DNA from: Woeseiaceae bacterium
Lineage (GTDB): Bacteria > Pseudomonadota > Gammaproteobacteria > Steroidobacterales > Woeseiaceae
NCBI GenBank assembly: GCA_021773095.1
Contig: JAJFKR010000015.1
Location: forward strand, 62,001-126,000
Direction: 5' to 3'
Length of the DNA: 64,000 bases
The notes under the pieces were generated by a model. That model made no database searches and was not told the origin of the DNA. It saw nothing but the letters and a program-made list of their open reading frames with translations. Numbering within the stretch: position 1 is the first letter of the stretch; each line of letters begins with the position of its first letter. Positions 1 to 64,000 of this stretch are shown one piece after another. A program made the position numbers and the translations under genes.

Positions 1-519
1 CTCACCGCCCCAGGCGCGCAGAAGTTCGCCTTTGGTTGAGAAGACAAGGACCTTGTGACTGTTATTGGCGCTTACAAATAACTCTTTGCCTTTGGGTCCG
101 ACCGCAACATCGACCGGTACCACATCGACACCGTCGTCCTCGAGAGGGATAGTGCGCCGGAACTTGCCTTTGGCGTCGAACATTACGAGACGATTATTGC
201 CCTTGTCGGCAATGTAAACCTCGCTTCTACCGCTGACACCAATGCCGAGCGGACTGTCGAGTTGCCCGTCATCGGAACCCGGCGTACCCAGGGATGCAAC
301 GCGCGAACCCGCCGCGTCGAAGACCGCGATCTGGTGGTTACCACCGTCAACCACGTATATTCGATTGTTCTTGCCAATGCCAACGTCGGACGGCAGAGAC
401 AGCGATTCGAGGGTAACTCGCTGATTGGGAGCTGCGGCAGGCAGTTCCTCGGCCAACGCGCTGCTCGCCAAAGCAAGGCTTACCGTCGCGAGGACCCGGA
501 TATTCTTTCTATTTGTCAT
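1..519 (-). CDS. NHL-repeat beta-propeller protein, exported (incomplete at window edge)
   Basis: The reading frame stays open from an ATG at 519 to the first base of the window, giving 173 residues without a stop. The start follows a basic n-region and hydrophobic stretch ending in ASSALA, a clear signal peptide, so the product is exported. NHL-type blades follow: DVGIGKNNRIYVVDGGNHQI, then LGIGVSGRSEVYIADKGNNR, then a third near the edge. NHL propellers bind proteins or act as scaffolds and have no catalytic signature here. The start lies inside the 3' end of the octahaem cytochrome gene (11-bp overlap), so it is the last visible member of that operon. The exact binding partner is unknown. 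Confidence 0.85.
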   Translation of the reverse strand, partial: MTNRKNIRVLATVSLALASSALAEELPAAAPNQRVTLESLSLPSDVGIGKNNRIYVVDGGNHQIAVFDAAGSRVASLGTPGSDDGQLDSPLGIGVSGRSEVYIADKGNNRLVMFDAKGKFRRTIPLEDDGVDVVPVDVAVGPKGKELFVSANNSHKVLVFSTKGELLRAWGGE

Positions 520-1390
520 GGCAGGCCTGGCAAATGTTGTTCACGCGGAGTCGGCTTCCAATCCCTGGCTCCTGCGATCCGTGTTCACCACCCACCTTGA
601 AATCGTGTGGGTTGTGGCAGGTGGCACAGAAGATCTCACCATTTAGCGGATTGAGCGGCAATCCGACACCGGTCTCTACTTGCGTTGTTCGCATATTTTC
701 GAGCACTTCCGGAGAAGGGGCAACGAGATGAACCCACCCCTCCACCCGATCGGAAAAATACAAACTCTTCGGGTGTGGCTTGACGGCGTGGCAGCCTCGG
801 CACGTGTCATTGAGGTCGTTCTGCATATTGAACTCAACAACCAGCCGGCCCGTCTTGCTGGTCTTTGGAAAATTCGAATGACACATGAGGCAGGTCGGCC
901 GCGGCTGGCTTCCTGCGATCCCAATGTGCGGATTCAGCTTCTCGTATCCATCCGTCTCATGGCATTCAAAACAAAAATCGCCCGTGTTCCTTGACGTTCG
1001 GTCTCGCAAAAAACCCGGATTGTGAAAACTGTATTGTCGTGTCGGTCGCTTGCACTGATAGGTAATGTCGTGACAAGTCATACAGGCCATTTTTCCTTCT
1101 TTCAACGACCCTTTGAATTTGTCTCCAATATCCCTCGCTTGGACGGCGATGTCGGATGCATGTCGGCACGGACGTGCGCCGCCACGATCGCCATGACAGG
1201 TATCACACAGAGCTTCCGCGTCACCTTCGTGCAAATTGATATTACCGGCAACAGGCGTGCTATTGACATGGCAGGTTTGACAAGTGTTCCTGTTCCAGTG
1301 CGGGTCATCCTGCGCGCTCGCCAAAGCCGAGATCAACAACGTTCCCAGCAACAATGCAAGCGACACGAGTTTAGTAATTTTTGTCGTCAT
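509..1390 (-). CDS. Octahaem c-type cytochrome, periplasmic
   Basis: A 293-residue exported protein with eight CxxCH haem c motifs, at residues 37, 62, 103, 140, 167, 197, 255 and 287. The start at 1390 (MTTKITKL) is preferred over an upstream in-frame ATG at 1441 because it follows AAGGA and opens directly into a signal peptide ending ASA. It overlaps the end of the upstream cytochrome gene by 20 bp, which suggests translational coupling. Two further single cysteines (CRHA and CKRP contexts) are not haem motifs. In Geobacter porin-cytochrome conduits the periplasmic partner also carries eight haems; the same role here is inferred from neighbours, not from sequence identity. Confidence 0.9.
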   Translation of the reverse strand: MTTKITKLVSLALLLGTLLISALASAQDDPHWNRNTCQTCHVNSTPVAGNINLHEGDAEALCDTCHGDRGGARPCRHASDIAVQARDIGDKFKGSLKEGKMACMTCHDITYQCKRPTRQYSFHNPGFLRDRTSRNTGDFCFECHETDGYEKLNPHIGIAGSQPRPTCLMCHSNFPKTSKTGRLVVEFNMQNDLNDTCRGCHAVKPHPKSLYFSDRVEGWVHLVAPSPEVLENMRTTQVETGVGLPLNPLNGEIFCATCHNPHDFKVGGEHGSQEPGIGSRLRVNNICQACHDK

Positions 1391-3056
1391 GATCCTTTCC
1401 ATGGCAGTCCAGATCGCACGACCCGGAGCGGTTGCCTTCATCGATGAATCTCAGATCACCATTGCTGTTCGGGAACACTATGGACGTGTCGAAATTGATC
1501 AGGTGCGAGTTGTTAATGCTGTTGCCCTGAGTGCTACTGACACCATGCGGGTCATGACAAGCATTGCACGGTGTGTCCTCACCACGAATGTGCTTGTCGT
1601 GCTCTTTGAAACTGTCGTCGCCCAGAATACTGTTACGGCTGTGGCAGCTATAACAAAGCGCGTAGTTCGAGGCACTCTCCGTCGTGTTATCCACGGTCAC
1701 ATAATTACGAGCCAGTATGGGTTCGAACGAGGAGCCGTGCGGACCTTCCGCGCCGAAGCCACCCACGGTGGGTGCCGAATTCGAGTTGTGGCAATCGGTG
1801 CAACCAACGAGTGAGGATTCCGTTAAAGGAGTGATCAGACTGGGAACATCTGAATTTCGTCCCGTGCTCGCGATCGGGTGAAACGACGGGTTGCTCGGTT
1901 GAATTTTGAGCCGCATATTGGATTGATCGTGTTGCCGTGGCGTGCGCGCCAGAGGCTGGTTTGGACTGTCGCCGTGGCATCGCAGGCAGATTTCATAGGT
2001 GTGTACGGCCGCGTTGATTTCCGCGCCCGAGATATTCACGCCACGTACATTAGCCGGCGTATCGCCGGGTGCTCGTCCCGCACGCGTTGCATGCGGATCG
2101 TGGCAATCAGCGCACTCGACGTGGCGCAGATCGACGACGGCGGGCTCAACGGCATCGTGCACCAGCGTGGTGTCGCTGACGCGGTGTGACGAGAATTTGT
2201 CGATCTCAGCCATGATGTCGTCTGCCGCTACGTTACCGTTGTGGCAATCCGCGCAGTTGTCCTCCTCGGCCGCGTGCAGGAGCAGGCGCGGCCCGCCGGC
2301 CACTGCATGCGGAATATGACAGCTCTCGCACGCGTTATCGGCGACGGTCGTGTACGGGCTGTTGCTCCACGGGTTCGGATTCTGCCCATTCCAGGTTGCG
2401 ACCGACTGGCCGTGCGACGTCTGTGACCAACCCGTTTTCAGATGGCATTCAACACAAATTTGCGCACCCATATTCGACATACGCAACAACTTGTCGAACG
2501 GGCTGTCGTGAGGATCGTGGCAGGTCGTACACTGCAATTCACCATTGGGATCCAGCGGCAATGCCTGACTGAATGTTCCCGGCATCGCAAGCTCGCCATT
2601 CTGAGACGCCAGTATCGATGAATATTCGAACGAGACCGGGTGATCGTCGGACAGATCCGTTCCCTGGTTGCTTTTCCCCGGGGGCATCGTACTGTTGCCA
2701 CCCGCCATCGAATGCGCTGGTGCCTGGTTGAGGATTTCGCCAAGCGCTATCGTACCGTCATGACAGCTCAAACAAAGCACCGACGTACCGGTCGGTTGCC
2801 CTGGCTGGGCCACAGAGGTGGTGCTCGAGTACGGGATGTAGGTCGAGGAAGAGCTTCTGCGACTCCACAAGCTGCCCGTCGAGCTCGCCGAGTGCGAAAT
2901 ATGGCAGAACTCGCATACCCTGTCCGCTGACGTCGCTTTCACACTGCCCGGACCCGAGGTTGACAGGTTATGCAGGCTGTCCTTTACGCCAGCATTGGCC
3001 GCTATTACGAGCCCCAACAGACAAGCTGTCGTGAATAATCTTATCAACGGTTTCAT
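1371..3056 (-). CDS. Multihaem c-type cytochrome with 11 CxxCH and one CxxxCH motif
   Basis: A 561-residue protein with a signal peptide (ends near residue 22, ANA) and haem motifs CxxCH at residues 48, 95, 176, 201, 243, 268, 315, 357, 419, 468 and 497. A final CDLDCH at 547 is a CxxxCH spacing, a rarer but known haem c site, giving 12 possible haems. The first four motifs with their surroundings (HNLS..GPG, CLSCHDGT, DLSDDHP, CTTCHDPHD) repeat the layout of the tetrahaem protein at 7334-7963. The start ATG overlaps the stop of the upstream NHL lipoprotein (ATGA). No lipobox is seen, so anchoring would depend on partners. It is a candidate cell-surface or barrel-embedded electron carrier. 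Confidence 0.9.
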   Translation of the reverse strand: MKPLIRLFTTACLLGLVIAANAGVKDSLHNLSTSGPGSVKATSADRVCEFCHISHSASSTGSLWSRRSSSSTYIPYSSTTSVAQPGQPTGTSVLCLSCHDGTIALGEILNQAPAHSMAGGNSTMPPGKSNQGTDLSDDHPVSFEYSSILASQNGELAMPGTFSQALPLDPNGELQCTTCHDPHDSPFDKLLRMSNMGAQICVECHLKTGWSQTSHGQSVATWNGQNPNPWSNSPYTTVADNACESCHIPHAVAGGPRLLLHAAEEDNCADCHNGNVAADDIMAEIDKFSSHRVSDTTLVHDAVEPAVVDLRHVECADCHDPHATRAGRAPGDTPANVRGVNISGAEINAAVHTYEICLRCHGDSPNQPLARTPRQHDQSNMRLKIQPSNPSFHPIASTGRNSDVPSLITPLTESSLVGCTDCHNSNSAPTVGGFGAEGPHGSSFEPILARNYVTVDNTTESASNYALCYSCHSRNSILGDDSFKEHDKHIRGEDTPCNACHDPHGVSSTQGNSINNSHLINFDTSIVFPNSNGDLRFIDEGNRSGSCDLDCHGKDHDDKNY

Positions 3057-4096
3057 TCGCCTGCCCCTACGTAGCGAAAGACCTGAACACGCTTATTGTA
3101 CGAATCGGCGACAAAGATCGTGTCATCCCTGCTTATGAAAATACCGTTTGGCAGCCAGAATTGCCCTTCATCCTGACCCTGTGCGCCAATGGAAAGCAAC
3201 AGCTCTCCTTTCGGGCTGAAGATCTGCAGGGAGTGCATCAAAGCGTCAACGACGTAAATGTGACCGTAACTGTCAGTGGCCACACCCTTCGGTCTCGAAA
3301 AATCTCCGGGCTCATCTCCATTCTTGCCGAAGGCGTAGAGGAAATCACCGCCCATATCAAAACGCTGCATGCGAAAATTAAGCGAGTCAGTGACCAGCAA
3401 CTCTTTACTCCTGGAATCTACCCACAAATACGTCGGAAAATTGAACTGGCCGGGATCGCTGCCGCGCTCGCCAAAGTTCCTCTGCAGATTTCCATCCCGG
3501 TCGAACACAAGAATTGACTGATTACCAGTATCCGTCACGTACAGTCGCTGTGAAACTGTATTCCAGGCGATACCCGTCGGCTGTTGTAACTTTTCTCCCG
3601 CGTAAAATATTTCTAGCTGCTTGCCACCAGGAACCAGTTGAAAGATTTTTCCTTGCTGAGAATCGGACACAAACAAGTGGCCATCATCGCTGATATCCAA
3701 CCCGACCGGAAAGACGGGAAATTCTTTCTTGCCAAGCCTCAGGCACTCGTACTGCGCCCCGGAAAGATCGTATCGATGAACACACTGGGCATCGGGGTCC
3801 GCGACATAGATAATGTCCTTATCAGCCGTCACCGCGACCGCCATTGGCCTGATCATTACATCGTCGGCCGAGCCAATGGCAAAACCGAGCAGCCTGCTCC
3901 ACGCACTTTTTCTGATGCCCAGATCCGGTGACTTGCGAAATTCGGTAATGAAAGCTATGCGCTTTTCACTCGGAGGATCAGGCCAAACCCTGTGCTCGCC
4001 GACGAACGGGGTAGGCGCGGTACCCGAAGCACAACCGGCAATGATAATCAGGGCAGCATGAAGTAAGACCCGTTTTTGAGATCGCCAGCAGATCAT
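3053..4096 (-). CDS. NHL-repeat beta-propeller lipoprotein
   Basis: A 347-residue protein. The N-terminus has basic residues, a hydrophobic run and the lipobox IAGC (Cys22), so it is predicted to be lipidated and probably outer-membrane anchored. The rest is a propeller of about six blades with repeating patterns such as IIYVADPDAQCVHRYD, HLFVSDSQQGKIFQ, RLYVTDTGNQSILVFD, LLVTDSLNFRMQRFD, HIYVVDALMHSLQIF and TIFVADSYNKRVQVF. It lies between the barrel gene (TGATG, one-base overlap) and the 12-haem cytochrome gene (ATGA overlap), so all three are translated from one mRNA. The likely role is a lipid-anchored scaffold that docks cytochromes on the barrel; this is inference. Confidence 0.88.
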   Translation of the reverse strand: MICWRSQKRVLLHAALIIIAGCASGTAPTPFVGEHRVWPDPPSEKRIAFITEFRKSPDLGIRKSAWSRLLGFAIGSADDVMIRPMAVAVTADKDIIYVADPDAQCVHRYDLSGAQYECLRLGKKEFPVFPVGLDISDDGHLFVSDSQQGKIFQLVPGGKQLEIFYAGEKLQQPTGIAWNTVSQRLYVTDTGNQSILVFDRDGNLQRNFGERGSDPGQFNFPTYLWVDSRSKELLVTDSLNFRMQRFDMGGDFLYAFGKNGDEPGDFSRPKGVATDSYGHIYVVDALMHSLQIFSPKGELLLSIGAQGQDEGQFWLPNGIFISRDDTIFVADSYNKRVQVFRYVGAGE

Positions 4097-6123
4097 CAGA
4101 ACACCCTCGTCAGCTGCGCCGTTACCTGAGTATTATTGTTCGCAGAATTTCCAAGCGTGTCTTCAGCGACCAATGCGCTCAGCACGAATCGGACTTGCCG
4201 GTAGGCCCATTGGAACTTGAACCTGTGTCGCAGTTGTTCGCGCTGCAGCGAGCCGCCATCATCACTGAGATAGGCCACGTCATACGTAAATTGAGCGCGG
4301 CGAAACAAGCGCCCACTCAAACCAAGCCGATAACTGAGCTGGTTCGTATCCTCTAACGAATTTTCGAAATCGACGATGGACAGACTGCTTGCAATCGTCA
4401 GTTTCCACGTGCCACGTAAGTTCGTCATCACGCTGACGTCGAAGGTATCGCTGACGAACGGTGAAATTTCCTCATCCTGATCCCGGTGGCGATACTGGCC
4501 ACTCAGGCTCCAGCCATCAAGAAACTGATTACTGGCACCGATACCAAGCTCCAGGCTGTCTCGATCATTGATCGGATTGGTAAACTCCCCTGCGCGCAGA
4601 TTCGTATCTTGTGTGTTGTATCGAAAATAGGCGTTCATCGAGTTGAGAAATCCGAGATTGATTGAAAATCCCGTTCCCACTGAGTCAAACTCCGCCGTAC
4701 CCGAGGTCTCGTAACTATAATCGACGACAACCGTTTCTCCATCGATGATGTTGCCGCCGAGCAATCTCTGAATTGAAGTAACGCTGCCGATCACCAGGAC
4801 CCTGTAGTCAATGCCTTCCGCAAATACCTGCGTCCGAGCGGCGTTACTGACAATGACCGAGCCGCCGACAACGAATTCATTCGCCAGATCCACAGGAGTT
4901 GTGCCACTTTGTACCTGCGACTCATCGAATACCTGAATATCGCTTACGCTCGACACCTGATTCGTACGCGAACCCCGCAACGCACCGGACAGGCCCAGCG
5001 TGCCGAAACCAACATCGCGCGTATAGTTGATTGAGCCCCTGGCATTCGACAGATCACGATTAAATCCCGACTGTCCTGTCGATAGATAGCCAACGGCCGT
5101 TTCGAAACTCAGATGATCACTGGTCTGGTGAACAAGGCCGAGTTCGACATCCTGCGTTTCCGACTCCGACGATGAATGCCGCGTATCGTATTGCCGGTAG
5201 CGCAGATACGATCGTGACCGGTCCTTGATTTTCCACCGTATATCGGCGCGATACTGTCGATCATCCAGGGTTGTGGTCGACGCCGCTTCTCTCTCCTGCA
5301 GCAATCGCCTCGCCACCTGGTTGATCTCGAAGCGGTCGTCTTCGCCCAACCGGTTCCTGGAATGAACCTCGAAAATCTCCTGGGATAAATCGGAACTGAA
5401 GATCGGCAAACCCGGACTTCCGCTGGCCGATTCGGTATCGAGCCGGTCGTATTTCAGTTCCAGACGATCAGAGTTTCTGTAGCTGGTCGATATTTCGACC
5501 GATCCTGACCTTGAGTCATCGTCGACGATCCGCCCCGCAGAAGCCCCCGTTGTCACTCGACTGCCGGCCTCAAATCGTATACTGGTCGAACCCCCCAACA
5601 AACCAAACAGGCGGCCATCAATGCCGTACGCATCACTTTCAGTCAGGAAGCGTCCTGCGAGACTGGTTGTGACGGAGGGATGACTTCGCTCGTAATACAG
5701 CGAAAATGGATAAGTCTTTAATTCCAGAAAATTGAATCGTGTCAGAAAATTGAACAGCGTGTCGTTATCGCTGTTTTCGCCCAGTGTGGCATCAAATTGC
5801 TGTTGTACGAATACGGCTCCCGCACCCATATCCATATTCAGGAACCCCGGGTGGTAGACGAATGTCCGCGTTAGCAGATAAAACTCCTCCTCCCAGGTAG
5901 AGCGAGTTTCGAAGCTGCCCAGTTGCACGGCTCCGCGTTCGCGATCGTCGAAAAGGTAGCTGGTTCGGAATCGACCGCTGACATCGAGCAGGCCAAAGAC
6001 TTTGATGTCATCCACTTCCTGATAGTCGGCGAAGGACATGAGTGGTGAAACGGCAATCATCAGGACCAGCGCTGCCGACAAGTAGTGCTTTGGTGCACGC
6101 TGCCTGTCGACCCTGGTTGCCAT
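4096..6123 (-). CDS. Outer-membrane beta-barrel, candidate porin of a porin-cytochrome conduit
   Basis: A 675-residue protein with a signal peptide (ends near SFA, residue 32) followed by alternating amphipathic strands throughout, such as GSVEISTSYRNSDRLELKY and LSFETAVGYLSTGQ. It ends in phenylalanine (LTRVF), the classic signal for outer-membrane barrel assembly. GGGAG lies nine bases before the ATG. Its size fits a barrel of 20 or more strands, like MtrB or OmbB, but the N-terminal CxxC of MtrB is absent. A residue 400-480 segment with fewer strand-like patterns could be a periplasmic or surface domain. It is flanked by two NHL genes and followed by 12- and 8-haem cytochromes, so a conduit role is the best reading. 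A generic porin remains possible. Confidence 0.8.
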   Translation of the reverse strand: MATRVDRQRAPKHYLSAALVLMIAVSPLMSFADYQEVDDIKVFGLLDVSGRFRTSYLFDDRERGAVQLGSFETRSTWEEEFYLLTRTFVYHPGFLNMDMGAGAVFVQQQFDATLGENSDNDTLFNFLTRFNFLELKTYPFSLYYERSHPSVTTSLAGRFLTESDAYGIDGRLFGLLGGSTSIRFEAGSRVTTGASAGRIVDDDSRSGSVEISTSYRNSDRLELKYDRLDTESASGSPGLPIFSSDLSQEIFEVHSRNRLGEDDRFEINQVARRLLQEREAASTTTLDDRQYRADIRWKIKDRSRSYLRYRQYDTRHSSSESETQDVELGLVHQTSDHLSFETAVGYLSTGQSGFNRDLSNARGSINYTRDVGFGTLGLSGALRGSRTNQVSSVSDIQVFDESQVQSGTTPVDLANEFVVGGSVIVSNAARTQVFAEGIDYRVLVIGSVTSIQRLLGGNIIDGETVVVDYSYETSGTAEFDSVGTGFSINLGFLNSMNAYFRYNTQDTNLRAGEFTNPINDRDSLELGIGASNQFLDGWSLSGQYRHRDQDEEISPFVSDTFDVSVMTNLRGTWKLTIASSLSIVDFENSLEDTNQLSYRLGLSGRLFRRAQFTYDVAYLSDDGGSLQREQLRHRFKFQWAYRQVRFVLSALVAEDTLGNSANNNTQVTAQLTRVF

Positions 6124-6151
6124 GTGTAATTACTCCCGGCGCCCGCCCGCA

Positions 6152-7243
6152 CTACTCTCGCAGTGACCCAAATCCGAAAACCGTCACTTTATTGGGACCA
6201 AACTGGCTTGCAACAATGACCAGATATTCAATCTCAAAATTTGACGCTGCGTATTTGCGAAAGTGCTCCACGTTACCGTAATCAATTTTTATTGCCGTCG
6301 GCATATTGATGCTGTCACGCTCATTGCCCGGTGCACCAAAATACATCAGCGCACCACCGTCCGAATGGAGTATTTGTACGTTTTCGAACGCGGCATCAAC
6401 GACGTAGATGTGATTCTCGCGATCAAGCGCTATTCCCTTGGGCCTGGAAAATGTCCCCGGCCCCGAGCCCGCAGCTCCGAATGTGCGGATGAATTCACCC
6501 GCGCCAGAGAACTCCTGGATTCGAAAGTTCGTGGTATCTGTCACGTACACAGTACCCTCGGGCGATAGTGCCAGGTTGGTCGGGTGATATAACTGGCCGG
6601 GTTCAAATCCCGCTTCCCCGAAACTGGATAAGGTCTCACCTGTCAGCTTGTCAAGAATGTGAATCTTGTGATGCATTACATCCGATATGAACAGCCGGTC
6701 ACCCATAATCAGGACATCAACCGGTTTAAATTGCCCTTGCTCGCCAAAGGCCCTCAAGAATCGATCGCTGGCATCGTAAACCAGTATCTGATCCCTCTCG
6801 GTATCCGTAACAAATCGCGTTCCATCGCTGTCAACAGAAATATTGATGGGCTTTTTCAGCGATCCACCGCCACTCGGCCGAACCACTCGGGAGCGGCCAT
6901 GCGCCACATCAAACACGCCCCAACCATTGCCACGCGCATCAACTACGAAAATAGCGCCATCGTGCATCGCAACCCCATACGGTTTGCTGACCAGCGCGCC
7001 TTCGTTCTCCTTCCCGCCAAATACAAAGTCTCGAAAGCCCTTGTTCCTGGATGAAACATCAAGCACTGACGAAAAGCTCGCCAGAAATTGTAATTTGGGT
7101 TCATTGGGCGGCTGTGGGTAGAACAAAGCCTCATCGTTGCCACTGGTTTCTTCAGCCTGCAACGGAACACCGACCAGGCTGGCCAGTCCAATTGCCAGCA
7201 AAGCATACGGGGTCAGCCCCTTGTTAACCTTTTTGGTCTTCAT
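6152..7243 (-). CDS. NHL-repeat beta-propeller protein, exported
   Basis: A 363-residue protein starting at MKTKKVNKG with a signal peptide ending near PLQA. A longer frame begins at 7294, but that ATG lies inside the terminator hairpin of the upstream tetrahaem gene, so 7243 is chosen. The N-terminal part carries a PQPPNEPKLQFLASF segment also seen, as PPSEKRIAFITEF, in the neighbouring NHL lipoprotein. Blades follow: IFVVDARGNGWGVFD, RFVTDTERDQILVYD, LFISDVMHHKIHI, VYVTDTTNFRIQEF and HIYVVDAAFENVQIL. No lipobox is present, so it is likely a soluble periplasmic or surface propeller. It is the first gene of the barrel/12-haem/8-haem operon, and expression may depend on read-through of the terminator just upstream. 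Confidence 0.85.
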   Translation of the reverse strand: MKTKKVNKGLTPYALLAIGLASLVGVPLQAEETSGNDEALFYPQPPNEPKLQFLASFSSVLDVSSRNKGFRDFVFGGKENEGALVSKPYGVAMHDGAIFVVDARGNGWGVFDVAHGRSRVVRPSGGGSLKKPINISVDSDGTRFVTDTERDQILVYDASDRFLRAFGEQGQFKPVDVLIMGDRLFISDVMHHKIHILDKLTGETLSSFGEAGFEPGQLYHPTNLALSPEGTVYVTDTTNFRIQEFSGAGEFIRTFGAAGSGPGTFSRPKGIALDRENHIYVVDAAFENVQILHSDGGALMYFGAPGNERDSINMPTAIKIDYGNVEHFRKYAASNFEIEYLVIVASQFGPNKVTVFGFGSLRE

Positions 7244-7280
7244 TTTTGCCGCCACCGATGAAAGTCGAATATTCCAAACG

Positions 7281-7315
7281 AAAAACGCTGCCACCGGCCG
7301 CTGTCCGGTGGCAGC
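7281..7315 (-). terminator. Intrinsic terminator after the tetrahaem cytochrome gene
   Basis: On the minus strand a perfect 11-bp stem, GCTGCCACCGG pairing with CCGGTGGCAGC around a 7-base loop (arms 7287-7297 and 7305-7315), is followed one base later by a five-T tract (7285-7281). It starts 18 bases after the stop codon of the cytochrome gene. No equally good promoter is visible between it and the next gene, so partial read-through may set the ratio of the tetrahaem protein to the downstream conduit. Confidence 0.85.
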
Positions 7316-7333
7316 GCCAACGTATCAACTGTA

Positions 7334-7963
7334 TTACTTATTATGACATGTCGAGCAAAGTGCGCTACCGGCATTGTCCAGTCTCAGCAACTTGCTATTT
7401 CCAGCCGTGTCGTGAACGTCATGGCAAGATCCACATTCGAGCGAATTCGAAAACAACAGATCCGCTGTAATCGTTCCACCCAGACCTGAATTGGTTGACG
7501 TCGGATTATTCAATCCGCCATCAGTCGTTGCCAGTGCGGCATCGTAAGTCAGCGAAATCGGATGGTCGTTCGACAGGTCGATTCCAACCAGGTCGGCACC
7601 GCCTACAAAGCTCGTTCCAGTCGTCGTGCCGCCAAAATTGTCCACCGCTACCGTGCCGTCATGGCAGGACAGGCAGAGTTTCGATACACCTGATGGCTGG
7701 CCCACCGTGGCGTCCAGGGTTCCGGGACCTGAATAGACCGTAAACGTAGCCGTGGTGACTTCATGGTTCCAGAGCGGTGCATCGGCGACTGTCGCGTCGG
7801 CGTTATGGGGCGTATGGCAGACGATGCAAAGCTCGCCGCTTGTGTTCCATACATCACCCGAAAAATCGTGCGCGCTACCGGATATTCCCTGTGCCAACGC
7901 GCCACTACTCAAAAACAGCCCGGTAACAACAACGGTCAACAGGCCTACTACTTTCTTAAACAT
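7334..7963 (-). CDS. Small tetrahaem c-type cytochrome, candidate extracellular filament subunit
   Basis: A 209-residue protein with a signal peptide (ends ALA, residue 24), AAGGAG nine bases before the ATG, and four CxxCH motifs at residues 46, 97, 177 and 203. Five further histidines (32, 53, 67, 134, 184) lie outside the motifs, enough for bis-histidine ligation of four haems. Its pattern (SAHDFSG, CHTPHNA, PLWNH, CLSCHDGT, DLSNDHP, CHDVH, CHNK at the end) is that of small tetrahaem cytochromes such as OmcE, some of which polymerise into nanowires; this family link is from memory. A strong terminator directly behind it would allow higher expression than the genes downstream. Whether it polymerises cannot be told from sequence. 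Confidence 0.85.
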   Translation of the reverse strand: MFKKVVGLLTVVVTGLFLSSGALAQGISGSAHDFSGDVWNTSGELCIVCHTPHNADATVADAPLWNHEVTTATFTVYSGPGTLDATVGQPSGVSKLCLSCHDGTVAVDNFGGTTTGTSFVGGADLVGIDLSNDHPISLTYDAALATTDGGLNNPTSTNSGLGGTITADLLFSNSLECGSCHDVHDTAGNSKLLRLDNAGSALCSTCHNK

Positions 7964-8247
7964 TTTCCCGACTCCTTAAGAAACATTTTGAGCGCTTTTC
8001 ACAAAAACGGTGACTTGAGTTCCGTGCCAGCAAACCTCTCGTCCCCATTCCAAACCTTACTTGTTGCGATTCCTACCTTTTCCTACACTTGAATTGTCAA
8101 CCAAATTCCAGGCAGTCAACATTGTGACGTGTACTTACTGATTGGGAAAAACACCTATATGTTTTCAGGTACTTATTCCATAACCTTGCGATGCTCAAGA
8201 TGGCCCGTCGACGCACGATTTGAGCGGGCAGCGAAGGACATATCAAC

Positions 8248-9036
8248 GTGACATCAATTAACTTAATACGGACGGTTGCGGGTTTGATCGCAGCTCTGTT
8301 GCTGACACAGCCAGGGTGTGCTGAATCCCGGCAGGAACCGACCACCGATAACGCCACCGCCTCGCCGGTGGTGGATGGCGGGGTCCGTGGCACGGTCCTG
8401 GAGACCATGAACTCCGGGGGATACAGCTATGTCCTGGTCGAAACTGAGCAGGACAGGCGCTGGCTGGCTGTGCCGCAGACGGTCGTACAGGTCGGTGATA
8501 CGATTCAGGCCTCGCAGGGCATGCCCATGCCTGACTTCGAGAGCAAAAGCCTCAATCGCAGCTTCGATATCGTCTATTTTCTAGGCGGGCTGGAAAACCT
8601 GTCCGCTCCGGCAGTGCCGGAAAATCGGTCGACCGGCGCCCTGCCATCCGGACATCCGAGTATCGACGGCAGCTCAGAAATACCGCCCGCTGACATCGAC
8701 GTGGCCGAACTCAAATCGGGGCAGAACATTGCCTACGTTCACGCGAACAAAAGTACGCTGGCCGGCCAGCAGATCAGTCTGCGGGGTGAGGTGGTCAAGT
8801 ACAACGCAAACATCCTGGGCTGGAATTTCATTCATATCCAGGACGGTTCCGGAGATGTGGCGGATGGCAGCAACGACCTGACGGTGACCAGTAAAGCAGC
8901 GACGGTCGTCGGTGAGACCCTTGTTGTCACCGGTACCATTATCCTGAACAAGGACTTCGGCTACGGCTACACGTTTCCCGTGATGATGGAAGGCGCGAGT
9001 CTCACAGCCAGCGACGAACCCGATGATGCTATTTGA
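8248..9036 (+). CDS. Exported OB-fold domain protein of the cytochrome cluster
   Basis: A 262-residue protein starting at GTG with AAGGA nine bases upstream. The N-terminus is a signal peptide; the Cys24 context QPGC is a poor lipobox, so lipidation is uncertain. Residues 47-113 (GTVLETMNSGGYSYVLVE, then WLAVPQTVVQVGD and MPMPDFESKSLNRSFDIVYFL) form a small domain often seen next to multihaem cytochrome genes. Residues 150-250 (GQQISLRGEVVKYN, FIHIQDGSGD, VVGETLVVTGTI) look like an OB-fold of the exported type that resembles NrfJ-like proteins. It is transcribed against all its neighbours. The function is unknown; a chaperone or binding role in haem protein assembly is only a guess. Confidence 0.75.
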   Translation: MTSINLIRTVAGLIAALLLTQPGCAESRQEPTTDNATASPVVDGGVRGTVLETMNSGGYSYVLVETEQDRRWLAVPQTVVQVGDTIQASQGMPMPDFESKSLNRSFDIVYFLGGLENLSAPAVPENRSTGALPSGHPSIDGSSEIPPADIDVAELKSGQNIAYVHANKSTLAGQQISLRGEVVKYNANILGWNFIHIQDGSGDVADGSNDLTVTSKAATVVGETLVVTGTIILNKDFGYGYTFPVMMEGASLTASDEPDDAI

Positions 9037-9054
9037 ATAGCCGGAGGCGACGAC

Positions 9055-10278
9055 TCAGGGCAGTACCACAACCGTGTTGCCGGTCTGCAAATTATTGCTC
9101 ACATCGATCTCGCCCAACACTGGCTGTGCTTCGGCGGAAACGGTATGGGAGCCATCCGTCGTTGTGGTCCAGTCGAAAGTCGCCTGAGCGGTGCCGCCTG
9201 TCGGCGCAACACCTGAAACGTCCGCGAAGCCCAGGAACCTGTCGATGCTGGAGAAGAATCTGACGCGCACTACTTCGGCAGCGTCTCCGAGATTGGTAAA
9301 ATTGGCAGTAATCGTCACCGTCGCACCCAAACCGACCGAGGCCGGGGCCGCGGACACGCTATCCATGCGAATATCGCGATTGGGCAGGGTCCAAACCTCG
9401 TCACAGGTACCGTTGTTGTCAAAACAGTCGGCGTGGACATGGCAATCCGTGCATTGCCGGTCCTGATTGTGCAACGAACAATCCCGGTCCGGGCTCCAGT
9501 CGAAGCCGCAGCTATTCTTGTCAGTCTGTGAGTGGCACATTTGGCACAGCGCATCGTGTGGAGCACCCCCGGTATCACCCCAGTCGGGAATGGTCTCGCC
9601 CCACGCCGACGCATCGGATGGCTGCATCAAATCTTCGTCGAAGTCGGCCCAGCCGTGGACGATCGCGGACTTGCCCGGTGGGTCCAGGTTTTCGAAAATG
9701 ACATGGCGCTTGCCCGCAACATAACAATCATTGATAAGCGCTGGATCACAGGTTTGCGTCACGGCGGACTTGCGGTCGGGTACGCCGTCTTTGTCGTAGT
9801 CTGCCTCCCGGGTGATGATGATCGCATACGGTGTGGTCCCGTCCGGATCCTCGCGACCGACCATCTTGGTATTGACGCCCACCGGCCAGCCGGCCAATGG
9901 TACGTCGGTTCCATCGCGGCCGAGCGAATCGTCATGAGTGGCGTGATTGGGATCGTTCAGCCGCCAGTTCGGCATATTGTCGTGGACTTCGTGGCAGTCG
10001 GTGCAGGTTATATAATGCCTGGGGTAAGAGCCTCCATCGTCACTGCGGTGAGGCTGTACTGCATCAGTATTGCCATTGGCGGTGAGATGGCAGCCCAGGC
10101 ACAACACCTCCATGCTGACCTGGTCGCTGCGCGGCACAAAACCCGTGTCAGAGCCGTGCAAACTGTGACAAAAACCGCAATCATGGGTCGGCAATAACGC
10201 ATTGGCGATCGCGGAAAAGAGCAGGAACGCAGCCGCTGCTATAACAGCTGAACTCAATTTCATGATAAACCCGTTCAT
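9055..10278 (-). CDS. Pentahaem c-type cytochrome with C-terminal CARDB-like domain
   Basis: A 407-residue protein with a signal peptide (ends near ANA) and CxxCH motifs at residues 34, 60, 92, 245 and 276. Several further cysteines around residues 257-292 may form disulphides. A DYDKDGVPD segment at 160-168 resembles a calcium-binding thrombospondin type 3 loop. Residues from about 303 to the end (SVGLGATVTITANFTNLGDA and a GSHTVSAEAQP strand) read as a CARDB/immunoglobulin-like domain, commonly used for adhesion or surface display. The start ATG overlaps the stop of the upstream NHL gene (ATGA). Fusion of haem and adhesion domains suggests a surface protein, which is an inference. Confidence 0.85.
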   Translation of the reverse strand: MNGFIMKLSSAVIAAAAFLLFSAIANALLPTHDCGFCHSLHGSDTGFVPRSDQVSMEVLCLGCHLTANGNTDAVQPHRSDDGGSYPRHYITCTDCHEVHDNMPNWRLNDPNHATHDDSLGRDGTDVPLAGWPVGVNTKMVGREDPDGTTPYAIIITREADYDKDGVPDRKSAVTQTCDPALINDCYVAGKRHVIFENLDPPGKSAIVHGWADFDEDLMQPSDASAWGETIPDWGDTGGAPHDALCQMCHSQTDKNSCGFDWSPDRDCSLHNQDRQCTDCHVHADCFDNNGTCDEVWTLPNRDIRMDSVSAAPASVGLGATVTITANFTNLGDAAEVVRVRFFSSIDRFLGFADVSGVAPTGGTAQATFDWTTTTDGSHTVSAEAQPVLGEIDVSNNLQTGNTVVVLP

Positions 10279-11366
10279 TGTGCAGGGCCCGCAATTGCAA
10301 ACACCTCGATACGACCGAGCATCGTATTAGCGACGAGAATGCGAGAAGCCGCGGCATCACTCAGGACTCCCGTCGGCAACAACAGTTGCCCGGGGCCGGC
10401 GCCTTTGCCACCGAAAACACGCAGTTCACTAAAGTTGTTGGGCGTCGCTTCCTCGAACACCATTAGCTCGTGGCGGAAGCTGTCTGCAAGATACAGACGG
10501 CCATCGGAGTCCAGCGCCACGCCCTGAGCTCGGGAAAATTTCTGGCCGGCGTTGCCGCTATTGCCATCAATCGTGCCCAGCGGCAAGCCGTTGTAGTTAT
10601 AGATTCTGACGGCTGATCCCGACGTACAGCCCAGGGAGCCACATTTTTCGATACCGTCATCGCTGACGAAGACGCGCGCGCCCATCAGATCGAGCGCTAT
10701 AGCCTGAGGCTGGCCGAGCGGCGCCGAGCTGTTCGCATCACCAATGGTCCTGATCAGCGTGCCCGTCTCGTCAACCACATAAACGACACTGTCGGCCTTA
10801 CTCGCGATGAACAACCAGCCCCGTGACTCGTCGGCAACAATTGCCGATGGTTGCGGAATCGGAAACGCAGTCAGGCTGTCTGAAATCCTGATCCACCGAG
10901 GCTGCCATTTGGGCTTTATATTCTTCGAATGTTTTGTCTTTCGATTCTTTTTGCCATCAGTTTTTTCGAACACCTGGATAAGGCCGGTGCGTTCTTCACC
11001 AACGTACAGGCGACCATTCATCCAGCCAATGCTCAGGGGCTTGCCGCTACGAAAGACCGGATCGCCGTTCCCGTCCAGAACCGGTGCCCCGTCTAAATCG
11101 AGCAAAACTTCGTTACTAAAAACAGGAAACGCATCAGTCACCGTCATCGTAGTCGGATCGACGATAACAACTTTCGCACCCACGTAGTCGCCAACGATCA
11201 GGCCCAGAGGACTGACATCCATTCGCAACGGGCCGGCCATCCCCGGGGGTTGAGCGAAGGCCGGCGTGAATAACCAGAGAGCTGCGAGTACACATAGCAG
11301 TGAACTCATCCGACTTCGTGACTCCGTTTTCATGCGGCAGTGCATCATGTCGTACGTCCCCGTCAT
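10275..11366 (-). CDS. NHL-repeat beta-propeller protein, exported
   Basis: Up to 363 residues. Several in-frame starts exist: 11366, 11348 (preceded by GGGG at nine bases) and 11309. The hydrophobic core of the signal peptide begins only around residue 22 of the longest form and ends at PAFA, so the start is not settled. Propeller blades include RLYVGEERTGLIQVF, WLFIASKADSVVYVVD, RVFVSDDGIEKCG, RLYLADSFRHELMVF and RILVANTMLGRIEVF. A basic insert of about 20 residues (KKNRKTKHSKNIKPKW) interrupts one blade. It is the first gene of a two-gene unit with the pentahaem/CARDB cytochrome and has a plausible promoter upstream. Confidence 0.82.
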   Translation of the reverse strand: MTGTYDMMHCRMKTESRSRMSSLLCVLAALWLFTPAFAQPPGMAGPLRMDVSPLGLIVGDYVGAKVVIVDPTTMTVTDAFPVFSNEVLLDLDGAPVLDGNGDPVFRSGKPLSIGWMNGRLYVGEERTGLIQVFEKTDGKKNRKTKHSKNIKPKWQPRWIRISDSLTAFPIPQPSAIVADESRGWLFIASKADSVVYVVDETGTLIRTIGDANSSAPLGQPQAIALDLMGARVFVSDDGIEKCGSLGCTSGSAVRIYNYNGLPLGTIDGNSGNAGQKFSRAQGVALDSDGRLYLADSFRHELMVFEEATPNNFSELRVFGGKGAGPGQLLLPTGVLSDAAASRILVANTMLGRIEVFAIAGPAQ

Positions 11367-11408
11367 CCGGCCTGGACAGAGGGTTCTGCCACCTCTGCTG
11401 GTCCTGTA

Positions 11409-11436
11409 ATTATCGACGAACGATGACTGTGATCAA
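11409..11436 (-). promoter_or_regulatory. Putative sigma-70 promoter for the NHL/pentahaem operon
   Basis: Minus strand: -35 TTGATC (11436-11431), 16-bp spacer, -10 GATAAT (11414-11409). It lies in the gap between the clpP stop and the first NHL gene and would start transcription about 35 bases before the longest NHL start. Four of six and five of six consensus bases match. Confidence 0.45.
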
Positions 11437-11512
11437 GCGTGGAAAATACGAATGAAGCCGTTATGTAACGAAGCGCGCACGACGCCGGCCAACTGATGAT
11501 CAATCCAGGAAA

Positions 11513-12136
11513 CTACTCGACGTTGGAGTCGGCCATTTCCGTTCGGCTGGCCAGCACGGTATCAATGAGCCCGTATTTAACCGCTTCGTCGGCACCCATG
11601 AAATTATCGCGCTCCAGGTCTTTTTCGATCTGTTTGACGTCCTGGCCCGTGTGTTTTGCCATAATCTCGTTCAGGCGGCGTTTCAGCGCGATGACCTCTT
11701 CAGCATGAATACTGATATCCGTCACCTGCCCCTGATAGCCCGCACTGGGCTGATGCACCATGACGCGCGAATGCGGCAGAGCGTAGCGTTTGCCTTTAGT
11801 GCCGCCCGCCAACAGCAACGCGCCCATGCTGGCGGCCTGGCCAATGCAAATCGTCGATACATCACAATTAATGAACTGCATCGTGTCGTAAATCGCCAGC
11901 CCCGAAGAAACCACGCCACCGGGTGAATTGATATACAGGTGGATGTCCTTGTTGGGATTCTCGGACTCAAGATACAGCAACTGCGCGACGATCAGATTCG
12001 CCATCTGATCCTCAACAGGCCCGACGATGAATATCAGCCGGTCCTTCAGGAGCCGGGAATAAATATCGTAAGCACGTTCGCCGCGAGCCGTCTGCTCGAC
12101 GACCATCGGCACGAGATTCAATGCTGTTGCACTCAT
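11513..12136 (-). CDS. clpP: ATP-dependent Clp protease proteolytic subunit
   Basis: A 207-residue ClpP of standard length. The catalytic serine is in the [11 protein letters not shown] motif, the catalytic histidine in SRVMVHQP, and the acidic residue follows in the C-terminal part ([19 protein letters not shown]). ClpP forms a 14-subunit chamber that degrades proteins unfolded by ClpX or ClpA. It follows tig on the same strand, the classical order. The usual next genes clpX and lon are not there: the cytochrome/NHL cluster begins instead about 150 bases downstream. The gene ends GAG TAG without a REP element. Confidence 0.98.
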
Positions 12137-12173
12137 AGTTTTATGTTCCGTCGTACGTCAGTTTCGTAGTGTC

Positions 12174-13469
12174 TCATGAAGCAGGTGTGTTCATGAACTC
12201 CTTGAACGATATCTTTTTGTCTTTGGTCTTGCCGTTCTCGATGATCCAGTTCACCGCCTGTTGCTCAATAACCATCGGCTCGACCTGCTGCATGACCTCG
12301 GGATTGCTCATGTACATGTTGACCATGTCGTCTGCGTTTTCGTAGCCGGCACAGAGCTCCTCAACACGCGAGCGCAGCATCGCCTCATCGACTTTGATCT
12401 CCTTGTCGACGATGACCTGTCGCAGCAGCAATCCCAGTGCGACGCGCTTTTCAGCGCCCACAGCGAAATTATCCAGCGGCGGCGCTTGCTCCGCGTCCTC
12501 CACACCCAGTCGTTGCATCGCTTCTTTTTGCAAACCGTGCATTTCCTGATGCTTAAGCGTATTTGGAATGTCGATCGGATTCGTTTCCAGCAAGCCACTC
12601 ATAACCTGCTCGCGCACGTTTGACTGGACTTTTTGGTCGGCCTCGCGGTCCATGTTCTCGCGCACGTCCATCATGAATTGCTTCAGACCACCCTCGGCGA
12701 CATTGAACGATTCAGCGAACTCGTCGTTGAGCTCAGGCAGCACTTCGGCTTCTACGCGATGCACGCTGATCTCGAAGTCCGCCTTTTTCCCGGCAAGCTC
12801 TTCGGCATGATAATCCTTCGGGAACTTGACCTTGAAACTCGCCTCATCACCCGCATTGACTCCCGTCAGCCCCTTCTCGAAATCCGGCAGCATCTGGCCA
12901 GCGCCCAGTTCGACCGGGTACTCCTTGCCCTCACCGCCGGGGAACGCTTCACCTTTTAGTTTGCCAAGGAAGTCGATCACAACACGATCGCCATCGGCAC
13001 TCTTGCGCTCCACTACTTCCCAGGTCGCTTTTTGCTTGCGCAAGTTCATCAGCATATCGTCGATGTCTTCGTCGCCGATCGTTACGTCCGGTTTCTCCAC
13101 CTTGATCTTCTCGAGGTTCTTGAGTTTGATCTCCGGCATGACTTCAAATGTCGCCGTGAACGCGAAAATCTCGCCGTTGTCGTCCTCGGTCTCGATTTTC
13201 GGGCCACCGGCCGGATTCAGCTTCTCCTGTGTGACAGCAGCCGTATAGCTTTTTTGCAAAACCTCGCCCAAAACTTCCTCGCGAACCTTCTGGCCATAAC
13301 GTTGCCTGACGACCTTCGCGGGCACTTTGCCCGGACGAAAGCCTTTGATTTTCGCAGTGCGACCGACCGATTTCAGGCGCGAATCCACTTGTTGTTCAAT
13401 AGGTCCAATAGGTAGCTCGACACGCATGCGGCGCTCTAGAGCACCTGTAGATTCGACAGTGACGTCCAT
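12174..13469 (-). CDS. tig: Trigger factor, ribosome-associated chaperone
   Basis: A 431-residue trigger factor. The N-terminal ribosome-binding domain carries the signature GFRPGKVP (residues 43-50). The central FKBP-type peptidyl-prolyl isomerase domain is at about 150-245 (DGDRVVIDFLGKLKGE, LPDFEKGLTG, and the PKDYHAEELAGK loop), and the helical chaperone arms fill the C-terminus. It meets nascent chains at the ribosome exit tunnel. It lies between tRNA-Leu and clpP on the same strand, with 37 bases to clpP. Confidence 0.98.
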   Translation of the reverse strand: MDVTVESTGALERRMRVELPIGPIEQQVDSRLKSVGRTAKIKGFRPGKVPAKVVRQRYGQKVREEVLGEVLQKSYTAAVTQEKLNPAGGPKIETEDDNGEIFAFTATFEVMPEIKLKNLEKIKVEKPDVTIGDEDIDDMLMNLRKQKATWEVVERKSADGDRVVIDFLGKLKGEAFPGGEGKEYPVELGAGQMLPDFEKGLTGVNAGDEASFKVKFPKDYHAEELAGKKADFEISVHRVEAEVLPELNDEFAESFNVAEGGLKQFMMDVRENMDREADQKVQSNVREQVMSGLLETNPIDIPNTLKHQEMHGLQKEAMQRLGVEDAEQAPPLDNFAVGAEKRVALGLLLRQVIVDKEIKVDEAMLRSRVEELCAGYENADDMVNMYMSNPEVMQQVEPMVIEQQAVNWIIENGKTKDKKISFKEFMNTPAS

Positions 13470-13514
13470 TCTATAAATTCTCTTTAAATTAATTACTTAC
13501 GATTGTGTTGAACA

Positions 13515-13600
<86 letters not shown>

Positions 13601-13644
13601 TTACCCGTGCGAAGCTGACACCCGCACTACCTGTCCAGCCGGGC

Positions 13645-13650
13645 ATTATA
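13645..13650 (-). promoter_or_regulatory. -10 box of the tRNA-Leu promoter
   Basis: A perfect TATAAT on the minus strand, 46 bases upstream of the tRNA 5' end, followed by a GC-rich discriminator (GCCCGG), as in stringently controlled stable-RNA promoters. The -35 region is weak (TTCCAA at 18 bp). Confidence 0.5.
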
Positions 13651-13679
13651 CCGCGACAATCTCGGCAATTGGAACCACC

Positions 13680-13702
13680 GTAGGAGCGCGCCTTGCGCGC
13701 GA
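13680..13702 (+). repeat. REP element a1 (left arm of a REPIN)
   Basis: GTAGGAGCGCGCC followed by TTGCGCGCGA: the GTAG foot, then an imperfect GCGCGC palindrome. It forms an inverted pair with 13746-13768. Between them lies a second stem, AGATAAGGT against ACCTTATCT, so the whole 89 bp can fold as one long hairpin. Its GTAG end faces the tRNA-Leu promoter, not a coding end. Confidence 0.85.
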
Positions 13703-13745
13703 AGATAAGGTGACAGTGACCTTATCTCCACAAGCCCGATGCTGG

Positions 13746-13768
13746 TCGCGCGCGGGGCGCGCTCCTAC
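13746..13768 (-). repeat. REP element a2 (right arm of a REPIN)
   Basis: Minus-strand copy of the GTAGGAGCGCGCC family. The TAG of its GTAG foot (13767-13765) is the stop codon of the DoxX gene, whose last sense codon is GCG. Confidence 0.88.
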
Positions 13769-14244
13769 GCCAGGAAACGGAAGCGATCGGCCAGTTTGGC
13801 ATCCAGGCTGTGTACGCGGCCCGCGTGGACCGTAGCCAGCACGACAAAAATCATGAACCAGATGACATCGTGGTTTTGTGCGGCCAGAAAGCCCTGGCCC
13901 TTGGTGAACCAGAACATGGCAACCAGAAAGGCGCCGGCGACCGATGCATAGCGCGTCGCCAAACCAACGATCAGCGCGAGCCCCGTCAGGAACTCGCCCC
14001 AGGACACCAGAAACGCAAACAGGTCGTTATTCGGCAACACGACGGACTCGAGAAACGGCCGCACGATGCCAAAACTTTTTTCGAGATTACCGCTGACAAA
14101 TCCGGCAAGGCCGTCAGCAAAATTCGGATTCGTGATCTTGCCGAAACCGTAATAAAGAAAAAACACGCCCGTATAGACACGCAGCAGCGTTATCGGCCAA
14201 TGATGTAATTGCTTCTTACTTGTAAATTCATTGAGGCTGGACAT
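13765..14244 (-). CDS. DoxX family inner-membrane protein
   Basis: A 159-residue protein with four hydrophobic segments: ITLLRVYTGVFFLYYGFGK (about 18-36), a FAFLVSWGEFLTGLALIVGL stretch (76-95), ASVAGAFLVAMFWF (100-113) and VIWFMIFVVLATVHAGR (126-142). The pattern fits the DoxX/DoxD family of small quinol-associated or stress-linked membrane proteins. Start ATG at 14244. The stop codon TAG lies in the foot of a REP element. Divergently oriented pdxH starts 82 bp away. The precise role is unknown. Confidence 0.85.
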   Translation of the reverse strand: MSSLNEFTSKKQLHHWPITLLRVYTGVFFLYYGFGKITNPNFADGLAGFVSGNLEKSFGIVRPFLESVVLPNNDLFAFLVSWGEFLTGLALIVGLATRYASVAGAFLVAMFWFTKGQGFLAAQNHDVIWFMIFVVLATVHAGRVHSLDAKLADRFRFLA

Positions 14245-14326
14245 TGACGTCCTCCATTAGCTTTCTCGTTGCCCCGATCATACAACACAAGTTGGCTATT
14301 CGACGCCTGATGCTTAATATTGGCCT

Positions 14327-15004
14327 ATGACTGATGAAATTAAGAACCTTCCGCAGCACCATGGCATGAATGTGTCGGGTCTGCGACGCTCGGCGACCGG
14401 CTTCGTACTCGACCGCGAGGACCTCGCCGATGATCCGATCGTGCAATTCGAGGGCTGGTTTCGCCATGCCTGCGAGACCGTGCCAATGGACCCAAACGCC
14501 GTGTCGATTTCGACGGTTGACAGCGAGAACCGGCCATCGAGCCGAACCGTGTTATTAAAGTATTTTGACGAAGACGGCTTCGTATTTTTCACCAACTACG
14601 AGAGCAAAAAAGCGCTACACATTGATGCCAACCCCAACGTCGCCCTGTTGTTCTTCTGGTCCGATGCTGCACGGCAAGTGAAAATACGTGGTAAAGCGGA
14701 GCGCATTCCGGCAAAAGAAACACTGCAGTACTTCATGTCGCGACCACGAGGCAGCCAGATTGGTGCCTGGGTATCGGCGCAAAGCAGTGTCATCACATCG
14801 CGCTCACTACTGGAAAACAAATTTCAGGAAGTGAAAGAAAAATTCAGCCAAAAAGAAATTCCGCTGCCCTCGTTCTGGGGCGGCTATCGAGTGGTACCCG
14901 AGGAAATCGAGTTCTGGCAGGGCCGCCGTAACCGGCTACACGACCGTTTTCAGTACGCCAAACAAGCGGATGGCACCTGGGCGATCGAGCGGCTGTCACC
15001 CTGA
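14327..15004 (+). CDS. pdxH: Pyridoxamine 5'-phosphate oxidase
   Basis: A 225-residue FMN-dependent enzyme of pyridoxal phosphate synthesis and salvage. It oxidises pyridoxine or pyridoxamine phosphate to pyridoxal phosphate. The body shows the PNPOx fold (PSSRTVLLKYFDEDGFVFFT, NVALLFFWSDAARQVKIRGKAERI) and the C-terminal family signature PEEIEFWQGRRNRLHDRFQY. Length matches the family. It converges on the MttB-like gene with 7 bp between stops. PLP made by it is needed by, for example, the decarboxylase at 20.6 kb. Confidence 0.97.
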   Translation: MTDEIKNLPQHHGMNVSGLRRSATGFVLDREDLADDPIVQFEGWFRHACETVPMDPNAVSISTVDSENRPSSRTVLLKYFDEDGFVFFTNYESKKALHIDANPNVALLFFWSDAARQVKIRGKAERIPAKETLQYFMSRPRGSQIGAWVSAQSSVITSRSLLENKFQEVKEKFSQKEIPLPSFWGGYRVVPEEIEFWQGRRNRLHDRFQYAKQADGTWAIERLSP

Positions 15005-15011
15005 CGCCGAT

Positions 15012-16535
15012 TTAGCGCCGGCGCCGTCCCGCGCGACCGCGACGCCCTGCAATGACTTTTGCTGCCGGTTTGTCCGGTACCGGTGGCAATTCCGGCAACT
15101 CGGTTTGATCCACGAATCCCTCTTTCACAAGATCACGCATTGCAGCATCGATCGCCGGGTCGGTTGCAAACGGCTCGTAGTTCGCCAGCCGGGTTTCCAC
15201 CTCGGCCGAGGCGCGCTCGTAAAGCTCCATCGAGCCGCCCTCTTCCCAAGTCTCCCGATTCAGGCGATCGATGACACTATCCGTGAGATATAACTCGTTT
15301 GGCCAGTGTTCGAGCGTGTGCGGCGATGTAATCAGGTGGTCTTCGGCCATCAATTGATCAACAAGATCTTGCGTCGGTAAATCATCAAGCGGTTTGATTT
15401 CTCTGACAAAGTGCAAAGCCTGGCCGCAAACTTCATTATCGAACACGAGTTTCGGCAAACTGAAGGTCAGGACGAAATCGAGCATCCCGGGTCCGGAAAC
15501 GGAATTCACACCCGCAATCGCTGCGAGCAATGCGCTACTGAAGGTCTCCCCGCCCGCCTGCGCATCGAGCAACTTGCCGTCCCCCAGGGCCATGTACGCC
15601 TGTGTCGGCAGGCCGAGAGACTTGGCGATCTGCACATAAGCGACATTCAGATGCTGGGCCTCGATCGCAGCCATGGGCGAGCTCGCTGCTTTCATATGGA
15701 AAGTCGCAGGAGCGCCGCCAAACAAAACAGGTGTCCCCGGACGTGCGATCTGCGCCATCGTTAAACCGGTCAACACATCAACGCAGTGGAAAACCAACGC
15801 ACCGACTAACGTCACCGGCGCAATGAGCCCCATTAGCGTCACGGGAACGATCTCAACAGGGATTCCGGCATCGGCACAATCGAGCAGATTTTGGCAAGAA
15901 TCCTCTCCGTAACGGAAATTGCCGGTTGCCGTGATCGTGAAGATCGACATCGGTTTGTCGGCCAGATCCGCAGGACCATCGCGGAACATTTGCATCATCG
16001 CCGCCATACGCGGCACGCCATTTTCACTAAATGCGCCTGACACCAACGGTTTTTTCGAGGTCGTCAGTGTCATGTACAGGCGCCATGCATCCGAAACCTG
16101 CGATTCAATATCCTTGTTCGTCGAGAACGCCGTCGCGAGATAAGCGATGTGAGGAAGACCGTCGCAAAGCCGTGCGTATTCGATAAAGTCGGTCGAGTTG
16201 CTAAGGCGCGTCTCGCCGCTGCGGTGGTCAAGAATTTTCAGACCACTCGAGCCCGGTACATAGTGAACGTTGTTACCGCCAATTTCGGTAAACGGATCAC
16301 CATCGCGGTTAAACAACGTGAACGACTTCGGCGTGCTCGCGATCGCGGCATCAACGACGTCCGGCGTGAACAGAATTCGCTGACCCGTGGCATCGGCCTT
16401 GAGTCCATGATCGAGCAGGCGCTGGCGCATTTTCTCGCCACCAATGTGCATTCCGGTCCCGCACATGATGCGTTTCGCCTCATCAAGAATTTTCCTGATG
16501 AGTTCGTCCGAAAGAACGTTAAGTTGGGGTCTCAT
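15012..16535 (-). CDS. Trimethylamine methyltransferase (MttB) family protein, non-pyrrolysine type
   Basis: A 507-residue MttB-superfamily protein. Family features include [16 protein letters not shown] near the start, the [17 protein letters not shown] region (88-105) and the glycine-rich [19 protein letters not shown] region. There is no in-frame amber codon, so it lacks the pyrrolysine of true trimethylamine enzymes. It would demethylate some other quaternary amine (glycine betaine, proline betaine or a relative), passing the methyl group to a corrinoid protein. The substrate cannot be told from sequence. The C-terminus is a basic tail, [11 protein letters not shown]. It is the third gene after DUF1638 and the reactivase. 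No corrinoid protein gene is nearby. Confidence 0.88.
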
Positions 16536-16567
16536 GATTCTTGTCTGCCTTCCGACGATCCACGTAA

Positions 16568-18841
16568 TTAACCAGCGCTTCGTCGTGAGCGTTGCGCCCC
16601 GCGTCGACCACGACGCTTCGTCGGTGGGCCGGGTGATCTGTTGCCGTTATCCGGAATCGACATGGAGGCAACGAAATAATCCTGAAACCTGGGTTCAACA
16701 GCCGTTTCAATCTTTTCGACCTGACGCACCTTAGCTTCGATCCGTTCTCTGGATTGCTTCTCAAGCAAGGCGATCCTCGCGCCTGTTCCGGCCGCGTTTC
16801 CTGCCGATGAAACCTGTTGCAGGTCACATTCCGGGATCAGGCCCAGTACCATCGCGTACCTGACGTCGATGTGTGCACCGAACGCACCGGCGAGCCTGAT
16901 GCGATCGACCTTGTCAACGCCGAAGCACTCCATCAGCAACATCGCACCGGCATGCAATGCCGCTTTGGCGAGTTGAATCGCACGCACATCGTTTTGCGTG
17001 ACGCGTATTTCCGGCTGCCCTTCGTGCAAGACATACGTGAAGGTTCGACCATCCTCAACGACTCGTGGCGACACAATGCTGTCGTGCGGCCTCACCTTGC
17101 CGTCCGGATCAAGAACACCGGCCAGATACATCTCTGCGATAACCTCGATGATCCCCGACCCGCAAATACCCGTGATGCCGCTTTTCTTTGTCTGCTCCCC
17201 GAACGCCGGATCGTCGGACCACAAATCACAGCCAATGACCTTAAACCGGGATTCCAGCGTCTCCTTGTCTATTCGGACCCGCTCGATAGCACCGGGCGCC
17301 GCACGCTGACCGCAACTGATCTGCGCTCCTTCGAACGCGGGGCCCGTTGGGCTCGATGCGGCAAGCATGCGCTGACTGTTGCCAAGCAACAGTTCGGCAT
17401 TGGTACCGACATCAACAATCAGAGAAACCTCATCGCGTTCAAAGGGTGCCTCGGCCAGCAACACACCGGCGGCATCGGCACCGACGTGACCGGCGATACA
17501 GGGCAACGCATAAATATGGCCGCCGGGATTAATGACGATGTCGATACTTGCTGCCAGAACATCAACGCTGCTGTCGGTCGCCAGCGCGAATGGCGCGGTA
17601 CCCAGCTCCACCGGGTTCAAGCCAAGTACGAGATGCTGCATGATCGGATTACCAACGATCGTCATCTCCATGACGTCAGCAGGATCCTGACCCGCTTGTT
17701 GCGTGACATCTGCGACCAGCTCGTTGATCGCTCCTCGGACTGACGTGATCAGGTCCGCCTCGCCACCATCATTCATCATGATGTAGGAGACGCGGCTCAT
17801 GAGATCTTCGCCGAAACGAATTTGCGGATTCATCAGACCGGCGCTTGCCATGACTTCGCCGCTGGTCAGGTCGCAAAGGTGTGCGGCAATAGTTGTCGAA
17901 CCAACATCCACCGCAATACCGAGTAATCGTTCCTTGAACCCCGGCCATATTGCAACGATCCGCCGCCCGTTTCGGACCGCGACCGTCACTTGCCGGTTAT
18001 CTGTCCTGAGTGCCGCCTGCAACGCTTGTACGACATGGAGATCACAAGACAAATCCGACAGTTGCCACTGCTCCTCTAATACCTGCTGCAAGCGTTCCAG
18101 GTCGCCCATCGCCTCGTGCATATCCGGCTCGCCCACTTCAACAAAGTACGCGTGCACGACGGGATCAATTGAAATGTCGTGCGCTTCGTGCGGTTTGCGT
18201 ACCACCTGGTGATGAACCTGCGAGCTGGCTGGAACATCGATAACAACATCGCCTTGCAACAACGCCTGACAACTCAGTCGTCGTCCCGCTTCTATGCCGC
18301 GCCGCTGGTCGAAATTTCGTTCGGCCTCACCCGTCGAAGTTACGTTCGACGCAAGCGAAGAAATCCCGTGCTTGGCGAACTCACCCTCGGCAACCTCTAT
18401 CTGGCAACGGCCGCAGATCGCGCGGCCGCCGCAAACGGAATCGATATCCACGCCGAGGCTGCGTGCCGCCTGCAGAACCGGTGTAGAGCGTGGAAACCGG
18501 CCGCGTTTGCCCGATGGCATAAAGACGACCAACGCGTCCTTTTTTTCGATGATTCCGCCAGCTTTCACAACGGACTCCAGAAATTCGTCAGTGAACTGAG
18601 CTTCCAGTGCGGCGACCCGTTCATTGACCAGCGCTTCGAGATCGCCGTCAACGGCTTCCTCCTCACGCCGCCAATCCTCCAGATACGCGTCGCTGGAGCC
18701 GCGCCCGGCCCGCATCGCCGCACGATCAATCGCTTTAGCAAAACGGGGCGCCAGCTCCTGTTTGAAGCCGTTCTTGCGGCCAGCACGACCAACCACCTGC
18801 GAGGGTATGTCGCGCCAGTAGATGCAAATTAATTTCGCCAT
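16568..18841 (-). CDS. Corrinoid-protein reductive activator: virulence-factor domain + 2Fe-2S ferredoxin + ASKHA ATPase fusion
   Basis: A 757-residue protein from the start [16 protein letters not shown]; an upstream in-frame ATG at 18979 would run deep into DUF1638 and is rejected. Residues 1-100 match the small virulence-factor domain I recall from bacterial methyltransferase clusters. Residues 103-205 are a plant-type ferredoxin with Cys137, 143, 146 and 191 ([10 protein letters not shown] spacing). The rest is RACo-like with an ASKHA core ([45 protein letters not shown]). Such proteins use ATP and the iron-sulphur cluster to reduce inactive cob(II)amide back to cob(I). A basic tail ([13 protein letters not shown]) ends the protein. 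It overlaps DUF1638 by 13 bp. Confidence 0.9.
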
Positions 18842-19431
18842 TGGACGACCTGCTCCCGGATGTTGTGCTGCAACGGCTCGAGCCCCGTGTGCCGGTGACA
18901 GTACTCGAGTCCCAAGAACTCCGCATGAGCTCGTGCGGCAGATATGAGGGCTGGCGAATCCGATTGCGACAGATAACAAAGGCGCCGATAGTTGCCGAAA
19001 TAGGCAGACATCAGCTCCGGATGCCGATCGAGTCCCAAGCCTTGTTTCACAAGCCGATCAAAATGGCGTGCCAGAAAATCGGTCAGGTAAAACGTACCCG
19101 GCTCCTCGTCTGCCAGTTCTTTGAATACGTTCGCGCCGGCGAAGAATTCATAGCAATGGGCACCGGGCAATCGCTGCACCTTAAATTCAGTAAGCACTTC
19201 GTCCAGCTTTCCTCCGCTACCGCAATCGGCGTAGGCAACGAAGATGTTCTCGAACCTCGACTGCTGTTTTTCGATCTCTGCCCTGACTGCGCCCGCTATT
19301 TTCTCGGGCCGATTGTGAAGCTCCGCAGGCAGGCATTGTATTTTTATATTCGACCAACCGTTCAGTCTCTTAATCCCGACGATCTCCTTCGCCAGCGCAC
19401 CGCACGCTATTATCAGCACTGTCTCTTTCAT
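18829..19431 (-). CDS. DUF1638 family protein of the corrinoid methyltransferase operon
   Basis: A 200-residue soluble protein starting MKETVLIIACGALAKEI, the usual N-terminus of DUF1638. Conserved features include Cys10, VAYADCGSGGKLDEVL (66-81), a GAHCYEFFAG motif (90-99) and an FYLTDFLARHFD segment. The cysteines could bind a metal or corrinoid, but no biochemical role is settled. It is found with MttB-like methyltransferases and RACo proteins in other bacteria. It is the first gene of the operon, overlapping the reactivase start by 13 bp. Confidence 0.88.
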   Translation of the reverse strand: MKETVLIIACGALAKEIVGIKRLNGWSNIKIQCLPAELHNRPEKIAGAVRAEIEKQQSRFENIFVAYADCGSGGKLDEVLTEFKVQRLPGAHCYEFFAGANVFKELADEEPGTFYLTDFLARHFDRLVKQGLGLDRHPELMSAYFGNYRRLCYLSQSDSPALISAARAHAEFLGLEYCHRHTGLEPLQHNIREQVVQWRN

Positions 19432-19731
19432 CGCATGAACTCAGGGCGCGGCATGCAGCGACATAGACTGATTCCGCTAACCGTTCTTAATGATTGAATT
19501 GATTGGGAATTTTACCGGACCAGCGCCCCGGCGAACCAGATCGAATTCCACAATATGCAACAGGCATCGATATTTCGCCCAACTTTCGTCTTGCAGTCAA
19601 GCACTTACAAATTACGGCTTATCGACGGCAGCTAGTTCGCTACGGTATTTTAGTCATCCGAAACGCGCGATTTTGGGGAACTTTCAAGTTGCCAATCGTT
19701 CGAACGGGCTGATACTTACGGAGTGAAAAAA

Positions 19732-20181
19732 ATGAAGAAAACAATTTCAATGGTTTGCTTGATCCTGAGTTTTGCGGCATTTAGCGCATCGGCGGCAGGG
19801 ATACCGCCGGAACAAGTCACTCGCCCCGAAGGCACTGAAGCATTTCAGGGCGACCGTGCTGAGCTGGTTGCCAAGGGAGAACTACTCTGGAATGACAAGA
19901 GTGTGAGCGATAACGGCAAGAAAGCCTGCGTCAGCTGTCACAAAAGCGCCACGAAGATGTTCAAGGCTTCTTTTCAGGACGATTACCCGCATGCGGTGAA
20001 GATGGCCAAAAAGAAATCCAAGATGGCAGAGGTCGATGCAGAGCAGATGGTGCAGTTCTGTATGCTGGCCGCGATGAAGAATGACGACGTTCTTCCCTGG
20101 GATTCGGAAGAATTGGCGGCATTAACCGCTTTTACGGTAGACGTAATCCAGAAAGACTATAGAGCGGCCAAAGCGAAGTAA
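19732..20181 (+). CDS. Exported mono-haem c-type cytochrome
   Basis: A 149-residue protein with a signal peptide (ends SASA). GGAG sits eight bases before the ATG at 19732, which is preferred to a GTG three codons upstream. One haem motif CVSCH lies about 65 residues in, within the context GELLWNDKSVSDNGKKAC. The following helices are rich in lysine and methionine (KMAKKKSKMAEVDAEQM), so a methionine axial ligand is possible. The domain resembles small cytochromes of the diheme-peroxidase/SoxX-like group, but I do not recognise a specific family. It stands alone, with 291 bp of gene-free DNA upstream. Confidence 0.8.
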   Translation: MKKTISMVCLILSFAAFSASAAGIPPEQVTRPEGTEAFQGDRAELVAKGELLWNDKSVSDNGKKACVSCHKSATKMFKASFQDDYPHAVKMAKKKSKMAEVDAEQMVQFCMLAAMKNDDVLPWDSEELAALTAFTVDVIQKDYRAAKAK

Positions 20182-20203
20182 TCCAACAAGCAGCGGATTG
20201 ATC

Positions 20204-20234
20204 GCGTAATCAGGGCGTATTGCCCTGATTACGC
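20204..20234. terminator. Bidirectional hairpin between two cytochrome genes
   Basis: A perfect 13-bp stem, GCGTAATCAGGGC against GCCCTGATTACGC, with a 5-base loop. It lies between convergent genes ending at 20181 (+) and 20242 (-). No T-tract follows on either strand, so termination may be weak or serve mainly to protect 3' ends. Confidence 0.6.
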
Positions 20235-20241
20235 TACTCGT

Positions 20242-20604
20242 TTAGTCCTCATCAGGAACAATGCTGGCATCGAGCGTCATGATGTAGGCAACCACATCAT
20301 CGATAGCCTGATCATCAAGATCGGTAGCCATCGGCTGCATCACGGGACCGTATTCATCGCCTTCATTCGTGCCGCGTGCTTCGTCCCGAAAATTCTGCAA
20401 CTGTCGAATGAGATACCAGTCAAGCTGACCTGCAAGTTTCGGAGCACCGTAGTCTTCGCCGCCTTCGGCGTCGTCTCCATGGCAGATTGAACAATCGTCG
20501 TAGACTTCTTCGCCACGGGTCAGCGCAGCGTCATCAGCCACTACCTGCCCGCCATAAGTCAGGGCCAAAACTGCACCGGCCAGCAGCAAATTCTTATTGA
20601 TCAT
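20242..20604 (-). CDS. Class I cytochrome c (c553/c5 type), periplasmic
   Basis: A 120-residue protein. The ATG at 20604 is chosen because GGAGAG lies four bases upstream; an in-frame ATG at 20616 overlaps that site. The signal peptide ends at VVA. The haem motif is CSICH, and the distal methionine is probably in PVMQPMATDLDDQAIDDVVAY, the typical C-terminal helix. Extra acidic residues give a very low predicted pI. These proteins shuttle electrons between bc1-type complexes and oxidases. It follows the PLP decarboxylase gene on the same strand by 18 bp, an unusual pairing. Confidence 0.9.
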   Translation of the reverse strand: MINKNLLLAGAVLALTYGGQVVADDAALTRGEEVYDDCSICHGDDAEGGEDYGAPKLAGQLDWYLIRQLQNFRDEARGTNEGDEYGPVMQPMATDLDDQAIDDVVAYIMTLDASIVPDED

Positions 20605-20622
20605 AAAGCTCTCCATTTCTTG

Positions 20623-22002
20623 TTATTTACCCTCTCCTTGTAGACCCATTGCGATCACCTTAATTCCACTAAGGAAATCCTCAAGGTCTTTAGGAACCAA
20701 ATCTGCGTTCACGATCACCATGCGAATGAAATGCTGCCTGTTGAAAGTGCCATGGCCCACCTTACCGAAGCCTTTCTTGTCCAGCGCAGAGCAAATCCTG
20801 TCGCTTGCAACACCGCGGTATTGGAAGCAGACATTGAGTGAAGCGGGCTCGATTATCAATTCGAAAGCAGGGTCCGACTTGATCATGGACACGATTTCGT
20901 CGCGCAACAGAAATTGTTTTTCGAGGCGTTGCTCAAATCCTTTGTTTCCGAGTTGCTTCCAGAGCGCCCAGAGCTTGAAAGCGTCATTGCGGCGTCCGCA
21001 CTGCAAAGACTTCATGCCCGGATTCAGCTCATCAGCATCATCCTGAAATAAATAATCGGAGACCTCCGAAAAATTGTCGATCAGTAGCCCCTTCTTCTTG
21101 CTGAGTAACATGGAGCAAGTCAGCGGCACACCCATCATTTTATGCGGATTCCAGCTCACAGAATCTGCCAGTTCGATTCCCGGTAGCAGCGCTGCGCGCT
21201 TCTTGCTCATGAGTACACTCGCCCCGTAGGAGCCGTCTACATGCACCCAGATTCCATGTTTCTTTGCGATCGCACCGACTTGAGTCACGTCATCAAAAGC
21301 ACCCAGCACCGTGGTGCCGGCCGTAAGATTCACAAAAAATGGAATAAAACCGGCGGCCAGGTCTTGCTCAACCTGTTTTCCAAAATCATCCGCCTGCATC
21401 TCGCCACGATCATTCACCGCAATCTCGCGAACATTCTCTCTGCCGATACCAAGAATGCCGGCATTTTTCCTGATCGAATAATGGCCCTCCGCTGAGGTAT
21501 ACGCGGTGAAGGTATTACCAGCAACTCCATGGTCGCGAACACCGGCAACAGAGGTGTTGCGCGCAACAACCATGGCGACCAGGTTACCCAATGAACCCCC
21601 CGGGCAAAACGTGCCTTCTCCATCAGTAAATCCGATGACATCGCAGGCTTTTCGTAATAACTCATGCTCGATGAGCACGTGCGGACCAGCAACCTTGTAG
21701 GTATACATCGAATTATTCATGCGAGCGACCATCATGTCTGCAACCACAGCCAGATCTTCTTTGCCGCCAAATAATTGGTTGAAGAAAAGCCGATTGGCCG
21801 TTTTGGGCGTTCTGATGACAATGGCTTTGAGGATTTCCATCAGCTCATCCTGCGGCGTCGGCTCATCCTCTATTTGCAATGGAACGCGCTCTCGAATCGC
21901 TTCCGGCGAATAGAACGTGCCTTCCGATTCGGAACCTTCATAGGCATCAATGAGTGATTGCAATTGGCTTATGAGTGTTTGCGGTCTTATGGCTGATTCC
22001 AC
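20623..22002 (-). CDS. Group II PLP-dependent amino-acid decarboxylase (glutamate/cysteine-sulfinate type)
   Basis: A 459-residue cytosolic enzyme of the pyridoxal-dependent decarboxylase family. The PLP lysine is in DSVSWNPHKMMGVPL; the cofactor aspartate is in HVDGSYGASVLM; the phosphate-binding region is PGGSLGNLVAM. The layout (RMNNSMYTYKVAGPHVLIE, then EGHYSIRKNAGILGIG) resembles animal-type GAD65/cysteine-sulfinate decarboxylases and related bacterial aspartate 1-decarboxylases more than GadB. Products could be GABA, hypotaurine or beta-alanine; substrate is not decidable here. It is in one likely operon with the cytochrome c553 downstream and divergent from the DUF3592 gene. Confidence 0.9.
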   Translation of the reverse strand: MESAIRPQTLISQLQSLIDAYEGSESEGTFYSPEAIRERVPLQIEDEPTPQDELMEILKAIVIRTPKTANRLFFNQLFGGKEDLAVVADMMVARMNNSMYTYKVAGPHVLIEHELLRKACDVIGFTDGEGTFCPGGSLGNLVAMVVARNTSVAGVRDHGVAGNTFTAYTSAEGHYSIRKNAGILGIGRENVREIAVNDRGEMQADDFGKQVEQDLAAGFIPFFVNLTAGTTVLGAFDDVTQVGAIAKKHGIWVHVDGSYGASVLMSKKRAALLPGIELADSVSWNPHKMMGVPLTCSMLLSKKKGLLIDNFSEVSDYLFQDDADELNPGMKSLQCGRRNDAFKLWALWKQLGNKGFEQRLEKQFLLRDEIVSMIKSDPAFELIIEPASLNVCFQYRGVASDRICSALDKKGFGKVGHGTFNRQHFIRMVIVNADLVPKDLEDFLSGIKVIAMGLQGEGK

Positions 22003-22165
22003 TGCTGGGCCTTATTCGTGTTCTTGAAAGTATGTGGCGCGCATTATTGCACGCTGATTCAGCCTTGTTTATTCAAATTAAGAACTGAGACCGACGCACG
22101 GGTGATAATCAGTATGTCCAACTTACAATTCCTTATGTGAGTTCACCGAGCCCCCTGCATTTGTC

Positions 22166-23896
22166 ATGAAAAGTAAATTACTAATGACCATATTCGCACT
22201 GCCATTTTTTGGTATTGGCGTGTGGATGCTTTGGTCTGTGAGTACGACGCTCTATCAAGCCACGCAAATGAAAGATTGGGCAGCGGTTGAGGCTAGCGTA
22301 CTACGTGGTGGCTATGAAACGCATCGGGGTGACGATTCTGACACTTATGAAGCCTATGCCGAATATTCATATTCCTACGGTGGTCAGCGATACTCGGGGC
22401 AGCGAGTTTCGCTCAGCGTTGGCGGCGACAATATTTCCGAGTACCAAAGAGACATCGGCCGAGACTTGCGGACGGCGGCGGCTGGCGGCAAAGCGATTCT
22501 CGTTTACGTCGACCCGGAAGAACCACAGTATTCCATTATCGATCGAGACATTCGCTGGGCACTGATCGGATTCAAATCGATTTTCATTTTCGCTTTTGGC
22601 GGTGTCGGACTCGGATTGCTGATTTTTAGCTGGCGCCGCAAAGCAGGAAAAGACGCCAGCAAAGCAGATTACGCCAAGTCACCGTGGCTGCTCAACGATG
22701 ACTGGCAGACAGCGACCATTCGTTCCAGCTCCAAAGCGGCCATGTGGGCTGCCTGGATATTTGCGGCATTCTGGAACGTGATCTCCGCAGCTCTGCCGTT
22801 TGTGGTGTATCAGGAAGTTGTCGACAAAGAAAATTATATCGCGCTGCTCGGGCTGATCTTTCCATTGGTTGGCATCGGCCTGTTGACCTGGGCAGTCCGC
22901 CGCACGCTTGAATGGCGTCGTTTTGGTGCGGCACCGGCAACGCTGGACCCTTTTCCAGGCTCCATCGGCGGTCACGTAGGCGGCACCATCGACTTAAACC
23001 TGCCGTTTGATCCGACAGCACGCTTCAAAATGACGTTGAATCATTTGCACAGTTATATCTCGGGTAGCGGCAAGAGACGCAGCCGAAAAGAAAATGCCAA
23101 GTGGCAGGATGCGGTAGTGGCACACGCAGAACGAGGCGCAGTGGGCACAAGATTAGTCTTCCGCTTTGACGTGCCTGAAGGTCTCAAGCCATCGGACACA
23201 GATCAGGGTGACAGTTATTACCTCTGGAGACTGAATTTGCGTGCAGAACTGCCTGGCACCGACCTTGACCGTGACTATGAAATTCCCGTCTACGAGACTG
23301 GCGTGCAATCACGCTATCTTTCAAACCGGGTGGTGCAAAAAGCTCAGGAAGAACAGGACGTACTGGACACGATAGCCGTCGGTCAAATTATAGCCGTGCG
23401 CAGGCGTGGTGGAGTATTACAGATGGTGTACCCGATCGGCCGCTATCTCGGTTCATCACTCGTTGGCTTGCTCATTGGGTCGATTTTTACGGCCATAGGC
23501 TGGTATACGGCCGTGCGTGCCGGGCATACGATATTTGGTAGCCTTTTCGGTGGCATAGGAGCGCTCGTCGCAATTTCCAGCTTGTACGCAATGCTCAATT
23601 CGCTGGTCGTGTACCGTGAAGGTGACTGGATCAAGTCAGTGCGGCGGATTTTGGGTGTTCCTGTCGGTCGCAAGCAATTGCGGCACGGTAACTTCGACAA
23701 GTTAAAGAAAAAGAGTAGCTCGCAAACCCGTTCCGGGAGCAAACACGTCATTTACTATGCTGTCTATGCGCTGGATCTGGGCGGCAATGAGATGCTTGTG
23801 GGTGAAGGATTCAAAGGCGAAAATGAGGCAGCCGCGGCGATGCGCGTCATCAGCAGCACATTGAACCTCGATCCGATCGCGGCAGACTTTGACTAG
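22166..23896 (+). CDS. DUF3592 family inner-membrane protein
   Basis: A 576-residue protein with transmembrane segments at about 5-27 (LLMTIFALPFFGIGVWMLWS), 128-152, 194-212, 222-243 and 420-462. Residues 35-120 form a DUF3592-type domain (AAVEASVLRGGYETHRGDD, then AEYSYSYGGQRYSGQRVS and ILVYVDPEEPQYSIID). A second soluble domain at 265-400 is beta-rich and basic. No catalytic motif is recognised. The gene is followed by the tRNA operon on the opposite strand. The function is unknown. Confidence 0.82.
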   Translation: MKSKLLMTIFALPFFGIGVWMLWSVSTTLYQATQMKDWAAVEASVLRGGYETHRGDDSDTYEAYAEYSYSYGGQRYSGQRVSLSVGGDNISEYQRDIGRDLRTAAAGGKAILVYVDPEEPQYSIIDRDIRWALIGFKSIFIFAFGGVGLGLLIFSWRRKAGKDASKADYAKSPWLLNDDWQTATIRSSSKAAMWAAWIFAAFWNVISAALPFVVYQEVVDKENYIALLGLIFPLVGIGLLTWAVRRTLEWRRFGAAPATLDPFPGSIGGHVGGTIDLNLPFDPTARFKMTLNHLHSYISGSGKRRSRKENAKWQDAVVAHAERGAVGTRLVFRFDVPEGLKPSDTDQGDSYYLWRLNLRAELPGTDLDRDYEIPVYETGVQSRYLSNRVVQKAQEEQDVLDTIAVGQIIAVRRRGGVLQMVYPIGRYLGSSLVGLLIGSIFTAIGWYTAVRAGHTIFGSLFGGIGALVAISSLYAMLNSLVVYREGDWIKSVRRILGVPVGRKQLRHGNFDKLKKKSSSQTRSGSKHVIYYAVYALDLGGNEMLVGEGFKGENEAAAAMRVISSTLNLDPIAADFD

Positions 23897-23919
23897 TTTA
23901 GAAAATGCAGCGGGAAAAG

Positions 23920-23995
23920 TGGTGGGCCCTCGGGGGCTCGAACCCCGGACCAAGAGATTAAGAGTCTCCTGCTCTACCAACTGAGCTAAAGGCCC
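23920..23995 (-). tRNA. tRNA-Lys (anticodon CTT)
   Basis: A 76-nt tRNA with acceptor GGGCCTT pairing AGGGCCC (one G-U) and encoded CCA. The anticodon stem GGAGA/TCTCT encloses loop CTCTTAA, so the anticodon is CTT, reading AAG. It is the last gene of the four-tRNA transcript. Confidence 0.95.
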
Positions 23996-24004
23996 CACCT
24001 GAAA

Positions 24005-24081
24005 TGGGGTGGATGACGGGACTCGAACCCGCGACGACCGGCATCACAAGCCGGGGCTCTACCAACTGAGCTACACCCACC
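24005..24081 (-). tRNA. tRNA-His (anticodon GTG)
   Basis: A 77-nt tRNA with the extra G-1 typical of tRNA-His paired to the C discriminator, and CCA encoded. The anticodon stem CCGGC/GCCGG holds loop TTGTGAT, anticodon GTG. Spaced 9 nt from tRNA-Lys. Confidence 0.97.
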
Positions 24082-24114
24082 ATCGTACTTTCTTTATCCT
24101 AACATCGCGCCTGA

Positions 24115-24191
24115 TGGCGCGCCCGGCAGGACTCGAACCTGCAACATCCGGATTAGAAATCCGGTGCTCTATCCGGTTGAGCTACGGGCGC
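24115..24191 (-). tRNA. tRNA-Arg (anticodon TCT)
   Basis: A 77-nt tRNA with acceptor GCGCCCG/CGGGCGC, discriminator G and encoded CCA. The anticodon stem CCGGA/TCCGG holds loop TTTCTAA, giving TCT, reading AGA and AGG. Confidence 0.97.
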
Positions 24192-24228
24192 ATTCAAAAC
24201 GGCCGTTCTGCCAGACAGGAAAATCGGC

Positions 24229-24305
24229 TGGTCGGGGCAGAGAGATTCGAACTCCCGACCCTCTGCTCCCAAAGCAGATGCGCTACCAGGCTGCGCCATG
24301 CCCCG
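24229..24305 (-). tRNA. tRNA-Pro (anticodon TGG)
   Basis: A 77-nt tRNA with acceptor CGGGGCA/TGCCCCG, discriminator A and encoded CCA. The loop TTTGGGA in stem CTGCT/AGCAG gives anticodon TGG. It is first in the operon Pro-Arg-His-Lys. Confidence 0.97.
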
Positions 24306-24361
24306 ATGCCAGATTTTCCGCCACGCAACGCCAGCCAAAGCCAGATATCGCGCGGGGTGCG

Positions 24362-24390
24362 ATAATACGGGCGCATCGCCGGGCAAGCAA
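24362..24390 (-). promoter_or_regulatory. Promoter of the Pro-Arg-His-Lys tRNA operon
   Basis: Minus strand: -35 TTGCTT (24390-24385), exact 17-bp spacer, -10 TATTAT (24367-24362), then a GC-rich discriminator (CGCACCCCGCGCG). The 5' end of tRNA-Pro is 57 bases downstream. Such discriminators are typical of stringently controlled tRNA promoters. Confidence 0.65.
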
Positions 24391-24482
24391 GCGATTCTCG
24401 CCGCTATTTTGGCAGCATGGTCGCCTGCCGCAGGCTCAGGTATATTGCCGGTTCTGGCTTCACCATTAATTCCGGAATATCG

Positions 24483-25091
24483 ATGCAAAAGACGCTCCTG
24501 ACGCTCATCCTCGCGATGTCCTTCACAATAACCTGTGCCGCCGACAAGGTACCGGCCCACCCTCACATCGAGGTCGTTACGACCGAGGGTATATTTAAGC
24601 TCGAGCTGGATGGCAAAGCGGCGCCTTTGACCGTCGCGAACTTCATCAAGCTGGTCGATTCCGGATTTTACGACGGCACCGTTTTTCATCGCATATTGCC
24701 GGGCTTCATGGCCCAGGGTGGCGGATATACGCCAGGCTTCAAGCTCAAGGAACCCGAAGAAACGGTGCCCAATGAATCCGGTAATGGTCTGAGTAACCTG
24801 CGCGGCACAATTGCTATGGCCCGCACCAGCGATCCACACTCGGCCGCTTCGCAATTTTTCATCAACGTCGCGAATAACGTCGGACAGGATGCTGCGTCTC
24901 CGAATCTCGATCCGGTGAAACACACGGTGCGTGGCAGTTGGGGATTCACAGTCTTCGGGTTTGTTTTTGAAGGGATGGATGTTGTTGACGCAATCACCAA
25001 TGCTGAATCTGCGCCGAACGGCCCGGGCGGTGCACCCGCCCCCACCGTCCCTATCGTGATCAAGAAAATGTCACGCATCACCTACGAATAA
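24483..25091 (+). CDS. Periplasmic cyclophilin-type peptidyl-prolyl cis-trans isomerase
   Basis: A 202-residue protein from MQKTLLTLILAMSF with a signal peptide ending near CAA; an in-frame ATG at 24417 would put the hydrophobic core too far in and is rejected. The cyclophilin core is clear: PLTVANFIKLVDSGFYDGT, FHRILPGFMAQGGG (catalytic Arg in FHR), MARTSDPHSAASQFFINVA and a conserved FGFVFEGMDVVDAI. It isomerises Xaa-Pro bonds and helps fold exported proteins. It lies directly before lpxH (one base apart), a common pairing of ppi and lpxH in proteobacteria. Confidence 0.95.
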   Translation: MQKTLLTLILAMSFTITCAADKVPAHPHIEVVTTEGIFKLELDGKAAPLTVANFIKLVDSGFYDGTVFHRILPGFMAQGGGYTPGFKLKEPEETVPNESGNGLSNLRGTIAMARTSDPHSAASQFFINVANNVGQDAASPNLDPVKHTVRGSWGFTVFGFVFEGMDVVDAITNAESAPNGPGGAPAPTVPIVIKKMSRITYE

Positions 25092-25092
25092 C

Positions 25093-25815
25093 ATGACGAC
25101 ACTATTCATATCGGATCTGCATCTCGATGCCGGACAACCCGATATTGGTGAGCAGTTCCTGAGCTTCCTCAACTCCGATGCGCGCGAGGCCGACGCCCTC
25201 TATATTCTTGGCGACCTGTTCGAAGCATGGCTCGGCGACGACGACCCCAATCCCTATTACGGTGAGATGAAGTCCGCAATTCGAGAAGTCGTGGATGCCG
25301 GCGTACCCGTGAACTTCATGCACGGCAATCGGGACTTTATGATTGGCGCGCGGTTTGCTGGCGAAACCGGCGTGTCAATCATCGCCGATCCAACTGTCAT
25401 CAATCTATACGGCCGTGACGTCGTTCTTTGTCACGGCGACGCGCTGTGTACCGACGACCTGCCGTATCAAAAAATGCGTGCGATGACACGCGACCCGGAA
25501 TGGCAGGCCATGATGCTCCAAAAATCGATCGAAGAACGTATCGCGATCGCCGTAAAGGTTCGCAAGGAAAGCATTGCACGCGGTGAATCGCTCAGCGACG
25601 AAATCATGGACGTGAACCAGGACTCCGTAATCGCGACACTTCGAGAACATGAAGTCGATACGATGTTGCACGGACATACACATCGACCAGCGGTGCATGC
25701 AGTGGATCTTGGGGGCTCCATCGGAACTCGCATCGTGCTCGGTGATTGGTACGAACACGGCAGTGTGGTTCGGTGGGACGAGAGTGGGCCTCGACTGGAA
25801 ACAATGGGCCGGTAA
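25093..25815 (+). CDS. lpxH: UDP-2,3-diacylglucosamine diphosphatase
   Basis: A 240-residue calcineurin-like metallophosphoesterase of lipid A synthesis. It cleaves UDP-2,3-diacylglucosamine to lipid X and UMP at the inner membrane. The metal-binding motifs are in order: SDLHLDA (Asp8, His10), LGDLFEAWLGDD (GD motif), HGNRDFMIG (GNRD), CHGDALCTDD and HGHTHRP. Length matches E. coli LpxH. It ends 10 bp before a REP element and converges on miaE. Confidence 0.97.
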   Translation: MTTLFISDLHLDAGQPDIGEQFLSFLNSDAREADALYILGDLFEAWLGDDDPNPYYGEMKSAIREVVDAGVPVNFMHGNRDFMIGARFAGETGVSIIADPTVINLYGRDVVLCHGDALCTDDLPYQKMRAMTRDPEWQAMMLQKSIEERIAIAVKVRKESIARGESLSDEIMDVNQDSVIATLREHEVDTMLHGHTHRPAVHAVDLGGSIGTRIVLGDWYEHGSVVRWDESGPRLETMGR

Positions 25816-25824
25816 CCTTTGGGG

Positions 25825-25847
25825 TCGCGCGCTGGGCGCGCTCCTAC
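25825..25847 (-). repeat. REP element b
   Basis: A single minus-strand copy of the GTAGGAGCGCGCC family (GCGCGCCCAGCGCGCGA variant) between convergent lpxH and miaE. The TAG of its GTAG foot (25846-25844) is the stop codon of miaE, preceded by CTG. Confidence 0.88.
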
Positions 25848-26467
25848 AGTGGGGGGCCGGAGTGGAAGCGGAATATCGGGTCCGGGTCGCTGATCAGTGC
25901 CGCCTCGACTTTCTTTAGTTCCTGCAGGCGTTGTTCGATCTTTGCATCCGTCACGCCGCTCTCGGATTTCGCGAATGCGATGTAGTGCTCGAAGTGCCTT
26001 GCTTCGGAAGCCAGCAGGCCACCGTAAAACTTCCCCAGTTTCTCCGGTAAACGCGGCGCGATCCTCGCGAAACGTTCACAAGAGCGCGCCTCGATCAGCG
26101 CGCCAATCAATAGCAGGTCCAACAATTTGTACGGCTCATCTCGACGCGCCGCATCGCGCAAACCGCCCGCATATCGCGATGCCGTGAGACGTTCAAAAGG
26201 TATTTTCATGTCATCCATGATTGAACGCACTTGTTCAAAGTGCCGCAATTCTTCACGTGCGAGTCGCGACATGCGCTGTGCAAGTACAGATCGCTCCGGA
26301 TAGCGGTACAAAAATCCCAGCGCCGTTGACGCGGCCTTCAATTCGCAGTTCGCATGATCAAGCAGCATTTCAGGCAACCGCTCGGTGGCGACATCCAGCC
26401 ATTCGTCCGGTGTCGCAGAATCCAGAAAGGCCGAGATATTTTCCGGAACTTCTACACTCACAGCCAT
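25844..26467 (-). CDS. miaE: tRNA-(ms2io6A37) hydroxylase, MiaE type
   Basis: A 207-residue ferritin-like di-iron mono-oxygenase that hydroxylates the isopentenyl side chain of ms2i6A37 in tRNA. Ligand motifs are LLDHANCELKAAS (Glu, with His), REELRHFEQV (ExxH), LIEARSCERF (Glu) and ASEARHFEHYI (ExxH). It overlaps the upstream kinase gene by 10 bp. Its stop TAG sits in a REP foot. Confidence 0.93.
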   Translation of the reverse strand: MAVSVEVPENISAFLDSATPDEWLDVATERLPEMLLDHANCELKAASTALGFLYRYPERSVLAQRMSRLAREELRHFEQVRSIMDDMKIPFERLTASRYAGGLRDAARRDEPYKLLDLLLIGALIEARSCERFARIAPRLPEKLGKFYGGLLASEARHFEHYIAFAKSESGVTDAKIEQRLQELKKVEAALISDPDPIFRFHSGPPL

Positions 26468-27666
26468 TCTTCGATCTCCGCCGCCGTCTGCAGTCGATCC
26501 TCGGGCGACTTCGCCAGCATCATGTTGATCAACGCCTGGTATTGCGACAGTCGCGGTGGCAATAGCGGGATCGGGGCCTGGGCGTGTTTATAAATAATAC
26601 CCATCGCCGAGCCGCCTTTGTGCGGCTTCTCGCCGGTCAGTAGCTCAAAGAAAATTACGCCCAGACTGTAAATATCACTGCGCTCATCAACATTGGAACC
26701 GTGCCCTTGCTCCGGACTCATGTAATAAGGTGTTCCGAAAATTTCTCCCTTGTCCGTTATTGCAGTTTCGAGCTTGACGCGCTTTGCCAGGCCGAAGTCG
26801 ATCAGCGCGACGGTGCTGTTCTTTCGCAACATGATATTTCCGGGCTTTAGATCACGATGCAGCACATGCTTTTTATGCACAGCCGACAGCGCACTCGCAA
26901 TCTGTCGCAGATATCGGACCGCGTCCCGTCGGCTCACGCCTGCCTCGATTTTGTGCCGCAAATCTCCGCCGTCGAGGTACTCCATCGCGATGTGCGCATG
27001 GTCATCACCGACACCAAGATCGTAAATTTTCACTATGTTCGGATGATCCATTTCCGCGATCGTCTCGTACTCCTGCAAGAAACGATCGAAAGCCCCGATA
27101 CTGTCTCCGTGCTCCGGCATCTGCCGCAACACCTTAAGTACTACCTGCAGGTGCGTTGATTCGCGCTCGGCAAGATATACGCCGGAATGCTCGGTCGATC
27201 CCAGCTTGCGCATGAATCGATAACCCTTGATCAGCGGGTGGATGCCGGTACGAAGGTCGCCGACCAGCATGGACCCGGTCGACGTTATGCTTTTGTTGGC
27301 CAGCAAAACCTCGCTGATGCCGATAATCAAAGAGTCATGATTCAGGTGATCGCGCATGAAATGCGCGTCGGGGTGCAGGTCTATGGCCGCCTGTTCATCG
27401 TCGGCAGTGCCAAAATAAACCACCGGTGGGAAATGTCTACGCTGTACAAATCGCGTCAGAACGTCAATTCCATCACGATCCTCACCGTGCGAGGAACCCA
27501 GCAAAATGACATCGTTTCCGGCCCCTCCGAATTCATCCGGCAGGTGACCGGCCGCCGTCGGGTCGTATGCAGAAATGATTGCGTCGGGCCAATGTGTAGT
27601 GACGTGGTGCATGAGCAAGCTGCGGAAGTCCGCATGCTCGTCGATGATCATGAAGCGGATGCTCAC
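26458..27666 (-). CDS. Serine/threonine protein kinase with N-terminal degenerate receiver domain
   Basis: A 402-residue soluble protein, GTG start. Residues 1-125 have a receiver fold (FMIIDEHADFRSLL, DVILLG), but the phospho-acceptor aspartate is replaced by Gly57, so it should not be phosphorylated normally. Residues 148-402 are a Hanks-type kinase: Lys178, HRDLKPGN (270-277), DFG (290-292) and SPEQ (317-320). The glycine loop KLGSTEHSGVY is imperfect. There is no transmembrane segment. It shares an operon with miaE. A short hairpin (27673-27687) lies just upstream of the weakly preceded GTG; an ATG at 27651 is an alternative start. Confidence 0.88.
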   Translation of the reverse strand: MSIRFMIIDEHADFRSLLMHHVTTHWPDAIISAYDPTAAGHLPDEFGGAGNDVILLGSSHGEDRDGIDVLTRFVQRRHFPPVVYFGTADDEQAAIDLHPDAHFMRDHLNHDSLIIGISEVLLANKSITSTGSMLVGDLRTGIHPLIKGYRFMRKLGSTEHSGVYLAERESTHLQVVLKVLRQMPEHGDSIGAFDRFLQEYETIAEMDHPNIVKIYDLGVGDDHAHIAMEYLDGGDLRHKIEAGVSRRDAVRYLRQIASALSAVHKKHVLHRDLKPGNIMLRKNSTVALIDFGLAKRVKLETAITDKGEIFGTPYYMSPEQGHGSNVDERSDIYSLGVIFFELLTGEKPHKGGSAMGIIYKHAQAPIPLLPPRLSQYQALINMMLAKSPEDRLQTAAEIEEWL

Positions 27667-27700
27667 CGGGATGCGGCTAGCAGCCGCTCGTTCGGTGTGG

Positions 27701-27723
27701 TCGCGCGCTGGGCGCGCTCCTAC
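27701..27723 (-). repeat. REP element c
   Basis: A single minus-strand copy of the GTAGGAGCGCGCC family between purF and the kinase gene. The TAG of its foot (27722-27720) is the stop codon of purF, preceded by CTG. Confidence 0.88.
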
Positions 27724-29231
27724 AGGGCGACGACTTTGGGGCCGTGGTCGTGTTGGGTTGCGCGCTTTTGTTTTGCAGCATCGTTCCGACGCTCTTCGAG
27801 CTCATGCAGGTACTCATCGGTGACATCTCCGGTCACATATTCGCCCGAGAAGCACGAGGTATCAAACTCGGTGATGGCGGAATTTCCGTGCCTTACAGAC
27901 CGAATCAAGCCATTCAGGTCCTGATAGATCAATCGGTCGGCACCGATGAGGTCCTCGATCTCCTCAACCGTCCGGCCATTGGCAATCAGCTCGGCAGCCG
28001 CTGGCATATCAATTCCGTACACATTTGGATAGCGAACCGGCGGCGCGGCCGACGCGAAATAGACTTTCGCGGCACCCGCTTCGCGCGCCAGCTTTATAAT
28101 TTGCTTCGAGGTCGTACCACGAACAATCGAATCATCAACGAGAAGAACGTTCTTATTACGAAATTCGAGGTCAATGGCATTCAGCTTGCGACGGACGGAT
28201 TTCTTGCGTTCTTCCTGTCCCGGCATGATGAAGGTACGACCGATATAACGGTTCTTGATGAAGCCTTCCCGGTATTTGACGCCCAGGTGATAGGCAACCT
28301 GTAACGCGGAAGTGCAGCTCGTATCCGGGATCGGAATAACAACATCAATATCGTGATCGGGAAAATCCCGCACGATTTTTCCGGCGAGCTGCTCGCCCAT
28401 CCGCAATCTCGCTTTGTAGACAGACAGATCGTCCAGGATTGAATCCGGCCGTGCGAAGTAAACGTATTCGAAAATGCAGGGCGTATGTGCTGTCGTCCCC
28501 GAAAACTCCTGGCAATGCAGAGAACCGTCGTTTTCGATCACGACACATTCTCCCGGATTGATATCCCTTACACGCGAGAACTGCAGTATGTCCAGTGCAA
28601 CGCTTTCCGAGGCCACTGCATGATCCGTCCGGCCACCAACCTCGCGCTCGCCGAGGACAAGTGGTCGAATTCCGTTCGGATCACGAAACGCTACAATGCC
28701 GTACCCAACGATCAGCGCCACAACGGCATAACCGCCTTTACAACGCCTGTGCAGTGCTTCAATAGCAGCAAATATGTTTTTTGCTGTCGGTTTGCCGTTC
28801 ACACGCATCTGCAATTCGTGCGCGAATACGTTAAGCAGAACTTCCGAGTCCGAATTGGTGCTCAGGTGTCGACGGTCCTGCCGGATCAGCAGCTCGGTGA
28901 GCTCGTCGTGATTCGTAAGATTACCGTTATGCGCGAGACAGATGCCGTACGGCGAATTCACATAGAACGGTTGCGCCTCGGACGACTTCGATCCTCCGGC
29001 CGTCGGGTAGCGAACATGGCCGATACCGACATTACCCTCAAGGCGCATCATATGCCGGCTACGGAACACGTCACGAACCAGGCCGTTGCCCTTGCGTTGT
29101 TTGAGTCCGCGCTCACCGCTCCAGGTGACGATGCCGGCTGCATCCTGGCCTCGGTGTTGCATCACTGTCAGGGCGTCATACAGTGCCTGACCGGCGGGGT
29201 TCGCGCTAACCATTCCAACTACGCCGCACAT
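27720..29231 (-). CDS. purF: Amidophosphoribosyltransferase
   Basis: A 503-residue enzyme of the first committed step of purine synthesis, making phosphoribosylamine from PRPP and glutamine. Cys2 of MCGVVGMVS is the N-terminal nucleophile, so there is no propeptide. The glutaminase domain has [10 protein letters not shown] and AHNGNLTN. The phosphoribosyltransferase domain has [18 protein letters not shown], the PRPP loop. The length fits E. coli PurF (505). It follows cvpA, as in many gammaproteobacteria. Its stop codon lies in a REP foot. Confidence 0.98.
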
Positions 29232-29240
29232 AGTTTGTCT

Positions 29241-29774
29241 CTACAATTCGGTCGGCAGATCAACGGGCAATTCATCCGCAACATCATCCGGTACAATCAG
29301 TTCGTAGCCAACGGGCGCCATGACTTTGATCCAGTCGGCGACCACCTCAAAATGCGGCAGCAATCGAGACTGCAACCACCAATCGTCATTGTCGAATCCG
29401 GAGAACTGCCCGCCAATCACCAGCAGTGCGACCAGTACAATGCCGCGCAACGCGCCAAACAATGAACCGAGCATGCGATCGAGACCGCTCAGCACTGACA
29501 AACGAACCAGTTTGGAAACGCCCCAGCCGAACAGCCCGCCAATAGACAATACGATGGCGAAGACCAGAATGCGCCCAAACCAGGTCTGCGCCCCTTCGGA
29601 GGTCAGCCAGCTTTGCGAGACTTCACCAACAGCCGGTCCAAAATACAACGAGGCCCAGATCGCGACCACCAGCGTCACGATGGAGATAGCCTCTTTCACG
29701 AAGCCGCGCACGAATCCGATAATGATGGACGCGAGCAGCGCTATGGCGATGATTATGTCGATGATCGGCATCAA
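29241..29774 (-). CDS. cvpA: CvpA family inner-membrane protein
   Basis: A 177-residue protein with four transmembrane segments: IDIIIAIALLASIIIGFVRG (4-23), AISIVTLVVAIWASLYFG (28-46), FGRILVFAIVLSIGGLFGWG (66-85) and GALRGIVLVALLVIGG (107-122). This is the standard CvpA layout. E. coli CvpA is needed for colicin V export and helps bile and biofilm phenotypes. It is located immediately upstream of purF (9 bp). Confidence 0.95.
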   Translation of the reverse strand: MMPIIDIIIAIALLASIIIGFVRGFVKEAISIVTLVVAIWASLYFGPAVGEVSQSWLTSEGAQTWFGRILVFAIVLSIGGLFGWGVSKLVRLSVLSGLDRMLGSLFGALRGIVLVALLVIGGQFSGFDNDDWWLQSRLLPHFEVVADWIKVMAPVGYELIVPDDVADELPVDLPTEL

Positions 29775-29829
29775 AGATGTCGTCTGTAGCTCGGCACGGG
29801 CAAGGATGGGAGGAGAGTCTAGCAGATCA

Positions 29830-30429
29830 TCAGGGATGCGGTACCACTTGTCCCTTACGATTCACTTTCAGGAGTCTCGCGGCCATCGCTTCGGCGCTCT
29901 CGCGGTCCTTTTGTGGGCCGATCCGAACCCGATGCAACTGGCCGGAGCTCGTTTGCAACTGGCTCAGGAATGCCGCGTAACCCTGTTTTCTGAGGCCCGC
30001 AGCGAGTTTTTCGGCATTCTCCTTATTCGAAAAACTACCGAGTTGTACCGCCCACATCCCGGTCGTCGACGCTACCGGTTTCGGTGCCTCTTCCTGGATC
30101 GGCGGCAGGTCTTTCTGCTCTTCGCGCGCGCTTGTGTTATCAGGGACCGGAAGTGGGGTCGGTTGGCCGGCCTCGGGCTCTGCCACCGACTGCGGTCTTG
30201 TCTCGGATTCCTTCGCCGCAGCATTTGTCGTGGGGATCGGCTTCGACCGTTCGCGATTCAGAACAACGGTCTTTGTGTCCTGGTCTTCCTGCCCCGGTAA
30301 CAAGACACGCTGCGAGACGATCTCGCCATCCTCCGGCGGTCCGTCGAGGAAAATGGGTACGACGAGCACCACAAGAATAACCAATACAATTGCGCCGATA
30401 ATTCGTTCTTTCAAAGCTCGTTCCATCAT
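29830..30429 (-). CDS. SPOR domain cell-division protein, DedD-like
   Basis: A 199-residue type II membrane protein. One transmembrane helix at about 10-27 (IGAIVLVILVVLVVPIFL) is followed by a proline-rich linker and a C-terminal SPOR domain (WAVQLGSFSNKENAEKLA, residues 125-195). SPOR domains bind denuded glycan strands at the septum. Its position between folC and cvpA matches dedD in E. coli. The start overlaps the folC stop (ATGA). Confidence 0.9.
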   Translation of the reverse strand: MMERALKERIIGAIVLVILVVLVVPIFLDGPPEDGEIVSQRVLLPGQEDQDTKTVVLNRERSKPIPTTNAAAKESETRPQSVAEPEAGQPTPLPVPDNTSAREEQKDLPPIQEEAPKPVASTTGMWAVQLGSFSNKENAEKLAAGLRKQGYAAFLSQLQTSSGQLHRVRIGPQKDRESAEAMAARLLKVNRKGQVVPHP

Positions 30430-31745
30430 ATTTTTGGTCGCGAATCCAGCACTCCGTCAAGGTCGTATCGATGGAGTACTGCCAGCCGATCGAGTACGGG
30501 ACCTACGGTAAGAAACGATCCCGTGGCGAGTATTCTGTCATTTTCTGACGCGCTGCGCCGCGCAAATTCGATCGCTTCACCGGCAGACTCGGCGACCAGG
30601 CAGGCACAATCCGCAAGATTCGATATTTGCCGGGCCAGTTCATTGGCCGGCACGGCGCGAGGACTCTCGACTGTCATTGCCACCCAGCGATCTACACATT
30701 TAGCCAGAGGTCCGATCACTCCCCGTACATCTTTATCATTCAGCATGCCGACTATGGCGATTGTCGCATCCGCAGACTCCATGGAATTCAGCGTTTCCGC
30801 CAGCATTTCCGCCGCTGCAGGGTTGTGCGCGACGTCAATCACCCACTCGTGGCTGTCGAAAACCAGGCGCTGAGACCGGCCTCTAAGCGAGACTGACGGT
30901 AATACGTGATTGACGAACTCGGTATCAAACCTGGCCGCGAGTCCCGCCGCATCGAGCAAAGCCAAAACCGCTGCTGCGTTGCCCCGCTGAAACTCACCCG
31001 CCAGGCCCGGTCGCCGCAGGTCATGCAATTCAATATCGGGCCCGCGCCAGCTCCAGCTTTGATCGTCACCGACCCGGGAATCGAAATCGCGTCCCGCGAG
31101 CAGCAATATCGCTCCGCTCGCCTCGGCCTGCTGCCGGATCGCCTTCGGCACATCAGCACCTGCGAAGACCGTCGGAATTCCACGCCGCATGATGCCTGCC
31201 TTCTCGACGGCGATCGTTTCGACATCATCACCGAGCCAGTCACAGTGATCCAGCGAAACGTTTGTGATCAATGATGCTGTTGGCTCAATCGCATTGCTCG
31301 CGTCCAGGCGACCGCCCAATCCGACCTCAAGTATCCAGACGTCGAGGTCGGCCGCAGCGAAAACGACCGTTGCTGCCAGCGTGCCAAATTCGAAATAGGT
31401 TAGTTCCGTATCGCCACGAGCCGCTTCGACCTTTTCGAAAGCCGCGATGATTTGCGCGTCGCCGGCAGCAACGCCATTCACGACAATGCGTTCGTTATAG
31501 CGACTAATGTGCGGCGACGTGTACGCACCAACGCAGAGCCCCGACGCCCGCAACAAAGCGTCTGCCATTGCAACACTGGAACCTTTACCGTTCGTGCCCG
31601 CGATCAGAAGGACCTCCGCCGGCCGATTAAGCTCCAGGCACTCTAGAACGTGCTTCACGCGTTCGAGACCCAGGTTAATTTCTGTTGGCGACAGCGTCTC
31701 CAGCCACGTCAGCCAATCGGACAATGGCGAGACGGCGGACAGCAC
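30426..31745 (-). CDS. folC: Folylpolyglutamate synthase / dihydrofolate synthase
   Basis: A 439-residue Mur-ligase family enzyme that makes dihydrofolate and adds glutamates to folates. The P-loop is AGTNGKGSSVAM (47-59), the conserved YTSPHISRYNERI follows, and the ILEVGLGGRLDASN and VIDVAHNPAA motifs are intact. Its position between accD and the SPOR gene is conserved. Confidence 0.97.
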   Translation of the reverse strand: MLSAVSPLSDWLTWLETLSPTEINLGLERVKHVLECLELNRPAEVLLIAGTNGKGSSVAMADALLRASGLCVGAYTSPHISRYNERIVVNGVAAGDAQIIAAFEKVEAARGDTELTYFEFGTLAATVVFAAADLDVWILEVGLGGRLDASNAIEPTASLITNVSLDHCDWLGDDVETIAVEKAGIMRRGIPTVFAGADVPKAIRQQAEASGAILLLAGRDFDSRVGDDQSWSWRGPDIELHDLRRPGLAGEFQRGNAAAVLALLDAAGLAARFDTEFVNHVLPSVSLRGRSQRLVFDSHEWVIDVAHNPAAAEMLAETLNSMESADATIAIVGMLNDKDVRGVIGPLAKCVDRWVAMTVESPRAVPANELARQISNLADCACLVAESAGEAIEFARRSASENDRILATGSFLTVGPVLDRLAVLHRYDLDGVLDSRPKI

Positions 31746-31753
31746 GATTAGGC

Positions 31754-32629
31754 TTATTGTACTGCGGTTTCGGCCGGGGCAGCGCGACCCGCAAATTTGG
31801 CCAGTAGATTGCCGATCTCATCGCGCAACCTGCGCCGGTCAACAATCATGTCGATCGCGCCATGATCCAGCAAAAATTCACTGCGCTGAAACCCCTCCGG
31901 TAAGCGTTCACGGACGGTTTGCTCGATGACGCGGGGTCCTGCGAAGCCGATCAGTGCATTTGGCTCAGCAATATTCACATCACCCAGCATAGCCAGGCTC
32001 GCGGAGACGCCGCCCGTTGTAGGATCCGTCAGGACCGACACATAGGGTAGACCCTGCTTAGCAAGGTTCGCCAGCGCCGATGACGTCTTGGCCATTTGCA
32101 ACAATGAAAACAGCGCCTCCTGCATACGCGCCCCGCCACTTGCGGCGAAGGAAATCATCGGCATGTTGTTTTGTGCAGCGTAATTCGCGGCACGCGCAAA
32201 TTTCTCTCCCACAACAGAACCCATCGACCCGCCCATGAATGCAAATTCAAAAGCGCAGACGACCACCGGATTCCCCAACAGAGTTCCTGCCGTGCTGACC
32301 AACGCATCTTTCTCGCCGGTTTTCTTTTGCGCCGCAATGATTCGGTCGCGATAGCGTTTACTGTCTTTGAATTTGAGCGGATCCTCTGGCTCCAGCTGCC
32401 CCGACAACTCCTCTTGAGAATCGGGATCGAGGAAATACTCAAGGCGTTTGCGCGCACCAATTCGCATGTGGTGGTCGCATTTAGGACAGACCTGAAGATT
32501 GCGTTCCAACTCATTGCGATACAGCTGCGCATCGCATCGGGCACATTTGATCCAAACACCTTCAGGCACCGACTTGCTGCGATTTTCGGTGCTGATGCGC
32601 GACGGCATTAGTTTTTCGAACCAGCTCAT
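31754..32629 (-). CDS. accD: Acetyl-CoA carboxylase carboxyltransferase subunit beta
   Basis: A 291-residue protein from [12 protein letters not shown], the typical AccD start; an in-frame ATG at 32695 would overlap truA and is rejected. A zinc ribbon (CARC...CPKC) at about 28-49 is followed by the carboxyltransferase crotonase-like fold ([34 protein letters not shown]). With AccA it transfers carboxyl from biotin to acetyl-CoA. trpF, which usually lies between truA and accD in pseudomonads, is absent: only 32 bp separate them. Confidence 0.97.
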
Positions 32630-32661
32630 TTCGACATGATATCCGTATAGTTTCAGTACAG

Positions 32662-33432
32662 CTAGTGTGGTGTGGTAACGGCTGGCCCGAGACATCCAGC
32701 AGGGTAATCAACGGACGTCAGTGTCAGCCCGTGCGGCGGCGCCGCGATCCCGCCTTGCTTGCGGTCCCGGCTGTCCAATACCTCCGCAATCCACTCAGTG
32801 GATCGTTCCCCCTCGCCGACGCTGGCAAGCGTACCGGTGATGTTTCGCACCATGTGCTGCAGGAACGCGTTCGCCGACACCTGCAGCGTAATCCAGTCGC
32901 CGGCGCGTTGAATGGAGATATCGGTGATATTGCGATGTGGCGTATTCGCGCGGCATCCTGCAGCTCGGAATGCCGAAAAATCGTGTTCTCCCAGTAAATG
33001 CTGCGCGGCCTCGTGCATACGAGCGGCATCCAGAGGCTTGTATACCCACCAGGCGCGATGCCGGTGCAGCGCCGAGCGCTCAAGGCGATTCAGAATTCGG
33101 TAGCGGTAGTGACGACCGGATGCGCTAAAGCGCGCATGAAAGTCATCACCGACATGTCGGGACCACATAACACTTATGTCGTCCGGCAAATTACTGTTCG
33201 CGCCGAGTAACCAGCCACGATCATCCCGACTGCTGCTGGTGTCGAAATGTACGACCTGTCCAGTCGCGTGAACACCGGTGTCAGTACGACCGGCGCAGGT
33301 CACTTCGACCGTGTGGTCGGCGACCCGATTGAGGGCTTCCTCCAAACGCTGTTGCACACCGAGCCCGGTCTTCTGGCGTTGCCAGCCGTTGTACGCGGTA
33401 CCGTCGTACTCAATACCGAGCGCAATGCGCAT
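32662..33432 (-). CDS. truA: tRNA pseudouridine(38-40) synthase
   Basis: A 256-residue TruA. The catalytic aspartate is in [10 protein letters not shown] (residue about 51). Conserved NGWQRQ and [10 protein letters not shown] context and the C-terminal [11 protein letters not shown] motif are present. It modifies uridines in the anticodon arm. It lies downstream of fimV by 20 bp, a pseudomonad-like arrangement. Confidence 0.97.
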
Positions 33433-33452
33433 GCGAGTCCCAGCTACGCTAT

Positions 33453-36400
33453 CTAGCTGGGCAGAGAGTCCAGCAATTGCTGAGCCTGCTGTTTCTGTGG
33501 CTCGTCACCCTCGTCCAGCACTTCCTCGAGGATGCTGCGCGCACCCGCCGGGTCGCCCATATCGACGTAGGCTCGCGCCAGATCGAGCTTCGTACCAACT
33601 TCCGTCATCGTACGCGCTTCGTGCAGATCGCCGCTCATGTCCTCCGGAGCCAGCGACATCGTCGGCACTTCTGCCGTCTCCTCGGTCAGCTCAGGACGCG
33701 GTTGCTCAACCGTCGCATCGTCACGCGGCTGCTCGATCGTGTCACCCATCTCGCTGACCTGCAAAGCCGCGGTCAGGTCGTCCAGATCCAGATCGACATC
33801 GGTTCCGGCAATCGCCGGCGCTTCGGCTGTCGCGTCAAGGTCCATGTTGCTTGTGAATGCGTCTGGTGGCAGTGCCTCTGTTTTTGCGAAGTCAAAATCG
33901 TCGTCATCATCCAGCGGCGCCAACAGGGTCTCGGCATCGGGCGGCAGATCATCCGCCGGATCGTCGCCTGCCCCCGGCGCCAGCAGGGTCGCATCAGTCT
34001 CAGACAGTTCGCCCGCAATATCCGCCGCAGTTTCTACAGCCATATCGTCGCTGAGTACCTGTGTAAGACCCGTAGCATCCAGCAGGCTGTCGTCGATGCC
34101 AACGTCAGTCGGCTCCGGCTCGTCCTGCCCCGATTCCGCCGATACCATCGGGTTTTGCCCGGTTTCATCAGCAGCGAGACGCATACCAGAACTTTCAAGA
34201 TCACTTAAGTCCAGTCCCTCGACGAGACCGGTCGCGTCCGGGTCCAACTCAGGATTCTTGCCAGTTACATCGGTAACATCGATATCACTCAAGGCTTCAT
34301 CAATTCCGGTATCGGAAAGTGCCTCGTTCGTTCCTGTGGCGTCCAGATCTTCCATCGACGCGGCTTCCGTGTCCGATACGCCATCGATATCAAGATCCAG
34401 ATCGTCGAGATTGATCTCTGCAGTCTCTTCTGCATCCATGCCACTATCCACAATCACCTGTTCGAGAGAAGCATCATCGAGTGACGGCAATTCGGACGTA
34501 CTCTCGCCCGTAGTAGAGAACGTCTCTTCGATTGTCGGGCTATCGCCTGCCAGGGCTGGCATTTCTGCCGTCGCGTCGGTCATCGTAGATTCTATGGTCG
34601 GCGTTTCGGCCGTGATATCGAGATCGAAATCAACGACATCGTCTCCCCCCGACTCCACGGCTTCGTCGAAATTAAAATCGACGTCATCAGGCTCTGCACC
34701 CAGATCAACAACATCAGCCGCGCCACTATCCTCGGCGCCGAAATCCATATCCAGCGCCCCGGCGTCATCACCTCCCTCATCAAACGAGAGGTCGACCGCT
34801 TTGGTCGCACCAAGCAGTTCGGCGCCCGCAAACATGTCGTGATCGGCCGCAATCTGCTGCCCCATAATCACTATCTTGTCCCACTCGTCGTTGTCATCGT
34901 CGCCAACTGACGCCTTGAGTCGGGTCGCGGCATCGACAAAGGCGTCCCGATTGCCCCAGACAAAGTAGATTTCGCACAACTTGGCCATCAATGCCTTGTC
35001 CGACGAATCGCTCTCCAATGCACCGTTGATAAGGTCGGCAGCCTGATCATACAGACCGTAGGCCATATGGAAATCAGCCTCTGCGATCGGATCTGTCTGA
35101 TCCAGATTGACGGCCGTTTCACTGCTGAAGGTATCTTCCAGAGAGCCGAAAGCCCCCGACGCTTCTTCTGCCTCGGCAGCAATATCCGCTACCGGTGCTT
35201 CAACCGTATCTTCAACCGTTTCCTCCACAATCGGGTGAACGCCGGAGTCCTGCTCGACTACAACGATTGCGTCATCGGGTGTCGGTGCCTGCATGGTAGA
35301 CGTCGCCGAAATCGCGGTCGCCGCCATATCGTCAGCATCCAGGGTCTCCCAGGGACGATCATTGTCATCGTCATCGTCACCACGCCGCATGAACCAGATC
35401 AGTCCACCGACGACCAGCACCAGCGCACCGATTATGATGCCCCAAAAACCGGTCAGGAATTCGATCACCGTGTCGACGATGCTCTTTTCACCAGCCGACG
35501 ACGAGGTGGTTACAACGTCGCTGGGCGTGGTTGTGACGACGGTATCTGTAGCAGCTGCGTCGGTATCATCCGTGACCACCGGGTCCGTCGAATCATCGAC
35601 AAACAGGTCGTCAATTCCAGCGTCATCCGCGTCCACATCATCAACAATTGTGTCGTCAACGAGTGAATCATCGACCAGTGGGTCGTCGACAATCGTGTCA
35701 TCAACCGTGTCGTCAACCGGCGGTTCGTAAATTTCGCCACGAATATCCGCAAGTTCCTGCCGCAACGCGGCCAGTTCGTTATCACGAATTTCGATCAGGG
35801 ATTTCTGATTTGGCACGTCTGCAGCTTCCAAATCTGCGATACGGCCTTCAATTTCCTGCTCACGTGATTGCGGCTCGTAGGTCGACGAATCGTCTGCATA
35901 ATCACCACCCACCGGATCTTCGTCGGGTGGCACGAGTGTCAGGCTGGGCCGGCTCGATTGCTGTGGTGGCGTGTAACCCGATGCGCCGCCCCAGGCGCTG
36001 TGGTGGCGCTGCACTTCGCTTAGCGCATCACCTCGACTTATCTGGAAGACCTCGTCCGCGCTCGGAATGCGCAAACTTGCGCCCGCATTCAGTACGTTGA
36101 TATTGCCGCCAAACGCCGCGGGATTCGCCTCAAATATGGCCAGCATGGTCTGATTTATCGTTAACCGGCCATCGGGTCGATTACGGGCCGCGAGACCCCA
36201 AAGCGTTTCGCCACGCTGAACGATCAGGTCACCGCCATCGGTCGTGCCATACGGCGAATCGTCGACCGTGGGTTGTGGCCTCGGCTCCGGTGGCGATTCA
36301 TAATCGGAATCCGAGACGCTACTGGTGTCGCTGCTGCCTGAATCATTCGTTCGTGCCGGCTGAGATGGCTGCGGTGCCGGGCGAGCTTGCTGCCGCGTCG

Positions 36401-36884
36401 GCGCTGGCTGGCGTTGTATCTGGCCACTATCACTCGGTGCGCTGCGGCGGGGTGCTTCAACGGCGGGCGCTTGTTGCGTTGACGGCGCTGCATAGGTCGG
36501 CGGATCCAGCAATACCGTGTATTCACGCAGCAGACGGCCGCTTGACCAGGTGGCCTCTACGAGGAACGTCAGAAACGGTTCAGTGATCGGTGAGCGCGAT
36601 CGTATTTGAACGACGCTATCGGTGCCGCTACTAACAACGTTGAATTGTATTCCCTGCAAATAGAACGGGCGGTCGATACCGTAGCGGTCAAAAGTCTCGG
36701 CAGATGCGAGAGTTACCTTGAGATCCGACAATTCATCGGGACTGGCCGACAGCAGCACGATTTCCGCTCTGAGCGGCTCGTTGAGTGCAGAATCCAGCGT
36801 GATGTCACCGAGTCCAATGGCCCAAACCTCGCTCGAAAGCAACAGGACTAACAGCAGAGAGAGACGAGTGAATCGTCGCGACAT
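33453..36884 (-). CDS. fimV: FimV-type pilus/polar hub protein with LysM domain
   Basis: A 1143-residue protein; ATG at 36884 with GGAG nine bases upstream is preferred to a TTG five codons earlier. Order: signal peptide, FimV N-terminal beta domain (GLGDITLDSALNEPLRAEI, 25-140), proline/serine linker, LysM-type peptidoglycan-binding domain (about 215-275), coiled coil (about 345-385), a VDD-rich acidic tract (about 393-450), a transmembrane helix (WGIIIGALVLVVGGLIWFM, about 485), a long acidic cytoplasmic region with TPR-like segment (LYDQAADLINGALESD) and the FimV C-terminal domain (DPAGARSILEEVLDEGD). In Pseudomonas FimV organises the pole and raises cAMP for twitching. Confidence 0.94.
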   Translation of the reverse strand: MSRRFTRLSLLLVLLLSSEVWAIGLGDITLDSALNEPLRAEIVLLSASPDELSDLKVTLASAETFDRYGIDRPFYLQGIQFNVVSSGTDSVVQIRSRSPITEPFLTFLVEATWSSGRLLREYTVLLDPPTYAAPSTQQAPAVEAPRRSAPSDSGQIQRQPAPTRQQARPAPQPSQPARTNDSGSSDTSSVSDSDYESPPEPRPQPTVDDSPYGTTDGGDLIVQRGETLWGLAARNRPDGRLTINQTMLAIFEANPAAFGGNINVLNAGASLRIPSADEVFQISRGDALSEVQRHHSAWGGASGYTPPQQSSRPSLTLVPPDEDPVGGDYADDSSTYEPQSREQEIEGRIADLEAADVPNQKSLIEIRDNELAALRQELADIRGEIYEPPVDDTVDDTIVDDPLVDDSLVDDTIVDDVDADDAGIDDLFVDDSTDPVVTDDTDAAATDTVVTTTPSDVVTTSSSAGEKSIVDTVIEFLTGFWGIIIGALVLVVGGLIWFMRRGDDDDDNDRPWETLDADDMAATAISATSTMQAPTPDDAIVVVEQDSGVHPIVEETVEDTVEAPVADIAAEAEEASGAFGSLEDTFSSETAVNLDQTDPIAEADFHMAYGLYDQAADLINGALESDSSDKALMAKLCEIYFVWGNRDAFVDAATRLKASVGDDDNDEWDKIVIMGQQIAADHDMFAGAELLGATKAVDLSFDEGGDDAGALDMDFGAEDSGAADVVDLGAEPDDVDFNFDEAVESGGDDVVDFDLDITAETPTIESTMTDATAEMPALAGDSPTIEETFSTTGESTSELPSLDDASLEQVIVDSGMDAEETAEINLDDLDLDIDGVSDTEAASMEDLDATGTNEALSDTGIDEALSDIDVTDVTGKNPELDPDATGLVEGLDLSDLESSGMRLAADETGQNPMVSAESGQDEPEPTDVGIDDSLLDATGLTQVLSDDMAVETAADIAGELSETDATLLAPGAGDDPADDLPPDAETLLAPLDDDDDFDFAKTEALPPDAFTSNMDLDATAEAPAIAGTDVDLDLDDLTAALQVSEMGDTIEQPRDDATVEQPRPELTEETAEVPTMSLAPEDMSGDLHEARTMTEVGTKLDLARAYVDMGDPAGARSILEEVLDEGDEPQKQQAQQLLDSLPS

Positions 36885-36962
36885 AATGTATATCTCCAAA
36901 CCCTAAAACACCCCGTTTCTGACATCGTGTCCGGGGCCGTTCATTTGCCTGCGAACTATAGC

Positions 36963-37985
36963 TTAAAGATAGTTTTTTGCCAATATTTCAGCAATTTGGA
37001 CACTATTTAGAGCTGCGCCCTTACGTATGTTATCGGCCACAACCCAGAGGTTTAATCCGCGCTCGTGGGAGATGTCGTCGCGTATCCGACCGACAAAAAC
37101 AGGGTCGTTACCCGAACTTTCCGTCACGGCAGTCGGATACTGGCCCGTTTCCACGCCATCCAGAACCTCGATTCCCGGTGATTTCGCCAATAACTCACCG
37201 ACGGCGGCAGCCGAAATCTTGTCGCGGGTTTCAATATGTATCGCCTCGGAATGCCCAAAAAACGCGGGGATGCGCACCGCGGTTGGGTTAACGAGTATTT
37301 TCTCGTCCTCAAGAATCTTGCGGGTTTCCCAAACCATCTTCATTTCTTCTTTTGTGTAGCGGTTGTCCATGAAAACATCGATATGCGGAATCGCATTGAA
37401 AGCGATTTGTTTCGCATCGTCTTTCATCTCGAGAGGACGACCATTGAGCAACGCCGTTGTCTGGCGTACCAGTTCCTCGACGGCACTGCGTCCTGCACCG
37501 GATACGGCCTGATAGGTGCATACATTGATGCGCTCGATACCTGCTGCGTCGTAAATCGGTTTAAGCGCGACCACCATTTGAATCGTCGAGCAATTCGGGT
37601 TGGCGATGATACCGCGGCTTTTGTAATCGGCGATTGTGTGTGGATTCACCTCGGGCACAACCAACGGAATGTCATCGTCATAACGAAATTGCGATGTGTT
37701 ATCGACGACTACGCAACCTGCTGCTGCGGCCTTGGGTGCGAACTCTTCGGAGATCGAAGCACCAGCGGAAAACAGACCCATTTGAACTTTCGAGAAATCG
37801 AACTCAGCGAGATTTTCAACGCTCAGTTGACGGTTGCCAAAATCGACTTGCCGGCCGACGGATCGCTCGCTTGCCAGGGCGTAGATGTTTTCCACGGGAA
37901 ATTTTCGTGTGCTCAGGATTTCCAGTATTGATTCGCCGACGACGCCTGTCGCGCCGACGACTGCTAGGTTGAATGTTTTGTTCAT
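36963..37985 (-). CDS. asd: Aspartate-semialdehyde dehydrogenase
   Basis: A 340-residue enzyme that reduces beta-aspartyl phosphate to aspartate semialdehyde with NADPH, feeding lysine, diaminopimelate, methionine and threonine. The NADP motif is AVVGATGVVGESI (8-20). The active-site cysteine is in NPNCSTIQMV (about residue 133) and the histidine in RIPAFFGHSEAIH. AAAGG lies just before the ATG, and a tandem REP array starts nine bases upstream, so its own promoter region is almost missing. Confidence 0.97.
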   Translation of the reverse strand: MNKTFNLAVVGATGVVGESILEILSTRKFPVENIYALASERSVGRQVDFGNRQLSVENLAEFDFSKVQMGLFSAGASISEEFAPKAAAAGCVVVDNTSQFRYDDDIPLVVPEVNPHTIADYKSRGIIANPNCSTIQMVVALKPIYDAAGIERINVCTYQAVSGAGRSAVEELVRQTTALLNGRPLEMKDDAKQIAFNAIPHIDVFMDNRYTKEEMKMVWETRKILEDEKILVNPTAVRIPAFFGHSEAIHIETRDKISAAAVGELLAKSPGIEVLDGVETGQYPTAVTESSGNDPVFVGRIRDDISHERGLNLWVVADNIRKGAALNSVQIAEILAKNYL

Positions 37986-37994
37986 TGCCTTTTT

Positions 37995-38017
37995 TCGCGC
38001 GCGGGGCGCGCTCCTAC
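37995..38017 (-). repeat. REP element d1 (tandem array)
   Basis: Closest of three direct copies to asd, beginning nine bases upstream of its start codon. Its GTAG foot does not meet a coding end. It is followed by the 9-base linker TGTTGTTTT. Confidence 0.88.
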
Positions 38018-38026
38018 TGTTGTTTT

Positions 38027-38049
38027 TCGCGCGCGGGGCGCGCTCCTAC
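38027..38049 (-). repeat. REP element d2 (tandem array)
   Basis: Middle copy of the tandem array, identical to d1 over all 23 bases. The linker to d3 is nearly identical to the first linker, so the 32-bp unit itself has been duplicated. Confidence 0.88.
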
Positions 38050-38059
38050 TGTTGTTTGT

Positions 38060-38081
38060 TGCGCGCGGGGCGCGCTCCTAC
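38060..38081 (-). repeat. REP element d3 (tandem array)
   Basis: Third copy, one base shorter at the edge. The TAG of its foot (38080-38078) is the stop codon of aroC, preceded by CTG. Confidence 0.88.
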
Positions 38082-39163
38082 AGTTGCGGGGTTTCTGATG
38101 TCACGTCGGAATTTTGCGCGCGATTGCGCAGGTAATGATCCATGATGACCAGTGCGACCATCGCCTCGGCGATGGGTGTGGCTCGAAGTCCTACGCAGGG
38201 GTCATGACGTCCTTTGGTCACGATCTCGGTATCCTTTCCTTGCTTGTCGATGGTCTTGCCTTTCACAGCAACACTCGATGTCGGTTTGAGGGCAATGCTC
38301 GCCAGTAAATCCTGGCCCGAGGAAATACCGCCCAGCGTGCCGCCAGCGTCATTCTTACTAAAACCATCCGCAGACATTTCATCCCGATGCTCACTGCCAC
38401 GTTGTGTAATGGCTGAAAATCCAGCACCGATCTCGATTCCCTTGACCGCGTTAATGCTCATGAGACCGTGCGCAATGTCCGCCCCAAGCTTGTCGAATAC
38501 CGGCTCGCCAAGACCCGGCGGCATATGGCTCGCCAGCACACTGATTTTCGCGCCAATCGAATCGCCCTGCTCCCTGAGTTCATCCATGAATCGGTCAAGC
38601 TCCCCGACACGCTGAGGGTCAGCGCAGAAAAACACATTGTCGTCGATCGCTGAAAAATCACTGGCGCCGAGTTTGATAGGCCCGAGTTGCGACAGGTAAC
38701 CCCGCACTTCGATACCCAATCGTTCAAACAAATACTTTTTGGCAATGGCTCCCGCCGCAACGCGCATCGCGGTTTCGCGCGCTGAGGATCGACCACCGCC
38801 CCGGTAATCGCGTATGCCGTACTTTTGTTGATACGTGTAGTCGGCGTGGCCCGGCCTGAACTTATCCTTGATATCGCCGTAGTCTTTCGAGCGTTGATCC
38901 TTGTTTTCGATCTGCAACCCTATCGGCGTGCCGGTTGTCTTGCCCTCGAACACGCCCGAAAGGATCCTGACCTGATCCGGTTCATTGCGCTGTGTCGTGT
39001 GACGATTGCGCCCGGGCCGGCGGCGATCGAGATCGCCCTGAATATCGGTTTCCGACAGCTCCATACCCGGGGGACAGCCATCGACGATACAGCCAATCGC
39101 CGGCCCGTGGCTTTCACCGAACGTCGTAATTGTAAAAATTCGCCCAAATGTATTGCCAGCCAC
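38078..39163 (-). CDS. aroC: Chorismate synthase
   Basis: A 361-residue FMN-dependent enzyme that converts 5-enolpyruvylshikimate 3-phosphate to chorismate. Signatures are [18 protein letters not shown] (14-31), [19 protein letters not shown] and [14 protein letters not shown]. It is directly preceded by prmB, 2 bp away, as in enterobacteria. Its stop codon is in a REP foot. Confidence 0.98.
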
Positions 39164-39165
39164 CG

Positions 39166-40035
39166 CTACAACCCTTGTAAGTCATTCTTTGTCAGCAAAA
39201 AAACACCCGCGCCACCTGCCGCAAACTCCAACCAGACGAATGCCACATCGGGGTACCTGGCCTCGAGTGCGCTCTGGCTGTTACCCACCTCACAGACAAG
39301 TATTCCATTGTCCGTCAGGAATCGCGAGGCATCATTTAGTATCTTCTGAACCGATTCCAGACCGTCGTCCCCGGCTGTAAGCCCCAACTCTGGCTCGTGA
39401 TGATATTCAACCGGCATCGACTCCATGTCCTGCCGGTCCACGTAGGGAGGATTGCTCACGATCAGGTCGTATTGTTTTCCCTGCAGCGCACTGAAAAAGT
39501 CCGACTGCACGGGCGTTACGCGATCCTTAAGATCATGCCGTTCTATATTTATGGCCGTTACCGCCAACGCATCCGGTGAAATATCGACCGCATCGACACT
39601 GGCTTCGGGGAATGCATGAGCCATCGCGATCGCGATGCAGCCGCTGCCAGTACCCAGATCGACAATGGCATTAACATTCCGCGGCTTGACCCAGGGCGAG
39701 AACTGCGCCCGTACTAATTCGGCAAACGGGCTGCGTGGCACCAGAACGCGCTCATCGACATAGAATTCGTGGCCGGCAAAAAAGGCCTGATTCAGCAAAT
39801 ACGCGAGAGGAACCCGCTCCTTGATACGTCGATCCGCCAGATCCGTCACCCTCTCGACCTGCCCGTCTTCGACACCGACCGAATAGATGGCTGGCGCAGC
39901 CTCATGCGAAAGCTGCAAGGACGCAAATACCAGCCAGGCCGCCTCGTCGAGCGAATTGTCGGTGCCGTGCCCATACGAAAGCTGCGCTGTTTCAAAGCGT
40001 TCAGCAATCGTGCGTATTAGTTGTTCTACGTTCAT
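39166..40035 (-). CDS. prmB: Ribosomal protein L3 glutamine methyltransferase
   Basis: A SAM-dependent enzyme of about 289 residues that methylates a glutamine of ribosomal protein L3. The SAM motif is [15 protein letters not shown]; the catalytic NPPYVD follows; the N-terminal [16 protein letters not shown] is typical of PrmB and separates it from PrmC. ATG at 40035 (AGGGA upstream) aligns with family starts; an in-frame ATG at 40071 would add 12 residues. Confidence 0.93.
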
Positions 40036-40134
40036 CGGGTCCCTGTGCGACGGCGAATCTATCACGCTCATGGCCTAACTGCCTGTAGAATTGCCAACTC
40101 GACATTTCTTCAACACAGAACCCTGATAAATATC

Positions 40135-40746
40135 ATGAGCCTCAAGAACCTGATCATCGCAATACTGCTCGGTACGGCACTTGCCGCTGGTATTTTTGTA
40201 GCATCGAAAGTATCTGCGCCAGCAAAACCCCAAGCCGCATTCATCGTCCCGCTACCGGGCGAGCTACCGGAATTTTCGTTGCTGGATCAAACCGGTGGGC
40301 CGGTCAATGCCGGCACGTTTCGGGGTCAATGGGACCTGGTGTTTTTCGGCTTCACGAATTGCCCGGATGTTTGTCCCACGACGTTGCAGATTCTGGCCAA
40401 CGCGCAACGCGAGCTGATCGAAACCGGATCGCGTACACCGCCTCGCATCGTTCTCGTGAGCGTCGACCCGGAACGCGATACGCCCGAACTGCTGGGCGAA
40501 TACCTGGACTATTTTGGTGAAGGTAATCTTGCTGTGACCGGGGACCTCGAAGAACTCACCAGGCTGACTTCCGCATTGGGTATCTACTTCGAAAAAGTCG
40601 CGGGTGAAGATGGCAGCTACGCTGTCGATCACTCTGCTGCTGTACTGGTCCTGGATCCCGATGCGAAGTTTTCAGCGTTGTTCAGCGCGCCGCATGTTGT
40701 CGAAAACTATTTGCACGACCTGCCGATCATCACGGGCAGTCGATGA
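40135..40746 (+). CDS. SCO1/SenC family copper chaperone
   Basis: A 203-residue membrane-anchored thioredoxin-fold protein, start MSLKNLIIAILLGTALAAG with an N-terminal helix as anchor. The copper motif CPDVCPTT (CxxxCP) is present, with the distant histidine in YAVDHSAAVLVLDP. Such proteins deliver copper to, or reduce, the CuA site of cytochrome c oxidase. The PCuAC gene follows with overlap. No oxidase genes are in the window. Confidence 0.93.
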   Translation: MSLKNLIIAILLGTALAAGIFVASKVSAPAKPQAAFIVPLPGELPEFSLLDQTGGPVNAGTFRGQWDLVFFGFTNCPDVCPTTLQILANAQRELIETGSRTPPRIVLVSVDPERDTPELLGEYLDYFGEGNLAVTGDLEELTRLTSALGIYFEKVAGEDGSYAVDHSAAVLVLDPDAKFSALFSAPHVVENYLHDLPIITGSR

Positions 40747-41165
40747 TGCGGTCCATTGCTTTGCTCGCTTGTCTGTTGTTGGCTGCCTGTGGCGGTGACA
40801 TGAAGCCACCCCTGGTCGCAAGCGATATAATTATTACAGCACCCATCCCGGGTAGACCGATGAGTGCTGGCTACGTTTCGTTGGCTAACAACACCGATGC
40901 AGTGATCAGTATTTCTCATGTCACCAGCCCCGAATTCGAGTCCGTCGAAATGCATGAATCGCTACTTGAGAACGGAGTAGCGAAAATGCGCCGGATGGAC
41001 GAATTGGCGATTGCCGCGAATTCGAGCATGTCACTACAGCGCGGTGGCAAGCACCTGATGTTGATGCGGCCAATCGGCCCACTGGATTCGGTTTCTCTAA
41101 GTTTCTACAGCGGCGATACATTGCTGTTGAGCGTGGCAACAGCCGTCAGCCGGGGGGGTCGTTAA
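40743..41165 (+). CDS. PCuAC family periplasmic copper chaperone (lipoprotein)
   Basis: A 140-residue protein with lipobox LAAC (Cys16). The copper-binding set is intact: MHESLLENGVAKMRRMD (H and M) followed by GGKHLMLM (H and M), the H(M)x10Mx21HxM pattern of PCuAC. It takes Cu(I) to CuA with SCO. Its start overlaps the SCO stop and its stop overlaps the psd start (TAATG). Confidence 0.92.
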   Translation: MMRSIALLACLLLAACGGDMKPPLVASDIIITAPIPGRPMSAGYVSLANNTDAVISISHVTSPEFESVEMHESLLENGVAKMRRMDELAIAANSSMSLQRGGKHLMLMRPIGPLDSVSLSFYSGDTLLLSVATAVSRGGR

Positions 41166-42028
41166 TGCTCGACGGATTATTTGCCGCACTGCAGTACGTA
41201 CTGCCACAGCATTTGCTGACGGCCCTTGTGTGGCGCATCGCACGAATTCGCCATGTGGCGACGAAAAACTTTTTGATAACGCACTTTGTCAGCCTCTACG
41301 ATGTTGATATCGATGATGTCAATCTAAGTGTGCCAGATGACTTCGAGACTTTTAACGACTTCTTTATCCGCGAGTTGTCCAGCCATGCGCGTCCCATCGA
41401 TGAGGACGGCAACAGCATTATTTCGCCCGTCGATGGCACGGTCAGTATTGCTGACGAAATTCGTGGCGACAGCATCATTCAGGCGAAGGGAATGGATTAC
41501 TCGCTCAGCGAATTGCTCGCAACAGACCTTGATCAAGCCGAGGCCTACGTCGATGGCGCATTCGCAACCATTTACCTGGCGCCATACAACTACCATCGAG
41601 TGCACGCTCCATGGGATGGCGAACTGGTTGCCGCCCGATACGTGCCCGGCGATTTGTTTAGCGTCAATGCAGCGACCTTCGAGAGGGTTACCGGACTGTT
41701 TCGGCGCAACGAACGTTTGATCATGCATTTCGAGACGGATCGCGGACCGGCAGTGCTGATTTTTGTGGGCGCGTTGAACGTCGGCAGCATTACGACGCCC
41801 TGGACAGGTGAGTTGCGCCCGAAGAAACACGGCGTGGTTGATGTTCCTGACTTGTCCGGTCATTCAAGCACGGTGCGCAAGGGAGACCTGCTGGGGTGGT
41901 TCAATATGGGATCGACCGTGATCCTGTTGTTACCGCCCGGTAGTTCAGAATGGGATCACGACCTCAAGCCTGGCGAAACACTGCGAATGGGTGAAGCAAT
42001 CGGCGAGTTCCCGGTTACCGCAAAATGA
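41165..42028 (+). CDS. psd: Phosphatidylserine decarboxylase proenzyme
   Basis: A 287-residue proenzyme that makes phosphatidylethanolamine at the inner membrane. The self-cleavage site is in GWFNMGSTVILLL, where the serine of GST becomes the pyruvoyl group; the usual LGST is MGST here. Charge-relay residues are seen in ISPVDGTVS (Asp) and YNYHRVHAP (His). It follows PCuAC and its stop overlaps epmA (ATGA). Confidence 0.96.
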   Translation: MLDGLFAALQYVLPQHLLTALVWRIARIRHVATKNFLITHFVSLYDVDIDDVNLSVPDDFETFNDFFIRELSSHARPIDEDGNSIISPVDGTVSIADEIRGDSIIQAKGMDYSLSELLATDLDQAEAYVDGAFATIYLAPYNYHRVHAPWDGELVAARYVPGDLFSVNAATFERVTGLFRRNERLIMHFETDRGPAVLIFVGALNVGSITTPWTGELRPKKHGVVDVPDLSGHSSTVRKGDLLGWFNMGSTVILLLPPGSSEWDHDLKPGETLRMGEAIGEFPVTAK

Positions 42029-42996
42029 CAGACTGGCGAGCAACGTCGGGACCAGCGGTCGCAGTCCGCCGGGCCGCAATGAAACAGCGTCTTCGAGCTT
42101 ATTTTGACGGCGAATCGATTCTGGAAGTTGACACTCCGTCATTGAGCGCCTCGGCGGTCAGTGACGTGCAGATAGACAGTATAAAAGTCCGTTGCGAGCT
42201 CGCTGATGCACCGCTGTATCTGCACACGTCACCCGAATTTTGTATGAAGCGCCTGCTGGCATCCGGATATCCTGATATTTATTCGATCTGTCGCGTTTAT
42301 CGCGATGGCGAACTTGGCCGCAACCACCAGCCTGAATTTACGATGGTCGAGTGGTATCGGCTCGGCTTCGGGCTCAGCGAAATCATATTGGACACGCAAA
42401 AGGCAATCGCAGCTGCGCTCGATCAACCGAAACTTGCTGACGATGTCCTGACCCTGGGTTACCGCGATGCATTTTTCGATAGCTGCCAAATCGATCCTCT
42501 GCTGGCATCAATCGATGAGCTTGCCGATGCAGCCAATGCCGACGTCGGCTTGATCCGCCTGCTGGGCGATGACCGCGATGGCTGGCTGGACCTGATTCTG
42601 GCAACGAAGATCGCGCCATCGTTCGCAGCGGACAAATTGACGGTTTTGCAGCACTACCCTGCCAGCCAGGCAGCCCTTGCTCAACTATGCCCGGACGATT
42701 CGTTAGTCGCCGACCGCTATGAAATATTTATGGGCCCACTGGAACTTGCGAACGGCTATGTTGAGCTGACCGACGCTCGAATACTGTCGAAGCGCATTGC
42801 CGCCGATCAGGCAGCTCGTAAACAACGTGCGGAACCCGTACGTCCACACGATCAATCGCTGCTTGCAGCGCTGGAATCGGGGTTGCCAGCATGTGCCGGC
42901 GTTGCCATGGGATTGGAGCGCTTGCAAATGGTGCACGACAAGACCGACCATATCCGCAACGTTGTCCCCTTCGATTTTGAGACTGGTAATGAGTGA
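42025..42996 (+). CDS. epmA: Elongation factor P lysine ligase
   Basis: A 323-residue class II lysyl-tRNA synthetase-like enzyme without an anticodon-binding domain. It attaches beta-lysine to EF-P Lys34. Motif 2 (ICRVYRDGELGRNHQPEFTMVEWYR) and motif 3 (GVAMGLERLQMV) are intact. efp lies 474 bp downstream on the other strand. EpmB, the lysine 2,3-aminomutase, is not in the window. Confidence 0.95.
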   Translation: MTDWRATSGPAVAVRRAAMKQRLRAYFDGESILEVDTPSLSASAVSDVQIDSIKVRCELADAPLYLHTSPEFCMKRLLASGYPDIYSICRVYRDGELGRNHQPEFTMVEWYRLGFGLSEIILDTQKAIAAALDQPKLADDVLTLGYRDAFFDSCQIDPLLASIDELADAANADVGLIRLLGDDRDGWLDLILATKIAPSFAADKLTVLQHYPASQAALAQLCPDDSLVADRYEIFMGPLELANGYVELTDARILSKRIAADQAARKQRAEPVRPHDQSLLAALESGLPACAGVAMGLERLQMVHDKTDHIRNVVPFDFETGNE

Positions 42997-43462
42997 TCCG
43001 GACTGCAAACTACTCGATTCACAATTGCGAGTGTTACTGGCGGACGAAACAGATGCGCTCGCAAGTGCGAGTATTTTCGTTGCCCTGCTGTACAACGCGA
43101 TAAATGATATCAACTGGTTGGGTATTTATGTCCTGCGTGGCGGCGAGCTGGTGCTCGGACCGTTCCAGGGAAAACCGGCCTGTGTGCATATAAGCGTTGG
43201 CTCCGGCGTATGCGGAACAGCCGCCGCGACGTTACAAACGCAACGCGTCGCAGATGTGCATGAATTCGACGGTCACATTACGTGTGACGCGGACTCCCGG
43301 TCTGAGATCGTTGTGCCGTTAGTCAGTAACGGAGAACTTATTGGAGTACTCGATATAGACAGCCCAATAACCGATCGCTTTTCAATATCCGATCAGACGG
43401 GTATCGAAAAGCTCTGCCAGTCTTTTTGCGAATTACAAGGCGCGCGCGACAAATTTATATAG
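42989..43462 (+). CDS. msrC: Free methionine-(R)-sulfoxide reductase (GAF type)
   Basis: A 157-residue GAF-domain reductase, start ATG at 42989 overlapping the epmA stop by 8 bp. The three family cysteines are in GKPACVHI, GVCGTAAAT and HITCDADSRSEIVVPL. It repairs free Met-R-sulfoxide using thioredoxin. An upstream in-frame ATG at 42797 lies inside epmA and is rejected. Confidence 0.93.
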   Translation: MSDPDCKLLDSQLRVLLADETDALASASIFVALLYNAINDINWLGIYVLRGGELVLGPFQGKPACVHISVGSGVCGTAAATLQTQRVADVHEFDGHITCDADSRSEIVVPLVSNGELIGVLDIDSPITDRFSISDQTGIEKLCQSFCELQGARDKFI

Positions 43463-43470
43463 CCAGGAAA

Positions 43471-44037
43471 TTACTTGACGCGCGACACGTATTCGCGTGA
43501 ACGCGTATCGACTTTGACGATTTCATTCTGATCGACGAATAAAGGAACGCGTACAACGGCTCCCGTCGATAATTTCGCTGGTTTTACGCCGCCACTCGCC
43601 GTGTCGCCCTTAACACCCGGGTCCGTCTCGACAATTTCAAGCTCGACAAAATTGGGCGCGGTGACAATAAGCGGTGCGTCGTTCCAGAGCGTTATGCCAC
43701 AGACATCCCCGTCGGAAATCCAGTCTTTCGCATCACCGACCGCGGACTCGTCGGCCGCGTATTGCTCGAACGTGTCCTGCAACATGAAGTGCCAAAACTC
43801 GCCATCCGAGTACAAGTACTGCATATCGGTATCCACAACGTCAGCCGCCTCAACCGACTCACCGGACTTGAATGTCTTGTCGACGGTCTTTCCGCTCTTG
43901 AGGTTCTTGATTCGGACGCGATTGAACGCCTGTCCCTTGCCCGGCTTAACGAACTCGTTCTCAACAATGATGCAAGGATTGCCGTCGATGATGATGCGCA
44001 GCCCTGACTTGAACTCGCTGGTGCTGTAGTTGGCCAT
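43471..44037 (-). CDS. efp: Elongation factor P
   Basis: A 188-residue EF-P starting MANYSTSEF; a longer start at 44055 is rejected. The KOW-like N-domain carries the modification loop KPGKGQAF with Lys34, the EpmA substrate. The two OB domains follow ([13 protein letters not shown]; the EF-P signature [22 protein letters not shown]). It relieves ribosome stalling at polyproline. A TATCAT -10-like box at 44089-44084 may be its promoter. It converges with msrC by 8 bp. Confidence 0.97.
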
Positions 44038-44160
44038 AAATTTCGCTCTATTCAAAGCGTCTGCCGGGTGGCGACGAGGCGCTATGATACTAGAGTCTGC
44101 ACAGGCCGCCAGCCGTATTTTCGGCCCAAACAGGGCCTCTTTCGCACTGAAACTTGATTT

Positions 44161-44178
44161 AGGTCACGGTTTTGACCT
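44161..44178. promoter_or_regulatory. 18-bp palindrome upstream of the FimX-like gene
   Basis: AGGTCA-CGGTTT-TGACCT, a perfect 6-6-6 inverted repeat, 98 bp before the predicted TTG start of the GGDEF-EAL gene and 123 bp before efp. It looks like a regulator operator between divergent genes. The cognate factor is unknown. Confidence 0.45.
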
Positions 44179-44275
44179 CCCGACCGCGACGCGGGCTCCG
44201 CCTGTGTCTAAACTGCTCGCACGGTTAACAAAATATGGAAATCTGCGGAACACCGCCGTTGCCAGGGAAAGGGAT

Positions 44276-46384
44276 TTGAACGGGCGCCATAGCATCTCAA
44301 TTGCCGTACTGACCGAAAGTCAGGACGACGTCGAAACTATCAACAGCACGCTGCGCGATGCCGGTCACGCGGCACATTGCCAGTGGATAGCAACACCCAA
44401 CCGGCTGGCCGATTTGCTCGCAACCGAGTATGTCGAGCTGCTGATCCTTAACTGCGATAGCTACAATGATTCGATTCAACAGGTCATTAAGCAAAAGGAT
44501 CGCTACAACCCCGAGGTGCCGGTCATTGCCCTGCAGGAAACGGCCGACGAGAACAGCATTCAGGCAGCGATGCAAGCAGGTGCCTGCGATCTCATTTCAA
44601 TGTCGTTGAAGACGCGCTTTCAGTCTGTCGTCACACGAGAATTGCGGGCGTTGCGCGTTGAACGAGCACTGAATTCAACGTTGCAATCCGCCACCGAATA
44701 CAAGCGCCAGCTCAAGGATCATATGGAATCGTCCAGTAGCTCGATCGCACTGGCGCAAGAAGGAATTTTTACCGACGTCAACGATGCCTGGATGGCCCGG
44801 TTCAAGGTTGATAACAAAGATGAATTGATCGGCATGCCGCTCATGGACACGTTCGACGCCGAAAGTCAGGCCGCGCTCAAAGGTGCCCTCATCGCGACGA
44901 TCGAAGGCAAGTGGCAACCGGATGAGAAACTCATTGTCAAAACGCAGCTTGATACTGCTGATAACGACGAAGTACATCTTGAATTTCGCAAATTCGATCT
45001 GGACGACGGACCCTGTGTGCAAATTCGAATTGCACCGCAGCTGAAAATTGCGGAAGAACCGACCAAGCTGGTGCATAAAGCTTTGCAACGCGATCCTACA
45101 ATGCTGTTCTTCCACCGAGCGCAGTTCATCGAGAGAATTAACAGGCACCTGCGCAAGAAACCGGCTCAGGGTACCCACTGCCTGGTTTACATCAAACCCG
45201 ATAACTTCACCGCTGTGCTCGACAAGGTCGGCATTCTGAATTCTGAGGAAATTCTCGCCCAGCTCGCAGAAGAAGTACGCAAACGCCTGCATCCGCGCGA
45301 TGTTGCTGGTCGCTTTGAAGGTACCTCAATCATGGTTTTACTCGAACGCGGTTCTGCCCACGACGCGCAAGTCTGGGGCAAGCAAGTTTGCGAACACATC
45401 GCCCAATATACGTTTGAGGTCGAAGACAAATCGACTCACATGACTTGTACCGTCGGGGCATGCGGGGTCAACGAAGTATTCAGCGGCCTCGAGGAATTTA
45501 TCGCGGCAACTGTCAGTGCCTACAAGCTTGGCAAGGAAGCCGGAGGTAACACCTCATACCTGGATGAGAGCGCTGACGAGGACACCAAACAGCGCAAATT
45601 TGATGCCATTTGGGTGAAACACCTGAAGGCTGCACTAATGGATGACCGCTTTCGTCTCGCACAATTACCCATTGCGGGACTACGTAGTGATTCGGTAAAA
45701 ATGTACGATCTGCTGGTGCGCATGATTGACGAGCAGGGAAAGTCTGTTCTGCCATCAGAATTCCTGCCTGCAGCAGAGCGCAACAACATGATGAAGAACA
45801 TCGATCGCTGGATGTTGCAATCGGCCGTCAGGTTTTGCAATGAGGGCAGCGCCGACCGTGTGTTCGTGCGGCTGTCAAGACAATCCATTACAGATGCGAC
45901 AACGGCGTCGTGGATGGAGCAACAACTTGATGCCGAAGGCTTTGATTGCTCGCGACTGGTCGTGCAGATTCCCGAGCGTGATGCCGCGAAGCACATCAAG
46001 CAGACACGAGCCCTTATTAAACATGCTCGCAAACTCGGAATTGGGTTCGCGCTGGAACACTATGGCCTCGATCAGGAACGCTTCCAGATTCTGGACATTC
46101 TGAAGCCCGATTACATCAAGATTGACGGCGAAATGATGCACACATTGATGACGGACTCGCAGATGCAAAAATCAGTCAGCAGGATCGTCAAGGCCGCTCA
46201 AGAAAGAAAGATCAAGACAATCGCCGAGCGTGTCGAAAACGCGAATGCGATGGCGGTGCTCTTCCAGCTCGGACTCGACTTCATGCAGGGACATTATGTT
46301 CATGAGCCGGAAGTGGTGCTCGAAGACACTGACGGCGTTGCAAGCAATACGCTGGCTGACCTGGCGGCCGCCAGCGGGAACTAG
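44276..46384 (+). CDS. fimX: FimX-like protein: degenerate receiver, PAS, degenerate GGDEF and EAL domains
   Basis: About 702 residues from a TTG at 44276 preceded by AGGGAAAGGG. The frame is open from 44030, but that stretch overlaps the divergent efp start and holds promoter-like and operator-like sequence. Order: receiver-like domain (SIAVLTESQDD, no normal acidic pocket), PAS (GIFTDVNDAWMARF), GGDEF domain with GRFEGTS in place of GGDEF, and EAL domain. In the EAL domain EAL itself is missing (RLAQLPIAGL), the catalytic glutamate of the TES motif is altered (VVQIPERDA), but KIDGEMM, AERVEN and DFMQGHYV remain. This points to a non-catalytic c-di-GMP sensor like Pseudomonas FimX that controls type IV pili. 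A FimV-like gene follows. Confidence 0.85.
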   Translation: MNGRHSISIAVLTESQDDVETINSTLRDAGHAAHCQWIATPNRLADLLATEYVELLILNCDSYNDSIQQVIKQKDRYNPEVPVIALQETADENSIQAAMQAGACDLISMSLKTRFQSVVTRELRALRVERALNSTLQSATEYKRQLKDHMESSSSSIALAQEGIFTDVNDAWMARFKVDNKDELIGMPLMDTFDAESQAALKGALIATIEGKWQPDEKLIVKTQLDTADNDEVHLEFRKFDLDDGPCVQIRIAPQLKIAEEPTKLVHKALQRDPTMLFFHRAQFIERINRHLRKKPAQGTHCLVYIKPDNFTAVLDKVGILNSEEILAQLAEEVRKRLHPRDVAGRFEGTSIMVLLERGSAHDAQVWGKQVCEHIAQYTFEVEDKSTHMTCTVGACGVNEVFSGLEEFIAATVSAYKLGKEAGGNTSYLDESADEDTKQRKFDAIWVKHLKAALMDDRFRLAQLPIAGLRSDSVKMYDLLVRMIDEQGKSVLPSEFLPAAERNNMMKNIDRWMLQSAVRFCNEGSADRVFVRLSRQSITDATTASWMEQQLDAEGFDCSRLVVQIPERDAAKHIKQTRALIKHARKLGIGFALEHYGLDQERFQILDILKPDYIKIDGEMMHTLMTDSQMQKSVSRIVKAAQERKIKTIAERVENANAMAVLFQLGLDFMQGHYVHEPEVVLEDTDGVASNTLADLAAASGN

Positions 46385-46406
46385 GTGAGTTTGGTAGCAA
46401 TTAAAG

Positions 46407-46422
46407 TGTGACACATCTCACA
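46407..46422. promoter_or_regulatory. CRP/Vfr-type binding site upstream of the short FimV-like gene
   Basis: TGTGA-CACATC-TCACA, a perfect match to the CRP/Vfr consensus, extended by flanking A-G and C-T to AGTGTGA-N6-TCACACT. It is 117 bp before the GTG start and about 54 bp before a TAAGAT -10-like box (46469-46474). The same palindrome could also act as a weak terminator for fimX. Confidence 0.65.
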
Positions 46423-46538
46423 CTCTGTTTAACCAACCACCCGTTAACGCCCGGCAACCGTCAAATAATAAGATAGAACACCAGCCGGCAGCTCATATTT
46501 GAATCAGGCTGACTATCGGGTTTTTCGGAGTAACGACA

Positions 46539-48455
46539 GTGAAGAAGGTATCAAGCAGAACGAGTCTGGCTAATCGTAGCATTCCGGCTATTGTAGCGGT
46601 CGGCAGTGGTCTGGCCGCGATGCCAGCAGGCGCACTGGAACTCGGCGAACTGACGGTTCAGTCACGATTGGGCCAACCGCTTCGAGCCAGCATTGCGTAC
46701 GCCCTCGCACCCAATGAGCAACTGGCGAACTATTGCGTCACGATGCGTCCGGGCCCATCGGTCAGTGGCCTGCCTGGATTTGGGCCTGCAAAGATAAGCG
46801 TCTCGAACGGCGTCATCATGCTGACGGGCAGTACGCCCGTACGCGAGCCAATGGTATCCGCACACGTCATAGTAAATTGCCCCTACTCTGCGAATCTGAG
46901 TCGCGAGTATCTGTTGTTCATCGACCCACTGTTGCCGGTGTACGACCAGACCGCAGTGACTCAGCAAGTGAGTCCCGTTGCCGAGCCGGTTACCGTTGCG
47001 CCGGCCGCCATTCAACGTCCTGCGGCTTCTGTAAAGGCCGAGCCGGTTAACAAAGATATCGCACCATCTGGCCGTTACCTGGTTCAACCCGGCAACACGC
47101 TGTCGGATATTGCGGCGCGGATTCAAAACCGCGGGATGGGTTTATGGCCTGCGGTAAACGCGATTTTCGCTGCAAATCCGGATGCGTTTGTTAATAACGA
47201 TCCGAATCTGCTGAAAGCCGGCAGCTGGCTTTCCATTCCTTCTTTCGAGGGCAGCGCCAGTGATGTTGCCGTGGAAAATGCGATGGTAGAACCGGTGGTC
47301 GATTTGTCCGCATCTGCCGACGAGAATTTAGCAGCTTACGAACCCGATTCCATTGTTGAAGCATCGCCAATAGAAGAACCCTCATCCATTGTTGAGACCG
47401 CAACAGCAGAAGAACCAGCATTTGCGGATGAAGCTGTCGGCGACATGACCAGCGACCTGCGACCTGGCGATATTATTCTCGATACCGAGCTCGAGGGTCC
47501 GACCACAGCGTCATCATCGCCCAACGTCCCGACCGCTATCATCACGAGCAAAAACCCGGACGCCGATGGGAATGCATCCCCGGCGTGGCTTTTCTGGCTT
47601 GCCGGTAGCGGCATTGCCTTAATATTCGGGTTGTTAATGTTCGGCCGACGATTGCGCGATCGCTCCAGCACATCTCCGGCTGCGCCAGCGGCAAATCAGG
47701 AAGAGCGCCGCCGCTTCAGCGATACGCAAACAAGCGACACGGAAAACGTTGAGGCTCCTGGCGTTGACTTCGACCTTTCGGACGACTCACCAACCCAGGA
47801 AAATCTTGCACTGGATGCCGATCTAGTTATCGGTACCGGCCTTGAACAAGGTGCCGCGTCCGGCGATTCACAAGACTTTGGCTTCGCTGAAGCGAGTAAT
47901 CCGGACATTGAATTGCCGTTCGAGCCTGTGGCGCAGATTTCTGACGAAACGGATATGTTGTTGCCGCCGCTACGGACCGACGAGCATTCGATTCTTGAGA
48001 GCGAGGTGCTTCCGGAAGAAGAAGACGATTACGACATGTCGGTGATTATTGATGCCACCAAAATACCGCAACCGGAAGATGTCACAGAACGTGATCTGAA
48101 AGCCGTGGAGATCGCAACCGTCGATGAAACACTGATTTCCTCAAATTACACGATCAATAAAGAAGTCGACTTTGAGGTTCTTGAGCAGGATTACGAAGAC
48201 GAACTGACTGCCACTCAGGCACTGAATCAAGAGATCGCCAAAGCGGCCGCCGATCTGGCGTTGCAGACGGATGAAACAGCAGCTATGCCCCTCGCGACAG
48301 TGACGGAGCTCGACATCACGGCGCAAATGCCTGCCCAAAATGATGAAATTTCGGACCTCGAGGATACTGGCATTAATGAGGCGATCACCGTCAACAAGGT
48401 AGCCGACGACGAAACGGTCGAAATGCCGGCCGAGACAGGAAAAACCGGGTCGTAG
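46539..48455 (+). CDS. Short FimV-like membrane protein with LysM domain
   Basis: A 638-residue protein, GTG start with GGAG eight bases upstream. It has a signal peptide, then a FimV-type N-terminal domain (LELGELTVQSRLGQPLRASI), a LysM domain (RYLVQPGNTLSDIAARIQNRG, about 178-232), a transmembrane helix (AWLFWLAGSGIALIFGLLMFG, about 350-370) and an acidic cytoplasmic tail. The tail lacks the TPR and the C-terminal domain of the large FimV at 33.5-36.9 kb, so the window has two FimV paralogues. A CRP/Vfr-like site lies upstream. Confidence 0.88.
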   Translation: MKKVSSRTSLANRSIPAIVAVGSGLAAMPAGALELGELTVQSRLGQPLRASIAYALAPNEQLANYCVTMRPGPSVSGLPGFGPAKISVSNGVIMLTGSTPVREPMVSAHVIVNCPYSANLSREYLLFIDPLLPVYDQTAVTQQVSPVAEPVTVAPAAIQRPAASVKAEPVNKDIAPSGRYLVQPGNTLSDIAARIQNRGMGLWPAVNAIFAANPDAFVNNDPNLLKAGSWLSIPSFEGSASDVAVENAMVEPVVDLSASADENLAAYEPDSIVEASPIEEPSSIVETATAEEPAFADEAVGDMTSDLRPGDIILDTELEGPTTASSSPNVPTAIITSKNPDADGNASPAWLFWLAGSGIALIFGLLMFGRRLRDRSSTSPAAPAANQEERRRFSDTQTSDTENVEAPGVDFDLSDDSPTQENLALDADLVIGTGLEQGAASGDSQDFGFAEASNPDIELPFEPVAQISDETDMLLPPLRTDEHSILESEVLPEEEDDYDMSVIIDATKIPQPEDVTERDLKAVEIATVDETLISSNYTINKEVDFEVLEQDYEDELTATQALNQEIAKAAADLALQTDETAAMPLATVTELDITAQMPAQNDEISDLEDTGINEAITVNKVADDETVEMPAETGKTGS

Positions 48456-48646
48456 TAACGCGCCGTGCTCGTTAATGCCCTTGTGGGTGCGAAGCCTGGA
48501 AAACTTGGTCGCTTGCGGACAATTCCGCTTACTCCGGTACCCTCTGGTGGTACGATAGAATGTCGTATGTGTGCCAAAATAACACAATAGTTCCGGTACA
48601 CACGTTCGCTCACCTGTTTTCTCGATATTGATGGCAGGACTTCGAT

Positions 48647-51493
48647 TTGGCCAAGATGATGCAGCGTTGTTCAATTTTCTTGAGCCGCTATCTTGTGGAT
48701 GCAATAAGCATACTGGTGACAATCGCGCTGATTGTTGTTTGGGAACGTGGCGAGCGATCCAGAATAGTCGCCGAAGCAAGAGGCAGAACCGCCGATCAGG
48801 TCAATCTGGTGCAAGAGCAGTTAAGTGCGAAGATTATCGCGAATCTATACCTTATCGAGGGACTGCGCATCCAGCTTACCCAAAATCCGGAGTGGACTCA
48901 GTCGGAGTTCGCCGCCTATATCGAAAAATTGATCGCGAATTATTCAGATGTTCGACATGTAGCAGTCTCTCAGGATTATGTTGTCAAGTATCTTGCGCCG
49001 CTTGCCGGCAATGAATCAGCATTGGGGATGGACTACCGTGAAGTACCTGCGCAACTGGCCGCGGTTCAGGAAGTCATAAACCTTGGCCACACTGTCATAA
49101 CGAACAAGGTTGATTTGGTTCAGGGAGGCTCGGCCATTATTGGCCGGGTACCGTACTACCTTAGCGGTAGTGGGGCCGGGCAAAAGTGGGGACTCATTGC
49201 TGTCGTCTGGCATCTGGATGTGCTGTTCGAGCCGCTGGAAAAGATAAACTCCGGTGGTATCTATCGCGTCGCGACGCGCAGCGTCGTCGAAAATTCGCCG
49301 GAATTTGAGGTCATTTACGGCGACCCGAATGTATTTGACGAAGATCCCGTCGACATCAAACTGCAACTCGAGGGGAACACCTGGGAAATCGCGGCAATCC
49401 CGGGGCAAGGATGGCCGTCGATGTCGGATTCGATCTGGATGATCCGGATTGCCGGTATGTTGACCATTTGTCTCATCGTAACTTTGGCCTTCAGCCGCAG
49501 AAGAAAATCGATTGCTATTCAGTCGCTGCAGACTGAAATAGGTGAACGCAAACAGGCAAAAGCTGCGTTTCGCGATAGTGAGAGACGGTTGCGCACGATC
49601 ATGAATTCCGTACCGGTCGGAATTACCTACGTGGATGCGGAACAAACAATTAGATATGCCAATCAATATTATCTGCACATGCGGGATATGCAGGAGAATG
49701 CCGTTGTAGGCAATGGCGTACAAAATGTGCTCGGCGAAGATCTGCTGGAATCTTCGGCCCCATTTATGAAGCGCGCTTTATTGGGCGAGAAGGTTCACTT
49801 CGAAAGCGTCGCTAATGCCGGCGCTCCGAACGCGAAACATTACACTGCCGATTATGTTCCCCATATCCAGCCTGACGGTGAAGTCCTGGGCTTCTTTGCA
49901 TTGGTACAGGACAATACTGAAATCAAGAAATACAGTGCCGCACTGATCGCTAGCGAAGGGCAGTTCCGGACGATATTTGACACGATTAGCATTGGAATCA
50001 TGGTAATCGACGCACAAGGTACAATCCGCAGCACCAATCCAGCCGCTGTAGAAATGTTTGATCGCGCCGCCGACGAAATACTGGGTAAAAACGTTTCGAT
50101 ATTATTGCCGGAAGCATCACAAGATACGTATTTAAAGTACATTCGTCGGCTAGCCGACAGACAGGGAATTATTGGCTCGGACATAAATATTGAAATAACA
50201 GCGCTGCGTAAGAACGGTGAATCTTTCCCTGTGCGATTAGACTTGAACGAGATGCGCCTTGGTAATGAAAAACTGTTTTTAGCCGCCTTTGAGGATCTGG
50301 CAGAGATTCAATCGCTGGAAAATCAATTGCGACAATCGCAAAAACTGGAATCGGTCGGACAACTGACTGGTGGCATAGCGCATGATTTCAACAACTTGCT
50401 TGCTGTAGTAACAGGCAACCTTTCTTTACTGCTTGACGACATCAGGGCAAACACCGGATTCCCGGCAAACGAAATCGTGGAACTCGTTCAACCGGCGATC
50501 GATGCGAGCGAGCGCGGTGCGGATCTGGCACAAAGACTGCTGGCCTTTTCCCGCAAACAATCGCTACATCCGCAAGTGATTGATATCAACCAACACGTCT
50601 CAAGCATGGAGAATATTTTACGACGTACTCTTGGAGAGACCATTGATCTGAGAATCAAACTCAAGGAAAAAGGCTGGAAGGTGCTGGTGGATCCGGCGAT
50701 GCTGGAAAGCACTATCCTCAACCTGGCGATAAATGGCCGTGATGCGATAGCCAGTGGCGGTCGAATCAACATTGAAACGGCTGACGTCAGTCTCGACGAA
50801 TCGTATGTTGCGTTGCATCCAGAAGCGGTGGTTGGTGACCACATCCTGCTGGCGATTCGCGATACCGGCGGTGGCATCGACCCGGATATTATCGACAAGG
50901 TCTTCGATCCGTTCTTCACAACCAAAGAAGTCGGAAGTGGTAGCGGCCTCGGTCTTTCCATGGTACACGGGTTCGTCAAACAATCCGGCGGGCATATCAC
51001 GATTGATACCCGTGCTCGTGAGGGTACGACTGTTAGTATCTACTTTCCCCGATCGTCACAACAAATTGATGCCGATGACAAAATTGCACAAGTCACTGCC
51101 GGCGGTGGCAGGGAAACCGTTCTCGTGGTTGAGGATGAAGATGGGGTTCGTTCGATGGCGGTCCGAATGCTAGAGCGACTCGGCTACGAAGTGATCGAAG
51201 CCGCCGACGGAGCGACCGCTATGCAGCATATCTCAAGCACAGACTCAATTGACGTCGTACTGACAGACGTTGTATTGCCAGGCGATATGGGCGGACCCGA
51301 CATCGCCCGTGCTGCGAGAGAAATCTCATCCGACGTGGCAATACTCTTTATGTCCGGATACACCGAATCCAGCATTCTGAATCTCGGTGACCCTGACACC
51401 GACCCCAAGCTTTTGAACAAACCGTTTACGTTCAACGAACTGGCGTCAAAAATTCGCGAATCCATCAGCTCGGCACGCGCGAACAGCAAGTAA
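48647..51493 (+). CDS. Hybrid sensor histidine kinase (CHASE-like sensor, two PAS, HisKA, HATPase, receiver)
   Basis: About 948 residues from a TTG with AGGA seven bases upstream; an ATG at 48656 is a near alternative. A first transmembrane helix at 14-32 and a second at about 268-286 (MIRIAGMLTICLIVTLAFS) enclose a periplasmic CHASE-type sensor. Two PAS domains follow (ERRLRTIMNSVPVGITYVDA; GQFRTIFDTISIGIMVIDAQ), then HisKA with GGIAHDFNNLL, the HATPase G boxes (DTGGGIDPDIIDKVFDPFF, GSGSGLGLSMVHG) and a C-terminal receiver with DVVLTDVVLPGDMGG. The signal and partner are unknown. It converges on parC with 9 bp between. Confidence 0.94.
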   Translation: MAKMMQRCSIFLSRYLVDAISILVTIALIVVWERGERSRIVAEARGRTADQVNLVQEQLSAKIIANLYLIEGLRIQLTQNPEWTQSEFAAYIEKLIANYSDVRHVAVSQDYVVKYLAPLAGNESALGMDYREVPAQLAAVQEVINLGHTVITNKVDLVQGGSAIIGRVPYYLSGSGAGQKWGLIAVVWHLDVLFEPLEKINSGGIYRVATRSVVENSPEFEVIYGDPNVFDEDPVDIKLQLEGNTWEIAAIPGQGWPSMSDSIWMIRIAGMLTICLIVTLAFSRRRKSIAIQSLQTEIGERKQAKAAFRDSERRLRTIMNSVPVGITYVDAEQTIRYANQYYLHMRDMQENAVVGNGVQNVLGEDLLESSAPFMKRALLGEKVHFESVANAGAPNAKHYTADYVPHIQPDGEVLGFFALVQDNTEIKKYSAALIASEGQFRTIFDTISIGIMVIDAQGTIRSTNPAAVEMFDRAADEILGKNVSILLPEASQDTYLKYIRRLADRQGIIGSDINIEITALRKNGESFPVRLDLNEMRLGNEKLFLAAFEDLAEIQSLENQLRQSQKLESVGQLTGGIAHDFNNLLAVVTGNLSLLLDDIRANTGFPANEIVELVQPAIDASERGADLAQRLLAFSRKQSLHPQVIDINQHVSSMENILRRTLGETIDLRIKLKEKGWKVLVDPAMLESTILNLAINGRDAIASGGRINIETADVSLDESYVALHPEAVVGDHILLAIRDTGGGIDPDIIDKVFDPFFTTKEVGSGSGLGLSMVHGFVKQSGGHITIDTRAREGTTVSIYFPRSSQQIDADDKIAQVTAGGGRETVLVVEDEDGVRSMAVRMLERLGYEVIEAADGATAMQHISSTDSIDVVLTDVVLPGDMGGPDIARAAREISSDVAILFMSGYTESSILNLGDPDTDPKLLNKPFTFNELASKIRESISSARANSK

Positions 51494-51502
51494 AAGGCAC
51501 GC

Positions 51503-53752
51503 TCAGATACCAATCAGGCGCTCAACCTTGCGCCAGCCTTTCGGCAGCATACTGCCGCGCAGTGCGCGGTCACCGTAGTAATCGTCCAGATCATTCCACC
51601 TGATCGTCATCATGCGGGTGCCGGTATACACCTGCAACAGACCATCTTCCGGGACCACTGCCGCTGCAACCATCGTCTCGTCACCGCTCTTGTATTTTGG
51701 TCCGGGGATATTGATCAGCTTGTTGCCCTTGCCCTTCGCCAACTCAGGTAACTCTTCCATCTCGAAGAGCAACAGACGCCCGATCGAACTAACGGCCGCA
51801 ATAAGACACTCAGTTTCTGCAGGGACTGCTGCCGGCACGACAGCCTTGCCGCCTTGTGGTACACGAAGGATTGATTTCCCGGCTTTGTTGCGTGACACCA
51901 GGTCGTCCAGTGTCGCAACAAAACCATATCCGGCATCACTCGCCAGTAAGTACTTCTGCTCTTTCGCTCCGATCATTGCACCGCAAAATGCCGCCCCATC
52001 GGGCGGCTTGAAGCGACTGGATAAGGGTTCACCCTGACCACGCGCTGATGGCAGCGTTCCAGCCATCACGCTGTAGACACGTCCGGTGCTGTCGATAAAC
52101 ATCGCCAGTTGATTGCTGCGGCCCTGCGCCGCGGCGAGGAAGGCATCACCCGACCGATAATTCAGCGCTTCCGGATCAATCTCATGGCCTTTCGCTGCGC
52201 GTGCGTACCCGGCCTGTGACAGCACAACGGTCACCGGTTCACTCGCAACCAGTTGCGTCTCATCCAGTGCCTGTGCAGCTTCTTTCTCTATGATTTGAGT
52301 TCGGCGTTCGTCGCCGTATGCTTCCGTATCCTCGAGAATTTCCTTCTTGATGAGCGTCTTCATGCGTGCCGCGCTTTTGAGAGTTTTTTCCAGCAGATCG
52401 CGTTCCTCGTTCAACTCATCCTGCTCGCCCTTGATCTTCATTTCTTCAAGCTGGGCGAGATTACGCAGGCGCAAATTCAGAATGGCTTCAGCTTGAATAT
52501 CGGAAAGCTTGAAGCGCTTCATGAGTACAGGTTTGGGTTCGTCCTGTTTGCGAATAATCGCGATAACTTCGTCGATACTTAAGTACGCAACCAGCAGACC
52601 ATCCAGAATGTGCAAACGATCTCTTACTATCTGCAGGCGATGGCCGAGACGATTGGTGACCGTTTGCCGGCGAAACTTGAGCCACTCTTTGAGAATTTCG
52701 AGCAGATTGAACATGCGCGGACGCCCATCGAGCCCAATGATGTTCATGTTGACGCGGACAGTGCGTTCCAATGACGTCGTTGAGAACAAGTGTGACATCA
52801 ACTGCTCAACATCGACGCCACGCTTCTTGCTGATCACCAGCCGCGTTCGTTCCTCGTGATCCGATTCGTCACGAAGATCGTCGACCTGCGGCAATTTCTT
52901 GGCACGCATTTGCGCTGCTATCTGTTCCTGCAACTTCGCACCGGAGATTTGATGCGGCAATGCTGTAATTACGATTTCGCTGCCTTCCATCTTGTAGGCG
53001 GCACGCAGTCTCAACGTACCGCTGCCAGTCTCGTAGATTTCTTTGATGTCTGCAGCAGACGAAACCAGCTCACCACCGGTCGGATAATCCGGACCTTTGA
53101 TGTGTTTCATCAAATTAGCGATGGACGCTTTTGGATTGTCGATCAGGTGAATCAACGCGCTCGCCACTTCCTTTAGATTGTGTGGCGGAACATCGGTCGA
53201 CATGCCCACGGCAATGCCCGTGGTGCCATTAAGCAATAGATTCGGTAGCCGCGCGGGCAGTACAACAGGCTCTTTGAGTGTCCCGTCAAAATTCGGCGAC
53301 CAGTCGACCGTGCCCTGCCCCAACTCCTGCAGCATGCTCTTCGCGTACGGCGCGAGACGTGATTCCGTATAGCGCATGGCGGCGAATGACTTGGGGTCAT
53401 CGGTAGAACCCCAGTTGCCCTGACCGATGACTATCGGATAGCGATAGGAAAAATCCTGCGCCATGAGTACCATCGCTTCGTAGCACGCCGAGTCGCCGTG
53501 CGGATGGAATTTGCCGATGACATCGCCGACGGTTCGCGCGGACTTCTTTGGTTTTGACGACGCCGATAAACCCAGCTCGCTCATCGCGTAGATGATGCGT
53601 CGTTGTACCGGCTTCAGGCCATCGCCAATCTGCGGTAGCGCTCGATCCAGAATGACGTACATCGAATAATCAAGATACGCCTGTTCCGTGTAATCCTTGA
53701 GCGCTTGTTGTTCGACACCCTCAAGATTCAGACTGTTTTGCATATCGTTCAT
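51503..53752 (-). CDS. parC: DNA topoisomerase IV subunit A
   Basis: A 749-residue type II topoisomerase subunit that decatenates chromosomes. The quinolone-determining region [20 protein letters not shown] has the wild-type Ser-Ala-Cys-Tyr-Glu context. The active-site tyrosine is in [12 protein letters not shown]. The length matches E. coli ParC (752), which with the short C-terminal domain separates it from GyrA. The start overlaps the parE stop (ATGA). Confidence 0.97.
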
Positions 53753-55635
53753 ACCTCGGCAAGATTGCCTTTGGATTCCAACCAGCTACGACGATCTTTA
53801 GACCGCTTTTTCGCCAGCAGCATGTCCATCACCTGGTCCGTTTTGTCCCGGGCGTTAATCGTCAGTTGAACAAGTCGTCGCGTGTCACGATGCATGGTCG
53901 TTTCGCGTAACTGTTCCGGGTCCATTTCGCCCAGGCCTTTGAAACGCGTCACAGTGAGCTTGCCCTTCTTTTTCTCAGCTTCGATGCGATCAAGAATGCC
54001 TTTTCGTTCGCCCTCATCCAGTGCGTAAAACACTTCCTTACCAACATCGACACGATAAAGCGGCGGCATCGCAACGTAAATATGACCGGCCAGGACCAGC
54101 TCGCGAAAATGCCTGAGGAACAGTGCACATAACAATGTCGCAATGTGCAGGCCGTCCGAATCGGCGTCTGCCAGTATGCAGATCTTGTGGTAACGCAATC
54201 CGCTGATGTCATCACTGCCCGGGTCGACGCCGATTGCAACGGCAATATCATGAACCTCCGCAGACGCGAGTATTTCTGCTGTCTCGACCTCCCAGGTGTT
54301 CAGGATCTTGCCTCTAAGCGGCATGATTGCCTGAGTTAATCGATCTCGCGCCTGTTTCGCTGAACCGCCGGCAGAATCTCCCTCCACAAGGAACAGCTCG
54401 CACAGCTCCGGTTCCTGCGAGCGACAATCGGCCAGCTTGCCGGGCAATGCCGGTCCCGACACAATTTTCTTTCGGACAACTTTTTTTGCCGCCTTGAGAC
54501 GCCTCTGGGCTTTGGTAATCGCCAGTTGTGCAATCAAATCACCGGTTTCCGGGTACTGATTAAGCCACACCGAGAAACTGTCCTTGATGATGCCGGCGAC
54601 GAACGCCGCGGATTCCCGGGATGAAAGGCGTTCTTTTGTCTGACCGGAAAACTGCGGGTCTTCGAGCTTGGTGGAAAGGACAAAACTCAGGCCGTCCCAG
54701 ACGTCTTCCGGGACTATCGCCACGCCGCGTGGTAACAAACTGCGGAACTCGCAAAATTCGCGCAGCGAATTCGTCAGGCCGGTGCGCAATCCGTTGACGT
54801 GCGTGCCGCCCTGCGGCGTCGGAATCAGATTAACGTAACTTTCCGTGACACTCTGGCCGCCGTCCGTCGTCCAGACCAGCGCCCAGTCGACGGTTTCGTT
54901 ATTGCCGCTGATGCTTCCTGCGAACGGTTCCGCCGGCAACGTCTCGCCGCCACCAATCTCTTCAAGCAGGTATTCCTCAAGGCCACCAGAATAACACCAC
55001 TCGATCTTTTCTTTGGGCTGCTCAACTGTCAGGCGTACGGTAACGCCAGGGCAGAGCACGGCCTTGGCTCGCAACACGTGTTTCAGTTTGTTGACAGAGA
55101 ATTTCGCCGAATCGAAATATTGCTCATCGGGCCAGAAACGAATCGTAGTACCTGTATTCGTCTTGCCGACCGCGCCAACCACTTCGAGCTTGCCGCGCTT
55201 CTTGCCGCCGGCAAAGCTCATGTTGTATTCCTTGCCACCACGACGAATCCAGACTTCCAGATTCTTCGACAAGGCATTTACAACCGACACACCGACGCCG
55301 TGCAGACCACCTGAGTACTGGTAGTTCTCGTGATTGAATTTACCGCCTGCATGCAGGCGCGTGAGGATCAACTCAACGCCCGGAATCTTCTCCTTCGGAT
55401 GCTTGTCGACCGGCATGCCGCGGCCATCATCCGAGACTTCAAAGGAGCCGTCTTTATAAATTGTGACGTCGAGCTTCCTGCAATGACCTGCAAGTGCTTC
55501 ATCGATGCTGTTGTCGATAACTTCATGGGCCAGATGATTGGGCCGTGAAGTGTCGGTGTACATGCCTGGCCGGCGCCGCACAGGCTCCAGCCCGCTAAGG
55601 ACTTCGATGTCCGCAGCGTCGTATCGTTTGCTCAT
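53749..55635 (-). CDS. parE: DNA topoisomerase IV subunit B
   Basis: A 628-residue ATPase subunit from [18 protein letters not shown], the usual ParE start; an in-frame ATG at 55689 is rejected. The GHKL ATP site shows [24 protein letters not shown] and [15 protein letters not shown]. The Toprim domain shows [13 protein letters not shown] and the [13 protein letters not shown] metal motif. It is translationally coupled to parC. Confidence 0.97.
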
Positions 55636-55706
55636 TGAGTACTCGTTTTTGCCCGGCGGCAGTTTAGCCTGAATGGCTATTCGGTGCACCCGCTATATCT
55701 TTCCAC

Positions 55707-56300
55707 TCATGCTTGTTCCACCAAGTCGTTCAGCAGAGACCGGCGCACATTGTCTGCGACCGGACTAATCTCAACTGAATAATTTCCATGGTCAATGCCT
55801 GCCAACAGGGAGGCGCCCGACAGCAGCGCTGCAGATTGCTCGGGTGGAAACTCGAAGCGCATGAAGTGCACGGCGGAAGTTTTGGTTTCATCGGCGCGCT
55901 CAAGATCTTCATCCGAAATGGCATATACGCGGTCAAAGTCTGCAACCTGAACGTAAACCCGGTCTTCAATACCGACCAATCGTTCAAGCATTTCCTGACG
56001 CTCCCCGGCCTCGGGGAACTCGATCATGAAGGTTGCTTTCCAGTTTGAGCCGTCGGGAATAAGCGGGTTGTACGTTTCCAGCTCTTCGTTTATTCCGTCA
56101 GCCTCGAATATGCGTTCGATGCGCAGCATTTCCTGCACCTGGTACTGCATGGTCAGGCGATCTTCAAAATACAACGCAGCATTGGTGCCGAGATCAAGGC
56201 GACGGTGTTTTTTATGCGCCATGACACGATCGCGAAACGCCGCACGTTCCTCGGAATATTGCTCAAGGTTCATTAGATCTTCACGAGTCAGTTTTTGCAT
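55707..56300 (-). CDS. DUF3501 family protein of the rubrerythrin operon
   Basis: A 197-residue soluble protein beginning MQKLTREDLMNLEQYSEER, the usual DUF3501 opening. It has no recognised catalytic motif. Conserved acidic and histidine residues (RIERIFEADGINEELETYNPLIP) could bind metal. It is the third gene after the rubrerythrin and the iron-sulphur protein, an arrangement conserved in many proteobacteria and linked to oxidative or iron stress. Its molecular role is unknown. Confidence 0.88.
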   Translation of the reverse strand: MQKLTREDLMNLEQYSEERAAFRDRVMAHKKHRRLDLGTNAALYFEDRLTMQYQVQEMLRIERIFEADGINEELETYNPLIPDGSNWKATFMIEFPEAGERQEMLERLVGIEDRVYVQVADFDRVYAISDEDLERADETKTSAVHFMRFEFPPEQSAALLSGASLLAGIDHGNYSVEISPVADNVRRSLLNDLVEQA

Positions 56301-56315
56301 GTCGTCTCTTTTGTT

Positions 56316-57653
56316 TCAGATACCGTAGGCACTGCGCAACAAACTCATCGGGTTGTTCGCGTCCAGGTCGTCAACTTCCTGTGCAATTTGTGCCGCAGCC
56401 ATGGGGCAGTCGCTGACAAAGTGATCGGCCTCAGCGCGTTTGACTTTATTGACTACGGGGCGGGCAATTTTCTTCGAAATCTCGTGAAACTCTTTCTTGA
56501 CTGCGTAGGTACCATCATGTCCGGAGCAACGCTCGATCACTTCGACTTTTGTATCTGGAACCAACTGCAACGCGTCGCGTGTCTTGAGGCCAATATTTTG
56601 CACTCTAAGATGACACGGCACCTGATAGGAAACCTTGCCCAGCGACTTCGTGAACTCGGTATTAAGTTCGCCGCCCTTATGGCGCAGCATCAGGTATTCA
56701 AAAGGGTCATACATCGCGTCACGAACTTTTGCGACGTCTGCATCGCCCGGGAACATCAGCGGTAGTTCCTGTTTGAACATCAGCGTGCAGGATGGAATCG
56801 GCGTCACGATATCCCAACCGTCATCCACCATTGCGGCTAGAACCGGAATGTTGATGTCTTTGGCCTTCGCCACCGCCTCGAGATCGCCGAGTTCGAGTTT
56901 CGGCATGCCACAGCACGACTCTTTTTCAGCCATCGCCATCGGAATGCCATTGTGTTCAAAAACGGCGACCAGATCCTCGTCTATGGCGGGATGGTTGCGA
57001 TTGCCGTAACAGGTTGTATACAGCACCACCTTGCCGCGCGTATTTTCGGTTGGCGTCACGACAAAGGGACTCGCAGCTTTGAGTCGTGCCAGGCGTTTGC
57101 GGGCCGTTTTCGAGTGATAGGCGGGCAGCGGCGCTTTACGATGCACACCCAGAGTCGCCTCAAGAAGTTTGCGGCCTGTCTTGTTGCGGTTCGTCGCGTT
57201 CACGGCTTTGACAACAACCGGGATACCGGCGAGTTTTCCAACCCTGTCCGTGGCACTCAGGATCCTGTCACGAGTAGATACACCCTCTTTCCTGAAGCGC
57301 ACGGCCTTGGCGCGCAACATCAGATGCGGAAAATCAACGTTCCACTCGTGCGGTGGCACGTACGGGCACTTCGACATGTAGCACATGTCACACAGGTAGC
57401 AATGATCGACGACGTCCCAATAAACGGCTTTAGGAACGCCATCGACTTCCATCGTCTCCGACTCGTCGACCGCGTCGAACAAGGTCGGGAACGAATTGCA
57501 CAGATTGAAGCAGCGCCGGCAGCCGTGACAGATATCGAAGACACGCTCAAGCTCCTCAAGAAGAGGAACTTCATCGTAAAATTCTTCAGACTGCCAGTCG
57601 AGCGGGTGCCGGGTTGGCGCCTCAAGACTGCCTTCGCGCCTGCCGCTAGACAA
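56316..57653 (-). CDS. GlpC/HdrD-like iron-sulphur oxidoreductase with two 4Fe-4S sites and CCG domains
   Basis: A 445-residue protein. Two ferredoxin-type clusters are near the N-terminus: CHGCRRCFNLC (42-52) and CYLCDMCYMSKCP (about 85-97). Two CCG domains follow, the first with CYGNRNHP and SCCGMPKLE, the second with VPCHLR and RCSGHDGTYA. In the second, the first cysteine of the CCG pair is arginine, so the site may be altered. It may pass electrons to the rubrerythrin encoded upstream. The partners are inferred from operon structure. Confidence 0.9.
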   Translation of the reverse strand: MSSGRREGSLEAPTRHPLDWQSEEFYDEVPLLEELERVFDICHGCRRCFNLCNSFPTLFDAVDESETMEVDGVPKAVYWDVVDHCYLCDMCYMSKCPYVPPHEWNVDFPHLMLRAKAVRFRKEGVSTRDRILSATDRVGKLAGIPVVVKAVNATNRNKTGRKLLEATLGVHRKAPLPAYHSKTARKRLARLKAASPFVVTPTENTRGKVVLYTTCYGNRNHPAIDEDLVAVFEHNGIPMAMAEKESCCGMPKLELGDLEAVAKAKDINIPVLAAMVDDGWDIVTPIPSCTLMFKQELPLMFPGDADVAKVRDAMYDPFEYLMLRHKGGELNTEFTKSLGKVSYQVPCHLRVQNIGLKTRDALQLVPDTKVEVIERCSGHDGTYAVKKEFHEISKKIARPVVNKVKRAEADHFVSDCPMAAAQIAQEVDDLDANNPMSLLRSAYGI

Positions 57654-57658
57654 ACAAC

Positions 57659-58078
57659 TTAGTCGTCGAGTGAGTCGAGTGCTTTCTGGAAGCGGTTGGC
57701 GTGCGAACGCTCAGCTTTGGCCAGCGTCTCGAACCAGTCCGCGATCTCATCAAAGTCTTCATCACGTGCTGTTTTGGCCATGCCCGGATACATATCCGTG
57801 TACTCATGAGTTTCGCCCGCGATTGCAGCAGCGAGATTGGCTGATGTTGGACCGATCGGCAGACCGGTCGCCGGATCACCGGTTTCTTCCAGGTACTCCA
57901 GATGGCCGTGGGCGTGACCTGTTTCACCCTCCGCGGTTGAGCGAAACACGGCGGCTACATCGTTGTAACCCTCTACGTCAGCTTTGGCTGCGAAGTAGAG
58001 ATAGCGGCGGTTTGCCTGCGACTCGCCCGCAAAGGCATCTTTGAGATTCTGTTCGGTCTTGCTGTCTTTCAGTGACAT
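57659..58078 (-). CDS. Rubrerythrin-like ferritin-fold protein without rubredoxin domain
   Basis: A 139-residue protein. The di-iron ligand motifs are present in order: [39 protein letters not shown] and [10 protein letters not shown]. The C-terminal rubredoxin domain (CxxC pairs) of classical rubrerythrin is absent, so electrons must come from another protein, probably the adjacent FeS protein. It would reduce hydrogen peroxide. GAGGGG lies before the ATG. A PerR/Fur-like palindrome is 20-46 bp upstream. Confidence 0.93.
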
Positions 58079-58096
58079 TTGGGGTCCCCTCGATTG

Positions 58097-58124
58097 AGAA
58101 TAATTCTTATTAGAATGATTCTAA
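58097..58124 (-). promoter_or_regulatory. PerR/Fur-type operator upstream of the rubrerythrin operon
   Basis: TTAGAAT-G-ATTCTAA (58110-58124) is a perfect 7-1-7 inverted repeat of the PerR/Fur box form TTATAAT-N-ATTATAA. A second, shorter AGAAT-A-ATTCT (58097-58107) is centred 15 bp away. They lie 19-46 bp before the rubrerythrin start and would cover its promoter. They also lie 62-89 bp before xseB on the other strand. Confidence 0.7.
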
Positions 58125-58185
58125 GAAGCAACTACTTTAGTGTGCGACTATAATTCTGTCAACCGCGAAATCACTGGATTAATAC

Positions 58186-58422
58186 ATGGCTGCTGCAAAG
58201 AAATTTGATCTCGAAAAATCGCTTGCCAATCTCGAAGAACTGGTCGAGGAACTTGAGTCCGGCGATCTGCCGCTAGAGGCAGCGATGAAGAAATTCGAGG
58301 AGGGCATCAAGCTCACTCGCGGCTGCCAAACGGCGCTTAAAGAGGCCGAGCAAAAAGTCCAGGTACTCCTAAAAAGTGCCGGCGGTGAATCCCTCGAAGA
58401 CTTTGAACTAACCGACCCGTAG
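58186..58422 (+). CDS. xseB: Exodeoxyribonuclease VII small subunit
   Basis: A 78-residue helical protein with the family pattern FDLEKSLANLEELVEELESG and MKKFEEGIKLTRGCQTAL. It forms Exo VII with XseA, which is not in the window. Usually ispA and dxs follow; here the gene ends in CCG TAG, and the TAG belongs to a REP foot. A TATAAT box (58149-58154) lies upstream. Confidence 0.95.
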   Translation: MAAAKKFDLEKSLANLEELVEELESGDLPLEAAMKKFEEGIKLTRGCQTALKEAEQKVQVLLKSAGGESLEDFELTDP

Positions 58423-58441
58423 GAGCGCGCCCTGCGCGCGA
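58419..58441 (+). repeat. REP element e1 (left arm of a REPIN)
   Basis: Plus-strand copy of the GTAGGAGCGCGCC family. Its TAG (58420-58422) is the xseB stop codon, preceded by CCG. It forms an inverted pair with e2, spanning 91 bp between convergent genes. Confidence 0.9.
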
Positions 58442-58486
58442 CCCCACTACAAGGGTCACAAGCGTCGGTCGATGAACGTAACGAGG

Positions 58487-58509
58487 TCGCGCGCAGGGCG
58501 CGCTCCTAC
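58487..58509 (-). repeat. REP element e2 (right arm of a REPIN)
   Basis: Minus-strand partner of e1. Its TAG (58508-58506) is the stop codon of the M20 hydrolase gene, preceded by CCG. Both convergent genes thus end in the two feet of one REPIN. Confidence 0.9.
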
Positions 58510-59825
58510 GGGTGTGGTGGCATCAGCTCCATCAGGGCCACTACTGTTGATTCAACGCCAGCCGTTACGGAGGGTTCCGGCAGAATCTTGAACAACGGTG
58601 AGTGGTGGCTTGGGACCGGTTCACCACCTTCGGCCTGTCGATCGAAATCTGCTTGCGCGGTTCCGCCTACCTGCCAATAGACTGAGGTGATAGCCGGGTC
58701 TGTCGTGAAAAACGGAAAGTCTTCCGCACCCATTCCCTTGGTCGGATTGAAGACGACCCGGTCTCCTCCCAACTCGCCGTTCCAGGCCGCTTTCAATCTA
58801 AGCGTCAAACCTCGATTGTTAATGGTTGGCGGCACGCTTTCATTGGAGATGATGACTTCCGGAAGTTTGTCCTCCGGGAGACCGGCAACGCGGCCCATAT
58901 TTTCGGCGATTCGTTTGATGCCGTCGAGCAATAACTTGCGAGTTTCCGGGCTCGTATTACGAACGGTCAGTTGCAGGTGGGCGCGATCAGAAATGATGTT
59001 GTGCTTTGTTCCGGAGTGAAATGATCCGACCGTTACGACGCCTGCCGCACGTGGGGAAAGTTCTCTTGAAACCAGCGTCTGCAGGGCCAGTACAATCTGA
59101 CTGCCCAGTACGATCGGATCCTTGCCCGCATACGGGTGTGCTCCATGCGCTCCGACGCCGTGAATAATGATATCAACCGTATCGGCACCGGCGAACGGAC
59201 TGCCCTCAGAAATATTGACCTTGCCTGCGACATCCAGAGAGTTCACATGAAAGGCCAATGCGTAATCAGGCTTGCCAAAACGACCCCAGATGTCGTCATC
59301 ACGCATTGCCTGGGCACCCAGCACGCGTTCTTCGGCCGGCTGCACGACCAGCATCAACGTACCGCTCCAGTCATCCTTGTGCGTCGCCATGTGCCGTGCT
59401 GTGCCCACCATGCTCGTTATATGTACGTCGTGGCCACAGGCATGCATGGTGTAAACCGTGTTTCCTGTAATGGGACTTTTTTGCTGTGCCAGTGACGCAT
59501 TCTCAAGACCGGATTTTTCTTCGATAGGAAGACCGTCCATATCTGCACGCATCATCACTAGCGGTCCGTCTCCGTTTTTCATGATAGCTACCACCCCGGT
59601 GCCACCAACACCTTCAGTGACATCGAAACCAGTGAGGCTGAGTTCCAGCGCCATACGGCGAGCCGTTTCATTTTCTACGGTGGAGAGTTCGGGGTTGCGA
59701 TGGAAGTGATCGAAAAGTCCGGCAAGATGCCCATCATAGTCAACTTTCACGGAGTCGGTGAGTTCCCCGCCAAAAACGGAAACCGAAAATAAGATGACCG
59801 TCAGGCCGGTAATGCGCGTAATCAT
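58506..59825 (-). CDS. M20/M28-family amidohydrolase, exported
   Basis: A 439-residue metallo-amidohydrolase with a signal peptide (ends near VFGGE). Family features are FHRNPELSTVE, MMRADMDGLPIEEKSG (metal Asp), MHACGHDVHITSMVGTA (metal-binding CGHD), QPAEERVLGAQAM (catalytic Glu) and a dimerisation domain with GAHGAHPYAGKDPIVLGSQ. It resembles N-acyl amino-acid or indole-acetyl-amino-acid hydrolases, but with periplasmic location. The substrate is unknown. Confidence 0.92.
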   Translation of the reverse strand: MITRITGLTVILFSVSVFGGELTDSVKVDYDGHLAGLFDHFHRNPELSTVENETARRMALELSLTGFDVTEGVGGTGVVAIMKNGDGPLVMMRADMDGLPIEEKSGLENASLAQQKSPITGNTVYTMHACGHDVHITSMVGTARHMATHKDDWSGTLMLVVQPAEERVLGAQAMRDDDIWGRFGKPDYALAFHVNSLDVAGKVNISEGSPFAGADTVDIIIHGVGAHGAHPYAGKDPIVLGSQIVLALQTLVSRELSPRAAGVVTVGSFHSGTKHNIISDRAHLQLTVRNTSPETRKLLLDGIKRIAENMGRVAGLPEDKLPEVIISNESVPPTINNRGLTLRLKAAWNGELGGDRVVFNPTKGMGAEDFPFFTTDPAITSVYWQVGGTAQADFDRQAEGGEPVPSHHSPLFKILPEPSVTAGVESTVVALMELMPPHP

Positions 59826-59880
59826 GGAGCACCCCTGAAGATTTCAGTGGGCCAGTCTAGCGCTTATTTGGCAGTTGTGC

Positions 59881-61185
59881 CTAGGTGTTGGCACCGCCGG
59901 TACCCTGCAGGCGATTAATAAGGGACCTCAGAAATACTTTGTTGAAACGCAGCTGGCACGCGGATGACACCTGCTCCATGAGCGTTGAACTCACTCGCAG
60001 TATCGTTACCTGGCCATCGGCCTGGATAGAAGCCTGGCGCCGCGCGCCGCGAACGTAGCTCGTTTCGCCGAAACATTCACCGTTCGATAGTCTGCCAACA
60101 TTATTACCGTTAGCTTGTACCTGAACGGAGCCGGCGACGATGATGTAAAAGCGATCGTCAACCTCGCCTTCACGGACAATGTCCTCGCCGTCCTGATATT
60201 CGTGCCAGTCGGATGCTCGCAATACTTCCCAGATTTCTGCGTGCGAGAACTCGTGAAAGAACGTCAGTGTGCGCAGTAGATCAAAGTGTTCCTGATTGTC
60301 GAGGCTATCGTACTTTTGCCGCAGGTCTTTGTAGACACGGGTCAGCTCCGCCGCCATAGCGTTACCCGTTACGAGACGCTTGTTCGGTTCCTTTTGCATC
60401 GTCGTCATTACGACGTGCTCGAGCTCCTCAGGAAGGTCGTCGCGGTAGGTGTGGATTGGCGGTGGTGTTGCGTACACGATCTGGTGCAGCAGCTTCGATA
60501 AATTGTCAGCACGGAACGGACGAAAGCCTGTTAATAGCTCGTACATAACGGCACCGAGTGAGTACAGATCAGATCGTGGCGTGAGGTCTTCGGATTGCAC
60601 CTGCTCAGGCGACATGTAACTCGGGCTGCCTGCAATGCCTTCGATGCGCGACACTTCGGAGTCACTGACGATCGCGATACCGAAATCGATAATACGAACG
60701 TCGTTGTCGATCGTGAGCATTACATTGGAAGGCTTGATATCGCGGTGAATAACGCCACGACCGTGGGCGTAGTGCAAAGCCTTCGCGCACTTGTAGATGA
60801 TTTCTACGACGTCATCGACGCGTAGCAAGTTGTCGGGGCGACAATACGCGGCCAATGTGCGTGCGCCCTGGATGTGTTCGGTAACAACGTAGTACGCGCC
60901 GTCTTCTTCACCCGCATCATATATAGGCATGATGTTCGGATGCTGCAGCATGCCGACCATATGGGCTTCGTTGAAGAACATCTTGCGAGCAACGCGCGCT
61001 TTTTCCGCGTCGGCATCTTCCTCGGTGTTGTAGACCTTGATCGCGACGTCACGACGGTAATACGGGTCGTGCGACAGATAGACCATTCCGGTACTGCCCT
61101 TACCAATTTTGTTGATAATGACGTACTTACCGATTTTCTCAGGCACATCAGCGGGTCGCTGAATATCTGTTACCTTGCTGGCCAT
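59881..61185 (-). CDS. Serine/threonine protein kinase with C-terminal cyclic-nucleotide-binding domain
   Basis: A 434-residue soluble protein. The Hanks-type kinase at 20-285 is intact: GKGSTGMVY (28-36), Lys50, HRDIKPSN (147-154), DFG (167-169), SPEQ (192-195). Residues 306-420 form a cNMP-binding domain with a phosphate-binding cassette FGETSYVRGARRQASIQA, including the glutamate and arginine that contact the nucleotide. The fusion suggests a kinase controlled by cAMP or cGMP. It sits between the M20 gene and pgpA. Confidence 0.92.
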   Translation of the reverse strand: MASKVTDIQRPADVPEKIGKYVIINKIGKGSTGMVYLSHDPYYRRDVAIKVYNTEEDADAEKARVARKMFFNEAHMVGMLQHPNIMPIYDAGEEDGAYYVVTEHIQGARTLAAYCRPDNLLRVDDVVEIIYKCAKALHYAHGRGVIHRDIKPSNVMLTIDNDVRIIDFGIAIVSDSEVSRIEGIAGSPSYMSPEQVQSEDLTPRSDLYSLGAVMYELLTGFRPFRADNLSKLLHQIVYATPPPIHTYRDDLPEELEHVVMTTMQKEPNKRLVTGNAMAAELTRVYKDLRQKYDSLDNQEHFDLLRTLTFFHEFSHAEIWEVLRASDWHEYQDGEDIVREGEVDDRFYIIVAGSVQVQANGNNVGRLSNGECFGETSYVRGARRQASIQADGQVTILRVSSTLMEQVSSACQLRFNKVFLRSLINRLQGTGGANT

Positions 61186-61200
61186 TTATTGCTCATCTGC

Positions 61201-61689
61201 TCAAATCATGAGCCACCCGTACAAACCCAGCAAAATTGCGGCGTACAGAGCGGCTACGAGGTCGTCCAGCATAATTCCGACCCCTCCGCCCAGTCTGTGA
61301 TCCACGTCTCTAATCGGCCATGGTTTGACAATATCCATAAACCGAAACAGAACGAACGCCAGCACCCAGCCGACGGCCGAAACCGGTGCCACCAGCAGCG
61401 TGATGTACATGCCAGCGATCTCGTCCCAGACGATGCCGCCGTGATCATGCACCCCTATACGCCGCGCGCTTTCGCCGCAAATCCAGATGCCGATGACCGA
61501 GATGAATACCGCCACGCCCAATTGAACATAAAGTCCGAAATCCATCGTGAGCCAGAACAACAATATTCCTGGCAGTGAGCCGAATGTACCGGGTGCGAAC
61601 GGTGCGAGTCCCGTCCCGAAGCCGAAAGCCAGAATATGTACCGGATCCTTCATTACGGTACGGGCGAGATTATCGATCGGCTGGTTCAT
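61201..61689 (-). CDS. pgpA: Phosphatidylglycerophosphatase A
   Basis: A 162-residue membrane enzyme that makes phosphatidylglycerol. The family signature GFGTGLAPFAPGTFGSLPGI (23-42), the HGGIVWDEIAGMYI motif and FRFMDIVKPWPIRDVDHRLGGG are intact. It overlaps thiL by 4 bp, the standard order. Confidence 0.97.
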   Translation of the reverse strand: MNQPIDNLARTVMKDPVHILAFGFGTGLAPFAPGTFGSLPGILLFWLTMDFGLYVQLGVAVFISVIGIWICGESARRIGVHDHGGIVWDEIAGMYITLLVAPVSAVGWVLAFVLFRFMDIVKPWPIRDVDHRLGGGVGIMLDDLVAALYAAILLGLYGWLMI

Positions 61690-62606
61690 TGGAAGTGACG
61701 GTAACCGCTGTTATCGACTACCACAATATCACCGTCCCGCTTGCATCTGAGACCGCGCGCTTTCGTCACTGATCCGATGCAGGTAATCTCCGCAATATCT
61801 GTTACGGATTCGATGGGCGCAGTGAAACACAACTCGTAGTCATCACCGCCGCAAAGCGCCAGATGGTGCCGCTCCTCCGCAACGAAATACTCGCGCAATG
61901 ACTCGGACAACGGCAACTTATCGATATCAATCTCGCCACCAACATCACTCGCATTCAGCAGTTTCGCAAGGTCCCCTGCGAGGCCATCCGAAATGTCGAT
62001 TGCGGCATTGGCCGTACCAACCAACGCCCTTCCCGTATTAATGCGGGGTGTGGGTCTGAGGAATCGCTGTGCAAGAAAATCGTCGGACGCTCCGACTTGT
62101 AACAGCTTGAGACCCGCGGCGGCGTCTCCCAATGTGCCGGTAACGAATATCGCATCACCGGGTTTCGCACCACTTCGTAACAGTGCAGCGCCCGGTTCGA
62201 TATCGCCGGTCAGGGTCACTGTCACCGTAACGACCGGACCGCTCGTTGTGTCACCACCGATTAGCGCGACGTCGTATTGTCCGGCGGCCTCGAAAAGGCC
62301 ACTCGCAAATGAATCAATCCAGTTCTCGCTGGAATCGACCAGCGTCAGAGCTAATGTCATCCACCGCGGCTCTGCGCCCATCGCCGCGATGTCTGAAAGA
62401 TTCACTGCGACCGCCCGGTAGCCGATATCAGCCGGATTTGTGTCGGCGGGGAAATGCACACTTTCTACAAGCGTGTCGATGACCTGAACCTGTTGCTTTG
62501 CGTCGTCAGGCGCCAGAACGGCGCCATCGTCTCCGACTCCGACCACAACACCTGGCATCTCGCCTTTGCGATCGAAGAAGCGGCGAATCAGTTCGAACTC
62601 GTCCAT
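61686..62606 (-). CDS. thiL: Thiamine-monophosphate kinase
   Basis: A 306-residue ATP-dependent kinase that makes thiamine diphosphate. Features are GVGDDGAVLAPDD (23-35), DTLVESVHFPADT, YRAVAVNLSDIAAMGA, GGDTTSGP and the C-terminal CGGDDYELCFT. It lies between nusB and pgpA, the usual context. Confidence 0.97.
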   Translation of the reverse strand: MDEFELIRRFFDRKGEMPGVVVGVGDDGAVLAPDDAKQQVQVIDTLVESVHFPADTNPADIGYRAVAVNLSDIAAMGAEPRWMTLALTLVDSSENWIDSFASGLFEAAGQYDVALIGGDTTSGPVVTVTVTLTGDIEPGAALLRSGAKPGDAIFVTGTLGDAAAGLKLLQVGASDDFLAQRFLRPTPRINTGRALVGTANAAIDISDGLAGDLAKLLNASDVGGEIDIDKLPLSESLREYFVAEERHHLALCGGDDYELCFTAPIESVTDIAEITCIGSVTKARGLRCKRDGDIVVVDNSGYRHFQ

Positions 62607-62610
62607 CGCC

Positions 62611-63060
62611 CTATCCCTGGGCCTGAATCTCGATCTCTCGCAATGACTTCGCCGCTACGTCGAGGCAAGCGTTAATGTACTTGTGTCCTTCGATCGAACC
62701 GAAGCGTTTGGCGAGATTCACGCTTTCATTGATAACAACCCGGTAGGGAATGTCGATACGAGACTCAAGCTCGTAAACACCGATCAGCAGGATGGCGAGT
62801 TCGACAGGATCGAGTTGCTCGAGTGGCCGATCGGTCAACTCATCGATCTTTTTCTCAAGCTCGCCCTGCGAATCACTGATCGCTGGAAACACCTCATCGA
62901 AAAACGGCTGATCCACACGCTCGTAAGCCACTTGCTCGTGAAACTGAGAAACAAGCTCAGACGTCGAATGGCCGGCGAGTTGCTTTTGATAAAGCGCCTG
63001 CACCATCAACTCGCGTGCACGGGTTCGTGCACCGGCTCCCTTTGAACTGGATTTACTCAT
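62611..63060 (-). CDS. nusB: Transcription antitermination factor NusB
   Basis: A 149-residue helical protein (ARELMVQALYQKQLAG near the start; LDPVELAILLIGVYELE; VVINESVNLAKRFGS). It binds rrn boxA with NusE. In many relatives ribH and other riboflavin genes precede it; here the preceding gene is nrdR, 106 bp away. Confidence 0.96.
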   Translation of the reverse strand: MSKSSSKGAGARTRARELMVQALYQKQLAGHSTSELVSQFHEQVAYERVDQPFFDEVFPAISDSQGELEKKIDELTDRPLEQLDPVELAILLIGVYELESRIDIPYRVVINESVNLAKRFGSIEGHKYINACLDVAAKSLREIEIQAQG

Positions 63061-63166
63061 TTACCTGAAAACTCAACGATGAATTACGCTGTATCGGTTG
63101 CCGGGATGATACCTCGCGTTCGCGATCGATCCAATACTGGAAAATGCACTCGTCTCGGGCATACGA

Positions 63167-63685
63167 TTATTTCTTTTTCTTGCCGAGCATCTCGGGCAGC
63201 AATGACATCTGCTCCCGACTCGCCGCCGTTTCTGAAATTCTCTGCAGGCGTTTGATCTCTTCTTCGAACTCGGTAATGTCCTGGAAGCGCCGGTATACGG
63301 ACGCGAAGCGCACGTATGCAATTTCGTCGAGCTCGTGCAGTTCTTCCATGACCAGCTCACCGACCAGTCGGGACGGGACTTCGCGCTCACCCATCGTTCG
63401 TAGTTTGTGAATCAGTCGACCGATCGCCTGCTCCAGCGCGTCGCTCGGAACCGGTCGCTTCTCGAGGGCACGCACCATACTGTAGCGCAGCTTGGCTTCA
63501 TCAAATGGCTGACGACTGTTGTCGTTTTTGACCAGGCGAGGCATGACCAGTTCGGCCGTCTCAAATGTCGTAAAACGTTCGTTACACGCCAGACACTGGC
63601 GGCGTCGACGTATCTGCCGGCCATCACCCGCGAGACGCGAGTCGATTACTTTGGTTTCCTCATGTGCGCAGAACGGACAGTGCAT
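63167..63685 (-). CDS. nrdR: Transcriptional repressor NrdR
   Basis: A 172-residue repressor of ribonucleotide reductase genes. The zinc ribbon CPFC...CLACNERF (3-38) binds NrdR boxes, and the ATP-cone follows ([20 protein letters not shown]). A lysine-rich tail ends the protein. It follows glyA on the same strand, as is usual. Confidence 0.97.
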
Positions 63686-63716
63686 TGGCTTTTGTCGGGT
63701 GGGTCGTTAGCGGTTG

Positions 63717-64000
63717 TTACCCATAGACCGGGAACTGCTGGCAAAGATCCAGCACCTGACTCCTGACTCGATCGACGATTTCCTCATTTTCAACGTCATC
63801 CAGTATATCTGCTATCCAGCCCGTGAGCAGACGGGTTTCATCCACACCGAAACCGCGCGTTGTGATCGCCGGCGTTCCGAGACGTAATCCGCTGGTGACA
63901 AACGGAGATTGTGGATCATTCGGCACCGAGTTCTTGTTCACTGTGATAAACGCGCGGCCCAATGCCGCATCCGCCGCCTTGCCCGTAATACCTTTCTCAA
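63717..64000 (-). CDS. glyA: Serine hydroxymethyltransferase (C-terminal part, runs off the right edge)
   Basis: The last 94 residues. The stretch [15 protein letters not shown], the [18 protein letters not shown] core and the C-terminal WIADILDD are characteristic of GlyA. The enzyme interconverts serine and glycine with tetrahydrofolate. The frame continues past the window edge. Confidence 0.96.

Follow-up and report, generated by a model that had tools for sequence, protein, structure and literature searches.

The name Uet, for undecahaem electron transfer, was reportedly introduced by Eddie in 2022. As described for Candidatus Tenderia and some Gallionella, Uet is a single cluster that brings together a tetrahaem and a large cytochrome with a barrel and NHL proteins (PMC10734462), and uptake of electrons from iron or electrodes has been proposed for it in discussions of iron oxidation and cathodes (PMC10734462, PMC13386937). 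In the OmcE filament of Geobacter sulfurreducens (7TFS), one haem is ligated by the neighbouring subunit (PMC9473688, PMC12954529). MtrCAB and PioAB have a large barrel encoded with multihaem cytochromes, and the account of the OetABI conduit and OmcS/OmcX cluster of ANME partner bacteria likewise gives a barrel encoded with filament-type cytochromes (PMC10553843). Here, we analysed an operon in a 64,000-nucleotide stretch of DNA from a Woeseiaceae bacterium (the window). On balance, we lean towards reading this locus as an extracellular electron transfer module in which a conduit and an OmcE-like filament would be linked by a dodecahaem cytochrome.

The operon lies on the minus strand and encodes, in order, a secreted tetrahaem cytochrome (c4; 7334 to 7963), an NHL beta-propeller (NHL1; 6152 to 7243), an outer-membrane beta-barrel (4096 to 6123), a second NHL beta-propeller (NHL2; 3053 to 4096), a dodecahaem cytochrome (c12; 1371 to 3056), a secreted octahaem cytochrome (c8; 509 to 1441, with a likelier start near 1387), and a third NHL beta-propeller (NHL3; 1 to 519). 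NHL3 is cut by the window end and is complete at 314 aa in locus L004 (9575 to 10519), where a second octahaem gene, c8′, follows outside the window (L004, 8592 to 9578). NHL1 more likely starts at the ATG at 7243 than at the GTG of a longer frame that extends to 7294. An earlier note on this DNA had described the six genes from NHL1 to NHL3 as one minus-strand operon in this order, with four of five junctions overlapping, and the coordinates agree: NHL3/c8 overlap by 11 nt, c8/c12 by 71 nt from the first ATG of c8 (about 17 nt from the likelier start), c12/NHL2 by 4 nt, and NHL2/barrel by 1 nt, while barrel and NHL1 are separated by a 28-nt gap. Its description of a 12-site and an octahaem cytochrome (11 CXXCH plus one CX3CH, and eight CXXCH) and of three NHL propellers also holds, with PF01436 (NHL repeats) found in NHL1 (1.5e-16), NHL2 (2.3e-29), and NHL3 (3.9e-24), and a lipobox-like IAGC makes NHL2 a probable lipoprotein, as had been proposed. 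The operon is real but larger than the note had it, which missed c4, c8′, and the setting between clpP and clpX.

The operon is set between clpP (11513 to 12136; PF00574) and clpX (L004, 7119 to 8435), which lie ~13.1 kb apart. A search for clpX in 40 genomes, our own included, gave a match in 34, and 30 loci were retrieved. In 26 of these 30 loci, clpP was 60 to 309 bp from clpX; the remaining four were our own genome, G014, G017, and one cut by a contig end. Among 60 genomes (own included), the barrel was found in our own, G013, and G014, with a weak match in G056. Since clpP and clpX are adjacent in most loci and the barrel occurs in few genomes, the module is a 13-kb island, patchily inserted between the two genes. 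The clpX locus of G014 carries the barrel and the end of c8′, and in the Woeseiaceae MAG L014 a clpP that is 96% identical adjoins the same cluster. The insertion is not visible in composition, as G+C content is 54% in the island versus 55% in the window. Beside the operon, on the plus strand, a gene at 8248 to 9036 encodes a secreted protein with no family assigned and no Pfam match above the cut-off; related open reading frames (ORFs) occur in 11 loci (own copies included). The clpP-clpX site of G017 keeps a homologue of this gene and a short end of c8′, likely the scar of a loss. Contig C27 of our genome holds a second cluster with c4, NHL1, barrel, NHL2, c12, and a repeated NHL-c12 pair, and a homologue of the 8248-to-9036 gene lies beside this cluster too.

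With 11 CXXCH motifs and one CX3CH, c12 has 12 haem sites. A scan of contigs confirmed at least 562 relatives of c12, of which the best 80 were kept. The same site counts in 78 of these 80 argue that the 12 sites are not due to chance (L055 has 10 + 1 and L088 has 12 + 1), and none of the 12 motifs varies across the 70 rows aligned, although these rows had been chosen by that very label. The best named match among the 80 was from the Woeseiaceae MAG L014 (85%). The protein is composed of an OmcE-like four-haem domain, distinct from c4, at residues ~22 to 207 and an eight-haem domain at residues 208 to 561. Residues 5 to 207 align with OmcE (7tfs; E = 5.5e-30), both ending at the same CHxK. Foldseek comparison of the AF2 model of c12 (pLDDT 88.2) with the PDB returned OmcE 7tfs as the sole match at E <0.001 (E = 1.7e-9, TMt 0.72, rmsd 3.7, 201 columns). 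Outside the motifs, 14 histidines are invariant in 70 of 70 rows, and H55 and H300 are kept in 68 and 66 rows, respectively, for a total of 12 haems. One of the invariant residues, His215, lies ten residues past haem 4 and, judging by its position, could stand in for the ligand that a neighbouring subunit supplies in OmcE, in which case His29 might be free for a c4 subunit. Alternatively, the N terminus of c12 could be a mere electron transfer domain.

The small cytochrome c4 is an OmcE-like filament subunit candidate, with homology to OmcE over its full length, four CXXCH motifs, and further conserved histidines. Its residues 20 to 209 match OmcE 19 to 232 (7tfs; phmmer E = 7.6e-25), and residues 11 to 209 match 9YUQ (phmmer E = 7e-25). 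In an alignment of OmcE with 49 c4 proteins and 78 c12 N-terminal domains, from which four paralogous rows were dropped, all four CXXCH motifs are present in every row. OmcE His 31, 58, 149, and 208 are kept in 48, 47, 49, and 49 of the 49 c4 proteins and in 77, 75, 78, and 78 of the 78 c12 domains, a conservation suggesting that these histidines are haem ligands. In trees, however, c4 and the c12 N-terminal domains group apart from OmcE. Polymerisation of c4 in the manner of OmcE is a proposal, as homology to OmcE is no proof of a polymer.

Directly after c4, a terminator-like hairpin with a T-run (7278 to 7316, minus strand) has a perfect 12-bp stem, a 7-nt loop, and TTTTT; the region folds at −31.1 kcal/mol (z = −3.58). 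The c4 gene stands just upstream of NHL1 in 48 of 81 loci (the best 80 of at least 562 relatives plus our own second cluster). A stem-loop with a T-run was found in 22 of 49 c4-NHL1 junctions (dinucleotide-shuffled mean, 1.0) versus 10 of 243 other genes. As other module genes overlap, the comparison was also made with matched gaps of 30 to 260 nt; here, the hairpin follows c4 in 19 of 38 junctions (window included), and is absent from the other half, versus 5 of 95 unlabelled genes (Fisher P = 1.3e-8) and 4 of 98 other labelled genes. Besides the window, hairpins after c4 occur in eight named phyla (Pseudomonadota, Bacteroidota, Verrucomicrobiota, Planctomycetota, Calditrichota, Myxococcota, Kiritimatiellota, and Nitrospirota) and in unassigned records. 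Such hairpins would be expected were the gene for a polymer subunit expressed above its machinery. The argument from the hairpin is independent of the homology to OmcE.

Uet-type clusters were recognised in our data by gene order, haem counts, and the presence of an isomerase and may not be identical to that of Tenderia. L176 encodes, in order, a tetrahaem, proteins of 329 and 598 aa, two trihaems, a 485-aa protein, a third trihaem, two NHL proteins, and an undecahaem; the 329-aa protein is a PPIC-type isomerase, both NHL proteins were confirmed, and the set corresponds to the Uet part list as given in PMC10734462. L178 is similar, isomerase included. Six Uet-type large cytochromes of 796 to 889 aa have 11 CXXCH motifs and no CX3CH, which rules out the idea that the published "undecahaem" overlooks such a site. 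All six carry an OmcE-like N-terminal domain (E = 2.5e-23 to 1.1e-26), and within the stretch retrieved an OmcE-like tetrahaem stands at the start of three of the six loci (L175, L176, and L178). Between the L176 undecahaem and the c12 family, the alignment extends over 526 columns (E = 4.5e-72; hhalign, 100%). The tree placed three Uet-type tetrahaems and 46 of 49 c4 proteins, including the one described here, in one starred set, and the six undecahaem N-terminal domains in one starred group apart from those of c12.

The tetrahaem (UetA type) and undecahaem (UetJ type) of the Uet-ordered clusters are homologous to c4 and c12 at the family level, and the NHL proteins of Uet (UetHI) are matched by NHL1, NHL2, and NHL3. 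In comparison, c12 has 12 sites where the UetJ type has 11, the twelfth being a CX3CH found in none of the six undecahaems, and the L176 undecahaem is longer than c12 by about 300 residues. The trihaems of Uet (UetDEG) are missing from this operon, which the search covered, and no match to an isomerase (UetB) was found among its eight proteins; in their place, the operon has two octahaems and one more NHL protein. A search with the barrel HMM did not recover the 598-aa protein of L176, and hhalign gives a weak match (35%, E = 4e-4, 78 columns), making the two barrels at best distant relatives. Because it shares the tetrahaem and large-cytochrome families with Uet while having a barrel and partner cytochromes of its own, the operon is, by sequence comparison, a sister of Uet and not Uet itself. 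Since the Uet-type large cytochromes start with an OmcE-like domain despite a different barrel, the two conduit types share a fused design. We tentatively suggest, short of considering it probable, that c12 is a membrane anchor for a nanowire, with a filament subunit fused to a conduit connector, and that Uet follows the same fused design with another barrel.

Kinship with Uet also allows for an electron uptake conduit, in which electrons would enter from iron or electrodes and c4 and c12 would be extracellular monomers with no filament. That c4 and c12 share families with the tetrahaem and undecahaem of Uet type is consistent with this, as are the iron oxidation and cathodes discussed for Uet and the description of the Tenderia trihaems as among the most expressed genes of that organism (PMC5371394). 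However, trihaems and isomerase are absent from our operon, and the homology to OmcE and the hairpin point to a polymer. The genome (89% complete) encodes a NapC/NirT protein (C12:201811), three COX1 matches, and, on contig C12, a CEFC-bearing MtrB (C12:175981-177900) with a 10-CXXCH cytochrome neighbour; no RuBisCO match was found in it, an absence that counts weakly at this level of completeness. The NapC/NirT protein, the MtrB with its decahaem-motif neighbour, and the lack of RuBisCO favour electron export over uptake, and we consider uptake unlikely. In the module with conduit and filament, electrons would most likely flow outward, for respiration.

A lipobox-like motif, as in NHL2, occurs in 33 of 67 relatives. 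In 67 of 81 loci (a set that includes our own second cluster, the relatives being the best 80 of at least 562), the gene immediately upstream of c12 encodes an NHL protein, with a gap of ≤10 nt in 61 of the 67. For c8, no solved relative was found at E <0.1; 17 related ORFs occur in 14 loci, counting the window and its overlapping copies, and c8 is a candidate periplasmic or in-barrel partner. A small cytochrome of <300 aa (c5), missing from the window operon, was labelled in 35 of the 81 loci and directly follows NHL1 in 29, in other bacteria. The idea that c8 is the counterpart of c5 was not supported by sequence (25 bits).

The best 80 of at least 562 c12 relatives span 14 named phyla, with nine loci unassigned; contig ends truncate many of these loci. 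The combination of barrel, NHL, and c12 is present in 63 of the 80 (12 named phyla), and c4 adjoining NHL1, with barrel and c12, occurs in 43 of the 80 (11 named phyla). One locus from a named strain, L052 of Desulforhopalus sp. IMCC35007, carries c4, NHL1, barrel, NHL2, and c12. The c12 family looks old, as its tree requires 15 label changes for 14 phyla, against a minimum of 13 and a shuffled mean of 40.8. A "Nitrospinota" row is nested among Pseudomonadota in this tree, and errors in MAG binning are possible. Across 38 loci, the distances of module proteins correlate beyond all 2000 permutations for nine of ten pairs; the exception is NHL2-c4 (r = 0.07, with 449 of 2000 permutations as high). 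Of 369 genomes (own included) from the class, 19 have a c12-type match at E 1e-60 and 15 have a barrel match at E 1e-10. Six of the 19 c12-type matches are partial and lie in larger proteins, the Uet-type undecahaems.

The barrel has about 26 to 28 strands in its AF2 model (pLDDT 89.6), with 27 strands of at least 14 residues, shorter ones, and an insert near residues 395 to 475. It has no Pfam match and no PDB match by sequence. By structure, Foldseek returned generic large barrels, with the best E value for the colicin receptor Cir (9.2e-10) and the highest TMq, among 50 of 795 matches listed, for MtrB (6r2q_B; 0.42); usher and LptD barrels are also among the matches. It contains no cysteine and so no CxxC, as the earlier note had observed. 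That note had further proposed an MtrB/PioB profile search, and this gave no PF11854 match to the barrel; across the whole genome, PF11854 matches only the MtrB on contig C12, and when the barrel family is compared with that MtrB by hhalign, the probability is 1.4%. By sequence, the barrel is not an MtrB, but it is conduit-like in size and gene company. An ordinary porin, which the note had raised in the form of close homologues without cytochrome neighbours, is rejected, since in the 369 genomes of the class 12 barrel matches are strong (E ≤4.4e-86) and all but the one in G342 have a c12 gene within 1.2 kb (11 of 12). Of the four weaker barrel matches, those in G270 and G370 lie beside a c12-type match and those in G255 and G393 do not. 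The large-barrel model, the cytochrome neighbours, and conservation across phyla make a putative outer-membrane electron conduit the best reading, as first proposed, although "undescribed" was too strong a word for it, the related Uet being in print (PMC10734462).

It is also conceivable that the barrel and propellers serve only to secrete or assemble a c4 filament and that electrons cross the membrane elsewhere, for example through the MtrB system on contig C12. Machinery for the assembly of OmcS was reportedly published by Shen in 2025, our genome does have an MtrB system, and the usher and LptD barrels are among the structural matches. However, across phyla the barrel is found with c12 and, at many loci, with another cytochrome gene as well (c8 in this operon, c5 in others), which argues against a pure exporter, as this would not need them; we regard this explanation as rather improbable. 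Membership in the Geobacter Omb/Oma/Omc (OmbB/OmaB/OmcB) or Shewanella MtrCAB kind, a composition that the earlier note had invoked and whose haem counts of 8 and 12 do agree, is highly improbable despite the MtrB TMq, and its MtrB version is largely contradicted, given that PF11854 and CxxC, present on the contig C12 barrel, are missing here, that the hhalign probability is so low, that the operon contains no decahaem, and that the likeness to Geobacter lies in haem counts alone.

In the module as we envisage it, the barrel would sit in the outer membrane and enclose an electron path formed by c8, by the eight-haem domain of c12, or by both. Exported c4 would polymerise into a cytochrome filament, and c12 would act as a single-ended adaptor, its OmcE-like domain joining the c4 filament and its eight-haem domain joining the membrane conduit. 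The soluble NHL1, the lipoprotein NHL2, and NHL3 may be scaffolds for assembly or docking. The OetABI cluster, as its published description has it, involves OmcS/OmcX-like filament proteins, and that description contains no dodecahaem with an OmcE domain (PMC10553843). Among titles and abstract openings, none pointed to an OmcE domain within UetJ or to an anchor subunit, which does not prove absence from print. As far as this literature shows, it is new that both the dodecahaem and the undecahaems of Uet type contain an OmcE domain, that this domain may serve as an anchor, that a hairpin follows c4, and that the module is so widespread.

According to a 2025 review, the membrane anchoring of cytochrome nanowires and the points at which electrons enter and leave them are still open questions (PMC12307469). 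These questions become directly testable with a conserved protein that combines a filament-like subunit with a multihaem connector and whose gene accompanies those for a dedicated barrel and a candidate filament protein. If the anchor reading is true, wire plus socket would be an ancient and common bacterial design, present in at least 11 phyla, in which a recurring terminator raises expression of the wire gene over that of its socket. To our knowledge, several of the phyla with the module have no known electroactive members, and its spread over many phyla would widen the range of bacteria in which such wires are to be expected.

At loci from other Gammaproteobacteria, the module is followed on its 3' side by genes for an octahaem cytochrome, a c7 cytochrome in which one motif is longer, a membrane protein, a trihaem cytochrome, and an NHL protein, and the set ends in a large cytochrome where the locus is not cut. 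This downstream set was recovered at six loci (L117, L118, L120, L018, L019, and L046) and in altered form at four others (L119, L121, L122, and L074). In L118, the membrane protein belongs to the cytochrome b561 family (PF01292). The downstream set could connect the conduit with the quinone pool.

Longer relatives of the small c5 cytochrome that adjoins the barrel in other bacteria carry 9 to 24 haem sites (L029, L069, L077, L034, and L028) and look as if the c5 unit had been repeated in them. A distinct family with an 11+1 haem pattern (L056, 8317; L065, 13584; L078, 15980; L084, 5117) branches far from the dodecahaem cytochrome c12. Three of its four records are from Planctomycetota and the fourth is unassigned; a c13+2x cytochrome adjoins the family member in L065, L078, and L084. 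At L178, a cluster with the gene order of the sister undecahaem electron transfer (Uet) cluster, a pentahaem cytochrome with an OmcE-like stretch (13242 to 14219) lies downstream of the Uet-type undecahaem cytochrome.

Two more genes lie between the operon and clpP in the window (9055 to 11366). One encodes a pentahaem cytochrome that matches CARDB and the other an additional NHL protein, and the Woeseiaceae MAG locus L014 has this pair too. Upstream of clpX in genome G017 (L131), the island site holds a homologue of the secreted-protein gene (8248 to 9036 in the window), together with a short stretch left from the C-terminal end of the second octahaem cytochrome. Since these remain while the barrel was not found in a search of this genome (76% complete), the site is likely a deletion scar.

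A diverged second copy of the module lies on another contig of the same genome as the window (C27; L012, 1889 to 11500), where tandem repetition of the NHL2-c12 pair yields two dodecahaem cytochromes. A third contig, C12, encodes an MtrB with a 10-CXXCH neighbour (L128, 8811 to 11918), near which lie large multihaem membrane proteins. This MtrB system and the nearby multihaem proteins bring the number of candidate conduit types in the organism to at least two.
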